Source: Belliella pelovolcani (GTDB lineage: Bacteria > Bacteroidota > Bacteroidia > Cytophagales > Cyclobacteriaceae). From it: a stretch of DNA of 64,000 bases. A program made the position numbers and the translations under genes. The notes beneath the pieces were generated by a model, which searched no databases, was not told where the DNA came from, and was given only the letters and a program-made list of their open reading frames with translations. Shown in pieces: positions 1 to 64,000 of this stretch (positions are counted from its first letter, which is position 1; every line of letters starts with the position of its first letter). The stretch spans positions 62,001-126,000 of the forward strand of contig NZ_FTOP01000005.1 in assembly GCF_900156785.1 (NCBI RefSeq), given 5' to 3'.

Positions 1-375
1 GGTGGGGAGCAGGTCATCACAGTGGTAGGCTGTGGAGGCAATAGAGATAAGACCAAGCGCCCAGTTATGGCTAAAATCGCCACAAACCTCAGTGATAAAG
101 TCATCTTGACTTCAGATAATCCACGTGATGAAGAGCCTATGGCAATCCTTAGAGAGATGGAAGCTGGCGTCAATCCGGTAGACTTCAAGAAGACCATCAT
201 CATCGAAGATCGCAGAGAAGCCATCAAGACTGCTTGTGTCATGTCCAACCCTGGTGACATCATTTTAGTCGCTGGCAAGGGGCATGAGACTTATCAGGAA
301 ATCAAAGGAGTAAAACATCCTTTTGATGACCGAGCTATAGTGAAAGATTTACTCAACCTTTTGAATAAAAGCTAA
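1..375 (+). CDS. murE: MurE C-terminal part (UDP-MurNAc-tripeptide synthetase), cut by window edge
   Basis: The reading frame is open from base 1, so this is the 3' end of a gene that starts outside the window. The product ligates the third stem-peptide amino acid onto UDP-MurNAc-L-Ala-D-Glu in the cytoplasm, using ATP. Visible are the [12 protein letters not shown] stretch typical of the C-terminal Mur ligase domain and [10 protein letters not shown]. The DNPR motif is the family signature for meso-diaminopimelate as substrate, so a DAP-type peptidoglycan is inferred. The GKGHE motif near the end is also typical. mraY follows after 3 bases, so the two are surely cotranscribed. Only about 124 residues are seen; the first ATG inside the window (22) is not the start. 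Confidence 0.95.
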
Positions 376-378
376 AAG

Positions 379-1590
379 ATGTTATACCCGATTTTTGAAT
401 ATTTCGACAAAGTATTGGATATCCCTGGCACCGGGGTGTTTCGCTATATCTCCTTCAGGGCAGGGATGGCGGCACTCTTGTCATTGATCATCACGATTAC
501 TTTTGGAAAAAACATCATCGATTGGATTCGCAATAAGCAGATTGGCGAGACGGTAAGAGACCTCGGTCTAGAAGGTCAGCAAGAGAAAAAAGGTACCCCA
601 ACCATGGGCGGATTGATGATCATGGCCGGTATCATCATTCCTACTTTGCTTTTTGCCAATGTCAATAATGTTTACATCATTCTTTTGCTGATTACTACCG
701 TTTGGTTGGGCGGAATAGGCTTTTTGGATGATTATATCAAAGTATTTAGGAAAAATAAGGATGGACTTGCAGGTAGGTTCAAGATTGTGGGTCAGGTTGT
801 CATTGGGATAGTAGTAGGTGCTACACTGTACTTTCACGATGGCGTAGTGGTAAGAGAGTTTACCAATCCAGTATCTATCGAGGAAGGTGTTGTAGAGACA
901 CCTGCCTTCAAAGACGTGAAGACAATGAAGACCACCATCCCATTTATGAAAAACAATGAGCTCAATTATGAGCGCATATTTGGATTCTTGGGTGAGGCTG
1001 CTACACCTATTTTCTACATCCTGATCGTGATTTTCATTGTGACTGCGGTATCCAACGGAGCCAATATCACAGATGGAATAGATGGATTGGCCGCAGGGAC
1101 TTCGGCCATCATAGGGCTCACCATTGCAATCTTTGCCTACATATCTGGCAACGCCATTTTCTCCCAATACCTGAATGTCTTTTTCATTCCTAATTCTGGT
1201 GAGTTGGTGATTTTCTGTGCGGCTTTTGTCGGAGCTTGTGTAGGTTTCCTTTGGTACAACGCTTACCCAGCGCAGGTGTTTATGGGAGATACAGGAAGCT
1301 TGATGCTGGGTGGTGTGATTGCAGTATTGTCTTTGACGCTGAGAAAGGAACTGTTGATTCCTGTTTTGTGTGGGATTTTCGTGATTGAGAATGCTTCTGT
1401 GATTATCCAGGTGTCCTATTTCAAATACACCAAAAAGAAATATGGTGAAGGTAGAAGGGTCTTTTTGATGTCCCCATTACACCACCATTATCAAAAGAAA
1501 AATATTCATGAAGCTAAGATTGTGACCAGATTTTGGATCATCGGGATCCTATTGGCGATCATCACCTTAGCAACTTTGAAATTGAGATAA
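379..1590 (+). CDS. mraY: Phospho-MurNAc-pentapeptide transferase MraY
   Basis: Integral membrane enzyme that transfers phospho-MurNAc-pentapeptide from UDP to undecaprenyl phosphate, making lipid I. The 403 residues contain the family hallmarks in order: GTPTMGG near residue 73, GFLDDYIKV around 114, [10 protein letters not shown] around 230, [12 protein letters not shown] around 305 and PLHHHYQ around 366, with about ten hydrophobic segments between them. It is some 40 residues longer than the E. coli protein because of a hydrophilic insertion around residues 150-200, which I associate with Bacteroidota MraY. It sits 3 bases after murE and 1 base before murD, within the dcw operon. Confidence 0.97.
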
Positions 1591-1591
1591 A

Positions 1592-2947
1592 ATGAGCAAA
1601 AAGATAGTCATACTAGGCGCAGGCGAAAGCGGATTGGGAGCAGCATTGCTCGCCAAGCAGCAGGGCTATGCCGTGTGGGTATCTGATATGGGCAATATCT
1701 CTGAGTCTCGCAAAGTACAGCTCCATGCTGCTAATATTCCATTTGAAGAAGGGAAGCATACTGAAGCAGAAATCCTCAGTGCGGATGAAATTATCAAAAG
1801 TCCGGGGATTCCCAATAAAGCTCCAATCGTCAAACTAGCCTTAGAAAAAGGAATTCCGGTGATTGATGAGTTGGAGTTTGCTGCTAGGTATTCCAAGGGA
1901 AAAGTGATTGCCATCACAGGCACTAATGGTAAGACGACGACTACGCTATTGACCTATCATCTTCTTCAGAAAGCTGGATATGATGTTGGCCTAGCGGGGA
2001 ATGTAGGACAAAGCTGGGCTGGTCAATTGGTCGATGGAGACAAAGCTTGGTGGGTGTTAGAAGTGAGTAGCTTTCAGATTGATGGTTTCTTGAGCTTTAA
2101 GCCCAATGTGGCCATCTTGACCAACATCACAGCTGATCATTTGGATCGTTACGATTACCAATTGGATAAATACATCGCTTCCAAAGTATCGCTCTTTAAG
2201 AATATGGATGCTGATGACTTGGCGATTGTGAATGGAGACGACTTAAACGTCCACAATGGACTGCTCAAGGCTCCGGTAAAAGCTCAGCTGGCTAAGTTCT
2301 CCATTGAACAAGCGCAAGCGTTTGGTGCATATTATGATGGAGAAGTGATAGCTATTCAAGGTGATCAGCATTTCAATATTGATATTTTGAATATCAATTT
2401 GAACGGTAAGCACAACATGCAAAATGCCATGTGTGCGATCTTGGCAGCTACCGCTGCGGGAATCAAACCTGATACAATCAAAAAAGCTTTGGCTGATTTT
2501 CAAAATGCTCCCCACCGCATGGAATGGGTAGCAGAGATCAATCAAGTGGCATTTGTAAATGATAGCAAAGGAACCAATGTAGATGCGACAATTTATGCAT
2601 TGGAGAGCTTTGGAAACAAATTAGTCTGGATCGCTGGTGGTGTTGACAAGGGCAATGATTACACCGTGCTTTATCCATTAGTTGAAGAGAATGTAAAAGC
2701 TTTGATCTGTTTGGGTACGGACAATGAGAAATTGAAAGCAGCTTTTGCTGGTAGAATCCAAACGATAAGAGAAACTGAAGATATCGCACAAGCAGTTGCT
2801 TGGGGCTTGGAGCTTGGGGAAAGAGGATCCGTGGTATTGCTTTCGCCCGCATGTGCCAGTTTCGATCTTTTCAAAAATTATGAAGATCGTGGAGAGCAGT
2901 TCAAAGCGGCAGTGATTGCGCTAACAAAAGAAAAAGTCAAATCATGA
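1592..2947 (+). CDS. murD: UDP-MurNAc-L-alanine:D-glutamate ligase MurD
   Basis: Cytoplasmic ATP-dependent ligase adding D-glutamate to UDP-MurNAc-L-Ala. The 451-residue protein has an N-terminal Rossmann-like domain (ILGAGESGLGAALLA), the Mur ligase P-loop ITGTNGKTTTT near residue 108, the central NITADHLDR motif and a C-terminal domain with NDSKGTNVDA and LLSPACASFD. Length and motif order are standard for MurD. The stop overlaps the ftsW start by 4 bases (ATGA), indicating translational coupling inside the dcw cluster. Confidence 0.97.
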   Translation: MSKKIVILGAGESGLGAALLAKQQGYAVWVSDMGNISESRKVQLHAANIPFEEGKHTEAEILSADEIIKSPGIPNKAPIVKLALEKGIPVIDELEFAARYSKGKVIAITGTNGKTTTTLLTYHLLQKAGYDVGLAGNVGQSWAGQLVDGDKAWWVLEVSSFQIDGFLSFKPNVAILTNITADHLDRYDYQLDKYIASKVSLFKNMDADDLAIVNGDDLNVHNGLLKAPVKAQLAKFSIEQAQAFGAYYDGEVIAIQGDQHFNIDILNINLNGKHNMQNAMCAILAATAAGIKPDTIKKALADFQNAPHRMEWVAEINQVAFVNDSKGTNVDATIYALESFGNKLVWIAGGVDKGNDYTVLYPLVEENVKALICLGTDNEKLKAAFAGRIQTIRETEDIAQAVAWGLELGERGSVVLLSPACASFDLFKNYEDRGEQFKAAVIALTKEKVKS

Positions 2948-4116
2948 ATAAGGCCAAGGAATTTATAGATAGAAATCTCAAGGGTGACCCAATTATTTGG
3001 GCTATTGTGATCCTATTGTCTATCATCAGTATTCTGGTGGTCTATTCAGCGACAGGTACTTTGGCTTACAAATACAAGGGAGGTAATACCGAGACCTATA
3101 TCGTCAAGCATGCCTTTTTGGTATTCTTGAGCTTGGGAGTGATGTGGGCTGTACATAAGATTCCATATAAGACCTTCGGTATTATTGGGAAGCTCTTGTT
3201 ATTCGTTTCTGTACCATTGTTGATTTTTACTTACTTCTTCGGTTCCAACATCAATGACGCGAATAGGTGGTTGACCATTCCGGTCATAGATCAGGCGTTT
3301 CAGCCATCAGATCTTGCCAAACTTGCGCTGATAGCTACTTTGGCAAGTTTTCTTGCAGGAAAGCAACGGAACATCCGAGATTTCAAAAACACTTTCATTC
3401 CAGTGATGATCGCAGTTGGTGTCATTTGTGGATTAATCGGTATTGCCAACATGTCTACAGCAGTTTTGTTATTGGTGACTTGTTTGCTTTTGATGTTTAT
3501 AGGAAGAGTTCCGATGCGATACACATTTCTAATTGTGATGGTAGGGATGTTGGCTTTGACTGCGGCAGTATTCTTCGGTCAGCGCGGGGGGACTTTTGTA
3601 TCTAGGATAGAGAATTTTATTTCTGGTGAGGAGATCCCTTATCAGGCAGAGCAATCATATATCGCTATTTCCACAGGAGGGATCACTGGAAAGGGGCCAG
3701 GTAATTCGGAACAGCGCAATTCATTGCCCCACCCTTACTCTGATTTTATCTATGCGATCATTATTGAAGAATATGGATTAGTTGGCGGTGGTGGCGTATT
3801 GCTGCTTTACCTAGCCTTATTATACAGAGGCATGCGCATCGTCGCTTCCTCTACAAAGCCTTTCGGTGGATTGCTATCTGCGGGATTGAGCTTCGCCCTT
3901 GTTTTGCAAGCCATGGTCAATATGGCAGTAGCGGTTGGTCTTGGGCCGATTACAGGATTACCACTTCCATTGCTAAGTATGGGAGGAACCTCTTTGATAT
4001 TTACTGGATTTTCCTTGGGGATTATCCTTAGTGTCAGCCGTGGAGACCATGAAGATGCAGAAGCACCAATAGTAGAAGGCAACAACAGACCAAGAAGAGC
4101 ATTTCAACCAGCCTAA
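2944..4116 (+). CDS. ftsW: Lipid II polymerase / SEDS division protein FtsW
   Basis: SEDS-family membrane glycosyltransferase that polymerises septal peptidoglycan with its partner class B PBP (FtsI, expected upstream of murE outside the window). The 390 residues hold about ten hydrophobic segments. Hallmarks are the periplasmic SYIAISTGGITGKGPGNS loop, the HPYSDFIYAIIIEEYGL motif and the C-terminal GLPLPLLSMGGTS. It overlaps murD by 4 bases. The murG reading frame that follows is in the same phase, separated by two stop codons (4114-4116 and 4120-4122). Confidence 0.96.
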   Translation: MNKAKEFIDRNLKGDPIIWAIVILLSIISILVVYSATGTLAYKYKGGNTETYIVKHAFLVFLSLGVMWAVHKIPYKTFGIIGKLLLFVSVPLLIFTYFFGSNINDANRWLTIPVIDQAFQPSDLAKLALIATLASFLAGKQRNIRDFKNTFIPVMIAVGVICGLIGIANMSTAVLLLVTCLLLMFIGRVPMRYTFLIVMVGMLALTAAVFFGQRGGTFVSRIENFISGEEIPYQAEQSYIAISTGGITGKGPGNSEQRNSLPHPYSDFIYAIIIEEYGLVGGGGVLLLYLALLYRGMRIVASSTKPFGGLLSAGLSFALVLQAMVNMAVAVGLGPITGLPLPLLSMGGTSLIFTGFSLGIILSVSRGDHEDAEAPIVEGNNRPRRAFQPA

Positions 4117-4155
4117 ACATAAAGCACTATCAAAAAGAAAAGAACATATAGCATC

Positions 4156-5238
4156 ATGATCAGCGGTGGCGGTACTGGAGGGCATATTTACCCTGCGATT
4201 GCCATAGCCAATGCCTGGAAATCCAAATATCCAGACAGTGATTTTCTATTTGTGGGTGCCGAAGGTAAAATGGAAATGCAGAAGGTGCCAGAGGCTGGCT
4301 ACCGCATAGAGGGATTGAAAGTGGCTGGACTTCAGAGAAGTCTTAGCTTATCCAACTTAAGTTTTCCATTCAAGCTCCTAGGAAGTCTCAGCAGGGCAAA
4401 GCAATTGCTCAAAGATTTTCAACCAGATGTAGTCGTAGGTGTAGGAGGCTATGCAAGTGGTCCATTATTGTTTGCAGCGCAGAACAAAGGAATCCCAACA
4501 TTACTTCAGGAGCAAAATTCTTACGCAGGCTTGACCAATAAGCTTTTGTCCAAGAGGGCGAAGAAAATATGTGTGGCTTATCCGAATATGGAGCAATTTT
4601 TCCCTGCGGATAGACTGATCTACACAGGCAACCCAGTCAGAAAAGATATCATGGAGTTGGAGGGGAAAAGGGATCAGGCAATGGTACATTTTGGGCTTGT
4701 TGAAGAACGAAAGACGCTCTTGGTACTAGGAGGAAGTCTAGGAGCTCGTACGATCAATCAAGCTGTATTGACTGAGATGGGAGCTTTTGAGCGAGCTGGC
4801 TATCAGGTATTATGGCAGTGTGGTAAATTTTATTTTGCTGATATGTCTGCTCAAGTGGCTGCGTCTGGATTGAAGCATATCCACGTGAGGGAATTTATCC
4901 GAGAGATGGATTTGGCTTATGCTTCAGCAGATGTGGTGGTATCTAGGGCTGGAGCGCTTTCAGTATCTGAGTTGAGTTTGGTAGGCAAGCCGGTGGTGTT
5001 TATCCCTTCGCCCAATGTAGCCGAGGATCATCAGACCAAGAATGCCATGGCCTATGTCTCTCAAGACGCAGCCGTCTTACTCAAAGATGCAGATGCAATC
5101 GGAAGCTTGAAGGCTACTGTAGACAGCATCACCAATGATGAAGAGAAGGCCAAAGAATTGGCTCAAAACATAAAAAAATTAGCAAAACCAGAAGCTGCCG
5201 CGGCTATCGTGGAAGCCATAGCAGCATTGATCCCATGA
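4156..5238 (+). CDS. murG: Lipid II synthase MurG (start codon uncertain)
   Basis: GT-B fold glycosyltransferase at the inner membrane face that adds GlcNAc from UDP-GlcNAc to lipid I. Seen are the N-terminal loop GGGTGGHIYP, the NSYAGLTNK region, LLVLGGSLGARTIN opening the second domain and the donor-site stretch VVSRAGALSVSELSLVGKP. The first ATG is at 4156, but it would place the start only three residues before the glycine loop and remove the usual first beta strand. The frame stays open upstream to the stop at 4120-4122 and encodes KKKRTYSI directly before the Met, a credible native N terminus. No ATG, GTG or TTG lies in that stretch, so an ATC start (4129) is possible. The end overlaps murC by 4 bases. 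Confidence 0.95.
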   Translation: MISGGGTGGHIYPAIAIANAWKSKYPDSDFLFVGAEGKMEMQKVPEAGYRIEGLKVAGLQRSLSLSNLSFPFKLLGSLSRAKQLLKDFQPDVVVGVGGYASGPLLFAAQNKGIPTLLQEQNSYAGLTNKLLSKRAKKICVAYPNMEQFFPADRLIYTGNPVRKDIMELEGKRDQAMVHFGLVEERKTLLVLGGSLGARTINQAVLTEMGAFERAGYQVLWQCGKFYFADMSAQVAASGLKHIHVREFIREMDLAYASADVVVSRAGALSVSELSLVGKPVVFIPSPNVAEDHQTKNAMAYVSQDAAVLLKDADAIGSLKATVDSITNDEEKAKELAQNIKKLAKPEAAAAIVEAIAALIP

Positions 5239-6629
5239 AGTTGAATCACCTACATAGCGTCCATTTTCTTGGTATCGGTGGTATCGGTATGAGTGCCTTG
5301 GCGAGATACTTCAACCACTTGGGTATACCTGTGTCTGGCTATGATAAGACGCCTTCACCGCTTACGGAAAAGTTAGCTTCAGAAGGGATGCAAATCAGCT
5401 TTTTGGATAGCGTAGCTGAAGTGCCAGCTCGTGTTAAAGCCAATAAGGAAAACACGCTAATTGTGTGGACTCCTGCCATGCCAAAGGATTCTGAGCAGTT
5501 GAATTTCTTTAGAAATGAAGGCTATGCACTGCATAAGCGTGCAGCAGTTCTTGGGATGATTACAGCTAATATGCCGACCATCGCGGTCGCTGGGACTCAC
5601 GGTAAGACGACTACCTCGTCAATGGTGGCGCATCTATTGAAATCTGGTGGCGAAAATATCGCGGCATTCTTAGGAGGGATTACTCAAAACTATCAGAGCA
5701 ACCTGATTCTCCATGACGAGCAGGCTGGAGCATCTACTGTAGTGGTTGAAGCGGATGAATTTGATCGATCTTTCCTTCATCTACACCCCAATACAGCAGT
5801 GCTGACAAGTGCAGATGCCGATCATTTGGATATTTATGGTGATGATCAAGTGATGATGGATGGGTTTAGAGCTTTCTTAGACTTGATTGCCCCTGACGGG
5901 AAATTATACATTCAGTCCAAGGCTTACGAGAAATTGGCTAAGTCGGACTTTGGAACAGTCAAAGTAACCAAATACGGCGTCAAAGCTGGAGAAATACAAG
6001 CTGAGAACGTCAAGGCTTTGCCGGGGTATTTCAGTTTTGATTTTGTCAAAGGGTCAAAAAGAATCAATAGCCTTGAACTGAGAATGCCTGGCTTCCACAA
6101 TGTGGAGAACGCATTGGCAGCGATAGCGATTGCTTTGGATTACGGCTTGACTGAGGATAAAATTACAGCAGGATTGCGGTCATTCAGAGGAGTGAAGCGC
6201 AGGTTTGAAATACACGTGCAAGAGGATAGCCAGGTCTATATCGATGACTATGCACACCATCCAGAGGAGATATCAGCCTTTTTGGGATCGGTTAGGGCCA
6301 TGTATCCTTCAAAGCGACTGACAGCTATCTTTCAGCCGCACCTGTTCACAAGGACAAGGGACTTTGCAGCAGGATTTTCAGAAAGTTTGTCCTTAGCGGA
6401 TGAAGTGATTCTCTTGGATATCTATCCTGCAAGGGAATTGCCAATCGCAGGAGTGACTTCAGAAATGCTGCTAGCTGATATCAGTGCTGATAAGAAATCC
6501 TTGCAAAGTAAGGAAGCGATCTTGGATTACCTGAATGCCAATAGACCAGAAGTATTGGTCACCATTGGTGCAGGAGATATTGACAGATTAGTAGAACCGA
6601 TAGCTAAATGTATGAGAGATGAAAACTAG
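5235..6629 (+). CDS. murC: UDP-MurNAc:L-alanine ligase MurC
   Basis: Cytoplasmic ATP-dependent ligase adding the first stem-peptide residue, L-alanine, to UDP-MurNAc. The 464 residues show the N-terminal HFLGIGGIGMSALAR motif, the P-loop AGTHGKTTTSSMVA around 116, EADEFDRSF around 174, DADHLDIY and the C-terminal DDYAHHPEEI. Length fits the family. The ATGA overlap with murG and the 11-base overlap with ftsQ place it in the same transcript. Confidence 0.97.
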   Translation: MKLNHLHSVHFLGIGGIGMSALARYFNHLGIPVSGYDKTPSPLTEKLASEGMQISFLDSVAEVPARVKANKENTLIVWTPAMPKDSEQLNFFRNEGYALHKRAAVLGMITANMPTIAVAGTHGKTTTSSMVAHLLKSGGENIAAFLGGITQNYQSNLILHDEQAGASTVVVEADEFDRSFLHLHPNTAVLTSADADHLDIYGDDQVMMDGFRAFLDLIAPDGKLYIQSKAYEKLAKSDFGTVKVTKYGVKAGEIQAENVKALPGYFSFDFVKGSKRINSLELRMPGFHNVENALAAIAIALDYGLTEDKITAGLRSFRGVKRRFEIHVQEDSQVYIDDYAHHPEEISAFLGSVRAMYPSKRLTAIFQPHLFTRTRDFAAGFSESLSLADEVILLDIYPARELPIAGVTSEMLLADISADKKSLQSKEAILDYLNANRPEVLVTIGAGDIDRLVEPIAKCMRDEN

Positions 6630-7374
6630 AACGAAAAAGACGATCGTTTTTAGCCTCTTGGTCATGGTGCTGGCAGGCTTCATCGGATTTGTAGAGAAGC
6701 AAAGTGCAGATAAGCGTCTCAATCAGGTGCATATCAAAGTAAACCCAATCGCTGACGTGTATTTTGTGGATGAAAAAGATTTGCTTCAAAGATTAGAGAC
6801 AGAGTTTCCGCTGTTGAAGACAGGTGTTTTGGTTAGTGAAGTAAACCTCAATCAACTTGAGAAAAAGGTTGAGAGTCATCCTTTTGTAAAAAATGCAGAA
6901 GTCTTTAGTGATTTGAAAGGGAATATCTGGGTAGAAATAGATCAACACAAGCCCATGGCTAGAATTGTACGACCTATGGCAGCGGACGGCTACATTTCTA
7001 CTGAGGGGGTCATCTTACCTACTTCGCCCAAGTACACCACGCGAGTATTGACACTAGAGGGTAGTTATGCTGAGCGCTTGCTGCAAGAGCAAAAGTTAGG
7101 AGTAGAGCACCAAGGCCTGATGGACTTGATCAGATTTATTGAGAAAGATGAGTTTTGGAAAGCTCAGATCACGGGTTTGGAGCTCAACAGAAAAAATGAT
7201 ATCCGCATGTACCAGCAAGTAGGCAAGCAGGTGATAGAGTTTGGGGCAGCGGAGCAGATTGAAGAGAAATTTAAGAAGATAGCACTCTTCTATAATGAGA
7301 TTCTACCTGCCAAAGGTTGGAATACATACAGCAGAGTGAATGTAAAATATAAGGATCAAATCATTTGTGAATAA
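6619..7374 (+). CDS. ftsQ: Cell division protein FtsQ/DivIB-like
   Basis: Bitopic division protein of 251 residues: a short basic cytoplasmic tail, one transmembrane segment at about residues 8-25, and a periplasmic part with a POTRA-like domain (DVYFVDEKDLLQRL onwards) followed by the FtsQ domain. FtsQ links early and late divisome proteins. Sequence similarity across FtsQ is low, so the call rests on topology, length and position between murC and ftsA, which is the canonical dcw order. The ATG at 6619 lies inside the end of murC. Confidence 0.9.
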   Translation: MKTRTKKTIVFSLLVMVLAGFIGFVEKQSADKRLNQVHIKVNPIADVYFVDEKDLLQRLETEFPLLKTGVLVSEVNLNQLEKKVESHPFVKNAEVFSDLKGNIWVEIDQHKPMARIVRPMAADGYISTEGVILPTSPKYTTRVLTLEGSYAERLLQEQKLGVEHQGLMDLIRFIEKDEFWKAQITGLELNRKNDIRMYQQVGKQVIEFGAAEQIEEKFKKIALFYNEILPAKGWNTYSRVNVKYKDQIICE

Positions 7375-7378
7375 TTGA

Positions 7379-8704
7379 ATGGCTATGGAAAATGACAAAT
7401 TAATCGTCGGTTTAGACATCGGAACCACCAAGATCTGCGCAATCATCGGGCGTAAGAATGAATTTGGAAAACTAGAAGTACTCGGTATGGGCAAGGCTGT
7501 CTCTGATGGGGTCATCAGAGGAATCGTGACCAATATCGATAAGACTGTCAACGCCATTCAAAAGGCAGTGCAGGATGCTTCTGATATGGCGGATGTAGAT
7601 ATCGCAGAGGTGATTGTCGGCATAGCTGGACAGCATATCAAGAGCACTGTGCACCATGGCGTGACTTTTCGCAAGGCCAACGAGGATGAGATCACTGTCG
7701 AGGATGTCAGAAGGCTCTCCAATGATATGGAGAACATCGTCGTGCCTCCAGGGAATTCTATCATTCACGTGATGCCTCAGGATTATACGGTGGATTATGA
7801 AGATGGCATCAAAGATCCAGTAGGGATGTCAGGTTCTAGACTTGAAGCTGATTTCCATATCATCACTGCGCAGACCACTGCTATCAACAATATCAATAGA
7901 TGTGTAAAGAGAGCAAGCTTGATCTCCAAAGACCTGATCCTTGAACCTTTGGCAAGCTCACTTTCAGTATTGAGTGATATCGATAAAGAAGCAGGTGTGT
8001 GCTTGGTAGATATTGGAGGTGGAACTACAGATATAGCCATATTCTACGACAATATCATCAGACATACAGCGGTGATTCCTTTGGGAGGAAATATCATCAC
8101 TACAGATATCAAAGAGGGATGCATGGTCCTGCATCACCAAGCAGAATTATTGAAGACAAAATTTGGAAAAGCCATAGCCGAAGAAGCCAACCCAAATGAA
8201 ATCGTCTCTATTCCTGGCTTAAGAAATAGACCGCCGAAAGAGATTTCTATCAAAAACTTAGCTGCCATCATCCAAGCTAGAATGGAAGAGATCATTGAGT
8301 ATGTACAAAACGAACTCGTAGCCAGTGGACATTACAAAAAGCTAGCAGGAGGAATTGTCCTGACAGGTGGAGGATCTCAACTACAAGGTGTAGCTCAGCT
8401 ATTTGAGTACATGACTGGACTAGATACCAGAATAGGTTATCCAAATGAGCACCTTGGTAAGTGTAAGATTGAAGAAGTAAAGAGTCCAATGTACGCTACT
8501 ACGGTAGGATTGGTATTGGCTGGCTTCAAGTCTATCGATGATAGGGATACGCAATATAACGAAAGAACCAAGCAGGTAAAGGAGCATGAAATGAATGTCA
8601 GGACTTCAAAAGTGGTGGCGTCAGGAGATAACCTCTTTTCCAACATTCGCAATAGACTCAAAGACATGATCGGTAGTGATATCGATGAAGATAGTAATTA
8701 CTAG
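7379..8704 (+). CDS. ftsA: Cell division protein FtsA
   Basis: Actin-like ATPase that tethers FtsZ to the membrane. The 441 residues begin with the actin-fold phosphate-1 motif VGLDIGTTKICAIIG, followed by the 1C domain region, VCLVDIGGGTTDIAIF around 203-218 and VLTGGGSQLQG around 330. The C terminus (FSNIRNRLKDMIGSDID) could form the amphipathic membrane-binding helix. It starts 4 bases after ftsQ and is followed by a 103-base gap with a stem-loop before ftsZ. Confidence 0.96.
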   Translation: MAMENDKLIVGLDIGTTKICAIIGRKNEFGKLEVLGMGKAVSDGVIRGIVTNIDKTVNAIQKAVQDASDMADVDIAEVIVGIAGQHIKSTVHHGVTFRKANEDEITVEDVRRLSNDMENIVVPPGNSIIHVMPQDYTVDYEDGIKDPVGMSGSRLEADFHIITAQTTAINNINRCVKRASLISKDLILEPLASSLSVLSDIDKEAGVCLVDIGGGTTDIAIFYDNIIRHTAVIPLGGNIITTDIKEGCMVLHHQAELLKTKFGKAIAEEANPNEIVSIPGLRNRPPKEISIKNLAAIIQARMEEIIEYVQNELVASGHYKKLAGGIVLTGGGSQLQGVAQLFEYMTGLDTRIGYPNEHLGKCKIEEVKSPMYATTVGLVLAGFKSIDDRDTQYNERTKQVKEHEMNVRTSKVVASGDNLFSNIRNRLKDMIGSDIDEDSNY

Positions 8705-8719
8705 GGCTTATCGAATTGT

Positions 8720-8752
8720 GGGGAGTTGATCGGTCTTACTGTTCAATTCCCC
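8720..8752 (+). other. Stem-loop between ftsA and ftsZ
   Basis: Arms 8720-8729 (ggggagttga) and 8743-8752 (tcaattcccc) pair over 10 bp with one G-U pair and a 13-nt loop. No T-run follows, so it is not a clean intrinsic terminator. It could act as a processing, stability or attenuation element that sets the FtsZ:FtsA ratio, but this is inference only. Confidence 0.5.
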
Positions 8753-8807
8753 CTTGATCAAGCGCTGAAACATATGAAAAACAAGTTCACCAACAAATAA
8801 TTTCAAA

Positions 8808-10472
8808 ATGTCAGATAACATGAAAGATTACAAGTTTGATCTTCCAAAAAATCACAAATCTATCATCAAGGTGATAGGTGTTGGAGGAGGTGGTTCCAAT
8901 GCGGTGAACCACATGTACAATCAAGGTATCAAAGATGTGGAATTCGTAGTAGTCAATACGGATGCACAGGCTTTGAAAAGTAGCCCAGTACCTTTGCGCT
9001 TGCAGTTGGGTGCCAACCTAACCGAAGGTCTTGGAGCGGGTGCCAATCCAGAGAGAGGTAGAAATGCCGCTTTGGAAAGCAAAGAAGAGATCAGAGAATT
9101 GCTTTCTGATAATACCAAGATGGTATTCATTACGGCTGGTATGGGAGGTGGTACTGGGACAGGTGCTGCTCCAGTGATCGCCAAGATCGCCAAGGATTTG
9201 GATATCCTCACGGTAGGGATCGTGACGGCTCCGTTCATGTTTGAGGGAAGAAAGAAAATGGCTTCTGCACAAGCAGGGATTGAAGCTTTGAGAGAAAACT
9301 GTGATACCGTTCTCGTGATCCTCAATGACAAATTGAGAGAAGTCTACGGTAATTTGGCTATCCGTTCTGCTTTTGCCAAAGCTGATAATGTCCTTACCAC
9401 GGCAGCCAAGTCAATTGCTGAAATCATCACTGTACATCAAGATGTCAATGTGGATTTTGAAGATGTGAAGACAGTCATGAAGGATGCTGGTGCAGCAGTG
9501 ATGGGTTCCGCAGTAGAAGAAGGTGAAGGCAGAGCGATCAAAGCTGCTGAGAAAGCAATCGCCTCTCCACTTTTGAACAATGTGGATATCAAGGGTGCTC
9601 AGAAAATATTGCTTTCCATCATGTCTGGTGAGGAAGAGGAATTGTCTATGGACGAATTGAGCGAAATCACGGAATACATCCAAGAGCGTGCAGGTGCTGA
9701 TGCAGAGTTGATCTTCGGTCAAGGTATTGATCAAGATTTAGCTAAAGCCATCCGTGTGACTGTAATTGCTACAGGGTTTGAGATGGATAGCTTGACGACC
9801 CCTACAGCAGCCAAGGCTGTAGAACCTCAAGAACAGAAAAAGGTAGAAGTTTCAGAAACTCTTGAAGAGGAGAATGTGAAAAAAGTCATTCACCTAGAGT
9901 CTGGCAAGACCTCAAAAGTGGAAGAAGATGCACCAGCACAGTCTGGTCAGACTTTTACTTTCACTTTTCAAAAGCCGCTTTTCCCTACTCCAACTGAAAA
10001 TAATTTCAAAATGGAGCAACCAAAAGCGGTTGAACCAGCGCAATCTATGGCACCAAAGCAAATAGAGGTGGAGCAAGAAGATGAACCAGAATTTGAGTTT
10101 GTCAAAGCCAATACAGCTGAGCCTGAGAAGAAGGTATTTACTTTAGAAGAAGAAGAGCCAGAGGTGCAAGCTTCACAAAAAGAGGAAGCTCCAGCTGATA
10201 GCCCAGCTTACAGCAATGACTATTATGAGCAATTGAAGCAGAAGGCCATCCAAAGAGCACACGAACGCTTCGAGAAGCTGAAAAGCTTGAAAAATAACGC
10301 ACACAATCCAGAGGAATTCAAGGACAAGTTGGAAACTCCTGCTTATGTGAGAAGACAAGTGAAGCTGAATGATGTGCAACACAGTTCTGAAAGAAGTATC
10401 TCAAGATTCAATTTGACTGATGACAATGAATTCTTGAAGAACAATAGATTTCTACATGACAATGTTGATTAA
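8808..10472 (+). CDS. ftsZ: Cell division GTPase FtsZ with long C-terminal tail
   Basis: Tubulin-like GTPase that forms the Z ring. The GTPase domain fills roughly residues 15-335, with GVGGGGSNAVN, NTDAQAL and the tubulin signature GGGTGTGAAP near 105. At 554 residues it is much longer than E. coli FtsZ (383). The extra length is an acidic, low-complexity linker (about 345-505, rich in E, P, K and A). The usual C-terminal partner-binding peptide is recognisable as TPAYVRRQ at about 510, but about 37 further residues follow it. The gene is preceded by a 103-base gap with a stem-loop and may have its own promoter. It ends 3 bases from a convergent gene. Confidence 0.97.
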   Translation: MSDNMKDYKFDLPKNHKSIIKVIGVGGGGSNAVNHMYNQGIKDVEFVVVNTDAQALKSSPVPLRLQLGANLTEGLGAGANPERGRNAALESKEEIRELLSDNTKMVFITAGMGGGTGTGAAPVIAKIAKDLDILTVGIVTAPFMFEGRKKMASAQAGIEALRENCDTVLVILNDKLREVYGNLAIRSAFAKADNVLTTAAKSIAEIITVHQDVNVDFEDVKTVMKDAGAAVMGSAVEEGEGRAIKAAEKAIASPLLNNVDIKGAQKILLSIMSGEEEELSMDELSEITEYIQERAGADAELIFGQGIDQDLAKAIRVTVIATGFEMDSLTTPTAAKAVEPQEQKKVEVSETLEEENVKKVIHLESGKTSKVEEDAPAQSGQTFTFTFQKPLFPTPTENNFKMEQPKAVEPAQSMAPKQIEVEQEDEPEFEFVKANTAEPEKKVFTLEEEEPEVQASQKEEAPADSPAYSNDYYEQLKQKAIQRAHERFEKLKSLKNNAHNPEEFKDKLETPAYVRRQVKLNDVQHSSERSISRFNLTDDNEFLKNNRFLHDNVD

Positions 10473-10494
10473 GTCTTAGTACTTAATCAACATT
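10461..10494. terminator. 14-bp perfect palindrome shared by the ends of ftsZ and the convergent reductase
   Basis: Arms 10461-10474 (aatgttgattaagt) and 10481-10494 (acttaatcaacatt) are exact reverse complements with a 6-nt loop. The left arm encodes the last residues and stop of FtsZ and the right arm those of the minus-strand reductase. It probably acts as a bidirectional transcript end, although neither side has a long T-run. Confidence 0.5.
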
Positions 10495-11000
10495 TCAGCC
10501 TGGGAACGGAGCAATTCCATGTACAGCCTGTTGGTGAGCAGGTTATCTGACATATTTTCCTCGATCTTCGCAAATTTGAGTTTGAGGGGAAGTACATGCA
10601 TCCCAAGGTAATGGAAGATGTCGGTGAGGTGGCTCAATGCGATGCCACCCCCGCCTATTCCTGAAGATAGCCCCATCAGGGCGCATTTTTTATCTCTAAA
10701 TGTATTAGGGTAAGTCATTCCATCAATAAATGCTTTCAGAATTCCTGGAAATGAACCATTATATTCAGGGACAATAAAAACAAATTTTTCCCCTGTCTTG
10801 ACTTGATCATGAAAAGCATTGTAAACAGGGTTTTTCCCATTGTTTTCGTAGAGTGCCGAAAACACAAAATCAGCAGGCAGATCTCGCATATCTAAAATTT
10901 CTGATGATACGTCCATGCTTGCTAAGGTTTCTTGATATATTTCAGCGAGTTGTCTCGAAAGTGAATTTTTGCGATTGGTACCTACGATAATTTTGATCAT
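10476..11000 (-). CDS. NADPH-dependent FMN reductase family protein
   Basis: A 174-residue flavodoxin-like protein. It starts MIKIIVGTNRKNSLSRQLA, where GTNRKNS is the FMN phosphate-binding loop after the first beta strand. FIVPEYNGSFPGILKAFIDG around residues 75-95 is the family hallmark for flavin binding. Such proteins reduce FMN, quinones or other acceptors with NAD(P)H; the substrate cannot be read from sequence. The frame is open for 118 more codons upstream, but that extension is low-complexity, overlaps the start of the divergent purine nucleoside phosphorylase and lacks family sequence, so the ATG at 11000 is chosen. It is convergent with ftsZ. Confidence 0.85.
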   Translation of the reverse strand: MIKIIVGTNRKNSLSRQLAEIYQETLASMDVSSEILDMRDLPADFVFSALYENNGKNPVYNAFHDQVKTGEKFVFIVPEYNGSFPGILKAFIDGMTYPNTFRDKKCALMGLSSGIGGGGIALSHLTDIFHYLGMHVLPLKLKFAKIEENMSDNLLTNRLYMELLRSQAEMLIKY

Positions 11001-11087
11001 GTTTTTTTCTTTAGGAACAATTACAAAGTAAAGGCGGAATAGTTTAAACAAAAATGAATTCCTTATTTTAGACCAAAATTTAAAGAA

Positions 11088-11927
11088 ATGCGACAGGAAC
11101 CTCAAATAGACTATTCCACCCAAGTACAACATGCCGTAGATCATATTCACCAAGTATTTGCAGATCCAATTTCCATTGGAATTATTTTGGGAACTGGCTT
11201 GGGGCAGTTGATACAGCAGATCGAAATCGAGCATGAGATTCCTTATCAGGAGATTCCGTTTTTTCCTGTTTCTACGGTGGAGAGTCATAGCGGGAAGTTG
11301 ATCATTGGGAAGCTTTCGGGCAAGCGCGTATTGGCCATGCAAGGGAGATTTCACTATTATGAAGGCTACTCGATGAAAGAGGTGACTTTTCCAGTGCGCG
11401 TGATGAAGCGCTTGGGTGTCAAGCAGCTGATTGTCTCCAATGCAGCAGGTGGTCTACACCCCGAGTATCAGGTTGGTGGGCTGATGATCCTCAATGACCA
11501 TATAGATCTCTTTCCTGAAAATCCACTGAGGGGGAAGAATTTGGATGCATTTGGTGTGAGATTTCCAGACATGAGTGAGCCTTATAGCAGGAGGTTGATC
11601 AACAGTGCTTTGGAGATTGCTCAGGGAAATAAATTGGAAATCAATCAGGGAGTATATGCGGGTGTACAGGGTCCCAACCTAGAAACCAAAGCAGAATACA
11701 AATACCTAAGGACTATCGGAGCAGATGCGGTAGGAATGAGTACGATTCCTGAGGTCATCGTGGCTAGACACATGGATATGGAAGTATTTGCAATATCAGC
11801 CATCACTGACTTGTGTTCCCCAGGGAATATCAAGGAAGTGAGCATCGCAGAGGTCCTGGCTGCTGCTGCCATCGCCGAACCCAAAATGTCATTGATCATT
11901 AAAGAGCTGGTAAAGCGGGTAGCGTAG
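11088..11927 (+). CDS. Purine nucleoside phosphorylase (first copy)
   Basis: Trimeric (class I) PNP that cleaves guanosine/inosine-type nucleosides with phosphate to base and ribose 1-phosphate. The 279 residues show GIILGTGLGQL (phosphate loop), GRFHYYEGY, SNAAGGLHPEYQVGGLM, GVYAGVQGPNLETKAEY and VGMSTIPEVIVARH, all typical of the PNP/MTAP family. The conserved ITDLCSPG segment replaces the ITNECNPT seen in the second copy (12472-13284), so the purine-contacting residues differ between the two. It is divergent from the FMN reductase with an 87-base gap. Paralogy to the second copy is clear along the whole length. Confidence 0.93.
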   Translation: MRQEPQIDYSTQVQHAVDHIHQVFADPISIGIILGTGLGQLIQQIEIEHEIPYQEIPFFPVSTVESHSGKLIIGKLSGKRVLAMQGRFHYYEGYSMKEVTFPVRVMKRLGVKQLIVSNAAGGLHPEYQVGGLMILNDHIDLFPENPLRGKNLDAFGVRFPDMSEPYSRRLINSALEIAQGNKLEINQGVYAGVQGPNLETKAEYKYLRTIGADAVGMSTIPEVIVARHMDMEVFAISAITDLCSPGNIKEVSIAEVLAAAAIAEPKMSLIIKELVKRVA

Positions 11928-12061
11928 TGTTATTGTACCAAGTACCAAGTACAATGTACCAAGTACCAAGTATGATGTACCAAGTAAGAGGTGTCGATGT
12001 AGGATTTGAAGGCTATATCTGTGGACTGAGATGTGAATTCATGTAAAACAAAACATGTGAA
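11928..12061. repeat. Short direct-repeat tract
   Basis: Between 11935 and 11989 the units accaagta and gtaccaa recur with spacers such as caatgt and tgatgt, giving at least five copies of gtaccaag-like words. It looks like slippage-generated simple sequence rather than a CRISPR or integration site. No gene is seen. Confidence 0.6.
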
Positions 12062-12150
12062 AACCCGAAGGGGTTAAACTTAGATTAGCCCTGTATGAAA
12101 AGCAGGGTAAATAATTCAGATCTAATTGTTTTATCAACCCTGAAAGGGTT
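12062..12150. repeat. REP-like palindrome cluster
   Basis: Three small hairpins follow one another: aacccgaaggggtt at 12062-12075, gccctg...cagggt at 12088-12108 and aaccctgaaagggtt at 12136-12150. The last word recurs exactly at 53491-53505 and 53582-53596, and a variant (gaccctgacagggtc) occurs near 16912. Such dispersed palindromes resemble REP units mobilised by REP-associated (RAYT) transposases; none is encoded in this window. Confidence 0.6.
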
Positions 12151-12289
12151 GAATTTCTTTATTCAAAGGGGAAAAATGCACTAATAAATAAAACAGCTTA
12201 CTAAACCGTTTCTGTTACAGTAAAAAAGTTTCAGCCTAAACCATAAGTTGTACAAACTGCGGTATCCATAGCGCTCGCCGAAAGGAAAA

Positions 12290-12471
12290 AATATTAACTA
12301 CTATTTTCCAAAAAAAAACCAAGCACCTCAACTTCAAATAACTCAATCAACCATTAACCAATCACTAATACATTCCTGAACCTACCAATTCTTCCACCCC
12401 TATTCCCCCAATAACCCAATAACTCAATCAACTAACAACCTTCCAACTTTATAACCTTTCAACTATCCCCC
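12290..12471 (+). other. G-depleted leader upstream of second PNP gene
   Basis: In about 180 bases only two G residues occur on the plus strand, and the tract is made of A, C and T words such as aacc, caact and cttcc up to the ATG at 12472. No open frame, promoter match or hairpin was recognised here. A similar, shorter tract precedes the gene at 53715. Confidence 0.55.
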
Positions 12472-13284
12472 ATGACCTATTTCGAAAAAGCAAATTCCGC
12501 GGCAGCCTATGTTCAGTCTCAAGTTTCTCAAACTGCTGACACTTTGGTGATATTGGGTTCTGGTTTGGGTGGGTTTGTGGAGGTTTTGGAAGAAGCTGTT
12601 TCCATTCCTTATGGTCAGATTCCATATTTCCCTGTTTCTACTGTTGCAGGCCATTCAGGTGAATTGATGTTGGGTAAGGTTGGAGACAAATGGATCTGGG
12701 TAATGAATGGCAGATTTCATTATTATGAAGGCTATGAATTGGGTGAGACCGTATTTCCTTTAAGAGTTTTGAGTTTGTTGGGAGTAAAAAATCTGGTCGT
12801 ATCCAATGCTGCGGGTGGCTTGAATCCTGATTTCAAAGTAGGTGATTTGATGCTGATCACTGACCATATCGACAAGTTTCCATCTAATTCACTCAGAGGT
12901 AAAGATGCAATAGATTTTGGAGTAAGGTTTCCCGATATGAGTGAGCCTTATGATCTAGCTTGGAGAAATCTGGCCAAGGAAAAGGCAAAATCTTTACAAA
13001 TCAACCTAAGAGAGGGAACATATACAGGAGTGACTGGTCCAAGTCTAGAAACAAAAGCAGAAATCCGATACTACAGAACATTGGGTGGTGATGCGGTCGG
13101 GATGAGTACAGTTCCAGAAGTGATCGCTGCCAATCAAATGGATATGAAGGTCCTCGGCTTCTCCGTCATTACCAACGAATGCAATCCAACTGACAACAAG
13201 CTTTTTGCACATGAAGATGTGGTGGACGTGGCCAGTAGATCTGGGAAAGCGATGCAGGAGTTGGTGAGATTGGTTTTGGGTTAG
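12472..13284 (+). CDS. Purine nucleoside phosphorylase (second copy)
   Basis: A 270-residue class I PNP with VILGSGLGGFVEV, GRFHYYEGYELGE, SNAAGGLNPDFKVGDLM, GTYTGVTGPSLETKAE, VGMSTVPEVIAANQ and the base-binding motif FSVITNECNPTDNK. The ITNE segment (Asn in particular) is the known 6-oxopurine recognition element of PNPs such as punA/XapA types, so guanosine/inosine use is likely. It is paralogous to the gene at 11088-11927, separated by a 544-base non-coding stretch, so each is probably transcribed independently. A weak terminator follows. Confidence 0.94.
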   Translation: MTYFEKANSAAAYVQSQVSQTADTLVILGSGLGGFVEVLEEAVSIPYGQIPYFPVSTVAGHSGELMLGKVGDKWIWVMNGRFHYYEGYELGETVFPLRVLSLLGVKNLVVSNAAGGLNPDFKVGDLMLITDHIDKFPSNSLRGKDAIDFGVRFPDMSEPYDLAWRNLAKEKAKSLQINLREGTYTGVTGPSLETKAEIRYYRTLGGDAVGMSTVPEVIAANQMDMKVLGFSVITNECNPTDNKLFAHEDVVDVASRSGKAMQELVRLVLG

Positions 13285-13314
13285 AATTTAAATACTCGTT
13301 AATTCAAAGAAAAA

Positions 13315-13338
13315 CACCCTGTCATAGGGGATTTTTTT
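13315..13338 (+). terminator. Weak intrinsic terminator after second PNP
   Basis: A short hairpin, ccct-gtcat-aggg (13317-13329), is followed by a run of seven T. The stem is only 4-5 bp, so confidence is modest. Confidence 0.4.
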
Positions 13339-13390
13339 GCTACTTCCCTACATCTGCTTAACTTCGTCTGATAATTTTCAATAAGCGTCC

Positions 13391-14302
13391 ATGTCCCTGA
13401 TCGTTCAGAACCTTACCAAAATCTATGCGCAGCAAAAGGCCCTTGACCAAGTTTCCTTTGAAGCTGAAAAAGGGCAGGTTTTGGGTTTTTTAGGTCCTAA
13501 TGGCGCTGGGAAATCCACCACCATGAAAATTGCCACAGGGTTTTTATTGCCAGATGAAGGGGATGTGCTGATCAATGGGATTTCTGTAATGAAGTCACCC
13601 CAAGCTGTGTCTAAGCTTATCGGCTATTTGCCGGAGCATAATCCGCTATATTTGGATATGTATGTGAGGGAGTTTTTGGGATTTATCGCTGGACTTTATG
13701 GCATCAAAGGTCAAAAAGCCAAAAGCAGAATCGATGAATTGATTCCGCTTTGTGGTTTGGAAGTGGAAGCACACAAAAAGATCCATCAACTTTCTAAAGG
13801 ATATAGACAGCGTGTCGGATTGGCCAAAGCACTGATCCATGATCCTGAAGTAATCATCTTGGATGAGCCGACCACAGGTCTAGACCCTAATCAATTGGTG
13901 GAAATACGTGCTTTGATTAAGAAAATTAGCAAGGAAAAAACCCTGATTCTCAGCACACACATCATGCAGGAAGTGGAAGCCATCTGCGAGAAAGTAGTGA
14001 TTATCAACAGAGGAAAAATTGTAGCTTCTGACCTTTTATCCAATCTAAAGTCTGAAGCGGGTAAAGTAGCACTGACTTTAGAAACAGAAGAGCCTTTAGA
14101 ATTGGATTGGTTTGAGGGGATTGGAAAAGTTGAATTTGTGCCTAACAAGCAATTTGCTGTTTCGATTCTCGTTGAAGATGGCAGTGTCGGAAGAAAAGCT
14201 TTACTTCAAATCGTACAAGAAAAAGAGTTGAATTTGATCAGTATTCAGCAAAAAGAAAAGAATTTGGAATCTATTTTTCAACAAATCACCCAAAGCAAAT
14301 AA
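13391..14302 (+). CDS. gldA: Gliding-type ABC transporter ATPase GldA
   Basis: ATP-binding subunit of the GldA-GldF-GldG ABC transporter, known from flavobacterial gliding genetics. The 303 residues have Walker A GPNGAGKS at 35-42, a signature loop LSKGYRQRVG around 138, Walker B VIILDEPTTGLDP around 158 and the His switch STHIM. A C-terminal extension of about 90 residues follows, as in export/gliding ATPases of this subfamily. The phrase GYLPEHNPLYLDMYVREFL is typical of GldA. gldF follows after 4 bases. The transported substrate is not known; a role in gliding is inferred from the intact three-gene set. Confidence 0.9.
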   Translation: MSLIVQNLTKIYAQQKALDQVSFEAEKGQVLGFLGPNGAGKSTTMKIATGFLLPDEGDVLINGISVMKSPQAVSKLIGYLPEHNPLYLDMYVREFLGFIAGLYGIKGQKAKSRIDELIPLCGLEVEAHKKIHQLSKGYRQRVGLAKALIHDPEVIILDEPTTGLDPNQLVEIRALIKKISKEKTLILSTHIMQEVEAICEKVVIINRGKIVASDLLSNLKSEAGKVALTLETEEPLELDWFEGIGKVEFVPNKQFAVSILVEDGSVGRKALLQIVQEKELNLISIQQKEKNLESIFQQITQSK

Positions 14303-14306
14303 TTTG

Positions 14307-15029
14307 ATGCGCGCATTGTATTGGAAGGAAATCAACGCATTTTTTGGAAACCTTTCAGGATTCCTAATTTTAGCTGTTTTCCTGATTTCCATTGGTTTGA
14401 TGGTCTGGGTTTTCCCTGACTCTTCAGTGTTGGCTTATGGTTTCGCGGATTTGGAGCCACTATTTGTTTATACACCTTATGTTTTCACTTTTCTGATTCC
14501 TGCGATCACGATGAAGATGATTGCAGAAGAAAGAAAATCAGGGACTTGGGAAATTTTGAGAACTTCACCACTAGGAGATTTGGCAATTATACTAGCAAAG
14601 TTTCTAGCCGCATTTACACTGGTTTTTATCGCCGTGTTACCCACTTTAGTCTATTATTACAGCATTGTGCAGCTAGGTGAACCTGTAGGGAATATTGATC
14701 ATGCTGGATTCTTTGGATCTTGGATTGGGCTTTTGCTGATTGGCGCGGTCTTCGCTTCCATTGGGATTTTTGCCAGCGCATTGACAAGCCATCAGATCAT
14801 TGCGTTTATCTGGGGAGTATTCATGATTTTCTTGCTTTACTTTGGACTGACAGCTTTGGTGCAGTTGCAGGTGATGTCTTCCTTTGCACTCTTGTTGGAA
14901 GAATTGAGTTTGAGTTACCACTATGAAAGTATGAGTAGGGGAGTAATCGAAGCGCAGAATGTCGCCTATTTTCTCTCTATTATCATTTTGATGTTGGGTT
15001 TGACTGTTATTTTGATCAGAAGAAAATGA
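14307..15029 (+). CDS. gldF: Gliding ABC transporter permease GldF
   Basis: A 240-residue polytopic membrane protein with about six hydrophobic segments (first at roughly 15-35), belonging to the ABC-2 permease type. Conserved phrases are WKEINAFFGNLSG at the start, PAITMKMIAEERKSGTWEILRTSPL and the C-terminal tail ending in IRRK. The ATG at 14307 is preferred over an in-frame TTG one codon upstream. It is flanked by gldA (4-base gap) and gldG (ATGA overlap), the standard gldAFG arrangement, and should form the membrane channel with GldG. Confidence 0.9.
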   Translation: MRALYWKEINAFFGNLSGFLILAVFLISIGLMVWVFPDSSVLAYGFADLEPLFVYTPYVFTFLIPAITMKMIAEERKSGTWEILRTSPLGDLAIILAKFLAAFTLVFIAVLPTLVYYYSIVQLGEPVGNIDHAGFFGSWIGLLLIGAVFASIGIFASALTSHQIIAFIWGVFMIFLLYFGLTALVQLQVMSSFALLLEELSLSYHYESMSRGVIEAQNVAYFLSIIILMLGLTVILIRRK

Positions 15030-16699
15030 AAAACAAAAGCAGCAAACATATTCTGAAATCACTCGGTTTGATCCTTTTGATCATCGTAGTAATCAATATG
15101 CTTTTTAGATTGGTCCATTTTAGGATTGACTTGACGGAGGAAAAAAGATATTCCCTGCATCCTGCTACTGTGCGGGTATTAGAGCATCTTGAAGAGCCAC
15201 TTGAAGTAGAAATCCTACTCACTGGCAACCTTCCAGGAGGCATGCGCAGGCTACAAAGGTCGATAGAGCAAATGGTCCGAACTTTCAATGCCTACAGTGC
15301 TCAGAAAATCAGTTTTTATTACCTCGATCCGCTTGCACTTCCTGCTGAGCAACAAGAGGACTTTATTGTTGGTTTGACGGACTATGGAATCCAGCCCACC
15401 AATCTTTTTGTCAATGAAGATGGAGGACAGAAGACCAGAATGATTTTCCCAGGAGTATTGATCAAGGATTCCGAGTATGAAACAGGAGCATTGCTCCTCC
15501 GGGGAGAAAAGGGCATGTCACCGGATCAAATTTTGAATAATTCTGTGGAGAATTTAGAGTTTGAGCTGATCAATGCAGTGCGTAAGCTCGTGAGCAAGCA
15601 GCAATATGCCGTAGGTATGCTGATGGGAAATGGTGAGTTGGAGGGCGATGATGGCTTTGGGATCGTAGAAGCATTGGTGGAGGATTTTGAAGTTTTCAAG
15701 ATACCACTGGAGCAAGCAAAAAAGGTAGAAGATTTGGATCCTTTTGATGTGCTGATTATAGCCGGTCCAAAGGAGACTTATTCAGAGAGAGAAATTTACC
15801 TTGTCGATCAATACTTGATGAGAGGCGGGAATCTTGTCATCTTGCCCAATGCTTTGGCTTATGATATGGATGAAGCTGGTGGAGATGGAACAGTGGCTAT
15901 GCCCTTCGATAATGGGCTGGATCAGCTGCTCTTTAGGTTTGGTATTCGGGTCAACAAGGATTTTGTTCAAGACATGAATTTTGGATACCACCCTGTGATG
16001 GCAGGTAATTTTGGGGATCAGCAGCAGTTGGTTCCTTTGCCTTGGCCATTTTACATTGCCGCAGGGAGGATGGCAAAGCATCCTGTTACCAAAGGCCTAG
16101 ATCAGATCGTTTTTAGATTTACTTCAAGCTTAGATACAGTCAAAGCTGATGGTGTGAAGAAAACGCCCTTGATCTTTGGATCTGATTTTGGAAAGAAGCT
16201 AGCAGCGCCTGTTCGGGTTGCTTTTCAGGATATGGAGGATGGTCCTGACTTGGAATCCTATGCCTTACAAAACCTACCCCTACTTTATTTACTGGAGGGA
16301 GACTTCACATCTTTGTTCAAAAACAGATTTTTGCCTGATGGGATGCCAAAGGAAGGTTTTTTGGAATCAGGTAGGCAAGGAAAAGTATTTGTAGCAGGTA
16401 CTGGAAGGCTATTTGAAAGTTCTTTTGATCCGAGGTCAGGCGAACCTTTGCCAATAGGCTTGGATCCTTACAGTGATATGCAGTATGGCAATCGGCTATT
16501 GCTCCAAAACATGATCAATTATTTGGTCGAGCCAGAAGGTATCATCGCCACCAGAACCAAGCAATTCCAAATCCGTCCGCTCAACAAAGTAAAGGTCAGT
16601 CAAGAGAAAGTAAAATGGCAAGTGATCAATGTCTTGCTGCCAGTGGTATTGTTGGGTTTACTTTCATTGGTTTGGATGTTTGCTCGCAAAGGCAGATAA
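15026..16699 (+). CDS. gldG: Gliding motility-associated ABC transporter substrate-binding protein GldG
   Basis: A 557-residue protein with one N-terminal membrane segment (about 9-31), a large extracytoplasmic domain of the ABC-type auxiliary (GldG/DUF4350-like) class and one C-terminal membrane segment (about 530-552). The family phrases FRLVHFRIDLTEEKRYSLHPAT and GNLPGGMRRLQRSIEQM are at the start of the domain. It pairs with GldF and GldA to form the ABC complex. The 4-base overlap with gldF supports cotranslation. Confidence 0.9.
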   Translation: MKNKSSKHILKSLGLILLIIVVINMLFRLVHFRIDLTEEKRYSLHPATVRVLEHLEEPLEVEILLTGNLPGGMRRLQRSIEQMVRTFNAYSAQKISFYYLDPLALPAEQQEDFIVGLTDYGIQPTNLFVNEDGGQKTRMIFPGVLIKDSEYETGALLLRGEKGMSPDQILNNSVENLEFELINAVRKLVSKQQYAVGMLMGNGELEGDDGFGIVEALVEDFEVFKIPLEQAKKVEDLDPFDVLIIAGPKETYSEREIYLVDQYLMRGGNLVILPNALAYDMDEAGGDGTVAMPFDNGLDQLLFRFGIRVNKDFVQDMNFGYHPVMAGNFGDQQQLVPLPWPFYIAAGRMAKHPVTKGLDQIVFRFTSSLDTVKADGVKKTPLIFGSDFGKKLAAPVRVAFQDMEDGPDLESYALQNLPLLYLLEGDFTSLFKNRFLPDGMPKEGFLESGRQGKVFVAGTGRLFESSFDPRSGEPLPIGLDPYSDMQYGNRLLLQNMINYLVEPEGIIATRTKQFQIRPLNKVKVSQEKVKWQVINVLLPVVLLGLLSLVWMFARKGR

Positions 16700-16753
16700 G
16701 GTGCAAAGGAATGTAATTGAAATGAATATGTTGATTTTCAGACTTTAAAAACT

Positions 16754-16930
16754 TGCCCGTCGAGGCGGATTTAAATATTGAGAAAACTGACAGACCCCCG
16801 TCGTTAGATACATCTATTTTTATGCGATTCACCGACCACGAAGTGGTCAAACCTCTCAATAGCCTCGGGTGAGACCCGTGGCGATAAATGACAAATGCCC
16901 TGCCAATTTCAGACCCTGACAGGGTCTGAA
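16754..16930. repeat. REP-like repeat cluster after gldG
   Basis: Contains gaccacgaagtggtc (16834-16848), tcgggtgagacccg (16865-16878) followed by gcgataaatgac, and agaccctgacagggtct (16911-16927). The leading acttgcccgtcgaggcgga (16751-16769) matches, with changes, the cttgtccgtcgtggcgga segment near 53518, and the gcgataaatgac segment matches gcgattaagatgac near 53555. The two regions thus carry versions of the same composite repeat. Confidence 0.55.
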
Positions 16931-17325
16931 CACTCTCTTACAAAAGGTTGAATCGCTTCAGAGGTCTTGATCTTTCCTGTGGCGCTTATCAATTTTAGCT
17001 GATATCCAAAAAAAATTACACTCTCCTATCACTCGAGGTAAATTTTATATGGGGATATAGGTGATAATCATCAATTAAATTTTTTCAATAAGTGAAAATT
17101 GTTTTTTGGTGATGAAAATGGCTTTTAGTAATAACAAGCTGTTTGAATAGGTAAATAAACAACTATTATGTTTTTTTAAACAATATAAAAAATTGAAATT
17201 ATTATAAAAAATATTTAGGGAGAACTTGTTTTTTAATTTCGGGGGGGTACTTTGAGCATCGAAAAGTCTTCGATATCTAATCTGAATACTTTTTAGGAGT
17301 GTGTGGAAAAACTTATCTAATTCTT
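16931..17325 (+). promoter_or_regulatory. AT-rich spacer with possible promoter for the small peptide gene
   Basis: About 395 bases, very AT-rich, with no convincing open frame. A tactttg word at 17249-17255 lies after an ttg about 20 bases upstream (near 17226), across a run of seven G. This is an imperfect match to the Bacteroidota TTTG/TAnnTTTG promoter and is the best candidate for driving the peptide gene at 17326. Confidence 0.3.
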
Positions 17326-17517
17326 ATGAAAAATTCAATTTTAAAATCAGGTTTAATCATGTTTGCCATGGTTGGGATGTTCTTCGTTAATGTGCAGGAT
17401 GCAAATGCTGTTCCTTGTACATTGAAAAAGATAAATGAAGGCGGGGCTACTGCAATATATGATTGTGGTGAGTATGGAGAAGTGACAGTTGCAAGAGGTA
17501 CTACTGTAAGAGCCTAA
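17326..17517 (+). CDS. Small secreted peptide with two cysteines
   Basis: A 63-residue product with a clear Sec-type signal: basic start MKNSILKS, a hydrophobic stretch GLIMFAMVGMFFV and a probable cleavage after DANA, leaving a mature peptide of about 35 residues beginning VPCTLKKINEGG. It has two cysteines (PCTL and YDCG) about 18 residues apart that could form one disulfide. The gene sits 48 bases upstream of a propeller-like lipoprotein gene, with a terminator-like hairpin between. Size, signal and placement recall the NVEAL-type small peptides found beside such lipoproteins in Bacteroidota, but the NVEAL motif itself is not exact (NVQDANA). Function unknown. The ATG at 17326 is chosen over upstream TTG/ATG codons because it begins the signal peptide. 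Confidence 0.7.
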   Translation: MKNSILKSGLIMFAMVGMFFVNVQDANAVPCTLKKINEGGATAIYDCGEYGEVTVARGTTVRA

Positions 17518-17523
17518 TAATTT

Positions 17524-17550
17524 TGGAGGGGAAACCCTCCACTTTTTTAC
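17524..17550 (+). terminator. Hairpin between peptide and lipoprotein genes
   Basis: tggaggg-gaaa-ccctcca followed by ctttttt: a 7-bp GC-rich stem with a GNRA-like loop and a short T-run. It looks like an intrinsic terminator placed inside the unit, which would make the peptide mRNA abundant and the lipoprotein mRNA a read-through product. Confidence 0.7.
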
Positions 17551-17565
17551 CATTAACAAAATAAT

Positions 17566-18654
17566 ATGAAAATTAAAATATATTCGTGTCTTCTTATTGT
17601 TATTAATTTGATTTCATGTCAACAGTCAGAAGAAAGAGTTTTCAAGATTGAATCAGGAAATTTAAAAATTATCGACTCGGTTCAAATCGATGATAGTGGA
17701 TTTAGTTTTTCATCAGTTTGGAATACCAAGATTTATAATGACACTCTTCTGGGATTTGGAGATGGTTCATTTTCCAGCATTAATATATTTCATACCAAAA
17801 CAGGAGATTTTCTGATGACCTTTGAATCAGATAGTATCGAAAGTTTTATAATTCCCAAAAAGAGTTATTCAAATTTTGCCGTAAATGGAGACAATTTCTT
17901 TCTTCTTAATCACCTTTTAAGTAAAGTATATGTCTTTACCTTAAATAAAGAATTTATTAGAACAGTTGATTTAAAATTTGAAAAGGAGTTATTTAAAGCT
18001 CAGTTTGACACTTTTTTTGAGTTTTATGATAATCAATTTTTTGTAAGTACAGAATATTCAGGTGGGACAATAAAAGAAACCTTTTCATATTCTCCTCTAC
18101 TTACAATTATTAATAGCAATGGAGAATTTAAATACAAAGTAGGGAATTATCCAAAGCCTTATACAGAGGGTAATTTGGTTTTAAGTGCTAATGAAAACAA
18201 GATTATTAAAGACGGAAAAATCTATATCCTGAATGTGGCTGGAGTTCCGATTTTGAAAGAGTATTTGCTTAATGGTGACTTGGACGGCGTGTATAAGTTG
18301 GAATCTGAACATCATGATCCTGAAATTGGATATTACACCAATGATCCATTTTCCGCTCCGCTAACTGATCAGTTCAATGGATTGGCTTCCGATCAAAATT
18401 CTTCTGAAAAAATATTTTATGCGACTTACAGTTCATTTGATACCCGTGATAGAGAATATGGTTTGGGTACTTATAAATGGATGTTGATGAAAATTGATCT
18501 AGAGAATATGACAATCAAAGAAAAGGAACTGGCGGGATCATGGCATTTAAATGAATTAAGAAAATTGATCCCTCAAGTCAAAGGAGACACAGTGAGTATT
18601 TTAATCAGGGAGAAAGATGAGAACTTGTATTTGAAGCGATTGATATTTGATTAA
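17566..18654 (+). CDS. Propeller-like lipoprotein
   Basis: A 362-residue exported lipoprotein: signal peptide ending in the lipobox INLISC (Cys19), then a protein made of recurrent beta-strand-rich segments, several with the ...I.N..G.F.....pattern of TolB/6-bladed propeller proteins. It resembles in general plan the DUF4221/6-bladed beta-propeller lipoproteins of Bacteroidota; the exact family cannot be fixed by eye. It lacks any enzymatic motif I recognise. It follows the small peptide gene and hairpin. Residues about 38-86 were recently duplicated downstream, in the decayed copy at 18688-18945. Low GC relative to the dcw genes suggests lineage-specific origin. Confidence 0.75.
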   Translation: MKIKIYSCLLIVINLISCQQSEERVFKIESGNLKIIDSVQIDDSGFSFSSVWNTKIYNDTLLGFGDGSFSSINIFHTKTGDFLMTFESDSIESFIIPKKSYSNFAVNGDNFFLLNHLLSKVYVFTLNKEFIRTVDLKFEKELFKAQFDTFFEFYDNQFFVSTEYSGGTIKETFSYSPLLTIINSNGEFKYKVGNYPKPYTEGNLVLSANENKIIKDGKIYILNVAGVPILKEYLLNGDLDGVYKLESEHHDPEIGYYTNDPFSAPLTDQFNGLASDQNSSEKIFYATYSSFDTRDREYGLGTYKWMLMKIDLENMTIKEKELAGSWHLNELRKLIPQVKGDTVSILIREKDENLYLKRLIFD

Positions 18655-18687
18655 AAGGGTAAGGTGTTTAGTTAATGTTTTGAGAAA

Positions 18688-18945
18688 ATGATAGTTAGAA
18701 TTATATGGGTTATTGTGTTTTGAATGGGGATATCAGGATGCAATCGACAACAAGAAAACATTTTTTAAATCATTCCAGGGGAGCTTACTATTATAGACTC
18801 TGTTCAAATAGATGATAGTGGATTTAGTTTTTCATCGGTTTGGAATACCAAGATTTATAATGACACTCTTCTGGGATTTGGAGATGGTTCATTTTCCAGC
18901 ATTAATATATTTCATACCAAAACAGGAGATTTTCTGATGACCTTT
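18688..18945 (+). pseudogene. Decayed partial copy of the propeller-like lipoprotein
   Basis: Starting from the ATG at 18688, the frame encodes a signal-like start, then an in-frame TGA (18721) and a later TAA, yet a lipobox-like GISGC is still readable. From about 18791 to 18945 the DNA is almost identical to 17669-17823 (offset 1122; exact over the last 100 bases or more), after which similarity stops abruptly. Only the first quarter of the gene is present. It is a truncated, disabled tandem duplicate, perhaps refreshed by gene conversion. Confidence 0.8.
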
Positions 18946-19139
18946 TCTATAAATCCCATGACCCTACCGCATCTATGCTCCTTTGAAATCTTTGCGAGAA
19001 GCTTTCCTCCTTCATCCTTTTGAATTCCTCCTTTCCATCACTTTTTTTCAATCAAAATTCCAGTCATTGGCTGTCTTTATGATTTTATTTATAAATTTAC
19101 CCTGTTATAATATTTCGACATTAAATAAGCCTTATCGAT
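18946..19139 (+). other. Leader region of dnaN
   Basis: About 190 bases with pyrimidine-rich words (cctccttcatcc, cctcctttcc) and an AT-rich stretch before the dnaN ATG. No clear promoter match or structure was found. An 87-codon frame crossing into dnaN here looks spurious. Confidence 0.4.
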
Positions 19140-20264
19140 ATGAAATTCATTGTTTCCTCTTCTGCACTATTGAAGCAGCTTTCCGCAATCAACGGAGTAG
19201 TGACTACCAATCCGGTAGTGCCTATTTTGGAAAACTTTCTCTTTGAAATCAAAGAAGGGAAATTGACCATCACTGCCTCAGATTTACAGACTTCTATGAT
19301 GACTGAAATCGATGTAGAAGCTAAGGAAGATGGAAACATCGCTGTACCAGCAAAGATCTTGATAGAGACTTTGAAGAACCTACCTGAGCAGCCAGTGACT
19401 TTTAGCATTGATCATGATACTTATAGCATCGAGATCAGTTCTGACAATGGTAGGTACAAGTTGGCAGGAGAAAATGCAACAGATTTCCCAAAAATTGCTG
19501 CCGTAACCAACGCTTCTTCTGTAGATATGTCTACTGAGGTATTGAGTAGTGCTATTAGCAATACCATCTTTGCAACAAGCAATGATGAATTGAGACCTGC
19601 CATGACCGGGGTGTACATCAACTTGAGCAGCACCAATACTACTTTTGTAGCAACTGATGGACACAGGTTGATCAGGTACAGAAGAGTGGATGTGGCTTCG
19701 CAGGATGCAGCCAGTATCATCATTCCTAGAAAAGCGCTTAACTTATTGAAGTCTACTTTGCCATCTGAGAATATCCCTGTGACTGTAGAATTCAATAGCT
19801 CCAATGCATACTTCAATTTTGGGAGCATCAAAATGATTTGTAGATTGATCGACGAGCGTTTCCCGGATTATGAAAATGTCATCCCTGTAGACAATCCAAA
19901 CCACATGACGATTGATAGACTTGAGTTTTTGGGCTCTCTAAGAAGGATCGCAATCTATGCAAACAAGACCACGCACCAGGTGAGGTTGAAGCTTGCAGGT
20001 AGTGAGCTACAGATTTCTGCCGAAGATTTGGACTTCTCTAACGAGGCCAATGAAAGGCTTTCTTGCGAGCATGATGGGGAGGATATTGAGATTGGATTCA
20101 ACGCCAAGTTTTTGGTAGAGATGCTGAATAATATTTCTTCCAAAGAGGTAACACTTCAGTTTTCAGCACCAAACAGAGCTGGTCTAATCGTGCCTTCTGA
20201 CAAATCAGATAATGAAGACATCTTGATGCTTGTGATGCCAGTGATGTTGAATAATTATGTATAA
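19140..20264 (+). CDS. dnaN: DNA polymerase III beta subunit (sliding clamp)
   Basis: Ring-shaped processivity clamp that tethers the replicative polymerase to DNA. The 374 residues have the three-domain clamp layout. Recognisable segments are MKFIVSSSALLKQLSAINGV, the TDGHRLIRYRR motif around 173-183 and the C-terminal PVMLNNYV, which forms part of the protein-binding cleft. Length is standard. It stands alone here rather than beside dnaA/recF. A strong terminator follows directly. Confidence 0.97.
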   Translation: MKFIVSSSALLKQLSAINGVVTTNPVVPILENFLFEIKEGKLTITASDLQTSMMTEIDVEAKEDGNIAVPAKILIETLKNLPEQPVTFSIDHDTYSIEISSDNGRYKLAGENATDFPKIAAVTNASSVDMSTEVLSSAISNTIFATSNDELRPAMTGVYINLSSTNTTFVATDGHRLIRYRRVDVASQDAASIIIPRKALNLLKSTLPSENIPVTVEFNSSNAYFNFGSIKMICRLIDERFPDYENVIPVDNPNHMTIDRLEFLGSLRRIAIYANKTTHQVRLKLAGSELQISAEDLDFSNEANERLSCEHDGEDIEIGFNAKFLVEMLNNISSKEVTLQFSAPNRAGLIVPSDKSDNEDILMLVMPVMLNNYV

Positions 20265-20318
20265 AAAATGGTTTTAGATACTTTTCTGCTCTCGTAGAAT
20301 TGATATATGTAAATATTC

Positions 20319-20349
20319 AAAAAAGCCCCTTTAGATTGGGGCTTTTTTA
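20319..20349. terminator. Bidirectional intrinsic terminator
   Basis: aaaaagcccc-tttagatt-ggggcttttt: 10-bp stem with an A-run before and a T-run after, so it can work for dnaN (plus) and for the ATPase gene (minus), whose stop codon overlaps it. Confidence 0.9.
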
Positions 20350-21543
20350 GTATAAAAATCCAAAAAGATACAATGGGATTTTGTTACCAATGCCATGGAG
20401 CATTTCATCAGCAGCTACAAAAGAATCTGGAATATTGGCTATCTGATTGAAATTTTTGTTTTTTCCTCCAATCTCAAATTCGAATTTATTGTCAATTAAA
20501 AAATCACCATTTTTTGCTGTGGTGAGAGATGCACCACTGTTTTCAAGTTGATTATAGAAAAAAGTCTCTCTGATATTTCCTTGGTTTTGATTTTCCAATG
20601 CGAGGGCATAAATAAGGTTGGTATTTGAGAGATAAATCTTGTCTGGTTTATTCATCATACTTATTCCTTTAGAAGAGCTCCTCAGGTTTTTGATTAGTTT
20701 GGACACTTCCAACATATGGAGCATTTCAAGTAGCCTTGGTCTTGTCGTTTCTGTTTTTTCTGCAAGTTTTGTAATGTTTGGACTGAAAGGAACAGAAGTA
20801 GAAAGAAGATAGAGAAGCTTTTTCAATTTTGCCTGTGTACTTGTAGATATGTCTTTTCCTTCTGGTAGATCATAATCAATGATGACGTTTATCAGTTGAT
20901 TGATTTTAGAAGTATAATCTCTTTCACCCTCCAAGAAAAAGGGATAAGCGCCAGTTTTTTTATAAGATTCAAATTCCAACATCAAATTGGGTATCAACTC
21001 TTGAATCTGATATGTGATTTTCTGATGGTCATTTAAGAGTGTATCGAAAGAATAGATTTCCAGGTTTATTTTCAATTTCAGACTAAGATATTCTCTAAAT
21101 GATAATTCAGGTAATTCAAAATAGACCAGTCTTCTACTCAAATCTGCTTGAGATTTTTGCAGTTCCAAAATTGAAGATCCAGATATGATAAGCTTCAGAT
21201 CAGGATAGAAATCATAAATATTCTTTACGGCAGTTTGCCAATCCTCATATTTATGAACTTCATCCAATAGTAGATTTCTACCTCCCAAATGATAAAACCT
21301 TTCTGCTAGTTCAACCAAGCTATTTTGTTTGAAATATAAGTCATCCAAACTCAGGTAGAGAGATTTGTCAAGTGGCAAGTTTTCTTTGAGATATTGCAGC
21401 ATCAATGTTGATTTGCCTGTTCCTCTAGCGCCCAAAATACAAATTCCTCTACCACTCCAGTTGATCTTCTGGTAATGACTTCTCTTAAAGTCTGTCTTCA
21501 CAGACTGTAATAAGTTTCTATATCTATTTAATAATGCTTCCAT
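20347..21543 (-). CDS. AAA family ATPase with DUF4143-type C-terminal domain
   Basis: A 398-residue ATPase of the archaeal-type AAA_14/DUF4143 class. Walker A GARGTGKS lies at 38-45, the Walker B stretch NLLLDEVHKYEDW at about 90-102, the sensor-like LIISGSSILEL near 129 and the SRRLVYFELPELSFREYL arginine segment after it. The C-terminal half has a winged-helix-like part (TKLAEKTETTRPRLLEML) followed by a restriction-nuclease-like DUF4143 fold. The physiological role of this family is not settled. The ATG at 21543 lies only about 9 bases from a TAnnTTTG-type -7 element, so the mRNA may be nearly leaderless. The stop lies within the terminator shared with dnaN. Confidence 0.9.
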   Translation of the reverse strand: MEALLNRYRNLLQSVKTDFKRSHYQKINWSGRGICILGARGTGKSTLMLQYLKENLPLDKSLYLSLDDLYFKQNSLVELAERFYHLGGRNLLLDEVHKYEDWQTAVKNIYDFYPDLKLIISGSSILELQKSQADLSRRLVYFELPELSFREYLSLKLKINLEIYSFDTLLNDHQKITYQIQELIPNLMLEFESYKKTGAYPFFLEGERDYTSKINQLINVIIDYDLPEGKDISTSTQAKLKKLLYLLSTSVPFSPNITKLAEKTETTRPRLLEMLHMLEVSKLIKNLRSSSKGISMMNKPDKIYLSNTNLIYALALENQNQGNIRETFFYNQLENSGASLTTAKNGDFLIDNKFEFEIGGKNKNFNQIANIPDSFVAADEMLHGIGNKIPLYLFGFLY

Positions 21544-21544
21544 T

Positions 21545-21626
21545 GTATTTTCAAAGATACAAAATTAATTTAAAAACGTATCTTAGAACATACGATTAAA
21601 TTGTAAAAATGTATTTTTGGAAATAC
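21545..21626 (-). promoter_or_regulatory. Promoter with three phased GTAT-N8-ATAC dyads
   Basis: Three inverted repeats of the form GTAT-N8-ATAC occur at 21545-21560, 21578-21593 and 21611-21626, exactly 33 bases apart. A half-site gtat follows at 21645. The minus strand carries tatctttg (21552-21559), an exact TAnnTTTG -7 box, inside the first dyad. The layout suggests cooperative binding of a dimeric regulator, possibly the ATPase with its winged-helix part. Confidence 0.6.
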
Positions 21627-21860
21627 AGTTTGTTTGTATCAATTGTATTTTTAGATCTTGGTATTTGAAGGTTAAGGTAAAGCTAATTCAAATAGCCCTC
21701 CGTTCTAAGGGAGGGCAAAAGCAACATTCCAATTGAAAAGAATCGCAACTTCGATTGACACTTGCTTTAGCTGGAGGCAAACAATTCAATGATTCAGTTT
21801 TGGCTTTAACCAAATCAATTTCTACTCTCTAATCCTTCAATAACTTAATGAACTTAATTT
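21627..21860. other. Non-coding spacer with hairpin
   Basis: The hairpin gccctc...gagggc at 21695-21716 (6-7 bp stem) may end the GH13 transcript coming from the right, although no strong T-run is seen on the minus strand. The rest is AT-rich, with no gene recognised. Confidence 0.4.
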
Positions 21861-23744
21861 CTAATCAACTCCTTTAAGCTCCAAAATCCAACTCTCCAAT
21901 GGCTCCAAATCTACCCTGACTGTTCCTAGACCAGCATGGATATGTAGTTTTGCCTTGGCTGACTGGTATAGCTTTTCCTCCAATTCATATTCTCCATCTT
22001 CCAATCCCCAAGCGGTGATGATGCTGGCAGGGATTTGTAAGTCAAAGCCAAAGGTGTCATTTTGAGCAAAATTGGTGATGATGATGAGCTTTTGTTCATG
22101 CGACCACCTGATGTAAGAGAATACTCGGTCATTGTACCATTCAGTATTACCTCTATTGAATGCATGGATTTCAGCATAATTACCTGCAAGTGCAGGACTC
22201 TTGATCGTGAAATTCAATAATCTTTTATAGAAATCTCTGAGCTCTTTTTCAGAAGTACTGAGTTGACCTCCATCAAATTTCCCATCATTCATCCATCTTT
22301 GATGGTGGGGAACGCCAATGTAATCGAAGATAGACGTCCTACTCGCACTTCCAAAGCCTGCATGCTCTACCGCTGGCTCGCCAACTTCCTGTCCAAAATA
22401 AATCATCATTGGTGCTTGATCGACGGTGGCCGAAAGCACTGCAGCAGGTTTGGCGATTTCCGCTTTTCCTGCAAATTCTGGACTGGCAATTCTTTGCTCG
22501 TCATGATTTTCTAAGAAATGCAACATGTGCTGACTGATATCAGAAAGCCCCTGCTGAATCTGGATAAGATTGTCAGTGGAGCCTCTGCCTTGCATGATGT
22601 TTTTCAGCGTATCATAGAGCTCTACCTTATCGTAGAGATAGTCCATTTTGCCCAATTGGATGTAGTTTCTGTGTTCTCTTGGATTGTAAATTTCAGCCAA
22701 GAGAAAAGCATCAGGATTAGCCATCTTAATAGCGGAGTTCATGTAACTCCAAAATTCCACAGGAACCATTTCCGCCATGTCAAATCGAAAGCCATCCACA
22801 CCTTTTGCTGTCCAGAATAGGGCAATATTTCTGAATTTCTTCCATGAATCTGGTACATCCTTATCTTGCCAAAATTCAAAATGTGCTTCAAAATCAGCTT
22901 CTCTGAAATAGTCTGGCAGCTCAGGGAAGTCCTTGCTCCCATCTGGCTTGATACCATAATTGATCTTCACTGTCTCGTACCAATCATTGAAATCAGGTCT
23001 AGCTTCTCGTGAGCCATTTCCAGTCCATTTGGCAGGGTTTTCATCAAAACTTCCATCAGCTAAGGGATGATCTTCCCCTCCGAGTGGACGATAGTCACCT
23101 TGTGGCAATGGAACTTCAAATGCTTTCTCTGGAATGTAATAGAAGTTATTATCTCTTTTGTATGCTACACTAGTATCATCATCGGCTCCAAAGTCTTTGA
23201 CTCCCTCAGGATTGTTTTTGCCTTCGTACTTTCTTGCCACATGATTGGGGACGATGTCTATCAGAACTTTCAATCCTTGAGCATGGGTTCGCTTGATTAA
23301 GGCCTCGAATTCCTCAAGCCGCTTGCTTGGATCATCAGCCAGATCTGGATTGACTTGGTAGTAGTCCTTGACCGCGTATGGCGATCCAGCTCGACCTTTG
23401 ACCACATCTGGATCGTCATTAGAAATTCCATAAGCTGTATAATCCCTAATCACTGCATGGTGAGGAACACCTGTGTACCAGATATGGGTGGCACCTAAAT
23501 CTTTGATTTCTTGAAGTGCTTTTTCGGTAAAATCTGAAAACTTCCCGACACCATTTTCTTCCAAAGTACCCCAAGGTTTATTATTGGTATTGGTATTTCC
23601 AAAAAGCCGTGTAAAAACCTGATAAACGACTATTTTATGATTTTCTTCCATTTCGGATGTTGGTTCAATAGGGTTACTGTCGCATGCCAAAAAGCCTAAT
23701 GCTAAACTTCCAGCCACAGACATAGAGGTAAGTAATTTCTTCAT
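21861..23744 (-). CDS. GH13 alpha-amylase family lipoprotein
   Basis: A 627-residue exported glycoside hydrolase: signal peptide with lipobox GFLAC (Cys21), so membrane-anchored, probably in the periplasm or outer membrane. GH13 motifs are complete: DIVPNHV at 163-169, GFRFDMAEM with nucleophile Asp322, LLAEIYNP with acid/base Glu351 and FLENHDEQR with the transition-state Asp415. A C-terminal beta domain follows. It should cleave or transfer alpha-1,4/1,6-glucans, but which one cannot be said. There is no SusC/D pair nearby, so this is a stand-alone gene. It ends 317 bases before the next gene on its strand. Confidence 0.92.
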   Translation of the reverse strand: MKKLLTSMSVAGSLALGFLACDSNPIEPTSEMEENHKIVVYQVFTRLFGNTNTNNKPWGTLEENGVGKFSDFTEKALQEIKDLGATHIWYTGVPHHAVIRDYTAYGISNDDPDVVKGRAGSPYAVKDYYQVNPDLADDPSKRLEEFEALIKRTHAQGLKVLIDIVPNHVARKYEGKNNPEGVKDFGADDDTSVAYKRDNNFYYIPEKAFEVPLPQGDYRPLGGEDHPLADGSFDENPAKWTGNGSREARPDFNDWYETVKINYGIKPDGSKDFPELPDYFREADFEAHFEFWQDKDVPDSWKKFRNIALFWTAKGVDGFRFDMAEMVPVEFWSYMNSAIKMANPDAFLLAEIYNPREHRNYIQLGKMDYLYDKVELYDTLKNIMQGRGSTDNLIQIQQGLSDISQHMLHFLENHDEQRIASPEFAGKAEIAKPAAVLSATVDQAPMMIYFGQEVGEPAVEHAGFGSASRTSIFDYIGVPHHQRWMNDGKFDGGQLSTSEKELRDFYKRLLNFTIKSPALAGNYAEIHAFNRGNTEWYNDRVFSYIRWSHEQKLIIITNFAQNDTFGFDLQIPASIITAWGLEDGEYELEEKLYQSAKAKLHIHAGLGTVRVDLEPLESWILELKGVD

Positions 23745-23968
23745 AAGACCAAATATAAAAAATGTTAGCAGGCAAAAGTTTAAAAACGCTTAAAACTCAA
23801 GCCTAAGAAATAAGAGTTATGGTTAAACGAGTGATTTGAATTGTAGTTAAGTTTAAATAAAACCAAAAAAATGAATTTATATAAAAATTAAATCATTAAA
23901 TATTATATAAATAAATGGAAATATTTTATTTTAGAGAAAATATGTTTCTCTTTAAACTACAGACGAGT

Positions 23969-24496
23969 ATGAAAAATTCTTTACTGAAATTCTCATTTGC
24001 AATATTTGCAATCCTTAGCCTTACTTTCTTTACTTCATGCGGGAATGATGATGACCCTGAGATGGTGAGTATTGAGGGTACTTGGGATTATGATGAATTC
24101 GATTTAGAAATCAGTATCAATAATATGTCAGATGTTGATTTTTTTATTCAAGAATTTGGAGCTACACCTGCTCAAGCAACAGCAGCTTCTCAATCCTTAA
24201 AAGATGGTTTCTTTGAAAGTGACGATTTCGAAGGAACAAGATTTATTTTCGCATCAAATGGTTCTTATGAAATCAGAGTTGATGATCAATTAGATGAATC
24301 AGGAACTTACTCAGTAAATGCTGACAATACAATATTAACATTAAGTTCAGATTCGGAGTCAATAGACTTTGAAATAGCAGAATTGAGCAGAAATAGACTA
24401 ACAATCAGTGTTGAAGAAAGATTTGAATTTGACCTGACTGATGATGATATTGATGAATTATTAGAGTTAAAAATTATCATATCTTTCATCCGGTAA
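23969..24496 (+). CDS. Lipocalin-like lipoprotein
   Basis: A 175-residue protein with signal and lipobox FFTSC, then an acidic linker (GNDDDPEM). A domain opening with IEGTWDYDEF and continuing with FIFASNGSYEI, SGTYSVNADNTILTL and NRLTISVEE is the pattern of small Bacteroidota lipocalin-like lipoproteins. The chosen ATG (23969) starts the signal peptide; 18 codons upstream are open but lack signal features. Ligand unknown. It is convergent with an outer-membrane protein gene. Confidence 0.8.
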   Translation: MKNSLLKFSFAIFAILSLTFFTSCGNDDDPEMVSIEGTWDYDEFDLEISINNMSDVDFFIQEFGATPAQATAASQSLKDGFFESDDFEGTRFIFASNGSYEIRVDDQLDESGTYSVNADNTILTLSSDSESIDFEIAELSRNRLTISVEERFEFDLTDDDIDELLELKIIISFIR

Positions 24497-24504
24497 TGAT
24501 AAAT

Positions 24505-24550
24505 GCTAGAGGTTGCAGGTATATCTGCGACCTCTAGCTTCTTTAATTTT
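24505..24550. terminator. Terminator hairpin between convergent genes
   Basis: gctagaggttgcag (24505-24518) pairs with ctgcgacctctagc (24525-24538) over 14 bp with one G-U pair, followed by ttctttaattttt. It serves the lipoprotein gene and, in reverse, may stop the convergent gene. Confidence 0.85.
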
Positions 24551-25154
24551 TCAAGTTTGATCTCCCAAAGAAGTATTTAATACCTAGATTAACCTGTCCC
24601 AGCCTAGCTTCAAAATTTCTTTCCTCTGAGAAAGGGTTTCTATAGTTAGCTCCATATCTAAAAGTCCCAATATTTGCATCAAATCCCCATTTTTGATTCG
24701 GTAAAAACATAAATGCTGGAAATATGGAGAAATTATAAATGGTGCTTTTTGATTCAGTAAACTGTGACATAGAGTCCCTATTGATCTGTCCAATTATAGC
24801 GCTTCCTTCTAAACTGAAAAGAAATATTTCTGTAATTGGGAAAAATTTTCTGATAAAAATTCCACCTGCCAAACTATTACTTCTCCTTTCTTCAAATAGA
24901 TTGGTAGCAGGATTAATAGTTGGGATTTTGGTTCTGTTAAAATTAATTGTTGGGCCAATGGCAATAGACTCATTCAAAAATATCCCTAAATGAGCGTGTG
25001 ATGAAAAAAACAAGTTGTAAGGTGTCATTCCAGCACCAGTATCATATTTATAGGTCTCGAGAGAAACGGACCCTCCCAGATATTTTGTTCCTTTGGAAAA
25101 TTGACCAAAAGAAAGGAAGGGTAAAAAGAATAGAATGACGAAAAGCTTTTTCAT
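24543..25154 (-). CDS. Putative outer-membrane beta-barrel protein
   Basis: A 203-residue protein with a signal peptide (MKKLFVILFFLPFLSFGQ) and alternating, glycine- and aromatic-rich strands ending in NLGIKYFFGRSNLKN, typical of small outer-membrane barrels with about eight strands. The start at 25154 is preferred over one 16 codons upstream because it begins the signal peptide. No specific function can be given. Confidence 0.75.
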   Translation of the reverse strand: MKKLFVILFFLPFLSFGQFSKGTKYLGGSVSLETYKYDTGAGMTPYNLFFSSHAHLGIFLNESIAIGPTINFNRTKIPTINPATNLFEERRSNSLAGGIFIRKFFPITEIFLFSLEGSAIIGQINRDSMSQFTESKSTIYNFSIFPAFMFLPNQKWGFDANIGTFRYGANYRNPFSEERNFEARLGQVNLGIKYFFGRSNLKN

Positions 25155-25238
25155 AGCATATAAATAATATCCTGAAAGGTAAGCTTTAGTTTTGAATTTC
25201 AAACGATATTTTCTTTAGTAAAATTTAGAATGTAGACT

Positions 25239-26528
25239 TTACTTCAATAACCTATATACAAACAAAGTGCTTCTCTTGATCAAGTCAGGGTATTGCTTCA
25301 TATTGATGGTCTCAGCTGGTGAATGTGCGCCTGAGCCAGAGGCACCAATTCCGTCTATACAGTCTAAGAATTCAGCTACATAAGAAATATCGCCTGCTCC
25401 CCTAGACCCTGGATCTCCAGCTTTCACTTCCCCGTAACCCATATCCATACTGACTTGATTCAAAATGTCAACTAGTGCCATATTCCCTTCAGTAGGAGGC
25501 ATGGATGGAATCCCATCTTCAAAGGTGATCTCAGCGGTAGTTCTATTGAGATTTTGACCTACTATCCCTCGCATTTTTTCTCTTGCGGCTTCTTTTTGTG
25601 GTTCTCCCAAAAACCTTAAATCACCTGTTACTAAGGCTTCTATTGCCACAATGTTGGTCTTACCAAGTGCCTCTCCTTTACCCGTTTCGGAATTATAGCT
25701 GATGTCAGATCCTCCAATAAATTGACCAGGGTTGAAAGTAAGGTATTGCTCCTCCGATAGTTGCACCCTGAATTCATTCAAAATCCTAGCAGCTTCATAG
25801 ATAGCACCATAGCCTGCATTTTCTTTGAAAACACCCGAAGAGTGCACTTGTCTACCTGTTGTTTTGAGTGTCCATCCTGACGCACCTCTGCGGGCAACGG
25901 TAGCAATATTGAAGCCTTGTGCGGTTTCACATCCTAACGCGACATCGTGCTGCTTGGCTCTTTCTACAAAATCTAATCGGCTGACCCAGCTAGGTTTGCC
26001 GGCATTTTCTTCATCACCTGTAAAATAAACAGTGATCGTTCTATCTTCTAATAAACCCAATTCATGCAAAGCCTTGAGACTAGCAAAAATCATAGCGTTT
26101 CCTCCCTTCATGTCATTCACTCCTTGTCCTTTGGCGGTGTTTTCGTCCACCATGGTGAAAGGGTGAAATGGCATGTCTTTTTCAAACACCGTATCCAAAT
26201 GACCTATGAAAAACAATTTTTTACCCTGTGACCCTTTTCTAGTGGCTACAAAATGTCCTGCTCTCCTCAATGAATCTGGAAGTGTAACCCATTCAGTTTG
26301 GAAACCGATTTTAGCAAACTCCCTTTCATATACTTTAGCTACTGCTCTGACTCCTTCTAAATTGAAAGTGCCTGAATTGATATTGACAGTTTCTTCCAGA
26401 AGTTTGACCGTCTCTTCATAGTTTTTTTCGATCTGCTCTAAGAGCTTTTGTTCAATAGGATCAAGATTCTGAGAGAAAACTGACAGAGGAGCAATCAATA
26501 AGAAAATAATAAGAAGTTTGGTTTTCAT
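25239..26528 (-). CDS. M20 family metallopeptidase (glutamate carboxypeptidase-like)
   Basis: Exported zinc peptidase of 429 residues with a Sec signal (MKTKLLIIFLLIAPLSVFSQ). Metal and catalytic residues of M20 are in place: GHLDTVF (His110, Asp112), GVNDMKGG (Asp139), GDEENAG (Glu173, Glu174) and GAHSPAE near the C terminus. The dimerisation domain lies between. It should hydrolyse C-terminal amino acids from peptides or folyl-type substrates in the periplasm, with substrate uncertain. It stands alone and is divergent from the lipoprotein at 26677. Confidence 0.93.
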   Translation of the reverse strand: MKTKLLIIFLLIAPLSVFSQNLDPIEQKLLEQIEKNYEETVKLLEETVNINSGTFNLEGVRAVAKVYEREFAKIGFQTEWVTLPDSLRRAGHFVATRKGSQGKKLFFIGHLDTVFEKDMPFHPFTMVDENTAKGQGVNDMKGGNAMIFASLKALHELGLLEDRTITVYFTGDEENAGKPSWVSRLDFVERAKQHDVALGCETAQGFNIATVARRGASGWTLKTTGRQVHSSGVFKENAGYGAIYEAARILNEFRVQLSEEQYLTFNPGQFIGGSDISYNSETGKGEALGKTNIVAIEALVTGDLRFLGEPQKEAAREKMRGIVGQNLNRTTAEITFEDGIPSMPPTEGNMALVDILNQVSMDMGYGEVKAGDPGSRGAGDISYVAEFLDCIDGIGASGSGAHSPAETINMKQYPDLIKRSTLFVYRLLK

Positions 26529-26676
26529 GGTTGTGATTCTAAGTATTCTGTGTTTCTTTTGTCAACACAAGATATCCAAATAATCAGATTTCTGTAACAA
26601 GTCTTTCTGTAAGTGGTTAAAAACTGGAATAATTTTGGTTTTGAATCATTATGAGATCTGATTCGTAAAACTAAAC

Positions 26677-27198
26677 ATGTTACTTATGCAAAATCATTTC
26701 CAAAAGCTGTTTTTCAGCATCTTGGCTATCATAGCCTTGTCCGCTTGTTCGGGCAACCTGACTACTGTTGAAATTGAAACACCCGAAATGCAACTTTCCG
26801 CTGAGGGGCCGCTCTTTGAAGGCGCTAACTCAGCCACTGCAACTTGGGAATTTGATATCAATCAATTGCTTGGTGAAGTCGAAGGAAAGGTTTCAAAGGC
26901 AAAGGTGTCTGCCGTAGAAGTGACCTTGAAGCCGTCAGAGGGTAGCCCAGCATTGGAGAAAATGGTTTTTGAAGTGACATCTAAAAACACTTCCATGACA
27001 CGCGTGGGGCTTTTCGAGGGAAGTATCAATGAAGGCGAGACTTTTTATTTAAATATCGCAGATCAACAAGAAAATTTGGCGAAAGCTTTTGAAGATGGTA
27101 GAATCACCTTTGTGGGGGATTTTGATCTATTGGAAGAAGAATTCTGGGAGAATCTTGAATTTTCGCTAAAAGTCAAATTTGAATTAGGAATCAAATAA
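26677..27198 (+). CDS. Lipoprotein of unknown function
   Basis: A 173-residue protein (170 from the second ATG at 26686) with signal peptide and lipobox LSACSG. The mature part is acidic and beta-rich, with an ATWEFDINQLLG phrase and no recognised domain. It is followed by a DUF2147 gene after 23 bases, so an operon of three envelope proteins is likely. Confidence 0.65.
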   Translation: MLLMQNHFQKLFFSILAIIALSACSGNLTTVEIETPEMQLSAEGPLFEGANSATATWEFDINQLLGEVEGKVSKAKVSAVEVTLKPSEGSPALEKMVFEVTSKNTSMTRVGLFEGSINEGETFYLNIADQQENLAKAFEDGRITFVGDFDLLEEEFWENLEFSLKVKFELGIK

Positions 27199-27221
27199 TC
27201 ATCTATAAACTCAAAATAACT

Positions 27222-27665
27222 ATGAAAAGATTAATCGCAATAATCGCATTCCTTTTTACAGGAACTTTCGCAATGGCGCAAGATGCTGACGCAATCGTCG
27301 GTGTATGGGAGCCAGGTAATGGCAAAGCTAGGGTGAAGATCGATAACATCGATGGTAAATACTATGGTAGAATCGTATGGCTAAAAGAGCCAAACGACCC
27401 AGAGACTGGCAAGCCAAAAACAGATGTCAACAACTCCGATGAGAGTATGAAAAATGTGCCTTTGAGAGGTTACAGAATGCTGAAGGATTTTGAATATAAA
27501 GGAAAAGGAGTGTGGGAAGAAGGTACTATTTATGATCCTGAGACAGGAAATACCTACAGTTCTGTGATCACCATGAAGGATGAAAACACATTGGATATCA
27601 GAGGCTATGTAGGTGTCAAGACCTTTGGGAGATCTGATACTTGGAGAAGATTAAAAGTCAATTAA
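27222..27665 (+). CDS. DUF2147 family secreted protein
   Basis: A 147-residue periplasmic protein with a Sec signal (cleavage near AMAQ). The DUF2147 pattern is clear: IVGVWEPGNGKARVKI, YYGRIVWLKEPNDPETG, DFEYKGKGVWEEGTIYDPETG and TLDIRGYVG...FGRSDTWRR. The family forms a small beta barrel of unknown role. It is in an apparent operon with the genes at 26677 and 27676. Confidence 0.9.
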   Translation: MKRLIAIIAFLFTGTFAMAQDADAIVGVWEPGNGKARVKIDNIDGKYYGRIVWLKEPNDPETGKPKTDVNNSDESMKNVPLRGYRMLKDFEYKGKGVWEEGTIYDPETGNTYSSVITMKDENTLDIRGYVGVKTFGRSDTWRRLKVN

Positions 27666-27675
27666 TTCAGCCGTT

Positions 27676-28785
27676 ATGAAGATCAAACTCCTATTGGCAA
27701 GTATTGCCCTGTTATTGACAGGGCTTTTTCCATTGTTGGCGCAAGACGATGATGACGAGGATTGGGATATCTATGGAGATCTTGAATTGGTCGATGATAC
27801 CAAAGTAAAGCGATTTGCAAAACCAACAATAGTTGGCATGAGTCCAACACGTTTTTTGAGTCTTTCTTATGATCGCCAGTTACCTTACAACATGAATCTT
27901 TCTGCAACGAGATTTCCCGCTAGTGGAAATTCAGGTTGGGGAGTAGACGAGGATGCTCCTGTTTCTGAGACTGGGAGAGTGAATTTCACTGGTGGTATTC
28001 GCTTCAATTCAAATATTCCGGTGATATCCAAAAGTAACTTGGTCTGGCAGACAGGTATTAATTATATGCGAACAGGCTACAGTATTACTGATATAGAAAA
28101 CCAGGGAAATGGAACTGGCTTGGCTACAATCTTGGACGAAAGAGGATTAAACAATTTGAATTGGACCAACACCTTCTTCGTACCGATCAGTGAACAAAAT
28201 TTCTTCATCTTTCAAGGTTCTTTTGACATGAGCGGAGATTATGGCTGGAATTTACAACCTTTCAATACAGTGAGGTGGAGCTTAGCGGCTGTGTATGCTA
28301 AGCGTGTGAGTGAAAATAAGCGTTGGGGGCTTGGCCTTGCTAGAACTTACAGAGTGGGTAATCTAAATTATGTTCCAGTAGTGATGTATGATGTAACAAG
28401 TGCAGATAGGAAATGGGGAACAGAAATCCTCTTTCCTGCGAGAGCCCATGGTAGATACAATTTCAGTAAGACTTCTCTTTTGTTGTTTGGCTACGAGCTC
28501 GAAGGGCAATCCTATAGAATTGATCAGTTCTCAGTAGGGAATAATAGCTACGAAATCAGAAGGGGTGAATTAAGACCGAGGCTGGAGTATCAAAAACAGT
28601 TATCGGGACCTTTTTGGATGAATGTTCAGGCAGGTTATAGGATAGATTACACCTTCAATGCTGACGAGTTGGAAGGTAGCCGAGAGTTTTTCAGAGGTTT
28701 CTTTGGACAGCAGCAATACGGCATGATCAACAATCTCGGGAATGCAGTTTACTTTAATATAGGAATCAGTTTTGTGACTTTATAA
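27676..28785 (+). CDS. DUF6268-like outer-membrane beta-barrel protein
   Basis: A 369-residue exported protein with a signal (MKIKLLLASIALLLTGLFPLLAQ), then an acidic patch (DDDDEDWD) and a barrel-like body full of amphipathic strands, e.g. NLVWQTGINYMRTGYSI, WRLSLAAVYAKR-type and AHGRYNFSKTSLLLFGYELEG. It ends with the aromatic-containing VYFNIGISFVTL, as outer-membrane barrels do. The family name is tentative. A strong terminator follows. Confidence 0.75.
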   Translation: MKIKLLLASIALLLTGLFPLLAQDDDDEDWDIYGDLELVDDTKVKRFAKPTIVGMSPTRFLSLSYDRQLPYNMNLSATRFPASGNSGWGVDEDAPVSETGRVNFTGGIRFNSNIPVISKSNLVWQTGINYMRTGYSITDIENQGNGTGLATILDERGLNNLNWTNTFFVPISEQNFFIFQGSFDMSGDYGWNLQPFNTVRWSLAAVYAKRVSENKRWGLGLARTYRVGNLNYVPVVMYDVTSADRKWGTEILFPARAHGRYNFSKTSLLLFGYELEGQSYRIDQFSVGNNSYEIRRGELRPRLEYQKQLSGPFWMNVQAGYRIDYTFNADELEGSREFFRGFFGQQQYGMINNLGNAVYFNIGISFVTL

Positions 28786-28895
28786 TTGCTTATTAAATCT
28801 TCAATAGTCCACGGTTGATAGACCACAGTATCCCTAACTTAATTTGTGACGTAATTTGGAGGTTAATTTAAGTGTAGACAAAAATTTGAAGGTGA

Positions 28896-28948
28896 ACTTC
28901 CCCAAAGCTATGATCAATATGATAGCGTTTTGGGGAAGTTTTTTTTGG
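28896..28948 (+). terminator. Intrinsic terminator
   Basis: aacttccccaaa (28896-28907) pairs with ttttggggaagtt further down, ending in a run of eight or more T. It terminates the 26677-28785 operon. Confidence 0.85.
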
Positions 28949-29041
28949 GCCATTTTTTCTTTTTAGGACTTTAAAAGTAACTCTTGGTTTTATCAATGGA
29001 TGAAATGGTGAAGATTGATTCAATTGTTCTACCGAAATCAA

Positions 29042-29689
29042 TTAATCCACTTTGATATCGGTAAACCAAATAAACTTCACTCCATCTGCATTGAAATGTT
29101 CTGTGGCGAAAGTGACCCCATTAAATACTCGCTCAGCTTCCCAAGTAAAGGCTCGCCCTTCTGCACCATTTCCTTTTCTGAAAACCCATTCTTTGATCAT
29201 GTATTTTTCATCTAAATAAAGATCATAGGCATCTCCCGGAGTGTAACCATCTTCATTGTTATAGATGATGGTGAGTTTGGTGCTGTTTTCTCCAGAAATG
29301 GGGGCTAAGACTTCATCCTCTTCTTCAAAAGTATAGCCTGTATCCCAAATCAGTTGGAAAGGGTACATCAACCAGTATTTGTCATTGATAAATGCAGCAT
29401 CCGCTCTTGGAAGTTCGTCTTTTGGTAAATCTAAGCTATAAGTATAACTCGTGTCAGCATCAGCATAGTAGACTGTTCTTTCTTTGATATTCCATTGCCA
29501 GTCTCGGGTCCGGACCACATCTCCAGCTTGGACATTCCAAGTATAGGCGATGGAGTTGAGGTTTTCGAACTTGTCAAATCCATATGCTGCAGCTACTTTT
29601 TGTGGAGTAGTCATGTCTGATTCTGAGGAAGCACAAGAGATCAATAGCGCAAAACTGATTAAGCTTAATATTTGAGATATTTTTTTCAT
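29042..29689 (-). CDS. Lipoprotein of unknown function, coupled to murA
   Basis: A 215-residue lipoprotein with lipobox LISCASS. The mature part (SIAYTWNVQAGDVVRTRDWQWN, DLYLDEKYMIKEWVFRKG) is beta-rich and reminiscent of LolA/LppX-like folds, but this is a guess. The ATG at 29689 begins 1 base after the murA stop; a TTG three codons earlier is an alternative. It is probably the last gene of the DUF4290-murA transcript. Confidence 0.7.
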   Translation of the reverse strand: MKKISQILSLISFALLISCASSESDMTTPQKVAAAYGFDKFENLNSIAYTWNVQAGDVVRTRDWQWNIKERTVYYADADTSYTYSLDLPKDELPRADAAFINDKYWLMYPFQLIWDTGYTFEEEDEVLAPISGENSTKLTIIYNNEDGYTPGDAYDLYLDEKYMIKEWVFRKGNGAEGRAFTWEAERVFNGVTFATEHFNADGVKFIWFTDIKVD

Positions 29690-29690
29690 T

Positions 29691-30998
29691 TCAGTCAATC
29701 CTCACTATATCTGCTCCTAACGCATTCAATCGCTGATCAATGTATTGGTAACCTCGGTCGATCTGTTCAATATTATCGATGATTGAAGTACCTTCTGCTG
29801 AGAGCGCAGCTATCAATAGTGCAACTCCTGCTCTGATATCAGGCGAAGTCATGCGGATACCTCTCAGTGGGTATTTTCTATCCAGTCCAATTACAGTAGC
29901 TCTGTGTGGATCACAAAGGATGATCTGTGCGCCCATATCGATCAGCTTATCCACGAAAAACAAGCGACTTTCAAACATTTTTTGATGTACCAAAACTGTC
30001 CCTTTGGCTTGTGTTGCCGTCACCAAAACAATGCTCAATAAATCTGGGGTAAATCCTGGCCAAATCGCATCCGCAATGGTCAAAATCGAGCCATCGATGA
30101 AAGTTTCGATTTCGAAATGCTTCTGTGCTGGAATATGAATATCATCACCTCTAAATTCTAAGTTGATGCCCATTCTTCGGAAAGTATCAGGAATAATTCC
30201 CAATCTGTGGATTTGAGCATTTTTAATGGTGATTTCGGACTGGGTCATCGCTGCTAAGCCGATAAAAGATCCAATCTCGATCATATCAGGAAGTAGCGTG
30301 TGCTCTGTTCCTTTGAGCGATTTGACGCCTTCTATGTTCAATAGGTTAGAGCCGATTCCAGTGATTTTTGCTCCCATGCGGTTGAGCATGTCGCATAGTT
30401 GTTGCAGATAGGGTTCGCAAGCGGCATTGTAGATCGTAGTCTTGCCTTTGGCAAGCACTGCGGCCATCACAATATTGGCAGTACCTGTCACTGAAGCTTC
30501 ATCGAGCAGCATATATGCTCCTTGAAGGTTTTTGCCATCGATATGATAGATTTCACGTTTTTTGTCGTAGTGAAATTCCGCTCCAAGTTTTTGGAAACCT
30601 GTGAAGTGAGTGTCCATCCTTCGACGGCCAATTTTATCCCCTCCTGGCTTGGATAGCCTACCTGTCCCAAATCTTGCCAATAATGGCCCCAGGATCATCA
30701 CCGAACCTCTTAGGGAAGATGCTTTTTTCAAGAAATCTTCTGTGTCTAGGTACTTCAGGTCGATTTTGTCAGCTTGGAAAGTATAAGATTCTGGTCCAAT
30801 TTTTTCCACCTTAACACCCATGTCAGCCAAAAGCTCAATGAGCTTATTGACATCGCGGATGTTAGGAATTTTGTTGATGGTGATTTTTTCTGGAGTCAAT
30901 AATACAGCACAAAGAATTTGTAGCGCTTCGTTTTTTGCTCCTTGTGGAGTGATTTCACCTTTCAGCTTCAATCCTCCTTTTACTCTGAATGAAGCCAT
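29691..30998 (-). CDS. murA: UDP-N-acetylglucosamine 1-carboxyvinyltransferase MurA (Asp-type)
   Basis: First committed enzyme of peptidoglycan synthesis: transfers enolpyruvate from PEP to UDP-GlcNAc in the cytoplasm. The 435 residues show GAKNEAL with Lys22/Asn23 and the flexible loop KPGGDKIGRRRMDTH. Where the E. coli enzyme has the PEP-binding Cys115, this protein has Asp121. Cys-to-Asp versions are known to stay active and to resist fosfomycin. The C-terminal RAGVALLIAALSAEGTS matches the family. Its ATG directly abuts the stop of the DUF4290 gene, so the two are coupled. Confidence 0.96.
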   Translation of the reverse strand: MASFRVKGGLKLKGEITPQGAKNEALQILCAVLLTPEKITINKIPNIRDVNKLIELLADMGVKVEKIGPESYTFQADKIDLKYLDTEDFLKKASSLRGSVMILGPLLARFGTGRLSKPGGDKIGRRRMDTHFTGFQKLGAEFHYDKKREIYHIDGKNLQGAYMLLDEASVTGTANIVMAAVLAKGKTTIYNAACEPYLQQLCDMLNRMGAKITGIGSNLLNIEGVKSLKGTEHTLLPDMIEIGSFIGLAAMTQSEITIKNAQIHRLGIIPDTFRRMGINLEFRGDDIHIPAQKHFEIETFIDGSILTIADAIWPGFTPDLLSIVLVTATQAKGTVLVHQKMFESRLFFVDKLIDMGAQIILCDPHRATVIGLDRKYPLRGIRMTSPDIRAGVALLIAALSAEGTSIIDNIEQIDRGYQYIDQRLNALGADIVRID

Positions 30999-31664
30999 TT
31001 ACCTTCTTTTTTTGGAGAATCCTCCGTTATTAGTTCTTCTTCTGTTGCTGCTGAAGTTCCTTCTATTGTTACCACTGCTCTCAGCTTCTACTGGGATTTT
31101 GAAATCCCTTCTGGTATTGGTCTCAAAAAGTCCCATTTCTTTTACCTTCTCAAAATCAATGTGCAGCTTACCTTTGGAAAGGGTTTTGATGTCGTCCAAA
31201 ATGATCTGATCGTCAAAATTATCTCTGTTCCAAGTAGAATGAAAACTTCTCATCAGTTGACCTATATAGATGATGGCCGCTTCCTGTTCTTCATCATCTT
31301 CTATTTCTACGGCCTTCTCGATTAGTTTTTCGATGTTTCTACCATAGTGCTTAAACTTCACTTCCCCGACCGGGTAACCTATACGGTTTGGTTTTTTGCC
31401 CAATAGTTCTTTTTCTGGCATCGGGTAGGGGCCATCTACATCTAAAGTGAAATCGGACATGATATATAAGTCATCCCAGATCTTCTGATCACTTTCTTGC
31501 TTGAGAGAAGGATTGAGCTGTTTTACAATTTCGACCAAAGTATAGGCACTCTGTGTGCGCCTCTCTCTATCCTCGATTCCGGCAATGTGAATGGCCAGTC
31601 TTTGGATATTCTTTCCGTATTCTTTCAAAATGACTGTGTTTTTGTTGTCTTCAATTTGTTTCAT
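30999..31664 (-). CDS. DUF4290 protein
   Basis: A 221-residue cytoplasmic protein with KEYGKNIQRLAIHIAGIEDRERRT, the recognisable start of DUF4290, a family I know from Bacteroidota next to murA. The C-terminal 35 residues are basic, rich in R and N (SSGNNRRNFSSNRRRTNN), suggesting nucleic-acid or membrane contact. Function unknown. The ATG at 31664 is preferred over a TTG two codons earlier. It ends where murA begins. Confidence 0.88.
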   Translation of the reverse strand: MKQIEDNKNTVILKEYGKNIQRLAIHIAGIEDRERRTQSAYTLVEIVKQLNPSLKQESDQKIWDDLYIMSDFTLDVDGPYPMPEKELLGKKPNRIGYPVGEVKFKHYGRNIEKLIEKAVEIEDDEEQEAAIIYIGQLMRSFHSTWNRDNFDDQIILDDIKTLSKGKLHIDFEKVKEMGLFETNTRRDFKIPVEAESSGNNRRNFSSNRRRTNNGGFSKKRR

Positions 31665-31745
31665 AACCAAACCTTTTTGCTTCGCCTCCTTGAAGGTACA
31701 AAAAATATGGTTTCAGTTTGGGTTCTTTTTTTAATGCTGAGCAAG

Positions 31746-34016
31746 TCAGTCTATTATCCGAAGCTTCGCAAAGCTAAGTAATAAAGTTTTTTCTCCAAAA
31801 TTCTCAAATTGTATCGTCGCTTTTTTATTGATTCCTTCGACTTCTATCTTCGAAACTTTTCCAAAACCAAACTTCGGATGCTCTACCAGCATATCCACGG
31901 CCAAGTTGTTGGTGTTGGAAGGTTTGAAGTCTGGACTTGGTGTATGTACCTTGGCGGTAGATTGAGGGCGCATGGCTGGGTTTTTTTTGATCCCGATAAA
32001 TCCATTTCTGCCTTCGCTTCCTTCGTTTCTCAAGGCTCCTGCTGGGGATGCAGTCATGCGCTTGTTGACTTTGATACAGCTAGGGTCGATTTCCTCCAAG
32101 AATCTGCTAGGTTCACAGTTCAATAATCGCCCATACCTGTACCTGCTGAGCGCATATGTGAGGTAAAGCTTGTCCATGGCCCTGGTCGTTGCTACATAGA
32201 AAAGTCTCCTTTCTTCTTCCAAATCTTCCCTGCTCTGCATCATCATTTGGGATGGGAAAAGGTCTTCTTCCATGCCGACCACGAAGACTTGTTTGAATTC
32301 TAGACCCTTTGAGGAGTGAATCGTCATCAAAGTCACGGAATCTGTCGTGTCCTTATCCCTGTCATTGTCAGTCAAAAGCGCGATCTCTTGTAGGAATGCA
32401 CCCAATGACTTGTCTTCATTCTCAGGATTGTCGACATATTCTTTGATGGCATTGAGCAATTCTTGGACGTTTTCGTAGCGATTAAGACCTTCGATGGTCT
32501 TGTCTTCATACAGGTCTCTCAATAAGCCCGATTGCTTGGCTATAGAACTTGCCGTTTCAAAAGCATCTTTCCGTTCCATTTCTATCCCAAAGCTTTTGAT
32601 CATGGTGGTGAAATCTTCCACAGCATTGGAAGCTCTTCCTGATAGAAAGCTATTGGCATTGGTCATCACTTCCCAGAGTGGGATATCGTGTTCGTAGGCA
32701 GCCACCAGCATTTTTTCTACTGTAGTGTCACCTATGCCTCTTTTTGGATAATTAATGATTCTCTTGAAGGCCTCTTCGTCGTCTTTGTTGACGACAAATC
32801 TGAGGTAAGCCATCAAGTCTTTGATTTCTTTTCTCTGGTAAAATGAAAGTCCACCGACGATCTTATAGGTGATATTCATTTTTCTCAATGCCTCTTCCAT
32901 AGATCTCGATTGAGAGTTGGTGCGGTAGAGAATGGCGAAATCGCTGTTATTGAGCTTTTTGTTGTTTTTTTCTTCAAAAATTGTGGTAGCTACCACTCGG
33001 CCTTCTTCATTGTCAGAGCTCGCTTTGATCAGTTCGATCATGTCTCCGTCAGCATTTTGAGTCCAGACATTTTTTTGAAGTTGCGCTTTATTTTTGGCAA
33101 TGATGCTGTTGGCAGCTTGGACGATGTTTTTGGTAGAGCGATAGTTCTGCTCTAGTTTGACCACAAAAAGGTCGGGATAGTCTTTTTCAAAATTCAAGAT
33201 ATTTTGAATATCTGCACCACGGAAGGCATAGATGCTCTGTGCATCATCTCCAACTACACAGATATTTTGATGAACTGCTGCGAGCTTTTTGGTGATGAGG
33301 TATTGGGAGAGGTTGGTATCCTGAAACTCATCTACCATCACATATTTGAATCTTTGTTGATATTTGTTCAAGACATCAAGATGGTCTCGGAAAAGGACGT
33401 TGGTATTGAATAACAAGTCGTCAAAGTCCATGGCAGAGGACTTGAAGAGGCGCTTTTGGTAGGTTTTGTAGATCTCTCCCATACGAGGCTTCATGGCAGA
33501 TTCATCATCGGCTTTGATGTATGGGTCATTGAGATAGGCCTCCCAAGAGATCAGTCTGTTTTTTGCTCCGGAAATCCGAGAAAGTACTGTGTTTGGTTTG
33601 TAGACTTTGTCGTCCAGCTTCATTTCTTTGACGATGGACCGGATGAGTGACTTGCTGTCATCAGTGTCATAGATGGTGAAGTTAGATGGATAGCCTAATT
33701 TTTCTGCTTCTACTCTGAGGATTTTGGCAAAAGTAGAGTGAAAAGTCCCCATCCAAGTGTTGCGTGCTTCCAGTCCTATCAGTTGTTCGATTCTGTGCTT
33801 CATTTCAGCAGCAGCCTTGTTGGTAAAAGTTAAGGAAAGGATATTAAAAGGGTCAATACCTTTGGCGTGGATCAGATGGGCAATTCGGTAAGTAAGTACC
33901 CTTGTTTTGCCCGATCCGGCGCCTGCGATGATCATCACAGGTCCATCAGTATGTTCTACAGCTTCTTTTTGTGGGGGGTTGAGTCCTTTGAGGTAATCCA
34001 TTCTTAATCTATCCAT
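31746..34016 (-). CDS. UvrD/PcrA-type superfamily I DNA helicase
   Basis: ATP-dependent 3'-5' helicase of 756 residues for repair and replication restart. SF1 motifs in order: Q motif LNPPQKEAV, Walker A AGAGSGKT (30-37), TFTNKAAAEMK, the VDEFQDTN Walker B, VGDDAQSIYAFRGA, LEQNYRST, MTIHSSKGLEF and ATTRAMDKLYLTY. The C terminus carries the Tudor-like PcrA/UvrD tail (VEHPKFGFGKVSKIE), which binds RNA polymerase in PcrA. Either the ATG at 34016 or the one at 34001 (MDYLKGLNPPQ) could be the start. It is 81 bases upstream of DUF4290-murA and perhaps in the same operon. Confidence 0.94.
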   Translation of the reverse strand: MDRLRMDYLKGLNPPQKEAVEHTDGPVMIIAGAGSGKTRVLTYRIAHLIHAKGIDPFNILSLTFTNKAAAEMKHRIEQLIGLEARNTWMGTFHSTFAKILRVEAEKLGYPSNFTIYDTDDSKSLIRSIVKEMKLDDKVYKPNTVLSRISGAKNRLISWEAYLNDPYIKADDESAMKPRMGEIYKTYQKRLFKSSAMDFDDLLFNTNVLFRDHLDVLNKYQQRFKYVMVDEFQDTNLSQYLITKKLAAVHQNICVVGDDAQSIYAFRGADIQNILNFEKDYPDLFVVKLEQNYRSTKNIVQAANSIIAKNKAQLQKNVWTQNADGDMIELIKASSDNEEGRVVATTIFEEKNNKKLNNSDFAILYRTNSQSRSMEEALRKMNITYKIVGGLSFYQRKEIKDLMAYLRFVVNKDDEEAFKRIINYPKRGIGDTTVEKMLVAAYEHDIPLWEVMTNANSFLSGRASNAVEDFTTMIKSFGIEMERKDAFETASSIAKQSGLLRDLYEDKTIEGLNRYENVQELLNAIKEYVDNPENEDKSLGAFLQEIALLTDNDRDKDTTDSVTLMTIHSSKGLEFKQVFVVGMEEDLFPSQMMMQSREDLEEERRLFYVATTRAMDKLYLTYALSRYRYGRLLNCEPSRFLEEIDPSCIKVNKRMTASPAGALRNEGSEGRNGFIGIKKNPAMRPQSTAKVHTPSPDFKPSNTNNLAVDMLVEHPKFGFGKVSKIEVEGINKKATIQFENFGEKTLLLSFAKLRIID

Positions 34017-34052
34017 TCTACAAGCTTCAAAGTTAATGGATTTTTTGGCTTT

Positions 34053-34186
34053 AATGGAACGCGGATGACGCAGATTTGGTAGATGATCGCGGATAGGTAG
34101 AACACTGATGGCGCAGATGTAGCAGATGGTCGCAGGTAAAAAAGATCAGCGTTTATCCGTTCTATCCGCGTCATTGGCGTTCCATT
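34053..34186. repeat. Long inverted-repeat element (type II dispersed repeat)
   Basis: Outer arms aatggaacgc (34053-34062) and gcgttccatt (34177-34186) are exact reverse complements, and the following ggatgacgc / gcgtcat segments extend the pairing imperfectly. Internal words cagat and gatcgcggatag recur. The word set (gcggatgacgcagat, ttctatccgcgt) is shared with the element at 37325-37440. It fills the gap between uvrD and the acyltransferase gene. Confidence 0.65.
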
Positions 34187-34190
34187 TCCA

Positions 34191-35033
34191 TTACCTACTG
34201 ACCTTCCAACGATTGTGGCTCCAGAGGTATAGGCTTGGGCTGTGGCGGATGGTCTGCTCGGTACGTCGGATAAATTCATCTGTAATACTATGATCAGCAG
34301 CTTCTTTATAAGGGGGTGTATCCATCAGGCTGTAGGTGAAGATGTAATGTCCACGCTTGGGTTTGCGTACATCAGAATAGATCACGGTATGATCGAACCG
34401 CTTGGCGAGTTTTTCTGCTCCCTCAAAGAAAATCGTCTCCCGATTCATAAAAGGCGCCCAGTAGCGAATCTCTGCATTTGTAGGCCTTTGATCAGCAGCC
34501 AGTACTATCAAGCGTGGTACTTTTCTATTTCTTAGATATTCCCTTTGAAATGCCGCTCTTTCTACCAGCATTCCACCAAATCTACTTCGGATGGTTTTCA
34601 TCAGTTTTTCGAAAAAAGGACTGTTTACTTTGAGGTACACTACCTCGCATTGCGTACTGACATTGGCCATCATGTGTAGCAAATGCATCTCCCAGTTGAA
34701 AAAATGCCCTGTCATACCTACTACAACTTCACCTTTAGCGACAAGGTCTAACGGAATGTGCGCATTTTCGATCTGAACTCTTTGAGCCAATTCTTCTTGG
34801 GAAATCGTGTACATCTTGATGATTTCAGCAAAAGAATCTGTCAGATTCCTGAAAAACTCCCTTTCGATCTTTGTCCTTTCTTGATCAGTTTTCTCTGGAA
34901 AAGCATGTAAAAGGTTCTCTCTGATCACTTTCTTTCTATACCCGATCAAATAATACCCAATCAGATAAAGTAAATCCGAAAATACATACAACACACTTAA
35001 AGGAAGGTAAGAAATAAGTTTGATCAGAAGCAT
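34191..35033 (-). CDS. Lysophospholipid/lipid A acyltransferase (LpxL/HtrB family)
   Basis: A 280-residue inner-membrane acyltransferase with an N-terminal hydrophobic anchor (about 5-35) and the catalytic HX4E motif in MTGHFFNWEMH around residue 108. ADQRPTNAE and FFEGAEKLAKRF follow, as in LpxL/HtrB. It should add a secondary acyl chain to lipid A or a related lipid. Family members in Bacteroidota are often single copies. It stands downstream of nothing obvious on its strand, with a divergent sigma factor gene 208 bases away. Confidence 0.9.
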   Translation of the reverse strand: MLLIKLISYLPLSVLYVFSDLLYLIGYYLIGYRKKVIRENLLHAFPEKTDQERTKIEREFFRNLTDSFAEIIKMYTISQEELAQRVQIENAHIPLDLVAKGEVVVGMTGHFFNWEMHLLHMMANVSTQCEVVYLKVNSPFFEKLMKTIRSRFGGMLVERAAFQREYLRNRKVPRLIVLAADQRPTNAEIRYWAPFMNRETIFFEGAEKLAKRFDHTVIYSDVRKPKRGHYIFTYSLMDTPPYKEAADHSITDEFIRRTEQTIRHSPSLYLWSHNRWKVSR

Positions 35034-35241
35034 TACATTGTTTGATCTAGCAGGTTAAAGTTGGGTGTTTCAGTTGACAAATATCCTAATATCTACCAAT
35101 ATCCAATAATATCAATCTTAAAAATCAGGACTTGTTAATTGACAATAATAGTTTTGCCTTAGTCTATTTGTTGAAATAGCTCTTTTTACTTTCTTCAAAA
35201 AAATTAGCTATAATTTACCTCAATGCTTACTTTTGAGTCTT

Positions 35242-35835
35242 ATGTCTGAAGTGCAGCGAAAAAAATATACCGAGCAGGAAAAAAATAGGATCTTCGATGA
35301 GGAGTTTATGCCTCATATAGATTCCATGTACAATTTTGGCTACAGGCTTACCTTTGATGAGGATGATGCCAAAGACCTTGTGCAGGACACCTATCTTAAA
35401 GCTTACCGTTTCATCAATTCCTTTGAGCAGGGCACCAATGCCAAGGCTTGGTTGTTCAGGATTTTGAAAAATAGCTTTATCAATGATTACCGCAAGAAGA
35501 GTAAGCAGCCCGCCAAGGTAGATTATCAAGAGGTGGAAACTTATTACAACTCTGAGGATGTTGACTATAAGATGACCTCAGATCTTCGCGTAGATTCCTT
35601 GAAGGATATGCTAGGGGACGAGATTTCCAATGCACTGAATAGCCTAGCGGTAGATTTTCGTACAGTGATTATTTTATGTGATTTGGAAGGCTTCACTTAT
35701 GAGGAAATGGCCAAGATTCTTGATATCCCAATTGGGACTGTGAGATCTAGGTTACACAGAGCGAGGAACTTATTGAAAGACAAGTTGCGTTCTTATGCGC
35801 AAAATATGGGATATAAAACAGATGAGGAAGAATAG
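35242..35835 (+). CDS. ECF RNA polymerase sigma factor
   Basis: A 197-residue sigma-70 family protein with region 2 (MYNFGYRLTFDEDDAKDLVQDTYLKAYRFI...NAKAWLFRILKN, split by a short insertion) and region 4 (LEGFTYEEMAKILDIPIGTVRSRLHRAR). It directs polymerase to a regulon that cannot be named here. The ATG at 35242 is chosen over an upstream TTG. A putative zinc anti-sigma gene follows after 47 bases, the usual arrangement for an SigR/RsrA-like pair. Confidence 0.92.
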   Translation: MSEVQRKKYTEQEKNRIFDEEFMPHIDSMYNFGYRLTFDEDDAKDLVQDTYLKAYRFINSFEQGTNAKAWLFRILKNSFINDYRKKSKQPAKVDYQEVETYYNSEDVDYKMTSDLRVDSLKDMLGDEISNALNSLAVDFRTVIILCDLEGFTYEEMAKILDIPIGTVRSRLHRARNLLKDKLRSYAQNMGYKTDEEE

Positions 35836-35882
35836 ATTTCCTTCAAAAAATAATAGTAAAGATTACCCTAGATTAAAGTACA

Positions 35883-36155
35883 ATGGAAAATAATTTGGAA
35901 GGTTCAGGAGAAAGGAAGCTGCAATGCTCTGATGTGAGTAAGTGCTTTCAATTGCTGGAAAGCATCCTAGATGGAGCGAATATTCCAGACTCACAAGAGA
36001 TTCTCAAGTCTAAATTGGCAAAATGCCAGCCTTGTTTTGAGCATTATCACCTAGAGCAAGCGATCAAAGAGGTGCTTAAGAATAAATGCACCAAGCATGA
36101 GGTTCCCTCCGAACTGGTAGCAAATATCCGCCAAAAGATCGAAGAGATAAAGTAA
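35883..36155 (+). CDS. Putative zinc-binding anti-sigma factor
   Basis: A 90-residue soluble protein with a CQPC motif (Cys48, Cys51), His54 and His56, plus Cys14, Cys21 and Cys69. The H/C-rich pattern just after a helical segment resembles RsrA/ZAS-type anti-sigma factors that hold zinc and release sigma upon thiol oxidation. Position directly after the ECF sigma gene supports this role. The mechanism (redox or otherwise) is inferred. gmk starts 5 bases later. Confidence 0.75.
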
Positions 36156-36160
36156 GTAAT

Positions 36161-36733
36161 ATGTCATCAGGAAAAGCAATTATTTTTTCAGCTCCTTCAG
36201 GTTCGGGCAAAACGACCATTGTCCGACATTTAATCAGTAAGTTTCCAGATTTGGGGTTTTCTATATCCGCTTGCACTAGGGACAAGCGTGGTAGAGCCGA
36301 GCAAAACGGAAAAGATTATTACTTCCTCAGCCCCGAGGAATTCAAAAGTAAAATAGATCAAGACGCATTTATAGAGTGGGAAGAAGTCTATGAAGGCAAC
36401 TTCTACGGCACATTGAAAGAAGAAATCCAACGTATCTGGGACTCCGGTAGACATGTGATATTCGATGTGGATGTCAAAGGTGGGCTCAATCTCAAAAAAT
36501 ACTTCGGCGATCAGGCTTTAGCCATATTTGTCAAGGTTCCTTCCATGGATGTATTGACAGAGAGATTGAAGGATAGAGGGACTGAGTCCGAGGAGAGTCT
36601 ATCACGTAGGCTATACAAGGCAAAATTCGAAATGGGTTTTGAGAACAAATTTGATGTGACCATTGTCAATGATGACATGCAAAAGTCATTTGCAGAAGCA
36701 GAGAAAATGGTAGGTGAATTCTTAGCAAAATAA
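36161..36733 (+). CDS. gmk: Guanylate kinase
   Basis: Phosphorylates GMP to GDP with ATP. The 190 residues have the P-loop APSGSGKTT at 10-18, the GMP-binding segment [20 protein letters not shown] and the [15 protein letters not shown] stretch, all typical. It follows the anti-sigma gene by 5 bases and is followed 2 bases later by nadD. Confidence 0.96.
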
Positions 36734-36735
36734 CT

Positions 36736-37302
36736 TTGAAAATCGGGCTTTTTTTCGGATCTTTTAATCCTATTCATATTGGACACTTGATTATTGCCAA
36801 TGTGATGCAGGATCAGACTGATTTGGATGAGGTGTGGTTTGTGGTCAGCCCTCAGAATCCTTTCAAAGCTAGAAAAACATTACTTCATGAACATGATCGG
36901 CTAAAGATGGTAGAGCTCGCCATCGCCGATCATTTCTTTTTTCGGGCTAGCGATGTGGAGTTCCACATGCCCAAGCCAAGTTATACGATCGACACACTCA
37001 CTTATCTTTCCGTACAACACCCACAGCACGACTTCAAATTGATTGTGGGAGGTGATAATCTGACACATTTTCATAAGTGGAAAAATCACGAGCAGATACT
37101 CGAGCATTATGGACTCTATGTATACCCTAGACCCGGGGAATCACCTAGCCTTGAGCATCCTAATGTGAGATTTGTAGCAGCGCCATTGATGGATATCTCG
37201 GCGACGTTTATCCGTGACTCTATCAAATCAAACCATTCCGTTCGATACCTGCTTCATGAAAAAGTGGAGGAGTATATCAGGGATAGGAAGCTTTATTTTT
37301 GA
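36736..37302 (+). CDS. nadD: Nicotinate-nucleotide adenylyltransferase
   Basis: Adenylates nicotinate mononucleotide in NAD synthesis. The 188 residues start MKIGLFFGSFNPIHIGHLI, the nucleotidyltransferase signature with its HxGH-type motif, and end with the ISATFIRDSIK motif. The start codon is TTG (36736), 2 bases after the gmk stop; no ATG fits and the protein must begin here for the first strand to be complete. Confidence 0.95.
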   Translation: MKIGLFFGSFNPIHIGHLIIANVMQDQTDLDEVWFVVSPQNPFKARKTLLHEHDRLKMVELAIADHFFFRASDVEFHMPKPSYTIDTLTYLSVQHPQHDFKLIVGGDNLTHFHKWKNHEQILEHYGLYVYPRPGESPSLEHPNVRFVAAPLMDISATFIRDSIKSNHSVRYLLHEKVEEYIRDRKLYF

Positions 37303-37324
37303 AATTACATTCCAGTGTTCCATA

Positions 37325-37440
37325 AGGATAGCACACGGAACTTGTCCCGATCCCTTTCGGGATAACGCAGATCATGCGAAAGATCGAAGAAAACAAAATC
37401 AGTGTAAATCTTCTCAATCTGTGTTATCCGCGTTCTATCA
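37325..37440. repeat. Dispersed repeat between convergent genes (type II)
   Basis: Contains tcccgatccctttcggga (37345-37362, hairpin), ataacgcagatcatgcgaaagatcg and ending cagtgtaaatcttctcaatc / tgtgttatccgcgttctatc. Shares the cgcagat and tccgcgttctat words with the element at 34053-34186. It ends at the stop codon of the next minus-strand gene. Confidence 0.6.
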
Positions 37441-38052
37441 TCAAATATGCTTCTCCTTTCCTGAAGCGATCTCAAAAAGCAGTTCTCTGGATCTATGTAA
37501 TTGGGCTTTGACAGTGCCTAGGGGTTTGTCAAGTTTTTGTGCAATCTCGTCGTAGGAGAGTTCTTGGAAGTAGCGTAACTCTACCAATTTGCGGTATTTG
37601 GCAGGGAGCTTGTCTACGAATACACGCACCATCTCAATCCTTTGAGACTTGATAAACTCATCCTGTGGATTGTTGTCATCATCTTCCACATCGATTGTTA
37701 CAGCATTACCACCATCATCACTGAGCGTGGTGTTGAGGCTCATGGTTTTGAGTTTTTTCTTTCTGATGAAGTCTATGGTGTTGTTTGTGGCGATTCTGAA
37801 AAGCCAAGTACTGAAAGTGTAGTCTTTTTTGAATTTGTGAAGGTTTTTGAAAGCTTTGGCAAAAGCTTCCATCGTGAGGTCTTCAGCATCGTCTGCATCT
37901 CTGATCATTTTTAAGATCATAAAGTACACAGCTTTTTTATAGCGCTTCATCAATGCAGCATAGGCTTGCTGATCTTTCTGATCTACGGCTTGATCGATCA
38001 GATCAAAGTCCTCTAATGCCTTGTTTGAAAAACCTCTTGAATTTACTTCCAT
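37441..38052 (-). CDS. ECF RNA polymerase sigma factor (second)
   Basis: A 203-residue sigma-70 protein with region 2 (KAVYFMILKMIRDADDAEDLTMEAFAKAFKNL, given in parts: FMILKMIRDADDAEDLTMEA) and region 4 (ELSYDEIAQKLDKPLGTVKAQLHRSRELL). It resembles the RpoE-type sigma of Bacteroidota. No anti-sigma gene adjoins; instead it overlaps by 10 bases the stop of a glycosyltransferase gene upstream on the same strand. It might act without a partner. Confidence 0.92.
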   Translation of the reverse strand: MEVNSRGFSNKALEDFDLIDQAVDQKDQQAYAALMKRYKKAVYFMILKMIRDADDAEDLTMEAFAKAFKNLHKFKKDYTFSTWLFRIATNNTIDFIRKKKLKTMSLNTTLSDDGGNAVTIDVEDDDNNPQDEFIKSQRIEMVRVFVDKLPAKYRKLVELRYFQELSYDEIAQKLDKPLGTVKAQLHRSRELLFEIASGKEKHI

Positions 38053-39182
38053 CTAACTGTTTTTGAACGGTACCCTAATGTGCCTATGATCCAAAAATAC
38101 CCCAGATATATGACATCAGAAAATATTGGCCAATACACTTTGCCTATTCCTTGCAATTTTTTCCTTGCCGATGTGAATACCCAAGTGAGCATCAATGATC
38201 TCACGGTAATTATACCAAGAATCACTGCAAAATGTTCCCATTTTTCGGCTAGACCTAAAAAAATCAATAAACTTATTCCTGTGATCCAAAATAAGAGATG
38301 GGAAAAGGTGTAAAGCCCGATTTTTTGTTTGTCTTTACCTCGGTAATATTTACCAGCATGAAAATGCCTTTTCTTCTGCGTAAAGTAATTCTTCCAAGTA
38401 CTTTTTGGTTTGGATAAAGTGATACTATCTGGGGTGATGACTACAGCTGTGTTTTTCCCATTTGCATACTTGTTGATAAAAAGGTCATCATCTCCACAAT
38501 CAATTTGCCATAGGTCTTTAAAAGCTTTTTTCTCCATAAAGAAGCCCCTGCGATAGCAAAGATTTCTTCCAACCCCCATAAATGGTGCTTTCCATAGTGC
38601 AAAAGAAAAATAGAGTAGTGCTGTCCAAATTGTCTCAAATTGAATCCATTGATTTAAGAGTCCCCTATCCTTCTCGTATGGCGCATAACCCAGTGCAAAG
38701 GTTTTGCCCTCTTCCCTAACAGGGGCTGTCATCAATTTGATCCACTGATCAGTTTGTGGAATACAGTCTGCATCAGTGAGGAGAAGTACATCATTTTTGG
38801 CTACTTTGATACCCAAAGTAAGCGCATATTTCTTCGATGTCACATGATCTGGCGTGTACTTGACTGTCACAGTACGCAACTGAGGATACTGCGCCATCAT
38901 CTTTTCCAAAAGCACCCTTGTTCCGTCAAAAGAACGATCATTGATCACCATGACATCGTAGTTAGGGTAATCCTGTGAGCAGAGTATAGGGATCAGTTTT
39001 TTGAGGTTTTCTTTTTCATTGTGCGCTGCAACAATTACTGTCACACCTTCTGGATTAACAAGGTTAGATTTTTCAGTATTTTTAATTTTGAAAAATGCCA
39101 ACCTGCTAAAAATAAATAGGATATAAATCAATTGTACCGCCGTAGCTGCTAAAAATACTATCCACAAAATCTCGTTGATCAT
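38043..39182 (-). CDS. Family 2 glycosyltransferase
   Basis: A 379-residue membrane GT-A enzyme: one N-terminal membrane segment (about 5-28), catalytic domain with VTVIVAAHNEKENL, the DRSFDGT stretch and the DxD-type motif LLLTDADC, a later DCGDDDLF and QKKRHFHAGKYY (an QxxRW-like site), then about three C-terminal membrane segments. Acceptor and donor cannot be told. It lies upstream of and overlaps the second ECF sigma gene. Confidence 0.9.
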   Translation of the reverse strand: MINEILWIVFLAATAVQLIYILFIFSRLAFFKIKNTEKSNLVNPEGVTVIVAAHNEKENLKKLIPILCSQDYPNYDVMVINDRSFDGTRVLLEKMMAQYPQLRTVTVKYTPDHVTSKKYALTLGIKVAKNDVLLLTDADCIPQTDQWIKLMTAPVREEGKTFALGYAPYEKDRGLLNQWIQFETIWTALLYFSFALWKAPFMGVGRNLCYRRGFFMEKKAFKDLWQIDCGDDDLFINKYANGKNTAVVITPDSITLSKPKSTWKNYFTQKKRHFHAGKYYRGKDKQKIGLYTFSHLLFWITGISLLIFLGLAEKWEHFAVILGIITVRSLMLTWVFTSARKKLQGIGKVYWPIFSDVIYLGYFWIIGTLGYRSKTVRWK

Positions 39183-39245
39183 TCTGAAAGGGTTTAATGG
39201 GCAAATATAAAAGCAAAATCAGCATTCAATTCAAGAATAAGCTTA

Positions 39246-39253
39246 TATTTTTG
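39246..39253 (+). promoter_or_regulatory. Possible -7 element for tgt
   Basis: tatttttg is an exact TAnnTTTG match in the 135-base divergent gap, about 65 bases before the tgt ATG. No equally clear -33 box was found. Confidence 0.35.
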
Positions 39254-39317
39254 TGGGCGGATTGATCTAGTAAGAGCAATATCCGTATATTGAATTCTGA
39301 GTGCCGAAAATCTTAAG

Positions 39318-40448
39318 ATGAAATTTATACTAGAACATACAGACCCTCAATCTAAAGCGAGGGCTGGAATCGTCAAAACAGATCATGGGGATATAGAAAC
39401 CCCTATTTTTATGCCTGTAGGGACTGCTGGCTCGGTCAAAGCTGTTCATCAGCGTGAATTGACTTATGATGTCAAAGCACAGATCATTCTAGGCAATACT
39501 TATCATCTTTACCTCCGCCCAGGCTTAGATGTTTTGGAAAAAGCTGGTGGCTTACATAAATTCAATGGCTGGTCCAAGCCGATCTTGACAGATAGTGGAG
39601 GCTATCAGGTGTTTTCACTAGCAGGAACCAGAAAGATCACAGAAGAAGGGGTAGTGTTCAAGTCCCATATTGATGGCTCAAAGCATGTGTTTTCGCCTGA
39701 GGGAGTGATGGACATTCAGCGTACAATTGGTGCAGATATCATCATGGCATTTGATGAATGTACGCCCTATCCTTGTGAGTTTGGCTACGCCAGAAATTCC
39801 ATGGAAATGACACATCGCTGGTTGAAGCGCTGCATTGAGCGCTTTGATAGTACTGAGGGGAAGTATGGCTATAGTCAGACTTTATTCCCCATCGTACAGG
39901 GCTCAGTTTTCAAAGATCTGAGGAAGCAGTCAGCAGAGTTTATCGCTTCTTGTGACCGAGAAGGGAATGCTATCGGAGGACTATCGGTGGGAGAACCTGC
40001 TGAGATGATGTACGAGATGACAGATATGGTGACGGATATCTTGCCAAAGGATAAGCCAAGATACTTGATGGGTGTTGGTACACCAGCTAATATTTTAGAA
40101 GGGATAGCGCTTGGCGTAGATATGTTTGACTGTGTGATGCCTACAAGAAACGCCCGCAATGGCATGCTTTTTACCTCGGAAGGGATCATCAATATCAGGA
40201 ATGAAAAGTGGAAAGATGACTTCAGTTCTATTGATCCAGGGATCAACTCTTATGTAAGTAGCTTCTATTCCAAAGCATACCTGCGACACTTGACCATTGC
40301 TAAGGAAATTCTAGCTGCTCAGATCGCAAGTATTCATAATTTGGCATTTTACCTCTGGCTAGTAGGTCAGGCAAGAGAAAAAATCAAAACTGGGGAATTT
40401 GCCATTTGGAAAGATCAAATGGTCAAAAAAGTAAGTACAAGGCTGTAA
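39318..40448 (+). CDS. tgt: tRNA-guanine transglycosylase without the usual zinc cysteines
   Basis: Exchanges guanine-34 of tRNA Asp, Asn, His, Tyr for a queuosine precursor. The 376 residues show TDSGGYQVFSL (Asp92), AFDECTPYP, VQGSVFKDLR, GGLSVGEP and GVDMFDCVMPTRNARNG. The zinc loop that in E. coli reads CxCxxC is aligned here with Ile309, Ser311 and Ser314; the fourth ligand His340 (ASIHNL) is kept. So the structural zinc is probably absent or differently held. lptF/G follows with no gap, an arrangement common in Bacteroidota. Confidence 0.95.
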   Translation: MKFILEHTDPQSKARAGIVKTDHGDIETPIFMPVGTAGSVKAVHQRELTYDVKAQIILGNTYHLYLRPGLDVLEKAGGLHKFNGWSKPILTDSGGYQVFSLAGTRKITEEGVVFKSHIDGSKHVFSPEGVMDIQRTIGADIIMAFDECTPYPCEFGYARNSMEMTHRWLKRCIERFDSTEGKYGYSQTLFPIVQGSVFKDLRKQSAEFIASCDREGNAIGGLSVGEPAEMMYEMTDMVTDILPKDKPRYLMGVGTPANILEGIALGVDMFDCVMPTRNARNGMLFTSEGIINIRNEKWKDDFSSIDPGINSYVSSFYSKAYLRHLTIAKEILAAQIASIHNLAFYLWLVGQAREKIKTGEFAIWKDQMVKKVSTRL

Positions 40449-41522
40449 ATGAAACTGTTGGATAAACTCATCATCAAGGATTTCCTCAAAACCTACTTCT
40501 TCGTGGTTTTGATGTTGATCCTTATTGTCTTAGTCTTAGACTTTACTGAGAAGAATGATGCATTTATCCGTAATAAAGTTCCAGCTTCTGAGATCCTGAA
40601 GTATATGGCCAATTATGGCCTTTATCTCAATAATTTGCTGACTCCGATTACGGTTTTTATATCCGTGATCTTTATCACTTCTAAGATGGCAGGACGTACC
40701 GAGATCGTTGCGATCCTGAGTTCAGGGACATCTTTTATCAGGATGCTTCTGCCTTTTTTTATAGGGGCTTCCTTGATTGGAGCAGCTAGTTTTTTATTAA
40801 ACGGATGGGTGCTTCCAGGAGCGACAGCAGGAGTGACGGAATTCAAGACCCGCTACTTGGAAGAGACGAAGTTTTACAATGAATCCAATATTCATATCAA
40901 AGTAGCCCCAGATGTGTATGCATATATTTCTAGGTACTATCCTTCTGGAAATATGGGGTACAATTTCACACTTGAGCAAATCAGAGATGGAGAATTGGTA
41001 GCTAAGCTTTCTGCAGATAGGATAGTCTGGGATACTGCAATCAACTCCTGGACAGCCAAAAACTGGAAAATGCGTGTGCTGCATGAAAGAGGGGAAGATT
41101 ACACGACAGGAGATAATCTGGACACATTGTTGTCTATTCGACCAGATGATTTTGATTTGCCTTCCAATCATCACGAAACCTTGACCTTGCCAGAGTTGAG
41201 TAGACAAATACAGATTTTAGAAGATCGAGGTGCTGATAATGTGAATTATTATAGAATCGAGCGCTATGTGCGGTATATGTCTCCATTTGCTGCTGTAATT
41301 CTGACGTTTATAGGAGTGATTCTTTCATCCAAAAAGACCAGAGGTGGCTCTGGTTTTCAGATTGCACTAGGTTTTATGTTGGCCTTTGTATACATCATTT
41401 TGTTTTTGCTGTCTCGTACTTTTGCAGAAGCCGGTACGACTTATCCGATTTTAGCGATTTGGTTGCCTAATGTTGTTTTTGCAGTCACAGGTTTGGTCTT
41501 ATACAAAACAGTGCCTAGGTAG
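40449..41522 (+). CDS. LptF/LptG family LPS export permease
   Basis: A 357-residue membrane protein of the YjgP/YjgQ family with N-terminal segments (MKLLDKLIIKDFLKTYFFVVLML), a periplasmic beta-jellyroll region (about 125-265) and C-terminal segments ending in FAVTGLVLYKTVPR. Together with LptB it extracts LPS from the inner membrane. Whether it plays the F or G role is not determined. It starts directly after the tgt stop. Confidence 0.92.
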   Translation: MKLLDKLIIKDFLKTYFFVVLMLILIVLVLDFTEKNDAFIRNKVPASEILKYMANYGLYLNNLLTPITVFISVIFITSKMAGRTEIVAILSSGTSFIRMLLPFFIGASLIGAASFLLNGWVLPGATAGVTEFKTRYLEETKFYNESNIHIKVAPDVYAYISRYYPSGNMGYNFTLEQIRDGELVAKLSADRIVWDTAINSWTAKNWKMRVLHERGEDYTTGDNLDTLLSIRPDDFDLPSNHHETLTLPELSRQIQILEDRGADNVNYYRIERYVRYMSPFAAVILTFIGVILSSKKTRGGSGFQIALGFMLAFVYIILFLLSRTFAEAGTTYPILAIWLPNVVFAVTGLVLYKTVPR

Positions 41523-41524
41523 TC

Positions 41525-42445
41525 ATGCTTCAGAACGCTACGATCAAAGATTATTTGATGCTTCATTTCATAGTGGTGATTTGGGGCTTTACTGCAATAC
41601 TGGGATTGCTCATCAGTATTCCATCAGTGGAGATTGTCTTTTATAGGACTTTGCTAGCGAGTGGTTTTTTGGGTTTGGTGTTTTTGGTGAAGAAGCAAAA
41701 AGTCAGATTGTCTCAGCAGGAGTTAGGTAAAGTAATAGGGACTGGTTTTTTGATCAGTTTACACTGGATTTTATTTTTCTGGGCTGCTCGAGTTTCTACC
41801 GCATCTGTATGTCTTGCAGGTATGGCGACTACCTCGCTTTGGACAGCTTTTATAGAGCCGATGGTCAATAAATCCAAAATCAAGTGGTTCGAAATCTTGC
41901 TTGGCATGATGGTGATATCAGGGCTATATGTGGTATTCAGCTTTGAGGGTGGTTACTGGCTCGGACTGAGTATGGCGGTAGCATCGGCATTGATTGCAGC
42001 GATCTTTACAGTGATCAATGGCAGGCTGACCAAGAGGCATTCTCCTTATGTTTTGACATTTTACGAAATGCTGGGAGCTTGCATATTTTCAGTTTTATTT
42101 ATGCCTTTTTATGCTGCTTTTTTCACAGAAGGAGCGGGGTTGCAACTGATTCCACAAGGTTGGGATTGGTTTTGGTTATTCCTATTGGGTGGGGTTTGTA
42201 CTGTGTACGCTTTTTCTGTTTCGGTGGAGTTGATGCGCAGATTGACAGCTTTTGCGATCAACCTGACGGTAAATTTAGAGCCAGTCTACGGAATCGTATT
42301 GGCGGTATTGATTTTTGGAGAAAAGGAGCAGATGACACCTGGTTTTTATCTGGGAACTTTGATTATTTTGATTTCAGTATTGCTCTATCCAGTGTTCAAT
42401 TATTTCAATAGGAGAAGGCAAGCTAAGAGGGTGTTGGGGGTGTGA
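41525..42445 (+). CDS. EamA/DMT family transporter
   Basis: A 306-residue permease with ten hydrophobic segments in two repeated halves (10-TMS drug/metabolite transporter). The first repeat starts LMLHFIVVIWGFTAILG; the second ends before the basic tail RRRQAKR. Substrate unknown. It is 2 bases after the LptF/G gene, so cotranscribed. Confidence 0.9.
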   Translation: MLQNATIKDYLMLHFIVVIWGFTAILGLLISIPSVEIVFYRTLLASGFLGLVFLVKKQKVRLSQQELGKVIGTGFLISLHWILFFWAARVSTASVCLAGMATTSLWTAFIEPMVNKSKIKWFEILLGMMVISGLYVVFSFEGGYWLGLSMAVASALIAAIFTVINGRLTKRHSPYVLTFYEMLGACIFSVLFMPFYAAFFTEGAGLQLIPQGWDWFWLFLLGGVCTVYAFSVSVELMRRLTAFAINLTVNLEPVYGIVLAVLIFGEKEQMTPGFYLGTLIILISVLLYPVFNYFNRRRQAKRVLGV

Positions 42446-42708
42446 GACAAAAGTTGAACTAGTGGGGTTTGTTTAAAGTGATAACCTTCTAATTAATAGG
42501 CACATTTCTTAACTTACCTTTTTGATCAAAATTGTTATATCCTTTAATTTTATCGATGAAGTAGAATTAATTTCAATCGCTAAAATTCAAGCGCTTTATC
42601 CAAACAATTTTTGATAGGAACACTGTTTTTTGGCCTGACTCCTAGCATTGGCCTTTTATTCTAAAAATTTGACGATCGGTGTATGGTATTGGTCACGTTT
42701 GTTGAATG

Positions 42709-43041
42709 CTAGAGCGTAATAATATCTCCCAAAGTTGCCAAAGCTATTTGCAGATCCTTCTCTGAAATTTTACCGATTTTTTCCACCAAGCGCTCTTTCG
42801 AAATGGAGCGATTATGAAATACCATCATTTCAGATATTTCCCTCAGGTTGTTAGTCGTGTCAGGGATTAAAATTGGGTTGCCTTGATAATTTTTTATTTT
42901 GGAAGTCAAAGGAACAGTGATGACTACTTTGAGGTGTTTATTGAGTAAGTTTCCGCTGATAATGACTACTGGACGAAAGCCAGCTTGCTCAGAACCTTTA
43001 CTAGGATTCAGATTAGCATACCAGATTTCACCTTGTTTCAT
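42709..43041 (-). CDS. PemK/MazF family endoribonuclease toxin
   Basis: A 110-residue MazF/PemK-type toxin: MKQGEIWYANLNPSKGSEQ, the family start with the conserved GEIW and the G-rich loop, then RPVVIISGN, a conserved TVPLTSK and the C-terminal helix. Such enzymes cut mRNA at short sites. It overlaps the upstream antitoxin frame by 14 bases, the usual order. The frame is intact while the partner's start is damaged. Confidence 0.9.
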   Translation of the reverse strand: MKQGEIWYANLNPSKGSEQAGFRPVVIISGNLLNKHLKVVITVPLTSKIKNYQGNPILIPDTTNNLREISEMMVFHNRSISKERLVEKIGKISEKDLQIALATLGDIITL

Positions 43042-43234
43042 CTTCTATCTGCTTGAAATATTCCGCCATCCCTTCTTCTGCCAAATTGATCATGTCCTTG
43101 TCTTCTTTGGCTTGACTATATGATTTTACATAGGCAGCTCTTTTGAGATGCTCAAGGTATAATCTCAATGCTTTTTCAATTAGCTTGTTTTTAGGAATCT
43201 CTAATTTCTTGGCATGCTCGTCGAGCATTTCCAA
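43028..43234 (-). CDS. Antitoxin, ribbon-helix-helix type, with damaged start
   Basis: The frame encodes an RHH (CopG-like) protein. From the first possible starts (TTG 43234 or ATG 43228) it lacks the DNA-contacting first strand. That strand is still readable upstream in frame as KYDKFTSSLPNDLLEM, preceded by ATG-TAA at 43279-43274: the expected start codon is followed at once by a stop. Translation would have to begin at TTG 43234 or elsewhere, giving a 68-residue product without the strand. The C-terminal part (RLYLEHLKRAAYVKS...) that would bind the toxin is present. Confidence 0.7.
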   Translation of the reverse strand: MEMLDEHAKKLEIPKNKLIEKALRLYLEHLKRAAYVKSYSQAKEDKDMINLAEEGMAEYFKQIEDETR

Positions 43235-43307
43235 TAAGTCATTTGGAAGTGAGCTTGTGAATTTGTCATATTTTTACATTTGAAATAAAAATACAAAATA
43301 TATTTAT

Positions 43308-43451
43308 GAAATATAAATCAATGTCGTTTAGATAAAACTACAAGTTGAATTTAAACTTTTCCAAAGTTGTGTTAAAAGTAAATACAACCATTGTTTACAA
43401 ATCTGAACTTTGGAAATTTACCCTAAACTAAACGACATTGAAATATAAATC
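43308..43451. mobile_element. MITE-like element with perfect TIRs and 12-bp direct repeats
   Basis: The element proper is 43320-43439 (120 bp) with exact 12-bp terminal inverted repeats (aatgtcgtttag / ctaaacgacatt). It is flanked on both sides by the identical gaaatataaatc (43308-43319 and 43440-43451). A second internal pair, ttccaaagtt / aactttggaa, adds to the fold. No coding capacity. It lies about 40 bases upstream of the antitoxin's expected start, so it may have altered its promoter. Confidence 0.75.
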
Positions 43452-43476
43452 TGACGTGAAATATATACGACCTCTA

Positions 43477-44283
43477 TTACATCACTCCCTCAAATACAAA
43501 GTAACCTTCATTCCAACTCCCATTATTGACTTTCTTATCGAATAACCCAAACACTGTTGATCCTGATCCGGACATGGCAGCGTAGAAAGCACCCATTTCA
43601 TAGAGTTTGGTTTTGATAGCTGCAATCTCTGGATATCGAGGGAAGATGCTGGCTTCAAAGTCGTTGACCAATTCATCCTTCCAGCGACTTCGGTCTGCAA
43701 GTACTGCTTTCAGATCCACGGCGGGGGCGGTTGGGGTCACGCCTGCATAAGCTTCTTTGGTTCCAATATGGATTTGTGGATTGATCAATAGCAGGTGCGT
43801 ACATTTGAGGTCAAGGTCTATAGGTTCTAGGATTTCTCCTCTTCCAGTCGCGATTTTTGGAGTATTCTCTACAAAAAATGGACAATCACTCCCCAACTGC
43901 GCAGCGTAATCTTCCAAGAACCAATCTTCTAAATGAAGGTCAAAGAGATTGTTCATCAGTTTCAGTGCAAAAGCGGCGTCAGCTGATCCTCCTCCAAGTC
44001 CGGCGCCCATTGGGATATTTTTGTGTAGATGGATATTGAGGTGAGGTAGTTCATTGAAGTCTTTTCGAAAAAGCTTCAAGGCCTTCATGATCAAATTGTC
44101 CTTATCAGAGCCAGGAATTGGTAGGCCGGTACTCGTAAAAGTAGTTTTTTTATCCAAGATGATTTCAAGTGCATCATAAAGCGGGATGGGAACCATACAG
44201 GTTTCAATATCGTGATAACCATCTTTTCTTTTGGCTGTGATATGCAAGCCAAGATTGATTTTTGCATTTGGGAAACTGATCAT
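43477..44283 (-). CDS. ispE: 4-diphosphocytidyl-2-C-methyl-D-erythritol kinase IspE
   Basis: GHMP kinase of the MEP isoprenoid pathway that phosphorylates CDP-methylerythritol. The 268 residues start with PNAKINLGLHI, have the ATP-binding PMGAGLGGGSADAA at 91-104 and MSGSGSTVFGLF near the C terminus. Length is normal. It stands alone and is divergent from the ilv operon across an AT-rich gap. Confidence 0.95.
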   Translation of the reverse strand: MISFPNAKINLGLHITAKRKDGYHDIETCMVPIPLYDALEIILDKKTTFTSTGLPIPGSDKDNLIMKALKLFRKDFNELPHLNIHLHKNIPMGAGLGGGSADAAFALKLMNNLFDLHLEDWFLEDYAAQLGSDCPFFVENTPKIATGRGEILEPIDLDLKCTHLLLINPQIHIGTKEAYAGVTPTAPAVDLKAVLADRSRWKDELVNDFEASIFPRYPEIAAIKTKLYEMGAFYAAMSGSGSTVFGLFDKKVNNGSWNEGYFVFEGVM

Positions 44284-44694
44284 GTGCCGAAATTAAAAAT
44301 TCCTGATCAAAATTAACTCATTCTTAAAAAAACCATTGTTTTTGGAATACAAACAATATAAAATTCTGAAAACGCTTATTTTTCCTTTTCAATAAAACAT
44401 GCATTTTATTAAATTATAATTGCTTAATAAATTTTATCATTATAAAAAAATTAACAAAATGCATATTTTGTTGCTGATTATGAAAAATCAGATTTTATTT
44501 AAAAATTTTTAAACAATTTCAATAAATTGGAAATTTTATTTTGAATTAAGTTAAAAAATATCTTCAAAATTTTTATAAAATAATTAAATACAGCGCTAAA
44601 AGATTGTGTTTATCGTAAAAAAACAATTAAAATATTGTAAGTATCGAAAATGGGCTTTAATATTGTATCGTTGATTGAAATTAAAAATAACCGC
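44284..44694. promoter_or_regulatory. Strongly AT-rich divergent promoter region of ispE and the ilv operon
   Basis: About 410 bases with very few G or C. It holds an inverted repeat aacaaaat-gcat-attttgtt (44453-44472) that could be a regulator site, and tatcgttg (44666-44673), an imperfect -7 box in front of the leader peptide. A-tracts suggest intrinsic curvature. No gene is seen. Confidence 0.4.
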
Positions 44695-44751
44695 ATGTCA
44701 CGTCTAGTCATCTTTATTGGATTCCTAATTCTCATTATTGGAAAGCAATGA
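44695..44751 (+). CDS. ilv leader peptide (18 residues, rich in Ile/Leu/Val)
   Basis: ATG to TGA encode MSRLVIFIGFLILIIGKQ. Nine of 18 residues are Leu, Ile or Val (five Ile, three Leu, one Val), with four branched-chain codons around L10-I15. Such a run in a short frame just before a terminator hairpin and an ilvD gene is the mark of ribosome-mediated attenuation. The stop codon overlaps the start of the antiterminator segment, which is where a finishing ribosome would block it. Confidence 0.85.
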   Translation: MSRLVIFIGFLILIIGKQ

Positions 44752-44820
44752 GGCGCTAGACTATATCATTCACACAACCATATAAATCTAGGTGCCTCAT
44801 ACAAGTGAGGCACTTTTTTT
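44748..44820 (+). promoter_or_regulatory. Transcription attenuator of the ilv-leu operon
   Basis: Segment 2 (44748-44760, atgaggcgctaga) can pair with segment 3 (44787-44800, tctaggtgcctcat) with one bulge. Segment 3 can instead pair with segment 4: gtgcctc (44792-44798) with gaggcac (44807-44813), followed by seven T, an intrinsic terminator. A ribosome stalled on Ile/Leu/Val codons would leave segment 2 free, favour 2:3 and allow read-through; a ribosome reaching the stop covers 2 and lets 3:4 terminate. Confidence 0.85.
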
Positions 44821-44852
44821 ATAACCGCCTATTAAATAAACCTATTAGACCC

Positions 44853-46529
44853 ATGAGTTTGAAAAAATACAGTTGGGAAATCAGTCAAAACGAAGAACAT
44901 CCCGCAGGCAAGGCCATGCTGTATGCTACGGGTATGTCTGACAAACAGATGAATCAGCCTTTCGTAGGGGTGGCCAGTTGTGGCTATGAAAGTAACCCCT
45001 GCAATATGCACCTCAATGACTTCGCCGGTCTGATCAAAGATGCCACCAAAGCACATGATCTGACCGGTTTGGTTTTTAATACCATTGGAATTTCGGATGG
45101 GATCTCTATGGGAACTTCTGGGATGCGATACTCCTTGGTCTCGAGGGAAATCATCGCTGATTCCATAGAGTCGTTTATTTTGGGGCATTCATTTGACGCA
45201 TGTGTTGCCGTAGCTGGATGTGATAAAAATATGCCCGGAGCGGTGATGGGAATGCTGAGGATCAATAGACCTTCCATCATGGTATATGGTGGTACTATCC
45301 GATCAGGTAATTATAAAGGAGAGAAATTAAATATTGTCTCAGCATTTGAAGCTTACGGAAAGCGTGTCAAAGGAGAGATGAATGATGTTGATTATCAGGG
45401 GGTCATTCAAAACGCTTGCCCTGGTGCTGGTGCTTGTGGTGGTATGTACACCGCCAATACCATGTCTTCTGCCATAGAGGCCATGGGAATGTCCTTACCT
45501 TATTCATCATCGAGTCCAGCAGATAGCCCTGAGAAACTAGCCGAATGCAAGGAAGCATCCAAATATATCAAGATACTCTTAGAGAAAAATATCACCCCCA
45601 AGGACATTGTGACTCGAAAGAGTTTGGAGAATGCAGTAAGGGTGGTAGTAGCTTTAGGAGGGAGTACCAATGCGGCGCTACATATACTTGCTATTGCCAA
45701 GACGGCCGGTGTAGACTTCACACTTGAGGATTTCAAGAGGATCAACGATGAGACTCCATTATTGGGTGATTTCAAACCTTCAGGTAAATTCATGATGGAA
45801 GATCTGCACGAGCAGGGTGGCTTGCCAGCATTTTTGAAGTATTTACTGAATCATGGCCTGTTACATGGCGATTGTCTCACAGTCACAGGAAAAACTTTGG
45901 CTGAGAATCTTGCTGACATAAATCCTGTCGTACCATCTGTGGTGAATGTGATCCATCCTTTGGAACAGCCATTGAAGGCCACGGGTCACCTCTGTGTACT
46001 CAAAGGTAATCTAGCTCCAGAAGGCTCTGTGGCCAAGATTTCAGGGAAGGAAGGAAAGTCATTTACAGGTCCTGCAAGGTGTTTTGATTCAGAATTAGAG
46101 GCCAATGAAGCAATTAAAAACAAGCAAGTCAATAAGGGCGAAGTGATCGTCATCAGGTTCATAGGGCCAAAAGGAGGGCCTGGAATGCCTGAAATGCTAA
46201 AGCCAACCTCAATGATCATAGGTGCAGGTCTGGGTTCAGATGTAGCCTTGATTACTGATGGTAGATTCTCAGGAGGTACGCATGGTTTTGTAGTAGGACA
46301 TGTGACTCCAGAAGCTTATCTGGGAGGACCTATTGGTTTGCTCCGAGATGGAGATAAGATCACCATCGATGCTGATAGCTTAGCATTGAGCTGTGATGTA
46401 AGTGAAGAGGAGTTTGCCTCAAGAAGGAAGTCTTGGAAAAACAAAGACTTGAGTGACTTGCAAGGTACTTTGAAGAAATACAATCAATTGGTGTCTACAG
46501 CTTCTGAAGGCTGTGTGACAGATAAATAA
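44853..46529 (+). CDS. ilvD: Dihydroxy-acid dehydratase
   Basis: Fe-S enzyme converting 2,3-dihydroxy-isovalerate/-methylvalerate to the 2-oxo acids of valine and isoleucine synthesis. The 558 residues show [29 protein letters not shown] (cluster cysteines) and the C-terminal [13 protein letters not shown]. The ATG at 44853 (MSLKKYSW) is preferred; an in-frame ATG further upstream (44805) lies inside the terminator hairpin. First structural gene of the operon and directly downstream of the attenuator. Confidence 0.96.
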
Positions 46530-46543
46530 TCAATTCCAACACC

Positions 46544-48226
46544 ATGATAAGAGGAGCAGATATCGTAGTGAAATCATTGATAGCTGAAAGTGTGCAGCAC
46601 ATTTTTGGCTATCCAGGAGGAGCCATCATGCCTGTATATGATGCGCTATATGATTACCACGATCAGATCAAGCATATACTGACACGCCACGAGCAAGGAG
46701 CAATTCATGCGGCGCAGGGCTATGCACGTGTATCAGGAAAAGTGGGCGTGGCTTTGGCCACCTCAGGCCCAGGGGCGACCAATCTGATCACTGGTTTGGC
46801 AGATGCAATGATAGATAGTACCCCGCTCGTTTGCATCACAGGACAAGTGGCAGCGCATCTCTTAGGCTCGGATGCTTTTCAAGAGACTGATGTAGTTGGG
46901 ATTTCTATGCCTGTGACCAAGTGGAATATCCAAGTCAGAAGGGCTGAGGATATTGCTCCCGCTATTGCTAAGGGGTTTCATATCGCCAGATCAGGTAGGC
47001 CAGGTCCAGTACTGATTGATATTACAAAAAATGCTCAGGTAGAAGCTGGGATTTTCAATTATGTGCCATGCTTGAGTATCCGATCTTATAGACCTTTTTT
47101 TCCAGTAGATCCAAAAGCGATAGTTCAGGCTGCTGCATTGATCGATCAAGCAGAAAGACCTTATGTCCTTTTTGGTCAAGGTGTGATTATTGGGAAAGCC
47201 GAATTGGAGTTGAAAGCATTTTTGGACAAAACAGGTATTCCTGCAGCATCTACTTTACTAGGCTCGGGGGCATTGTCAGAAGATCATCCGGCATATGTTG
47301 GGAAGCTGGGTATGCATGGTAATTATGCACCTAATCTATTGACTAACCAGTGCGATGTCTTGATCGCCGTAGGGATGAGGTTTGATGATCGGGTGACGGG
47401 TGATTTGTCTAGGTACGCCAAGCAAGCTAAAGTCATCCATTTAGAGCTAGACCCCGCAGAGATCAATAAGAATGTCAAATGCGAAGTTCCTGTATTGGGT
47501 GATTGTAGAGAGAGTTTGTCCTTATTGATAGATGCTGTCCAGGAAAACAGCCACCAAGAATGGTTGGGGAAATTCAGAGAGTTGGAACTCCTAGAGCAAG
47601 AATCTGTGATCAATCATGACCTATCGCCGACCAAGACCGGCTTGACCATGGGGGAAGTCATTCGCTATATCAATCAATACAAAGCAGATGATGCGGTACT
47701 GGTGACAGATGTAGGACAGCATCAGATGATCGCCTGGAGGTATTTCAATTATAAGAAAAGTAAGACACAGGTTACTTCAGGCGGATTAGGCACCATGGGT
47801 TTTGCATTACCAGCAGCATTGGGTGCTCAGATGGCTGATTATAGCAAGCAGGTGATCTGTGTGGTAGGTGATGGCGGAATACAAATGACCATCCAAGAGC
47901 TAGGTACCATTATGCAGACTAAGGCACCTGTTAAAGTTGTCTTGCTCAATAATAATTTCCTCGGCATGGTGAGACAGTGGCAGCAAATGTTTTTCGATAG
48001 GAGGTATTCATTCACTGAGTTGGATAATCCGGACTTTATCAAGCTGGCTGATGCTTATGGAATCAAAGCAGTCAAAGTAGAAGAGAGAGAGGATCTCAGT
48101 GAAGCAATTGCAGACATGCTACTCCACAATGGTCCCTACTTCTTGGAAGTAGTAGTAGAGAAAGAAGACAATGTATTTCCAATGATCGCTACAGGATGCT
48201 CTGTAGAAGAAGTGAGACTTAGCTAA
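46544..48226 (+). CDS. ilvB: Acetolactate synthase large subunit
   Basis: ThDP-dependent enzyme that condenses two pyruvates, or pyruvate plus 2-oxobutyrate, to acetolactate/acetohydroxybutyrate. The 560 residues contain HIFGYPGGAIMPVYDAL, the catalytic glutamate region RHEQGAIHAAQGYAR, ATSGPGATNL and the ThDP motif GDGGIQM...NNNFLGMVRQWQ. It is 14 bases after ilvD and 11 before ilvN. Confidence 0.96.
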   Translation: MIRGADIVVKSLIAESVQHIFGYPGGAIMPVYDALYDYHDQIKHILTRHEQGAIHAAQGYARVSGKVGVALATSGPGATNLITGLADAMIDSTPLVCITGQVAAHLLGSDAFQETDVVGISMPVTKWNIQVRRAEDIAPAIAKGFHIARSGRPGPVLIDITKNAQVEAGIFNYVPCLSIRSYRPFFPVDPKAIVQAAALIDQAERPYVLFGQGVIIGKAELELKAFLDKTGIPAASTLLGSGALSEDHPAYVGKLGMHGNYAPNLLTNQCDVLIAVGMRFDDRVTGDLSRYAKQAKVIHLELDPAEINKNVKCEVPVLGDCRESLSLLIDAVQENSHQEWLGKFRELELLEQESVINHDLSPTKTGLTMGEVIRYINQYKADDAVLVTDVGQHQMIAWRYFNYKKSKTQVTSGGLGTMGFALPAALGAQMADYSKQVICVVGDGGIQMTIQELGTIMQTKAPVKVVLLNNNFLGMVRQWQQMFFDRRYSFTELDNPDFIKLADAYGIKAVKVEEREDLSEAIADMLLHNGPYFLEVVVEKEDNVFPMIATGCSVEEVRLS

Positions 48227-48237
48227 ACTAGGCTTAT

Positions 48238-48750
48238 ATGAATCGTTACACCATATTAATCTACACTGAGAATTTTATCGGTATCCTCAATAGGATCACC
48301 ATCATCTTCACTAGAAGAGGAATCAATATCGATGCATTGACTGCTTCTGAAAGTAGACTGGATGGAATCCATAAGATCACCATCGAATGTACCGTGACTG
48401 AGGCACAGATCATACACTTGGTGCAGCAAATCGAGAAGATCACTGATGTGATTAAGGCTTATTACTTCAAAGACTCGGAAGTAGTCTATCAGGAAATAGC
48501 ACTCTACAAACTGCCCATAGATAGTCTAGACGCTAGCCTTGAGAAAGTGATCAGACAGTACAATGCCCATATCATTGCCGCAGAAAAGGAATTTGTGGTC
48601 ATCGAATTCACAGGACACAAAGAAGATACTCAAGCCTTGTTAGAGACATTGAAGCCTTACAGTTTGCTTGAGTTTTCTAGGTCTGGTCGAGTGGCCATAG
48701 CAAAGCCTAGATTTTCCGTATCAGAATATTTAAATCATCAAACCTTATAA
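48238..48750 (+). CDS. ilvN: Acetolactate synthase small (regulatory) subunit
   Basis: A 170-residue partner of IlvB with an N-terminal ACT domain (YTILIYTENFIGILNRITIIFTRRGINIDAL, shown here in parts such as NFIGILNRITIIFTRRGI) for valine feedback, and the C-terminal ALS-small domain. Position between ilvB and ilvC fits. Confidence 0.94.
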   Translation: MNRYTILIYTENFIGILNRITIIFTRRGINIDALTASESRLDGIHKITIECTVTEAQIIHLVQQIEKITDVIKAYYFKDSEVVYQEIALYKLPIDSLDASLEKVIRQYNAHIIAAEKEFVVIEFTGHKEDTQALLETLKPYSLLEFSRSGRVAIAKPRFSVSEYLNHQTL

Positions 48751-48762
48751 AAACCAATAACT

Positions 48763-49806
48763 ATGAAACTGAAATTTGGATCAGTAGAAGAAAATGTAGT
48801 AACCAGAGAGGAGTTCCCTTTGGAAAAAGCTAGAGAAGTACTAAAAGACGAAGTGATCGCAGTACTGGGATACGGTGTGCAGGGGCCTGGTCAGGCACTG
48901 AACTTGAAAGACAATGGCTTCAATGTCATCGTAGGTCAAAGAAAGGATTCCAAGACATGGGATAAAGCTGTTGCAGATGGCTGGGTTCCTGGAGAGACTT
49001 TGTTTGAATTGGAAGAAGCTTGTGAGAAAGGAACTATCATTCAGTTTTTACTTTCTGATGCTGGGCAGATTGCACTATGGCCCATGGTGAAAAAATATTT
49101 GACACCTGGCAAAGCCTTGTATTTCTCTCATGGATTTGGAGTGACTTACAAGGAGAAGACAGGTATTGTCCCTCCTGCTGATGTGGATGTGATCTTGGTA
49201 GCTCCAAAGGGTTCAGGTACATCTCTGAGAAGAATGTTTGTAGAAGGTAGAGGCTTGAACTCTTCCTATGCCATCTTCCAAGATGGAACAGGCAAAGCAA
49301 AAGATAGAGTCGTGGCACTTGGTATAGGTGTTGGTTCTGGATATTTGTTCGAAACAGATTTCTACAGAGAAGTGACCTCCGATTTGACTGGAGAAAGAGG
49401 TACCTTGATGGGTGCTATCCAAGGGATCTTTGCAGCACAATATGAAGTATTGAGAGCAAATGGTCATACTCCATCTGAAGCCTTCAATGAAACTGTGGAA
49501 GAATTGACTCAGAGCTTGATGCCACTGGTAGCTGAAAATGGTATGGACTGGATGTATGCCAACTGCTCTACTACGGCTCAGAGAGGTGCTTTGGATTGGT
49601 GGAAGCCATTCAGAGATGCTACCAAGCCCGTGTTTGAGCAATTATACGATTCAGTCAAGACAGGTAAAGAGGCTCAAAAGTCAATAGACTCCAACAGTAA
49701 GTCAGATTACAGGGTCAAGTTGGAAGAGGAGTTGAAGGAATTGAGAGAATCAGAAATGTGGCAAGCAGGTGCTGTCGTCAGAAAGTTGAGACCAGAAAAT
49801 AATTAA
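48763..49806 (+). CDS. ilvC: Ketol-acid reductoisomerase
   Basis: NADPH/Mg-dependent enzyme turning acetolactate or acetohydroxybutyrate into dihydroxy acids. The 347 residues hold the nucleotide loop GYGVQGPGQALNL at 36-48, APKGSGTSLRR, the Mg/substrate sites GERGTLMGAIQG and CSTTAQRGALDWW. This is the class I length with a Bacteroidota-like sequence. It is 12 bases after ilvN. Confidence 0.95.
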   Translation: MKLKFGSVEENVVTREEFPLEKAREVLKDEVIAVLGYGVQGPGQALNLKDNGFNVIVGQRKDSKTWDKAVADGWVPGETLFELEEACEKGTIIQFLLSDAGQIALWPMVKKYLTPGKALYFSHGFGVTYKEKTGIVPPADVDVILVAPKGSGTSLRRMFVEGRGLNSSYAIFQDGTGKAKDRVVALGIGVGSGYLFETDFYREVTSDLTGERGTLMGAIQGIFAAQYEVLRANGHTPSEAFNETVEELTQSLMPLVAENGMDWMYANCSTTAQRGALDWWKPFRDATKPVFEQLYDSVKTGKEAQKSIDSNSKSDYRVKLEEELKELRESEMWQAGAVVRKLRPENN

Positions 49807-49809
49807 GTT

Positions 49810-51321
49810 ATGAGTGAAAAGCTATGGATATTCGATACCACCCTGCGAGATGGGGAACAGGTGCCGGGTTGTCAATTGAATACCCGTGAAAAAATCGTGG
49901 TCGCTAAGGCATTAGAAGAACTAGGTGTTGATATCATTGAAGCTGGATTTCCAATATCTAGTCCGGGAGATTTCAATTCAGTAGTAGAAATCTCCAAGGC
50001 AGTATCCAATCCGATTATTTGCGCCCTTTCTAGAGCTGTGGAAAAGGATATTGAAGTAGCTGCCGAAGCGCTCAAATATGCCAAAAAGGGAAGGATTCAC
50101 ACTGGTATTGGTGTGTCTCCTTACCATATTCAATACAAATTGCGATCTACACCTGAAGATATCATTGAGCGGGCTGTCAGAGCAGTCAAATATGCCAAGC
50201 GGTATGTGGAGGATGTAGAGTTTTATGCTGAAGATGCAGGTAGGGCAGAGAAGGATTTTCTTGCACGTATAGTTGAGCAAGCTATCAAAGCAGGCGCTAC
50301 CGTGATCAATATTCCCGATACCACAGGTTACACTTTGCCAGAGCAATACGGTGGTATCATCAGATATTTGAAGGAAAATGTGTCCAATATTGACAAAGCT
50401 ATCATCGCCACGCATTGCCATAACGACTTGGGAATGGCGACAGCAAATACCATCTCAGGTGTGCAGCATGGGGCAAGGCAGGTAGAAGTGACGATCAATG
50501 GGATCGGTGAAAGAGCTGGAAACACCTCTATGGAAGAAGTGGTCATGGCGATCAAGTGCCACCATGATATTCCTGTGGAAACGAGTATTGTCACCCCTAA
50601 GATCTACGAGACTAGCAGGTTGATTTCCAAGTTGATGAATATGCCCGTGCAGCCAAATAAAGCCATAGTAGGTAGAAATGCCTTTGCACACTCCTCTGGG
50701 ATTCATCAAGATGGTGTATTGAAACATAGAGAAAATTACGAAATCATTGATCCTAAGGAAGTTGGTGTACATGAGTCATCCATCGTCTTGACCGCTAGAA
50801 GTGGAAGAGCCGCCTTGAAACACCACTTGGATGCACTCGGGGTAGTATTGGAAGGGGAGGCATTGAGGGAAGTTTATGAAGACTTTCTCGTCCTTGCAGA
50901 TTCCAAGAGAGATATAGGGCCTAAGGATCTGATGGGACTAGTAGGCAAATATATCGATGATTCTACTTTGATAGAATTGGAGCAAGTGAGCTATCAGTCT
51001 AATGGATCAATCCAAGCAGAAGTGAAATTGAAACTCGGAGATCAATCTCATCATGCATCATCTACAGGGAATGGGCCAGTAGATGCAGTACTCAAAGCCA
51101 TCGAAAAAATTGTGAAACCAGAGATTGAATTGGAGGAATTCCTGATTCAGGCGATCACTGCTGGAAGTGATGATGTAGCCAAAGTGCACATGCGGATCAT
51201 GCAAGGCAAAGTTCCTTACTATGGATTTTCATCAAATACCGATATAGTATTGGCATCAGCTCAGGCGTTTGTCGATGCACTCAATAAAATACCCGTCAAA
51301 AATAAAGTGACAGTAGCCTAA
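49810..51321 (+). CDS. leuA: 2-isopropylmalate synthase
   Basis: First step of leucine synthesis: condenses acetyl-CoA with 2-oxoisovalerate. The 503 residues start with the DRE-TIM signature [16 protein letters not shown], then the metal-site [13 protein letters not shown] and [15 protein letters not shown], and end with the LeuA dimerisation/regulatory domain where leucine would bind. It begins 3 bases after ilvC and ends 1 base before leuC. A second LeuA-like gene lies at 53715. Confidence 0.95.
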
Positions 51322-51322
51322 C

Positions 51323-52723
51323 ATGGAAAAGAAAACATTATTTGATAAAGTATGGGATGCTCATGTGGTCAAGTCAGTACCTGATGGTCCTGATGTGTTC
51401 TTCATAGATAAGCATTTTATCCACGAAGTGACCAGCCCAGTTGCTTTTCTCAATCTAGAGAAGCGTGGCGTAGGAGTTTTGTATCCCAATAGGACAGTAG
51501 GTACTCCTGACCACAATGTACCCACCATCGATCAGGACAAGACTATCAAGGACAAGTTGTCTAGAATGCAGGTCGAAAAACTAAGAGACAACTGCAAGAA
51601 GCATGGTATTGAGTTGCATGACTTGGGGACTGCCCATCATGGTATCGTACACGTGATTGGGCCAGAGTTGGGCATTACCCAACCAGGTATGACCATCGTC
51701 TGTGGGGATAGCCATACTTCAACCCATGGGGCATTCGGTGCAATAGCTTTTGGTATCGGTACCTCAGAAGTGGAAATGGTACTCGCTACACAATGTATCA
51801 TGCAGAGTAAGCCAAAGAAGATGCGTATCACAGTCGATGGTGAACTTGGTGCTGGAGTGACTTCTAAGGATATTATTCTATACATTATTTCAAAAATCTC
51901 AGCTGCAGGTGCGACGGGTTATTTTGTAGAGTATGCAGGTACTGCTATTCAAAGTCTCAGCATGGAAGCCAGAATGACTATATGCAATATGAGCATAGAG
52001 ATGGGAGCAAGGGGTGGATTGATTGCACCAGATGAAGTTACTTTTGATTATTTGAAAGGGAAGCAGTATGCGCCTCAAGGAGCTGATTGGGAAGCTGCAG
52101 TAAGTGAGTGGAAGTTACTCAAGACCGATGAAGGAGCGACTTTTGACAAGGAATATAGCTTCGATGCAGCAGATATTGAGCCGATGATCACTTATGGCAC
52201 CAATCCCGGAATGGGGATCAAAGTAGTCGGTAACATTCCAACCACCGATGGCATGGAAGGTAGCAATAAGAAGACTTACTTAAAGTCACTTGACTATATG
52301 GGTTTCCAACCTGGAGAAGCAATCAAAGGCAAGAAAGTTGATTTTGTCTTTGTGGGCAGTTGTACCAATGGCCGTATCGAAGACATCAGGGCAGTAGCAC
52401 AATTTGTCAAAGGCAAAAAGAAAGCAGAGAACATTACCGCTTGGATAGTGCCAGGTTCTAGGGAAGTAGAGAAGCTGGCTTATGAAGAAGGCTTGGTGGC
52501 GATTCTAGAGGCAGCTGGTTTTGAATTGAGACAGCCAGGATGCTCTGCATGCCTAGCCATGAATGATGATAAAATCCCCGCAGGAAAATATGCTGTGTCT
52601 ACGTCCAACAGGAACTTTGAGGGAAGACAAGGGCCAGGTGCAAGAACAATGCTTGCCAGTCCATTGACAGTGGCTGCGGTCGCTGTGACAGGAGAGATAT
52701 GTGACCCTAGAGAAGTGCTTTAA
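51323..52723 (+). CDS. leuC: 3-isopropylmalate dehydratase large subunit
   Basis: Aconitase-family Fe-S enzyme that isomerises 2- to 3-isopropylmalate with LeuD. The 466 residues carry [12 protein letters not shown], the cluster cysteines in VGSCTNGR and [10 protein letters not shown], and the end [21 protein letters not shown]. It can also act on citramalate in organisms with that route. It is 18 bases upstream of leuD. Confidence 0.96.
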
Positions 52724-52741
52724 TTAAAAAAATTAGAAAAA

Positions 52742-53335
52742 ATGGCTTACGATAAATTTAATGTATTGACTTCTACGGTCGTCCCATTACCAACTGAAAA
52801 TGTGGATACCGACCAGATCATTCCCGCAAGATTTCTTAAAGCTACGGAGCGTGAAGGTTTTGGAGACAACCTTTTCAGAGATTGGCGATATGATGTAGAA
52901 GGCAATCCAAAAGCAGATTTTGTGCTGAATGATGCTACTTATTCTGGCAAGGTATTATTGGCGGGGAGAAATTTCGGCTCGGGCTCTAGTAGAGAACATG
53001 CCGTTTGGGCGCTTTATGATTATGGATTTAGATGTGTTGTATCTAGCTTTTTCGCTGATATTTTCAAAAATAATTGTCTGAATATCGGAGTACTTCCTGT
53101 GACGATTACACCTGAATTTGCAGAGGTATTATTCTCAGCAATTGAGTCAGATCCTAGCACTGAAGTAGAAGTGGATATTGACAAGCAGACAATCACCCTT
53201 TTGAGTACAGGTCAATCCGAAACCTTTGATATCAATTCCTATAAAAAGGAAAATATGAAGAATGGTTTTGATGACATCGACTATCTCTTAAATCTAAAAA
53301 CTGAGATAGAGGAGTTTGAGAAAGGGGTAAGGTAG
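52742..53335 (+). CDS. leuD: 3-isopropylmalate dehydratase small subunit
   Basis: The 197-residue swivel domain partner of LeuC. Recognisable are NVDTDQIIPARFLK, GRNFGSGSSREHAVWAL and FADIFKNNCLNIGVLPV. The tail of about 30 residues after this is usual. A 379-base gap with repeats follows, which separates it from the last two genes of the pathway. Confidence 0.95.
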   Translation: MAYDKFNVLTSTVVPLPTENVDTDQIIPARFLKATEREGFGDNLFRDWRYDVEGNPKADFVLNDATYSGKVLLAGRNFGSGSSREHAVWALYDYGFRCVVSSFFADIFKNNCLNIGVLPVTITPEFAEVLFSAIESDPSTEVEVDIDKQTITLLSTGQSETFDINSYKKENMKNGFDDIDYLLNLKTEIEEFEKGVR

Positions 53336-53714
53336 AGGAAAGACATAAGACACAAGATTCAAGAGACCTTTGAGGTCTTCTAGACCTCGAAGGTCTTCAG
53401 AATTAAAGTTATTAAAATGAAAGTATAATGAGTCAAATCGAAGTCTTCTTTCATAAATCAAGAAGGTATTTTACATAAAATAGTGAAAACAACCCTGAAA
53501 GGGTTAAACCTTGAATATCTTGTCCGTCGTGGCGGAACCCCGGGTCGCAACCCAGCGATTAAGATGACATCATCAAGCACCAACCCTGAAAGGGTTGAAC
53601 TTGAAGATCCTGTAAATCAAATTGATATCGTTTTTCCAATAACACATCAAATACCAAAACTTCATCCTTCATCCTTCCAAAATCTTAAATCCTTACGCTA
53701 CAATCTAAAATCAC
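53336..53714. repeat. REP-like repeat cluster and G-poor leader
   Basis: gacctttgaggtc / gacctcgaaggtc (53366-53396) forms a hairpin pair. Two exact copies of aaccctgaaagggtt lie at 53491-53505 and 53582-53596, and between them cttgtccgtcgtggcggaa with cgggtcgcaaccc-agcgattaagatgac, matching the composite near 16754. From about 53640 to the ATG at 53715 the plus strand is nearly free of G. No gene is supported; a 105-codon frame crossing here reads only repeats. Confidence 0.65.
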
Positions 53715-55343
53715 ATGGGTACGCACAGAAAAATAGAAATCATGGATACCACACTGAGGGATGGCGAACAGACCTCGGGGGTGTCATTTCTACCTTCTGA
53801 AAAACTCCAAATAGCCAAGTTACTCTTGGAGGAATTGAAGGTGGATCGTATTGAAGTGGCTTCTGCACGTGTCTCCAAGGGAGAGCTTGAGGGTGTGCAG
53901 AAGATTACCCAGTGGGCAGGAGAGAGGGGGTATTTAGACAAAGTAGAGGTGCTTGGTTTTGTCGATACGCCAGCTTCGGTAGACTGGTTGGTAGAAGCTG
54001 GAGCCAAAGTCATGAACCTCTTGACCAAAGGCTCGCTCAACCACCTCACCCATCAACTCAGAAAAACACCTGAACAGCATTTTGAGGATATCCGTAGCTG
54101 TGTCAATTATGCGAAAAGTAAAGGCATAACAGTCAATGTTTACCTAGAAGACTGGAGTAATGGTATGCGCAATTCTATGGATTATACGATGGAATTGATC
54201 GCTTTTCTCAACGAAATCTCTGTGAGAAGAATCATGCTCCCAGATACGCTTGGTCTACTCCATCCTAGAGAGGTTACCCACTTTGTCAAATTGATTACAA
54301 CCGAATTTCCGGACTGTCATTTTGATTTTCATGCGCACAATGACTATGATCTCTCAGTGGCGAATGTGCTGGAGGCCATTTATAATGGAATTGCAGGCAT
54401 TCATACCACTGTCAATGGACTTGGAGAGCGTGCTGGAAATGCCCCCTTGGAGTCAGTAATTGCCGTCTTGAAGGACTTTACAGATTATCGAATTGGGCTC
54501 AACGAGAACAAGATTTTCAGGGTGAGTAAATTGGTAGAGCAGTTTTCTGGTCAGCATATTCCTGCCAATAAACCTGTGGTTGGAGAGAATGTATTCACCC
54601 AGACTGCAGGGATTCATGCTGATGGAGATAACAAAAGGAACCTTTACTTCAATGACCTGCTTCCAGAGCGATTTGGTCGTCAGCGAAAATATGCTCTTGG
54701 CAAAACTTCAGGAAAAGCCAATATCCTCAAGAATCTTCAGGAGCTTGGAATATCCTTAGAACCAGATGAATTGACTAAAGTAACTGAAAAAATCATCGAG
54801 CTTGGAGATAAAAAGGAGCGTGTGACTACAGAGGATCTACCCTATATCATTTCTGATGTATTGCAAAACAATTCGATTTCGAAGAATATCTTTATCGAAG
54901 GATATCACATGACTCACTCCAAAGGTCTGAAACCTACCGTGCAATTGAAGATGAGTATACATGGGAAACCTTATGAAGAGCATTCTTCCGGAGATGGTCA
55001 GTATGATGCTTTCATGCGCGCATTGGTTAAAATTTATAGATCTCAAGGACTCCAGCTTCCTAAATTGACCGATTACCATGTCTCTATTCCTCCTGGGGGA
55101 AAGACAGATGCATTTGTAGAAACAGTCATTACTTGGGATTATGGAAAAATTTTCAAAACCAAAGGTTTGGATTCGGATCAGACAGTAGCAGCAATGATGG
55201 CTACTGAGAAAATGTTGAATATTATAGATAAAATGAGTCATAGCGCTCCTGATCGAGTAAATCTCAAGGAGCTGAAAAATCAAAACCCAGAACAAAACAA
55301 AGAGAATTTCTATGGAAATGAATATAGCGCTTCTGCCAGGTGA
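53715..55343 (+). CDS. Second LeuA-like enzyme (possible citramalate synthase)
   Basis: A 542-residue DRE-TIM metallolyase-family condensing enzyme: [18 protein letters not shown] at the start, the metal motif [28 protein letters not shown] and a C-terminal LeuA regulatory domain. The active-site stretch reads DGEQTSG rather than the DGEQxPG of the first LeuA, so the oxo-acid preference probably differs. Because no threonine dehydratase gene (ilvA) is in the operon while LeuB, LeuC and LeuD are, synthesis of 2-oxobutyrate via citramalate is a reasonable inference. It overlaps leuB by 32 bases. Alternative: a second 2-isopropylmalate or homocitrate-type synthase. Confidence 0.75.
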
Positions 55344-56373
55344 TGGCATAGGACCTGAAGTAATCGCTCAGGCTGTAAAAGTGGTCAGAGCTGTTGGAAA
55401 GAAGTTTGGCCATACGATCAATTTTGAAGAAGCTCCTGTGGGTGCGGCTGCAATCGATCAAACAGGCAATCCCTATCCAGATACTACGCATGAAGTTTGC
55501 TTAAGAGCAGATGCGGTGCTTTTTGGAGCTATCGGAGATCCTAAGTATGACAATGATCCCAAAGCTAAAGTGAGGCCAGAGCAAGGTCTCTTGGAGATGA
55601 GAAAAAAATTGGGGCTTTTTGCCAATGTACGTCCAACTTTCACTTTTCCATCACTGATTCACAAATCTCCCTTGAAACTTGAAAGAGTGGAGGGTGTAGA
55701 TTTTGTTTTCTTTAGAGAACTGACAGGAGGGATCTATTTTGGTGAACCAAGAGGAAGAAATGAGCAAGGGACCAAAGCATTTGATACCAATGTCTACACC
55801 AAAGAAGAAATCACGAGATTGGCTCGGATGGGTTTCGAAGCTGCGCAGAAGAGAAGAAAATTGTTGACTTGTGTAGATAAGGCTAATGTATTGGCTACTT
55901 CTAGATTGTGGAGAGAGACTGTACAAGAACTTGCTCCAGAGTACCCTGATGTCAAAGTAGAATATGAGTTTGTAGATGCAGTAGCTATGCGCTTAATCCA
56001 ATGGCCAAAAGCTTATGATGTATTGATTACAGAGAATCTTTTTGGAGATATTTTAACTGACGAAGCTTCTGTGATTTCAGGCTCTATGGGTTTGATGCCT
56101 TCAGCTTCAGTTGGTACAGAAAACAAGCTGTTTGAACCTATTCACGGTTCCTATCCACAAGCAGCAGGCAAAGACATCGCGAATCCATTGGCTACGGTGC
56201 TTTCAGCAGCAATGATGTTTGAATACGCTTTTGACATGAAAGCCGAAGCCCAAGCCATTTCTGATGTAGTCAATAAATCCTTGGCAGAAGGAATCGTAAC
56301 CGAAGATATCGCCGAAGGTGCCAAAGCCTACAAGACCTCCGAAGTAGGGGATTGGTTGGCGGAGAATCTTTGA
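55312..56373 (+). CDS. leuB: 3-isopropylmalate dehydrogenase
   Basis: NAD-dependent oxidative decarboxylase giving 2-oxoisocaproate. The 353 residues start [21 protein letters not shown], then [61 protein letters not shown] and [18 protein letters not shown], all hallmarks. Either ATG 55312 or 55318 may start it; both lie inside the preceding gene. Last gene of the operon, closed by a terminator. Confidence 0.96.
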
Positions 56374-56403
56374 TTGCTATCATTGTCATGAATAATTACA
56401 GCT

Positions 56404-56443
56404 AGCTTTCGCAAAGTTTTAAAACTTTGGGAAAGCTTTTTTT
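56404..56443 (+). terminator. Intrinsic terminator after leuB
   Basis: agctttcgcaaagtttt-aaaactttgggaaagct followed by a run of seven T. The arms pair almost along their length, marking the end of the ilv-leu transcript. Confidence 0.85.
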
Positions 56444-56511
56444 CATTGAATTGCTACTTTTGTATTCCATTTACACTTCCCTATTTTTAAGCTTTCATTC
56501 AATTCAATTTC

Positions 56512-57303
56512 ATGCAAAACAAACCCTTCACCTACCTTTTTTATATTCAATATTTAGGTCTGCGCTATCATGGCTGGCAAAGGCAGCCGGGATTGAAGAC
56601 TATTCAGGGAAGGCTTGAGCGAGTGATCAAATATGTGCTAGGGCATGAGGAGTTCAATATTTTGAGTGCGGGTAGGACAGATTCGGGAGTTTCCTGCCAC
56701 CGAGGTGCATTTGAGTTGTTCAATATGACTGAGATCGAACTGGAATCATTTATCACTCAAGTCAATGAAAATTTGCCAGATGATATCAGATTGCTCGAAG
56801 GGCAGCGGGTATCTTTAGACTTCAATATCATCCAGGATGTGACGGCTAAGGAATACAGGTATTATTTTGCAGTAGGGGAGAAGTTTCATCCCTTTGCAGC
56901 AGGCAGTCTTACTTTTTTTCAAGGAAATGTCGATATAGCACGGATGAAATCAAGTGCTAGACTTTTCATAGGAGCGCATGATTTCAGAAGATTCTGCGCC
57001 AAACAAAAGCAGTCGGATAATTACCGTCGTGAGATATTTGAATCTGAGATTTTGGAAGATTCATTGATTTTGGCAGATGGTTCTGAAGCGTGCAGATATT
57101 GCTACAGGGTAAAAGGAAAAGGCTTTCTGATGCATCAGGTCAGACTGATGATGGGGAGTCTTTTGGGTATAGGCCGTGGAGAAATCACCGAAAATGATAT
57201 TCTAGAAGCTTTTCAAAGTCAAGATCAAAGTCCCTTTTGTGGCAAAGTGCCAGCGAATGGCTTGGTGTTGTATGGTGTTGAGTTTCTAAAGCAATCAAAT
57301 TGA
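56512..57303 (+). CDS. truA: tRNA pseudouridine synthase A
   Basis: Makes pseudouridine at positions 38-40 of the tRNA anticodon arm. The 263 residues show YLGLRYHGWQRQPG, the catalytic loop GRTDSGV with Asp57, KEYRYYF and the FLMHQVRLMMG motif. It starts after a promoterless-looking 68-base gap following the leuB terminator. The last 23 bases overlap, in antisense, a decayed lipoprotein fragment. Confidence 0.94.
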   Translation: MQNKPFTYLFYIQYLGLRYHGWQRQPGLKTIQGRLERVIKYVLGHEEFNILSAGRTDSGVSCHRGAFELFNMTEIELESFITQVNENLPDDIRLLEGQRVSLDFNIIQDVTAKEYRYYFAVGEKFHPFAAGSLTFFQGNVDIARMKSSARLFIGAHDFRRFCAKQKQSDNYRREIFESEILEDSLILADGSEACRYCYRVKGKGFLMHQVRLMMGSLLGIGRGEITENDILEAFQSQDQSPFCGKVPANGLVLYGVEFLKQSN

Positions 57304-57412
57304 CTTCCTCAGTGACATCAGACAATCTCACTTCATGGACATTTTTAGGATCAACTGCAATACGCCATAAATCATCTGTAGTGCTTTGATTGCAGCCTAT
57401 CAGCAGTAAAAC
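57281..57412 (-). pseudogene. Fragment of a propeller-like lipoprotein gene
   Basis: Reading the minus strand from 57412, 44 open codons give VLLLIGCNQSTTDD (end of a lipoprotein signal with lipobox LIGC), then AVDPKNVHEVRLSDVTEEV and ALET, the typical beginning of 6-bladed propeller lipoproteins. A stop codon precedes it, there is no start, and the match ends inside the truA 3' end. It is a remnant of a further array member. Confidence 0.6.
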
Positions 57413-57531
57413 CTAGTAGTGTATTTGAAATTGATTATATGGTTTATATCTTCTCATTCATATTTTTTTAGTAAAAAGCTCTTCAAACCTTTCATTGGGT
57501 TTTGGAGCATTAGGATGAATAAAACGGCCTT

Positions 57532-58671
57532 TTATTGACTAAGTTCAAAAACCGAGTACTTAGAAAAATCCTGCTCAACCTCAACACTTTCTTGATTTCT
57601 AAATAAAATTGAAGCCTTTCCAATGGTTAAAATTTCCGAATGCGGCTCCATGTCTTTTGGAAATGGAATTTCTGTTGTTTTTTCACCCTCGATGTCAATA
57701 ATCATCAATTGATAAGAACTTGGATCTTGATATGCTAGGTAGCTAGGGTTTTTCTCTGTTTCTATTTGTATATCTCCTTCTGATTTTCCGGTATAGTAAA
57801 GTAACAAGAGATGTCCATTTCCAAGTTTACTGAGAGAGACATTCCGAGCTTGATTCGTTTTTAAAAATGAAGCATGATTCAATTCAATTTTTCTAAGCAA
57901 TTTGAAATCATCATTGAGATCATAGATTCCAAGCAAATTACTATTCCTGAAAGTCAAATACAGTAAGTTTTCATTTTGATCGAGATGAAAAAATTGAATA
58001 GGACTAAGGTATTGTTGCTCTAGTTCAGCCTGACCAAAGAAGTCTAGATCTAAATTCAAAGCCCAATTGATCTCATTTGAATTGGTATCATAATATTCTA
58101 TGAGTTTCTTTTCCCTCAGATTTTCTTTGGGGTCAAATCTATGGACTCCAATATTTGGGAAAAAACTACAAAAAAATTGAATTCCTGAATCTCCTTCTTT
58201 TGTAAAATAAGGCACATTAGTACGAGGGCCAGTATAAAGATTGACTGTGTAATAAGAAGAAAAAATAGTCCTGTCAATGACACTCCATGATTCATTATAG
58301 TGGATGAACTCTTGAGAACTCAACAAATAGTAACCCGACTTATCTCGATCAAATGACGCGGCAATTATATTAGACTTATACTCGTCAGGTCCTTCACCCA
58401 CTCTTTTGATATTTTCTGATATTTCTCCAGCTTTATCAAGCAATAGAAACTCTTCTCTAATAACATCATAACCCAAAAAAACGCCCTTATCCTCTTCAAA
58501 ATCAAGTATCCGAATTCTATTTTCATGGTTGACCTTAAAGGAATCAACCTTTACTAAACTAAATCCTTTCTCACTATATGAGTCATCAGATACCTTCTTG
58601 CTACATGAAAATACAGTAGAGGCTATTAAGAGTAAAGTGAAAATTAAACTTCTGTTTATTTGTATATTCAT
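57532..58671 (-). CDS. Propeller-like lipoprotein (array member 1)
   Basis: A 379-residue exported lipoprotein: hydrophobic signal with lipobox TVFSCSKK, then a beta-rich body. The RVGEGPDEY motif around 90 is the loop typical of 6-bladed beta-propeller (DUF4221/TolB-like) lipoproteins of Bacteroidota, and later YDLNDDFKLLRKIELN and LMIIDIEGEKTTEI read as blades. No enzyme motif. It follows the next gene by 14 bases and is the last intact gene of a minus-strand array. Confidence 0.75.
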   Translation of the reverse strand: MNIQINRSLIFTLLLIASTVFSCSKKVSDDSYSEKGFSLVKVDSFKVNHENRIRILDFEEDKGVFLGYDVIREEFLLLDKAGEISENIKRVGEGPDEYKSNIIAASFDRDKSGYYLLSSQEFIHYNESWSVIDRTIFSSYYTVNLYTGPRTNVPYFTKEGDSGIQFFCSFFPNIGVHRFDPKENLREKKLIEYYDTNSNEINWALNLDLDFFGQAELEQQYLSPIQFFHLDQNENLLYLTFRNSNLLGIYDLNDDFKLLRKIELNHASFLKTNQARNVSLSKLGNGHLLLLYYTGKSEGDIQIETEKNPSYLAYQDPSSYQLMIIDIEGEKTTEIPFPKDMEPHSEILTIGKASILFRNQESVEVEQDFSKYSVFELSQ

Positions 58672-58685
58672 ATTCCAACATTTCT

Positions 58686-59828
58686 TTATTTACTCAAACT
58701 TAACCTGACAAACCCAAACTCATCTTCTAGATTGATGAATAACCAAAGCTTTCCGTCTTTCATGAAATAATCATTGTCAAATTCTGACAATTCCTTGATT
58801 TCACGTTCCATAAGAAAATTGAATTCGGTATCAAAAACACTTAGAAATACTTTTATTTCTTGGACTTCACCATAAGTTTCCGTTGACTTTTCTGTACCTT
58901 CCTCTGCATAGATTGTTTTCGTGGATAATCGATAATACTGCTTAGATTCAGGATCCCATACGGGCTTATAAAATTTCACTTGTTCGTAGAAATGTTTTAC
59001 CTCCTTTATTATTTCTTCAAGAGATCCAACCCTAATATTTGGAGGATTTACTCTTTTGGGAGTAAGAGTAGGGTTGTAGTCTACAAATTTCAAAGCTTTT
59101 TCTTTTAAGTCATAATATACGATCTCGTTAGAAAATTCATAACTAACAATAATCTTATTATTTTGATTTTGAAACTCTATACTAGGATCTACAATATTTC
59201 CAGACCGAGCACTTCTAATGCTCAAATCGCCATAAGATTTTTTTGAATTGAGGCCTAAACGGTTTACTTTATTTTCTTCTACAGACAAGACATCAAGATT
59301 AATTTCAACATTTTCATAATCGTAAGAAAGACCAAAAACAAGTAAATCTTCCGCTTCTGCTATGATTTGTCTCCTTGGATATTCTCGATAGACTTCTCCA
59401 TTTGAATTAATTGATTTTCTCCAATCTATTCTTTGAATTAAGTTTCCAGAATTATCAAAAATCCCAGATTCTACATATGATTTGATAAAAAAGCGATTAT
59501 CTTTTAACACATTGAAACCCACGAAAATTTCGCCAGTTCCATTTGGTCCTTCTTTTTCAAAACCAATTCTTTTTTTAAACTCAAGCTTTTCAAGATCTAT
59601 TTGATCTAAGGAATGATTAAAAGAGTTGTAAGAAAAAATTGTCCTCCCGTCAAGATCTAAATCAGAAAATGAAGCAAATCCCCATAAATCTAATATTTCA
59701 TTTTTGGAGTCAATTTTCACAGTATCTAATTGATAATAAAATACCTGAGGAGAGTCAAAGGTGCTTTTTTGCCCGCAAGAGTATAGAAGAATGGATATAA
59801 GCAGAAATTTAGACTTAAAGTGATCCAT
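58686..59828 (-). CDS. Propeller-like lipoprotein (array member 2)
   Basis: A 380-residue lipoprotein with lipobox LLYSCGQK. The body shows strand-turn repeats; the loop equivalent to the family motif is altered to EKEGPNGTGEIF. It is distantly related to its neighbours, at the level of shared architecture rather than easy alignment. Function unknown. It sits 32 bases after array member 3. Confidence 0.72.
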   Translation of the reverse strand: MDHFKSKFLLISILLYSCGQKSTFDSPQVFYYQLDTVKIDSKNEILDLWGFASFSDLDLDGRTIFSYNSFNHSLDQIDLEKLEFKKRIGFEKEGPNGTGEIFVGFNVLKDNRFFIKSYVESGIFDNSGNLIQRIDWRKSINSNGEVYREYPRRQIIAEAEDLLVFGLSYDYENVEINLDVLSVEENKVNRLGLNSKKSYGDLSIRSARSGNIVDPSIEFQNQNNKIIVSYEFSNEIVYYDLKEKALKFVDYNPTLTPKRVNPPNIRVGSLEEIIKEVKHFYEQVKFYKPVWDPESKQYYRLSTKTIYAEEGTEKSTETYGEVQEIKVFLSVFDTEFNFLMEREIKELSEFDNDYFMKDGKLWLFINLEDEFGFVRLSLSK

Positions 59829-59860
59829 GTTGTTTTAAAATTTAAACAAATAGGGTATTA

Positions 59861-60937
59861 TTACCTCAGTTTGACAATACCAATTATAGGGTTAAGTTCC
59901 TCCTTTGATCTATTAGAGAATTTTGCTGTTTTGATATAAAAGAATAAATCGTTTTTTAAGTCTAATGGTCTTAGAATGACAGGATCCTTTTTAGAATCTA
60001 AGATTCCATTTTTGGCTACAAAACTCTCACCGCTTACCTTATTTTGAATAAATAACCTTCTTTGACGTTCCTGGTCATATTCACAAATTAGGTATGAATT
60101 TGAGTTCAATATGTTTAATATTTGTAATTCCTTAAATCCATCATCATCAATAACTTGTTTTTTTTCAAAGTTTAATTTTATGACTGGCTGTAGATCTTTT
60201 TCGACTATTTGATATACCGTATCTCGTAGTAGATTTTCTCTTGTTAAGACAGGGAAATAGAGAAATGTCCCATCTTTATTCTCTGAGATGTAATGCATAT
60301 ATTGGTAATTCCCCACCATTTCTTCTTTTAGAAAGACTGACTTTACAGGAATTGTAAACTCTATTTCCAAATCCGAAGAGGCCTTTCTCAAGAATGCTTC
60401 GTTTGTAAACCCATCTTCAATTTTGTTACTGTAGGTTTTTAAAAACATGTATAAATTTCCTTCGCTGAAATGAATATAGTCTGTTCCATGCGATAGCTTG
60501 ACCTCTTTTTTGAAATTGAAAAATTTATCATAAATCAATATTCGACTATCAGAAGCGATATATATATTTCCTGATTTAGGGTCTATTGCAAATGTTACTA
60601 TACCATTGTACTCACCAGGTCCATCCCCTTGATTTGAAATCTTATCAACTAGTTTTCCTCCAAGGTCAAAAATTAAAATTTTGTTTATGTCCGCTACAAA
60701 TAGGTGGCTTTCATATAATTTGACATCACGAACTGTTGATAGTAAAGAGTTTTCACTTGTTTCTAGTTGTAATTCTTTAGACCATTCTGATAAATCAGAA
60801 ATATTTATAATATCATCAGATTGCGAAGGAACAGTATAGGAAGTCAATTCATATTCAATAGGGGCAGAGCAACCAACAATCGAAGAATAAATACTGACAA
60901 TGGCAATTATAATGTTGATAGTATATGATTTATACAT
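59861..60937 (-). CDS. 6-bladed beta-propeller lipoprotein (array member 3)
   Basis: A 358-residue lipoprotein with signal and lipobox SSIVGCSA. The start of the mature domain (INISDLSEWSKELQLETSE) and the NQGDGPGEYNGIV motif with FAIDPKSGNIYIAS are the clearest 6-bladed propeller (DUF4934-like) features in the window. Several ILIYDKFFNFKKEVKL-type blades follow. It is separated by 155 bases from the paralogue pair upstream, so it probably has its own promoter. Role unknown. Confidence 0.78.
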   Translation of the reverse strand: MYKSYTINIIIAIVSIYSSIVGCSAPIEYELTSYTVPSQSDDIINISDLSEWSKELQLETSENSLLSTVRDVKLYESHLFVADINKILIFDLGGKLVDKISNQGDGPGEYNGIVTFAIDPKSGNIYIASDSRILIYDKFFNFKKEVKLSHGTDYIHFSEGNLYMFLKTYSNKIEDGFTNEAFLRKASSDLEIEFTIPVKSVFLKEEMVGNYQYMHYISENKDGTFLYFPVLTRENLLRDTVYQIVEKDLQPVIKLNFEKKQVIDDDGFKELQILNILNSNSYLICEYDQERQRRLFIQNKVSGESFVAKNGILDSKKDPVILRPLDLKNDLFFYIKTAKFSNRSKEELNPIIGIVKLR

Positions 60938-61092
60938 TATTCACGTTATTTTTTTTATAATTTAATTATTGTATATTAATTTTACATAAGTTCAATTGAT
61001 CGAGTCAATCCTATAAGTAGTTACATCTTCTTTGCTTTCATTAAAAAAGCTGGATCAAATTTTCCACTCTGCATATTTCTTTATACCACTCT

Positions 61093-62217
61093 TCATTTCG
61101 TAATCTGATAAACCCCATACCGCACAAAATCCTCTTCTTCATCTGGATTGATCAACTTTACCAGGATGGAATTATTGGGCATGGCTATTTTGATTTGTCC
61201 ATGTGGGATTTCTAGGTCTTTACTGAGCTGTTTCTCTTCGTCAAAGATGATGATGCGATGATAATTTGGGTCTTTAGAAGGTCTATAATATTGGTCTTCC
61301 TTTATTTTTGCTTCAAAGATGTTCTTTGGTATTTCCTTGAAATAGTCCAAAACGATTAATCCTCCGTCTAGTTGAAACAAAGCTGAATTTTGAGATGCGA
61401 GGGAATAGAACCCAGCATTTGATAAATTTTCCCGAGAAATGGGGGATTTCTTAAAACTGCCGAACTCCCCATGGTTTATCTTTATTTTTGATATTGTTTT
61501 TGAGGTCTGTAAGTCAATGACAGTTATTTCATCATCAAAAGTTGAAGTCACTAAAAGCTGATCTTTCTTTTTATTCATTGTAAAGATCGGGTTATACATG
61601 GCTTTTATGGAAATATCTAGATGCTTGTATATTGGTCTTTCAGAAATTGGAGCTAAATAATACTCTTTTCCAGATTTCATATCAAACAGCTCAATCAAAC
61701 TCTGATTATCGAAGCTTTTTACACTCATAAATCTTGCTGTTCTCGAAGGGTAAGTGGCAAATACTAAATTCTCTTTTCCATTTCCTTTGTAAAAGTAAAC
61801 GGGTGCGGGAGAATTGAAAAAAGTGAGAAATGGATTCCTTAGTGCAAATTTCTTACTTTCTTTGAATTCTAAATTTCTATCGTAAATTAGAAGTTGATGG
61901 GTAGTGATCACCCAAATATTACCACCTTCACCGAATCCCAAAAAATTCATTGCTGTATTGACCTGACCTGGTCCTTGGCCTTGAAGTTCTTTTCTCTTTA
62001 ATATGGTTCCCTTTTGATCTAATAAAATTACAACGAAGTCTTTACTACCCCTTTCAAAAGCTATATATTGCTTTTTGATTGGATCATAATCCACAATCTC
62101 TACTGAACTCAAAGAATTGATTTGAAACTCGCTAGTTTTCCGAAGTTTATACTGAGCAAAGGAATAGGTGGAGAAAAATGTCAGCATTAAGCATGTAGTA
62201 ATGAAATTGATTTTCAT
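61093..62217 (-). CDS. Exported propeller-like protein, paralogue A
   Basis: A 374-residue protein with a Sec signal (MKINFITTCLMLTFF...SFAQ) and no lipobox, followed by GQGPGQVNTAMNF (propeller loop) and blade-like segments. It is paralogous to the protein encoded at 62611-63735: first about 45 and last about 60 residues are nearly identical even in DNA, while the centre differs considerably. The start at 62217 is supported by the paralogue. It lies directly downstream of a small Cys-rich peptide gene, with a hairpin between, forming a unit. Confidence 0.75.
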   Translation of the reverse strand: MKINFITTCLMLTFFSTYSFAQYKLRKTSEFQINSLSSVEIVDYDPIKKQYIAFERGSKDFVVILLDQKGTILKRKELQGQGPGQVNTAMNFLGFGEGGNIWVITTHQLLIYDRNLEFKESKKFALRNPFLTFFNSPAPVYFYKGNGKENLVFATYPSRTARFMSVKSFDNQSLIELFDMKSGKEYYLAPISERPIYKHLDISIKAMYNPIFTMNKKKDQLLVTSTFDDEITVIDLQTSKTISKIKINHGEFGSFKKSPISRENLSNAGFYSLASQNSALFQLDGGLIVLDYFKEIPKNIFEAKIKEDQYYRPSKDPNYHRIIIFDEEKQLSKDLEIPHGQIKIAMPNNSILVKLINPDEEEDFVRYGVYQITK

Positions 62218-62245
62218 AAGCCGATATATCATTTAGAATTTACAA

Positions 62246-62273
62246 ATAAGCTGACCGTCAACAGTCAGCTTAT
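62246..62273 (-). other. Hairpin between peptide and propeller genes
   Basis: ataagctgac (62246-62255) and gtcagcttat (62264-62273) form a perfect 10-bp stem with an 8-nt loop. No T-run on the minus strand, so more likely an mRNA processing or stability element than a terminator. The corresponding site in the second unit (near 63762) has decayed. Confidence 0.6.
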
Positions 62274-62280
62274 ATAAATA

Positions 62281-62529
62281 TCAAAGTAGCTCTGGATCTT
62301 CGCTTTCTCCACAGTTGCAGGTTACATTTTCTTCGTCTGGGCAGTAAAATCTACGTGTACTTAAGGTACAATCATTTACAGTCATAGAGCGTTGCCAGCT
62401 TTCATTACATCTAATTTCGCATGATCCAGCATTATCCAAAGAAGCTGATCCACTACCTACAATTGTTGCCAACTGACTTCTCTGGAGCATTTCTCCTGTA
62501 GAAAGCCCCAATTTTTCTAAATTTATCAT
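62281..62529 (-). CDS. Small Cys-rich peptide with double-glycine-like leader
   Basis: An 82-residue product without a hydrophobic signal. The N-terminal part INLEKLGLSTGEMLQRSQL then ATIVGSGSAS resembles leaders of peptides exported by peptidase-containing ABC transporters (L/I-rich helix ending in a GG/GS-type site). The remainder has six cysteines (SCEIRC, NDC, FYC, TCNC) and an acidic tail ESEDPELL, so a disulfide-bonded or modified core of about 45 residues is likely. It heads a peptide-hairpin-propeller unit. No modification enzyme or transporter is in the window. Function unknown; a RiPP-like or structural peptide are both possible. Confidence 0.65.
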   Translation of the reverse strand: MINLEKLGLSTGEMLQRSQLATIVGSGSASLDNAGSCEIRCNESWQRSMTVNDCTLSTRRFYCPDEENVTCNCGESEDPELL

Positions 62530-62610
62530 AATTTTAATTGTTTTAATGATTGTTATGATATTCCGATCATTTTAAAGCATCCGGGATTTCTGCCTTTTTA
62601 TTATTTGCAT

Positions 62611-63735
62611 TCATTTTGTAATCTGATAAACCCCATACCTCACAAAATCCTCTTCTTCATCTGGATTGATCAACTTTACCAGGATGGAATTATTGGGCAT
62701 GGCTATTTTGATTTGTCCATGTGGGATTTCTAGGTCTTTGCTGAGCTGTTTCTCTTCGTCAAAGATGATGATGCGATGATAATTTGGGTCTTTGAAATGG
62801 TGATAAAATGGATCTTCAGTGATTTTTTTCTCAAAAGTCCCGTATGGAATTTCTTTGACATAGTTCAAGATAATAAGTCCTCCATCTAGCTTTATGATTT
62901 TCAAATTCAAAGAAGCTAACGTATGAGGAGGGTAGCTAGGTAAGGTTTTGATAGATATGGGTAATTTTTTGAAACTCCCAAAATCTCCATGGTTGATGTT
63001 AATTTTTGATATGGAATTACCTGTGAGTAGGTCTATTATAGTTATTTCATTATCTAGAGAAGCAGTGATATACAATTTGTTTTTTTCTTTATCCTGTGTG
63101 AATACAGGTCTATATAAGGACTTGATAGAATTGTCTAAGTCTTTAGATATTGGCCTGTTTCTTATCGGGACAAGAAAATAATTTTGGTTATTAGATAAGT
63201 CATGGAGTTCCATCAAATGTTGAGATCTTAAGTCTTTTACACTTGTAAATCTAGCGGTATTTGAAGGGTAGGTTCCAAAGACAAGTTCATTCTTGGACTT
63301 ATCCTTGTAAAAAAATATTGGAGATTCAGCTAATCTATATGTAAAAAATGCATTGCTATTGACATATTTAACAGCGGTTTTGAAATTCAAGTTTTTATCG
63401 AAAGTAAGCAATTGGTTTGGCGTGATTACCCAAATGTCTTTTTTATCAGAATATCCTAGGGCATTCATTGCTGAATTAAATTGACCAGGGCCCTGTCCCA
63501 TCAGATTTTTTTTCTGGAGGATGTTCCCTTTGTCATCAAGAATCAATACAACAAAACCCTTGCTTTCATTTTCATATCCCAAATACCGCTTATACACAGG
63601 ATCATAATCCACAATCTCTACTGAACTCAAAGAATTGATTTGAAACTCGCTAGTTTTCTGAAGTTTATACTGTGCAAAGCAATTGGTGGAGAAAAATGTG
63701 AGTATTAAGCATGTAGTAATGAAATTGATTTTCAT
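62611..63735 (-). CDS. Exported propeller-like protein, paralogue B
   Basis: A 374-residue paralogue of the protein at 61093-62217 with the same type of signal (MKINFITTCLILTFF) and propeller loop MGQGPGQFNSAMNALG. The 5' about 160 bases and 3' about 180 bases are almost identical to paralogue A, the middle about half identical at the amino-acid level. Upstream lies a decayed copy of the Cys peptide gene, and the 3' flank leads into the intact peptide gene of the first unit. Confidence 0.75.
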   Translation of the reverse strand: MKINFITTCLILTFFSTNCFAQYKLQKTSEFQINSLSSVEIVDYDPVYKRYLGYENESKGFVVLILDDKGNILQKKNLMGQGPGQFNSAMNALGYSDKKDIWVITPNQLLTFDKNLNFKTAVKYVNSNAFFTYRLAESPIFFYKDKSKNELVFGTYPSNTARFTSVKDLRSQHLMELHDLSNNQNYFLVPIRNRPISKDLDNSIKSLYRPVFTQDKEKNKLYITASLDNEITIIDLLTGNSISKININHGDFGSFKKLPISIKTLPSYPPHTLASLNLKIIKLDGGLIILNYVKEIPYGTFEKKITEDPFYHHFKDPNYHRIIIFDEEKQLSKDLEIPHGQIKIAMPNNSILVKLINPDEEEDFVRYGVYQITK

Positions 63736-63798
63736 AAGCCGATATATAATTTAGAATTTACAAATAAGCTGACCGTCAGTAGTTAGTATCCAAAAACA

Positions 63799-63912
63799 TC
63801 AAACTAGCTCTGGATCTTCACTTTCTCCACAGTTGCAGGTATTTCTGTTAAATCTAACTCTCTCAAAGTACGATTGCTTATAAGGCTTAGAATAGAAAGA
63901 CTTGTTTATTGA
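63799..63912 (-). pseudogene. Decayed copy of the Cys-rich peptide gene
   Basis: The last 14 codons before the TGA at 63801 read TCNCGESEDPELV, matching the end of the intact peptide (TCNCGESEDPELL). Upstream the frame diverges and meets an in-frame TAG at 63915-63913. The leader portion is not found before the window edge. It lies in the same place relative to paralogue B as the intact peptide does to paralogue A. Confidence 0.65.
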
Positions 63913-64000
63913 CTAGGATTGGGCACAAATCGGAAGTATTTCTTAGATTATCCAGAATAAATGAAGCTACTGTTATAAACGTAAAGATTAATACTATAAA
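63887..64000 (-). CDS. Possible 3' end of a membrane-protein gene running in from the right edge
   Basis: An open frame of 37 codons from base 64000 down to a TAA at 63889-63887 encodes a hydrophobic helix (FIVLIFTFITVASFILDN) then LRNTSDLCPILVNKQVFLF. It overlaps the decayed peptide copy in another frame. Too short to judge; the continuation outside the window would decide. Confidence 0.3.
   Translation of the reverse strand, partial: FIVLIFTFITVASFILDNLRNTSDLCPILVNKQVFLF

What the first reader, a model, noticed from the sequence alone, without database searches (positions are those of the whole stretch)
61093..63912. Two consecutive peptide - propeller units at locus B, one intact and one decaying
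Reading the minus strand: decayed peptide, propeller paralogue B, intact six-Cys peptide, hairpin, propeller paralogue A. Positions of peptide and propeller are the same in both units, and intergenic DNA is also alike, so the whole unit was duplicated. The peptide and its propeller thus move as one unit, which supports a functional pairing.
Basis: partly seen in the sequence, partly recalled or inferred. Interest (0 to 1): 0.75.

Follow-up and report, generated by a model that had tools for sequence, protein, structure and literature searches.

The report
Cysteine-rich peptides with matched propeller partners
In a family of environmental bacteria, small exported cysteine-rich peptides are each encoded with their own matching propeller-shaped envelope protein, and unpaired propeller genes collect in arrays, a pattern that looks like secreted peptide toxins and their immunity proteins; the window holds one such intact pair and a hybrid orphan.

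Summary
The described objects are real: on the minus strand, a 45-nt peptide tail (63843-63799), propeller B, an intact 82-aa six-Cys peptide, a hairpin, and propeller A. The reading "whole unit duplicated" is only partly right. The units match at 96-98% only at the ends; the middle has about 60% DNA identity and saturated dS. Propeller B's middle is 92% identical to a Belliella aquatica orphan and only 53% to A, so B is a mosaic and its peptide tail may have arrived with the exchanged end.

"Peptide and propeller are a pair" is strongly supported. In 76 of 397 Cyclobacteriaceae genomes I found a C39-like/VKOR/thioredoxin fusion. In the closer relatives it sits in cassettes: fusion gene, GG-leader Cys-rich peptide, hairpin, propeller, C39 ABC exporter, HlyD. 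Over 47 non-redundant pairs the peptide core predicts the propeller type (42/47; shuffles mean 8.9, maximum 19), while the leader does not (6/47). Orphan propellers are common and often lie in peptide-free arrays.

Best explanation: a secreted disulfide-rich peptide with a cognate envelope immunity protein, plus orphan-immunity arrays. Toxicity and protection are untested. The window genome lacks the fusion and a dedicated exporter, so its locus is probably now an immunity array with a leftover peptide.

The parts
63799..63843 (-). Remnant: last 14 codons and stop of a six-Cys peptide gene (NTCNCGESEDPELV*)
   Evidence: direct reading of the sequence; scored as a peptide fragment (G000:C27:125805-125843, 92% identity)
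62611..63735 (-). Propeller B (374 aa, signal peptide): ends like propeller A, middle 92% identical to a B. aquatica orphan propeller
62281..62529 (-). Intact peptide precursor, 82 aa: GG-type leader ending in GS, core C37-x3-C41...C54...YC63...C71-x-C73
   Evidence: all six Cys invariant in the 11 aligned sequences; dN 0.265 / dS 1.04 against the relative in G003
62248..62271 (-). Intercistronic hairpin AAGCTGACTGTTGACGGTCAGCTT between peptide and propeller A
   Evidence: hairpins at this position are general
61093..62232 (-). Propeller A (379 aa, signal peptide), cognate partner of the six-Cys peptide
   Evidence: AlphaFold pLDDT 87.9; best fold match 3s9j, DUF4221
59861..60937 (-). Orphan propeller, probable lipoprotein, DUF5128 type
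   Evidence: Pfam PF17170 E 1.8e-22; relatives paired with peptides in other genomes
58686..59828 (-). Orphan propeller, probable lipoprotein, DUF4221 type
   Evidence: Pfam PF13970 E 9.1e-32; relative next to a CLERKCGS..CC peptide in L062
57532..58671 (-). Orphan propeller-like gene, probable lipoprotein, 'Prop4' type
   Evidence: one paired relative in L114; no Pfam match

Best explanation
The pair is one unit of a polymorphic peptide / partner cassette. A precursor with a conserved double-glycine leader and a variable Cys-rich core is (in complete cassettes) recognised by a C39-like/VKOR/thioredoxin fusion protein that forms disulfides in the core, cleaved and exported by a C39-type ABC transporter with an HlyD protein, and released as a disulfide-stabilised peptide that acts on related bacteria. 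The adjacent propeller, exported to the envelope by a signal peptide, binds that particular core and protects the producer. The hairpin between the two genes probably sets more peptide than partner. Cassettes exchange by homologous recombination in VKOR, C39 and propeller ends. Partner genes that lost their peptide are kept as arrays giving protection against foreign peptides. In the window the exporter and fusion gene are gone, so locus B is mainly such an array, with one intact leftover peptide. Shown: anatomy, cassette context, core-partner co-variation, hairpin, orphan arrays, mosaic structure, predicted propeller fold. Inferred: disulfide formation, export, antibacterial action, binding, immunity.
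For: Complete cassettes, one with two tandem peptide-propeller pairs in one operon (G006:C103 = L065; also G049:C6 = L062), with domains C39-like + VKOR + thioredoxin, C39 ABC, HlyD. Fusion gene in 76/397 family genomes, none in the window genome. Core nearest neighbour has the same propeller type in 42/47 non-redundant pairs against shuffle mean 8.9, max 19; leader 6/47; Mantel within types 0.86 (PropA), 0.60 (DUF4221), 0.49 (DUF5128), each 0 of 1999 permutations, leader about 0. Orphans: 83 orphan and 55 paired propellers; 40/83 orphans but 1/55 paired lie directly beside another propeller; 46/55 paired but 16/83 orphans are within 3 kb of VKOR or C39. Peptide-free arrays in Belliella hold only partner-type genes; two of these (CarboxypepD_reg-like and thioredoxin lipoprotein) have relatives behind their own GG peptides in Algoriphagus. 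Hairpin 39/49 against 4/32, 3/16 and 0/13 in control gaps.
Against: No toxicity or protection data exist for any member. Position between peptide and exporter also fits a folding or export helper. G003 keeps an intact peptide with a truncated propeller, although its exporter is truncated too. Some partners are thioredoxin-like or CarboxypepD_reg-like proteins, unusual for immunity proteins. The window genome has no VKOR match and only one C39 transporter, in a grasp-with-spasm cluster on another contig, so the window peptide may not be exported.
Confidence: 0.55

Rival explanations
1. The propeller is a dedicated periplasmic folding, carrier or export partner of its peptide, not an immunity protein.
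For: Gene order fusion-peptide-propeller-exporter; signal peptides; core-specific co-variation would also arise from a client-specific chaperone.
Against: Many orphan propellers in peptide-free arrays away from VKOR and C39; related VKOR + GG-peptide loci in other genera lack a propeller (L142, L146, L148); the partner can be a different fold.
Confidence: 0.2
2. The peptides are signals and the propellers their envelope sensors or scavengers.
For: Core-specific pairing; propellers kept without peptide could listen to neighbours.
Against: No kinase or regulator was seen recurring in the cassettes (not tested systematically); VKOR and LanC-like genes and highly variable Cys-rich cores resemble antimicrobial rather than signal loci.
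Confidence: 0.12
3. One reading: one recent tandem duplication of a whole peptide-propeller unit, then decay of one peptide.
For: Same order and spacing; 96-98% identity at both ends.
Against: Middle region saturated in dS; B's middle belongs with a B. aquatica orphan at 92%, against 53% to A; the remnant lies inside the homogenised end. A duplication followed by replacement of the middle of one copy is not excluded.
Confidence: 0.05
4. Chance neighbours: an abundant propeller family with unrelated small ORFs.
For: Propellers are abundant and often without a peptide.
Against: Same order in many genera, invariant six Cys, co-variation absent for the leader, hairpin specific to this gap.
Confidence: 0.03

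Closest known systems
Double-glycine-leader bacteriocin / microcin operons (C39 ABC exporter, HlyD, immunity gene)
   Same: GG leader, small core, C39 ABC exporter and HlyD in complete cassettes, partner gene directly downstream, hairpin after the peptide gene
   Different: Fusion of C39-like, VKOR and thioredoxin domains in the operon; 350-400-aa beta-propeller partner; many core types with matched partner types; arrays of partners; no activity shown
Orphan immunity arrays of Bacteroidales (AID / rAID, against T6SS effectors; PMC12247911)
   Same: Arrays of partner genes without their toxin, diverged from cognate copies, in Bacteroidota
   Different: Partners belong to exported peptides, not T6SS effectors; no recombinase tested here; protection untested
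Bacteroidetes graspetide / grasp-with-spasm clusters (PMC8939145, branch 5)
   Same: GG precursors, C39 exporter, HlyD, an associated lipoprotein; the window genome has one such cluster with a propeller lipoprotein (L080)
   Different: VKOR cassettes lack ATP-grasp and SPASM genes, apart from one mixed-looking locus (L118); that paper does not mention propellers
Tse1/Tsi1 (PMC3391265)
   Same: Periplasmic immunity protein with a (partial) beta-propeller fold
   Different: Tsi1 is a three-sheet partial propeller that inhibits a T6SS peptidoglycan hydrolase; relation by sequence not tested
NVEALA peptides (PF14055) and TolB_like propellers (PF15869) of Bacteroides (the link between the two is from memory, a lead)
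   Same: Small Sec-exported Cys-containing peptide near a propeller; locus A of the window and L077 look like this
   Different: No NVEALA match in 198 family genomes; locus B uses a GG-type leader

Membership tests
GG-leader peptide exported by a C39 transporter | Leader with conserved hydrophobic pattern ending in GG or equivalent | tested here: met
   Leader profile E 3.4e-13 for the window peptide (the profile was built with it included); it ends in GS, relatives in GG
GG-leader peptide exported by a C39 transporter | C39 ABC exporter in the same cluster | tested here: not met
   Not in the window genome's locus: single C39 gene, on contig C9. Met in relatives (L062, L065)
TIGR04149 natural product precursor | NCBIfam model above cut-off | tested here: not met
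   Window peptide: no match; four relatives 17.8-20.7 bits against cut-off 25
DUF4221 / 6-bladed beta-propeller | Sequence model match for propellers A and B | tested here: not met
   No Pfam match to either family
DUF4221 / 6-bladed beta-propeller | Beta-propeller fold | tested here: met
   AlphaFold pLDDT 87.9; Foldseek best hit 3s9j, DUF4221, E 1.5e-10, TM 0.59-0.62; a prediction, not a solved structure
Toxin-immunity pair | Adjacent genes with matched specificity | tested here: met
   Core-partner co-variation
Toxin-immunity pair | Partner found without toxin more often than the reverse | tested here: met
Toxin-immunity pair | Peptide harms sensitive cells and partner protects | not testable with these tools
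   Needs experiment
NVEALA (PF14055) | Pfam match | tested here: not met

The most novel reading that the evidence does not exclude
An undescribed class of polymorphic, disulfide-bonded peptide toxins in Cyclobacteriaceae, matured by a leader-binding C39-like/VKOR/thioredoxin fusion, with beta-propellers (and sometimes other folds) as matched immunity proteins, recombining cassettes and orphan-immunity arrays.
Probability: 0.5. Interest if true: 0.82.

Novelty: new variant of a known kind. Interest (0 to 1): 0.7.

Why it matters
Beta-propeller genes of the DUF4221/DUF5128 kind are abundant in Bacteroidota without a known job. The core-partner match gives a concrete, testable job to many of them. 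A survey of polymorphic toxins stated that beta-propellers had not been found among immunity proteins (PMC3482391); a full propeller as immunity protein for a small peptide would be new, with only the partial propeller Tsi1 (PMC3391265) as a precedent that I found. The cassettes also hold dozens of core types of unexplored Cys-rich peptides together with the gene that most likely neutralises each.

Tried and rejected
Whole-unit tandem duplication in its simple form: rejected by the mosaic identity profile and the middle-region tree. NVEALA family for the peptides: no match. TIGR04149 membership: below cut-off. Fold search with the peptide model: nothing significant, pLDDT 58, core about 72. 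Sequence search of PDB with the propeller profile: nothing significant. A first leader regular expression missed many peptides, the window's own included, and was replaced by a profile. Paper searches for NVEALA and for grasp-with-spasm found nothing; those pairing VKOR with bacteriocin and 6-bladed propeller with bacteriocin gave single off-topic papers.

Full report
Observation. The window is G000:C27:62001-126000 of a 4.1-Mb genome. Its genus is most likely Belliella (Cyclobacteriaceae, from the named near relatives; inference). On the minus strand the order is: peptide tail 63843-63799, propeller B 63735-62611, peptide 62529-62281, hairpin 62271-62248, propeller A 62232-61093, then three more propeller-type genes (DUF5128 type 60937-59861, DUF4221 type 59828-58686, 'Prop4' 58671-57532) and truA on the plus strand. 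Beyond 64000 there is no further unit.

The two units are mosaic. In 50-nt bins they share 90-100% at 62242-62093 and 61242-61093 but about 60% in between; dS is 0.09-0.13 at the ends and saturated in the middle. In the middle, A and B share 53% of residues, B and an orphan of B. aquatica 92% (support 100/100), and A sits elsewhere. So propeller B carries the ends of A around a middle from another lineage. The peptide remnant lies within the A-like end, so it may have arrived with that exchange rather than by decay in place (inference).

Pairing in relatives. The peptide and the propeller are adjacent in the same order in Anditalea (L064/L155), Arthrospiribacter (L062/L179), Cecembia (L112/L176), several Algoriphagus, a Cyclobacterium MAG (L182), and G003 at the same chromosomal site. 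The six Cys are invariant. Complete cassettes show what the locus probably once was: a fusion of about 523 aa of a C39-like domain, VKOR and thioredoxin, then peptide, propeller, C39 ABC transporter, HlyD. The Pfam C39 match of the fusion starts at profile position 17-25, so it probably lacks the catalytic Cys region and may only hold the leader (inference). The fusion occurs in 76 of 397 family genomes; none was found in the window genome, whose only C39 transporter lies in a grasp-with-spasm cluster. G003, at the same site between truA and DUF2911, keeps the fusion gene and an intact peptide beside a truncated propeller and a truncated C39 gene.

Specificity test. From 84 distinct GG-leader peptides I took those with a long partner directly downstream and reduced them to 47 non-redundant pairs. 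The nearest peptide by core has the same propeller type in 42 of 47 cases (shuffled labels: mean 8.9, maximum 19); by leader in 6 of 47. Core and propeller distances correlate within PropA (0.86), DUF4221 (0.60) and DUF5128 (0.49), each above all 1999 permutations, while leader and propeller do not. The leader acts as the control for host ancestry; it is not a full correction for phylogeny. Types were assigned by best score to seeds I chose.

Hairpin. In gaps between peptide and propeller, 39 of 49 fold with z below -2 (median -3.5). Control gaps: VKOR to peptide 4 of 32, propeller to propeller 3 of 16, propeller to C39 0 of 13. Shuffles kept base composition only.

Orphans. Of 138 distinct propellers of at least 300 aa, 55 have a peptide upstream and 83 do not; 40 orphans but one paired propeller abut another propeller; 46 of 55 paired but 16 of 83 orphans are within 3 kb of VKOR or C39. 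In B. aquatica (G001), B. calami (G002) and B. alkalica (G005) peptide-free arrays also contain a CarboxypepD_reg-like and a thioredoxin-like lipoprotein gene; relatives of both follow their own GG peptides in Algoriphagus. The arrays therefore consist of partner-type genes. Arrays of G002, G005 and the window lie beside truA; that of G001:C1 lies elsewhere. Paired and orphan states alternate in the propeller tree: 11 changes, at least 8 forced by supported branches. Which genomes were sampled depends on the VKOR and propeller anchors, so the proportions are not family-wide rates, and the looser 'PropA' label takes in distant paralogues.

Mechanism. The anatomy fits a secreted disulfide-rich peptide with a cognate envelope protein. 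Retention of partners without peptide, partner replacement by other folds, and the existence of VKOR/GG-peptide loci without propellers in other genera favour immunity over a maturation role. The AlphaFold model of propeller A is confident (pLDDT 87.9) and its best solved match is a DUF4221 propeller from Bacteroides vulgatus. The window peptide has dN 0.265 and dS 1.04 against its G003 relative, which points to purifying selection on a short alignment of 80 codons, but with no exporter or fusion gene in its locus its present export is doubtful.

Known context. I found no paper in the searched library that describes these cassettes; the library is open-access only. PMC3482391 states that beta-propellers were not found among immunity proteins of polymorphic toxins; Tsi1 is a partial propeller (PMC3391265); orphan immunity arrays in Bacteroidales are described in PMC12247911; PMC8939145 reports uncharacterised lipoproteins in graspetide loci, whose relation to the propellers I did not test.

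Noticed in passing
window 17299-18937: Locus A: a short Sec-type peptide (NVQDANAVPCTLKK...) followed by a 362-aa propeller-like protein without Pfam match, then a second broken copy of the start of that protein (18812-18937).
   Followed up: partly
L080 (G000:C9, 6.6 kb): Grasp-with-spasm cluster (TIGR04192, TIGR04193 above cut-off) with the genome's only C39 ABC transporter and a propeller lipoprotein at 5074-6243.
   Followed up: partly
L139, L142-L151: VKOR-fusion homologues in other genera, several beside GG-type peptides and C39/HlyD genes, without a propeller next to the peptide.
   Followed up: partly
L122 7104-8871, L125 5373-7140, L127 6201-8025: A distinct peptide type (CC[IV]H.R...GYCC.SC) followed in all three loci by a 480-aa lipoprotein with a C-terminal thioredoxin domain.
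   Followed up: partly
L161 4556-6316, L169 6722-8413: Peptide type with YMIRSCN motif followed by a CarboxypepD_reg-like protein and a thioredoxin-like protein.
   Followed up: partly
L112, L113, L114, L117: Truncated C39 and VKOR gene pieces between tandem peptide-propeller pairs, like scars of cassette exchange by recombination.
   Followed up: no
L073, L115, L116, L118, L141: LanC-like genes downstream of HlyD in several cassettes, suggesting further modification of some peptides.
   Followed up: no
L077 9935-14537: Sec-type Cys-containing peptides next to TolB_like (PF15869) propeller lipoproteins, a parallel peptide-propeller arrangement.
   Followed up: partly
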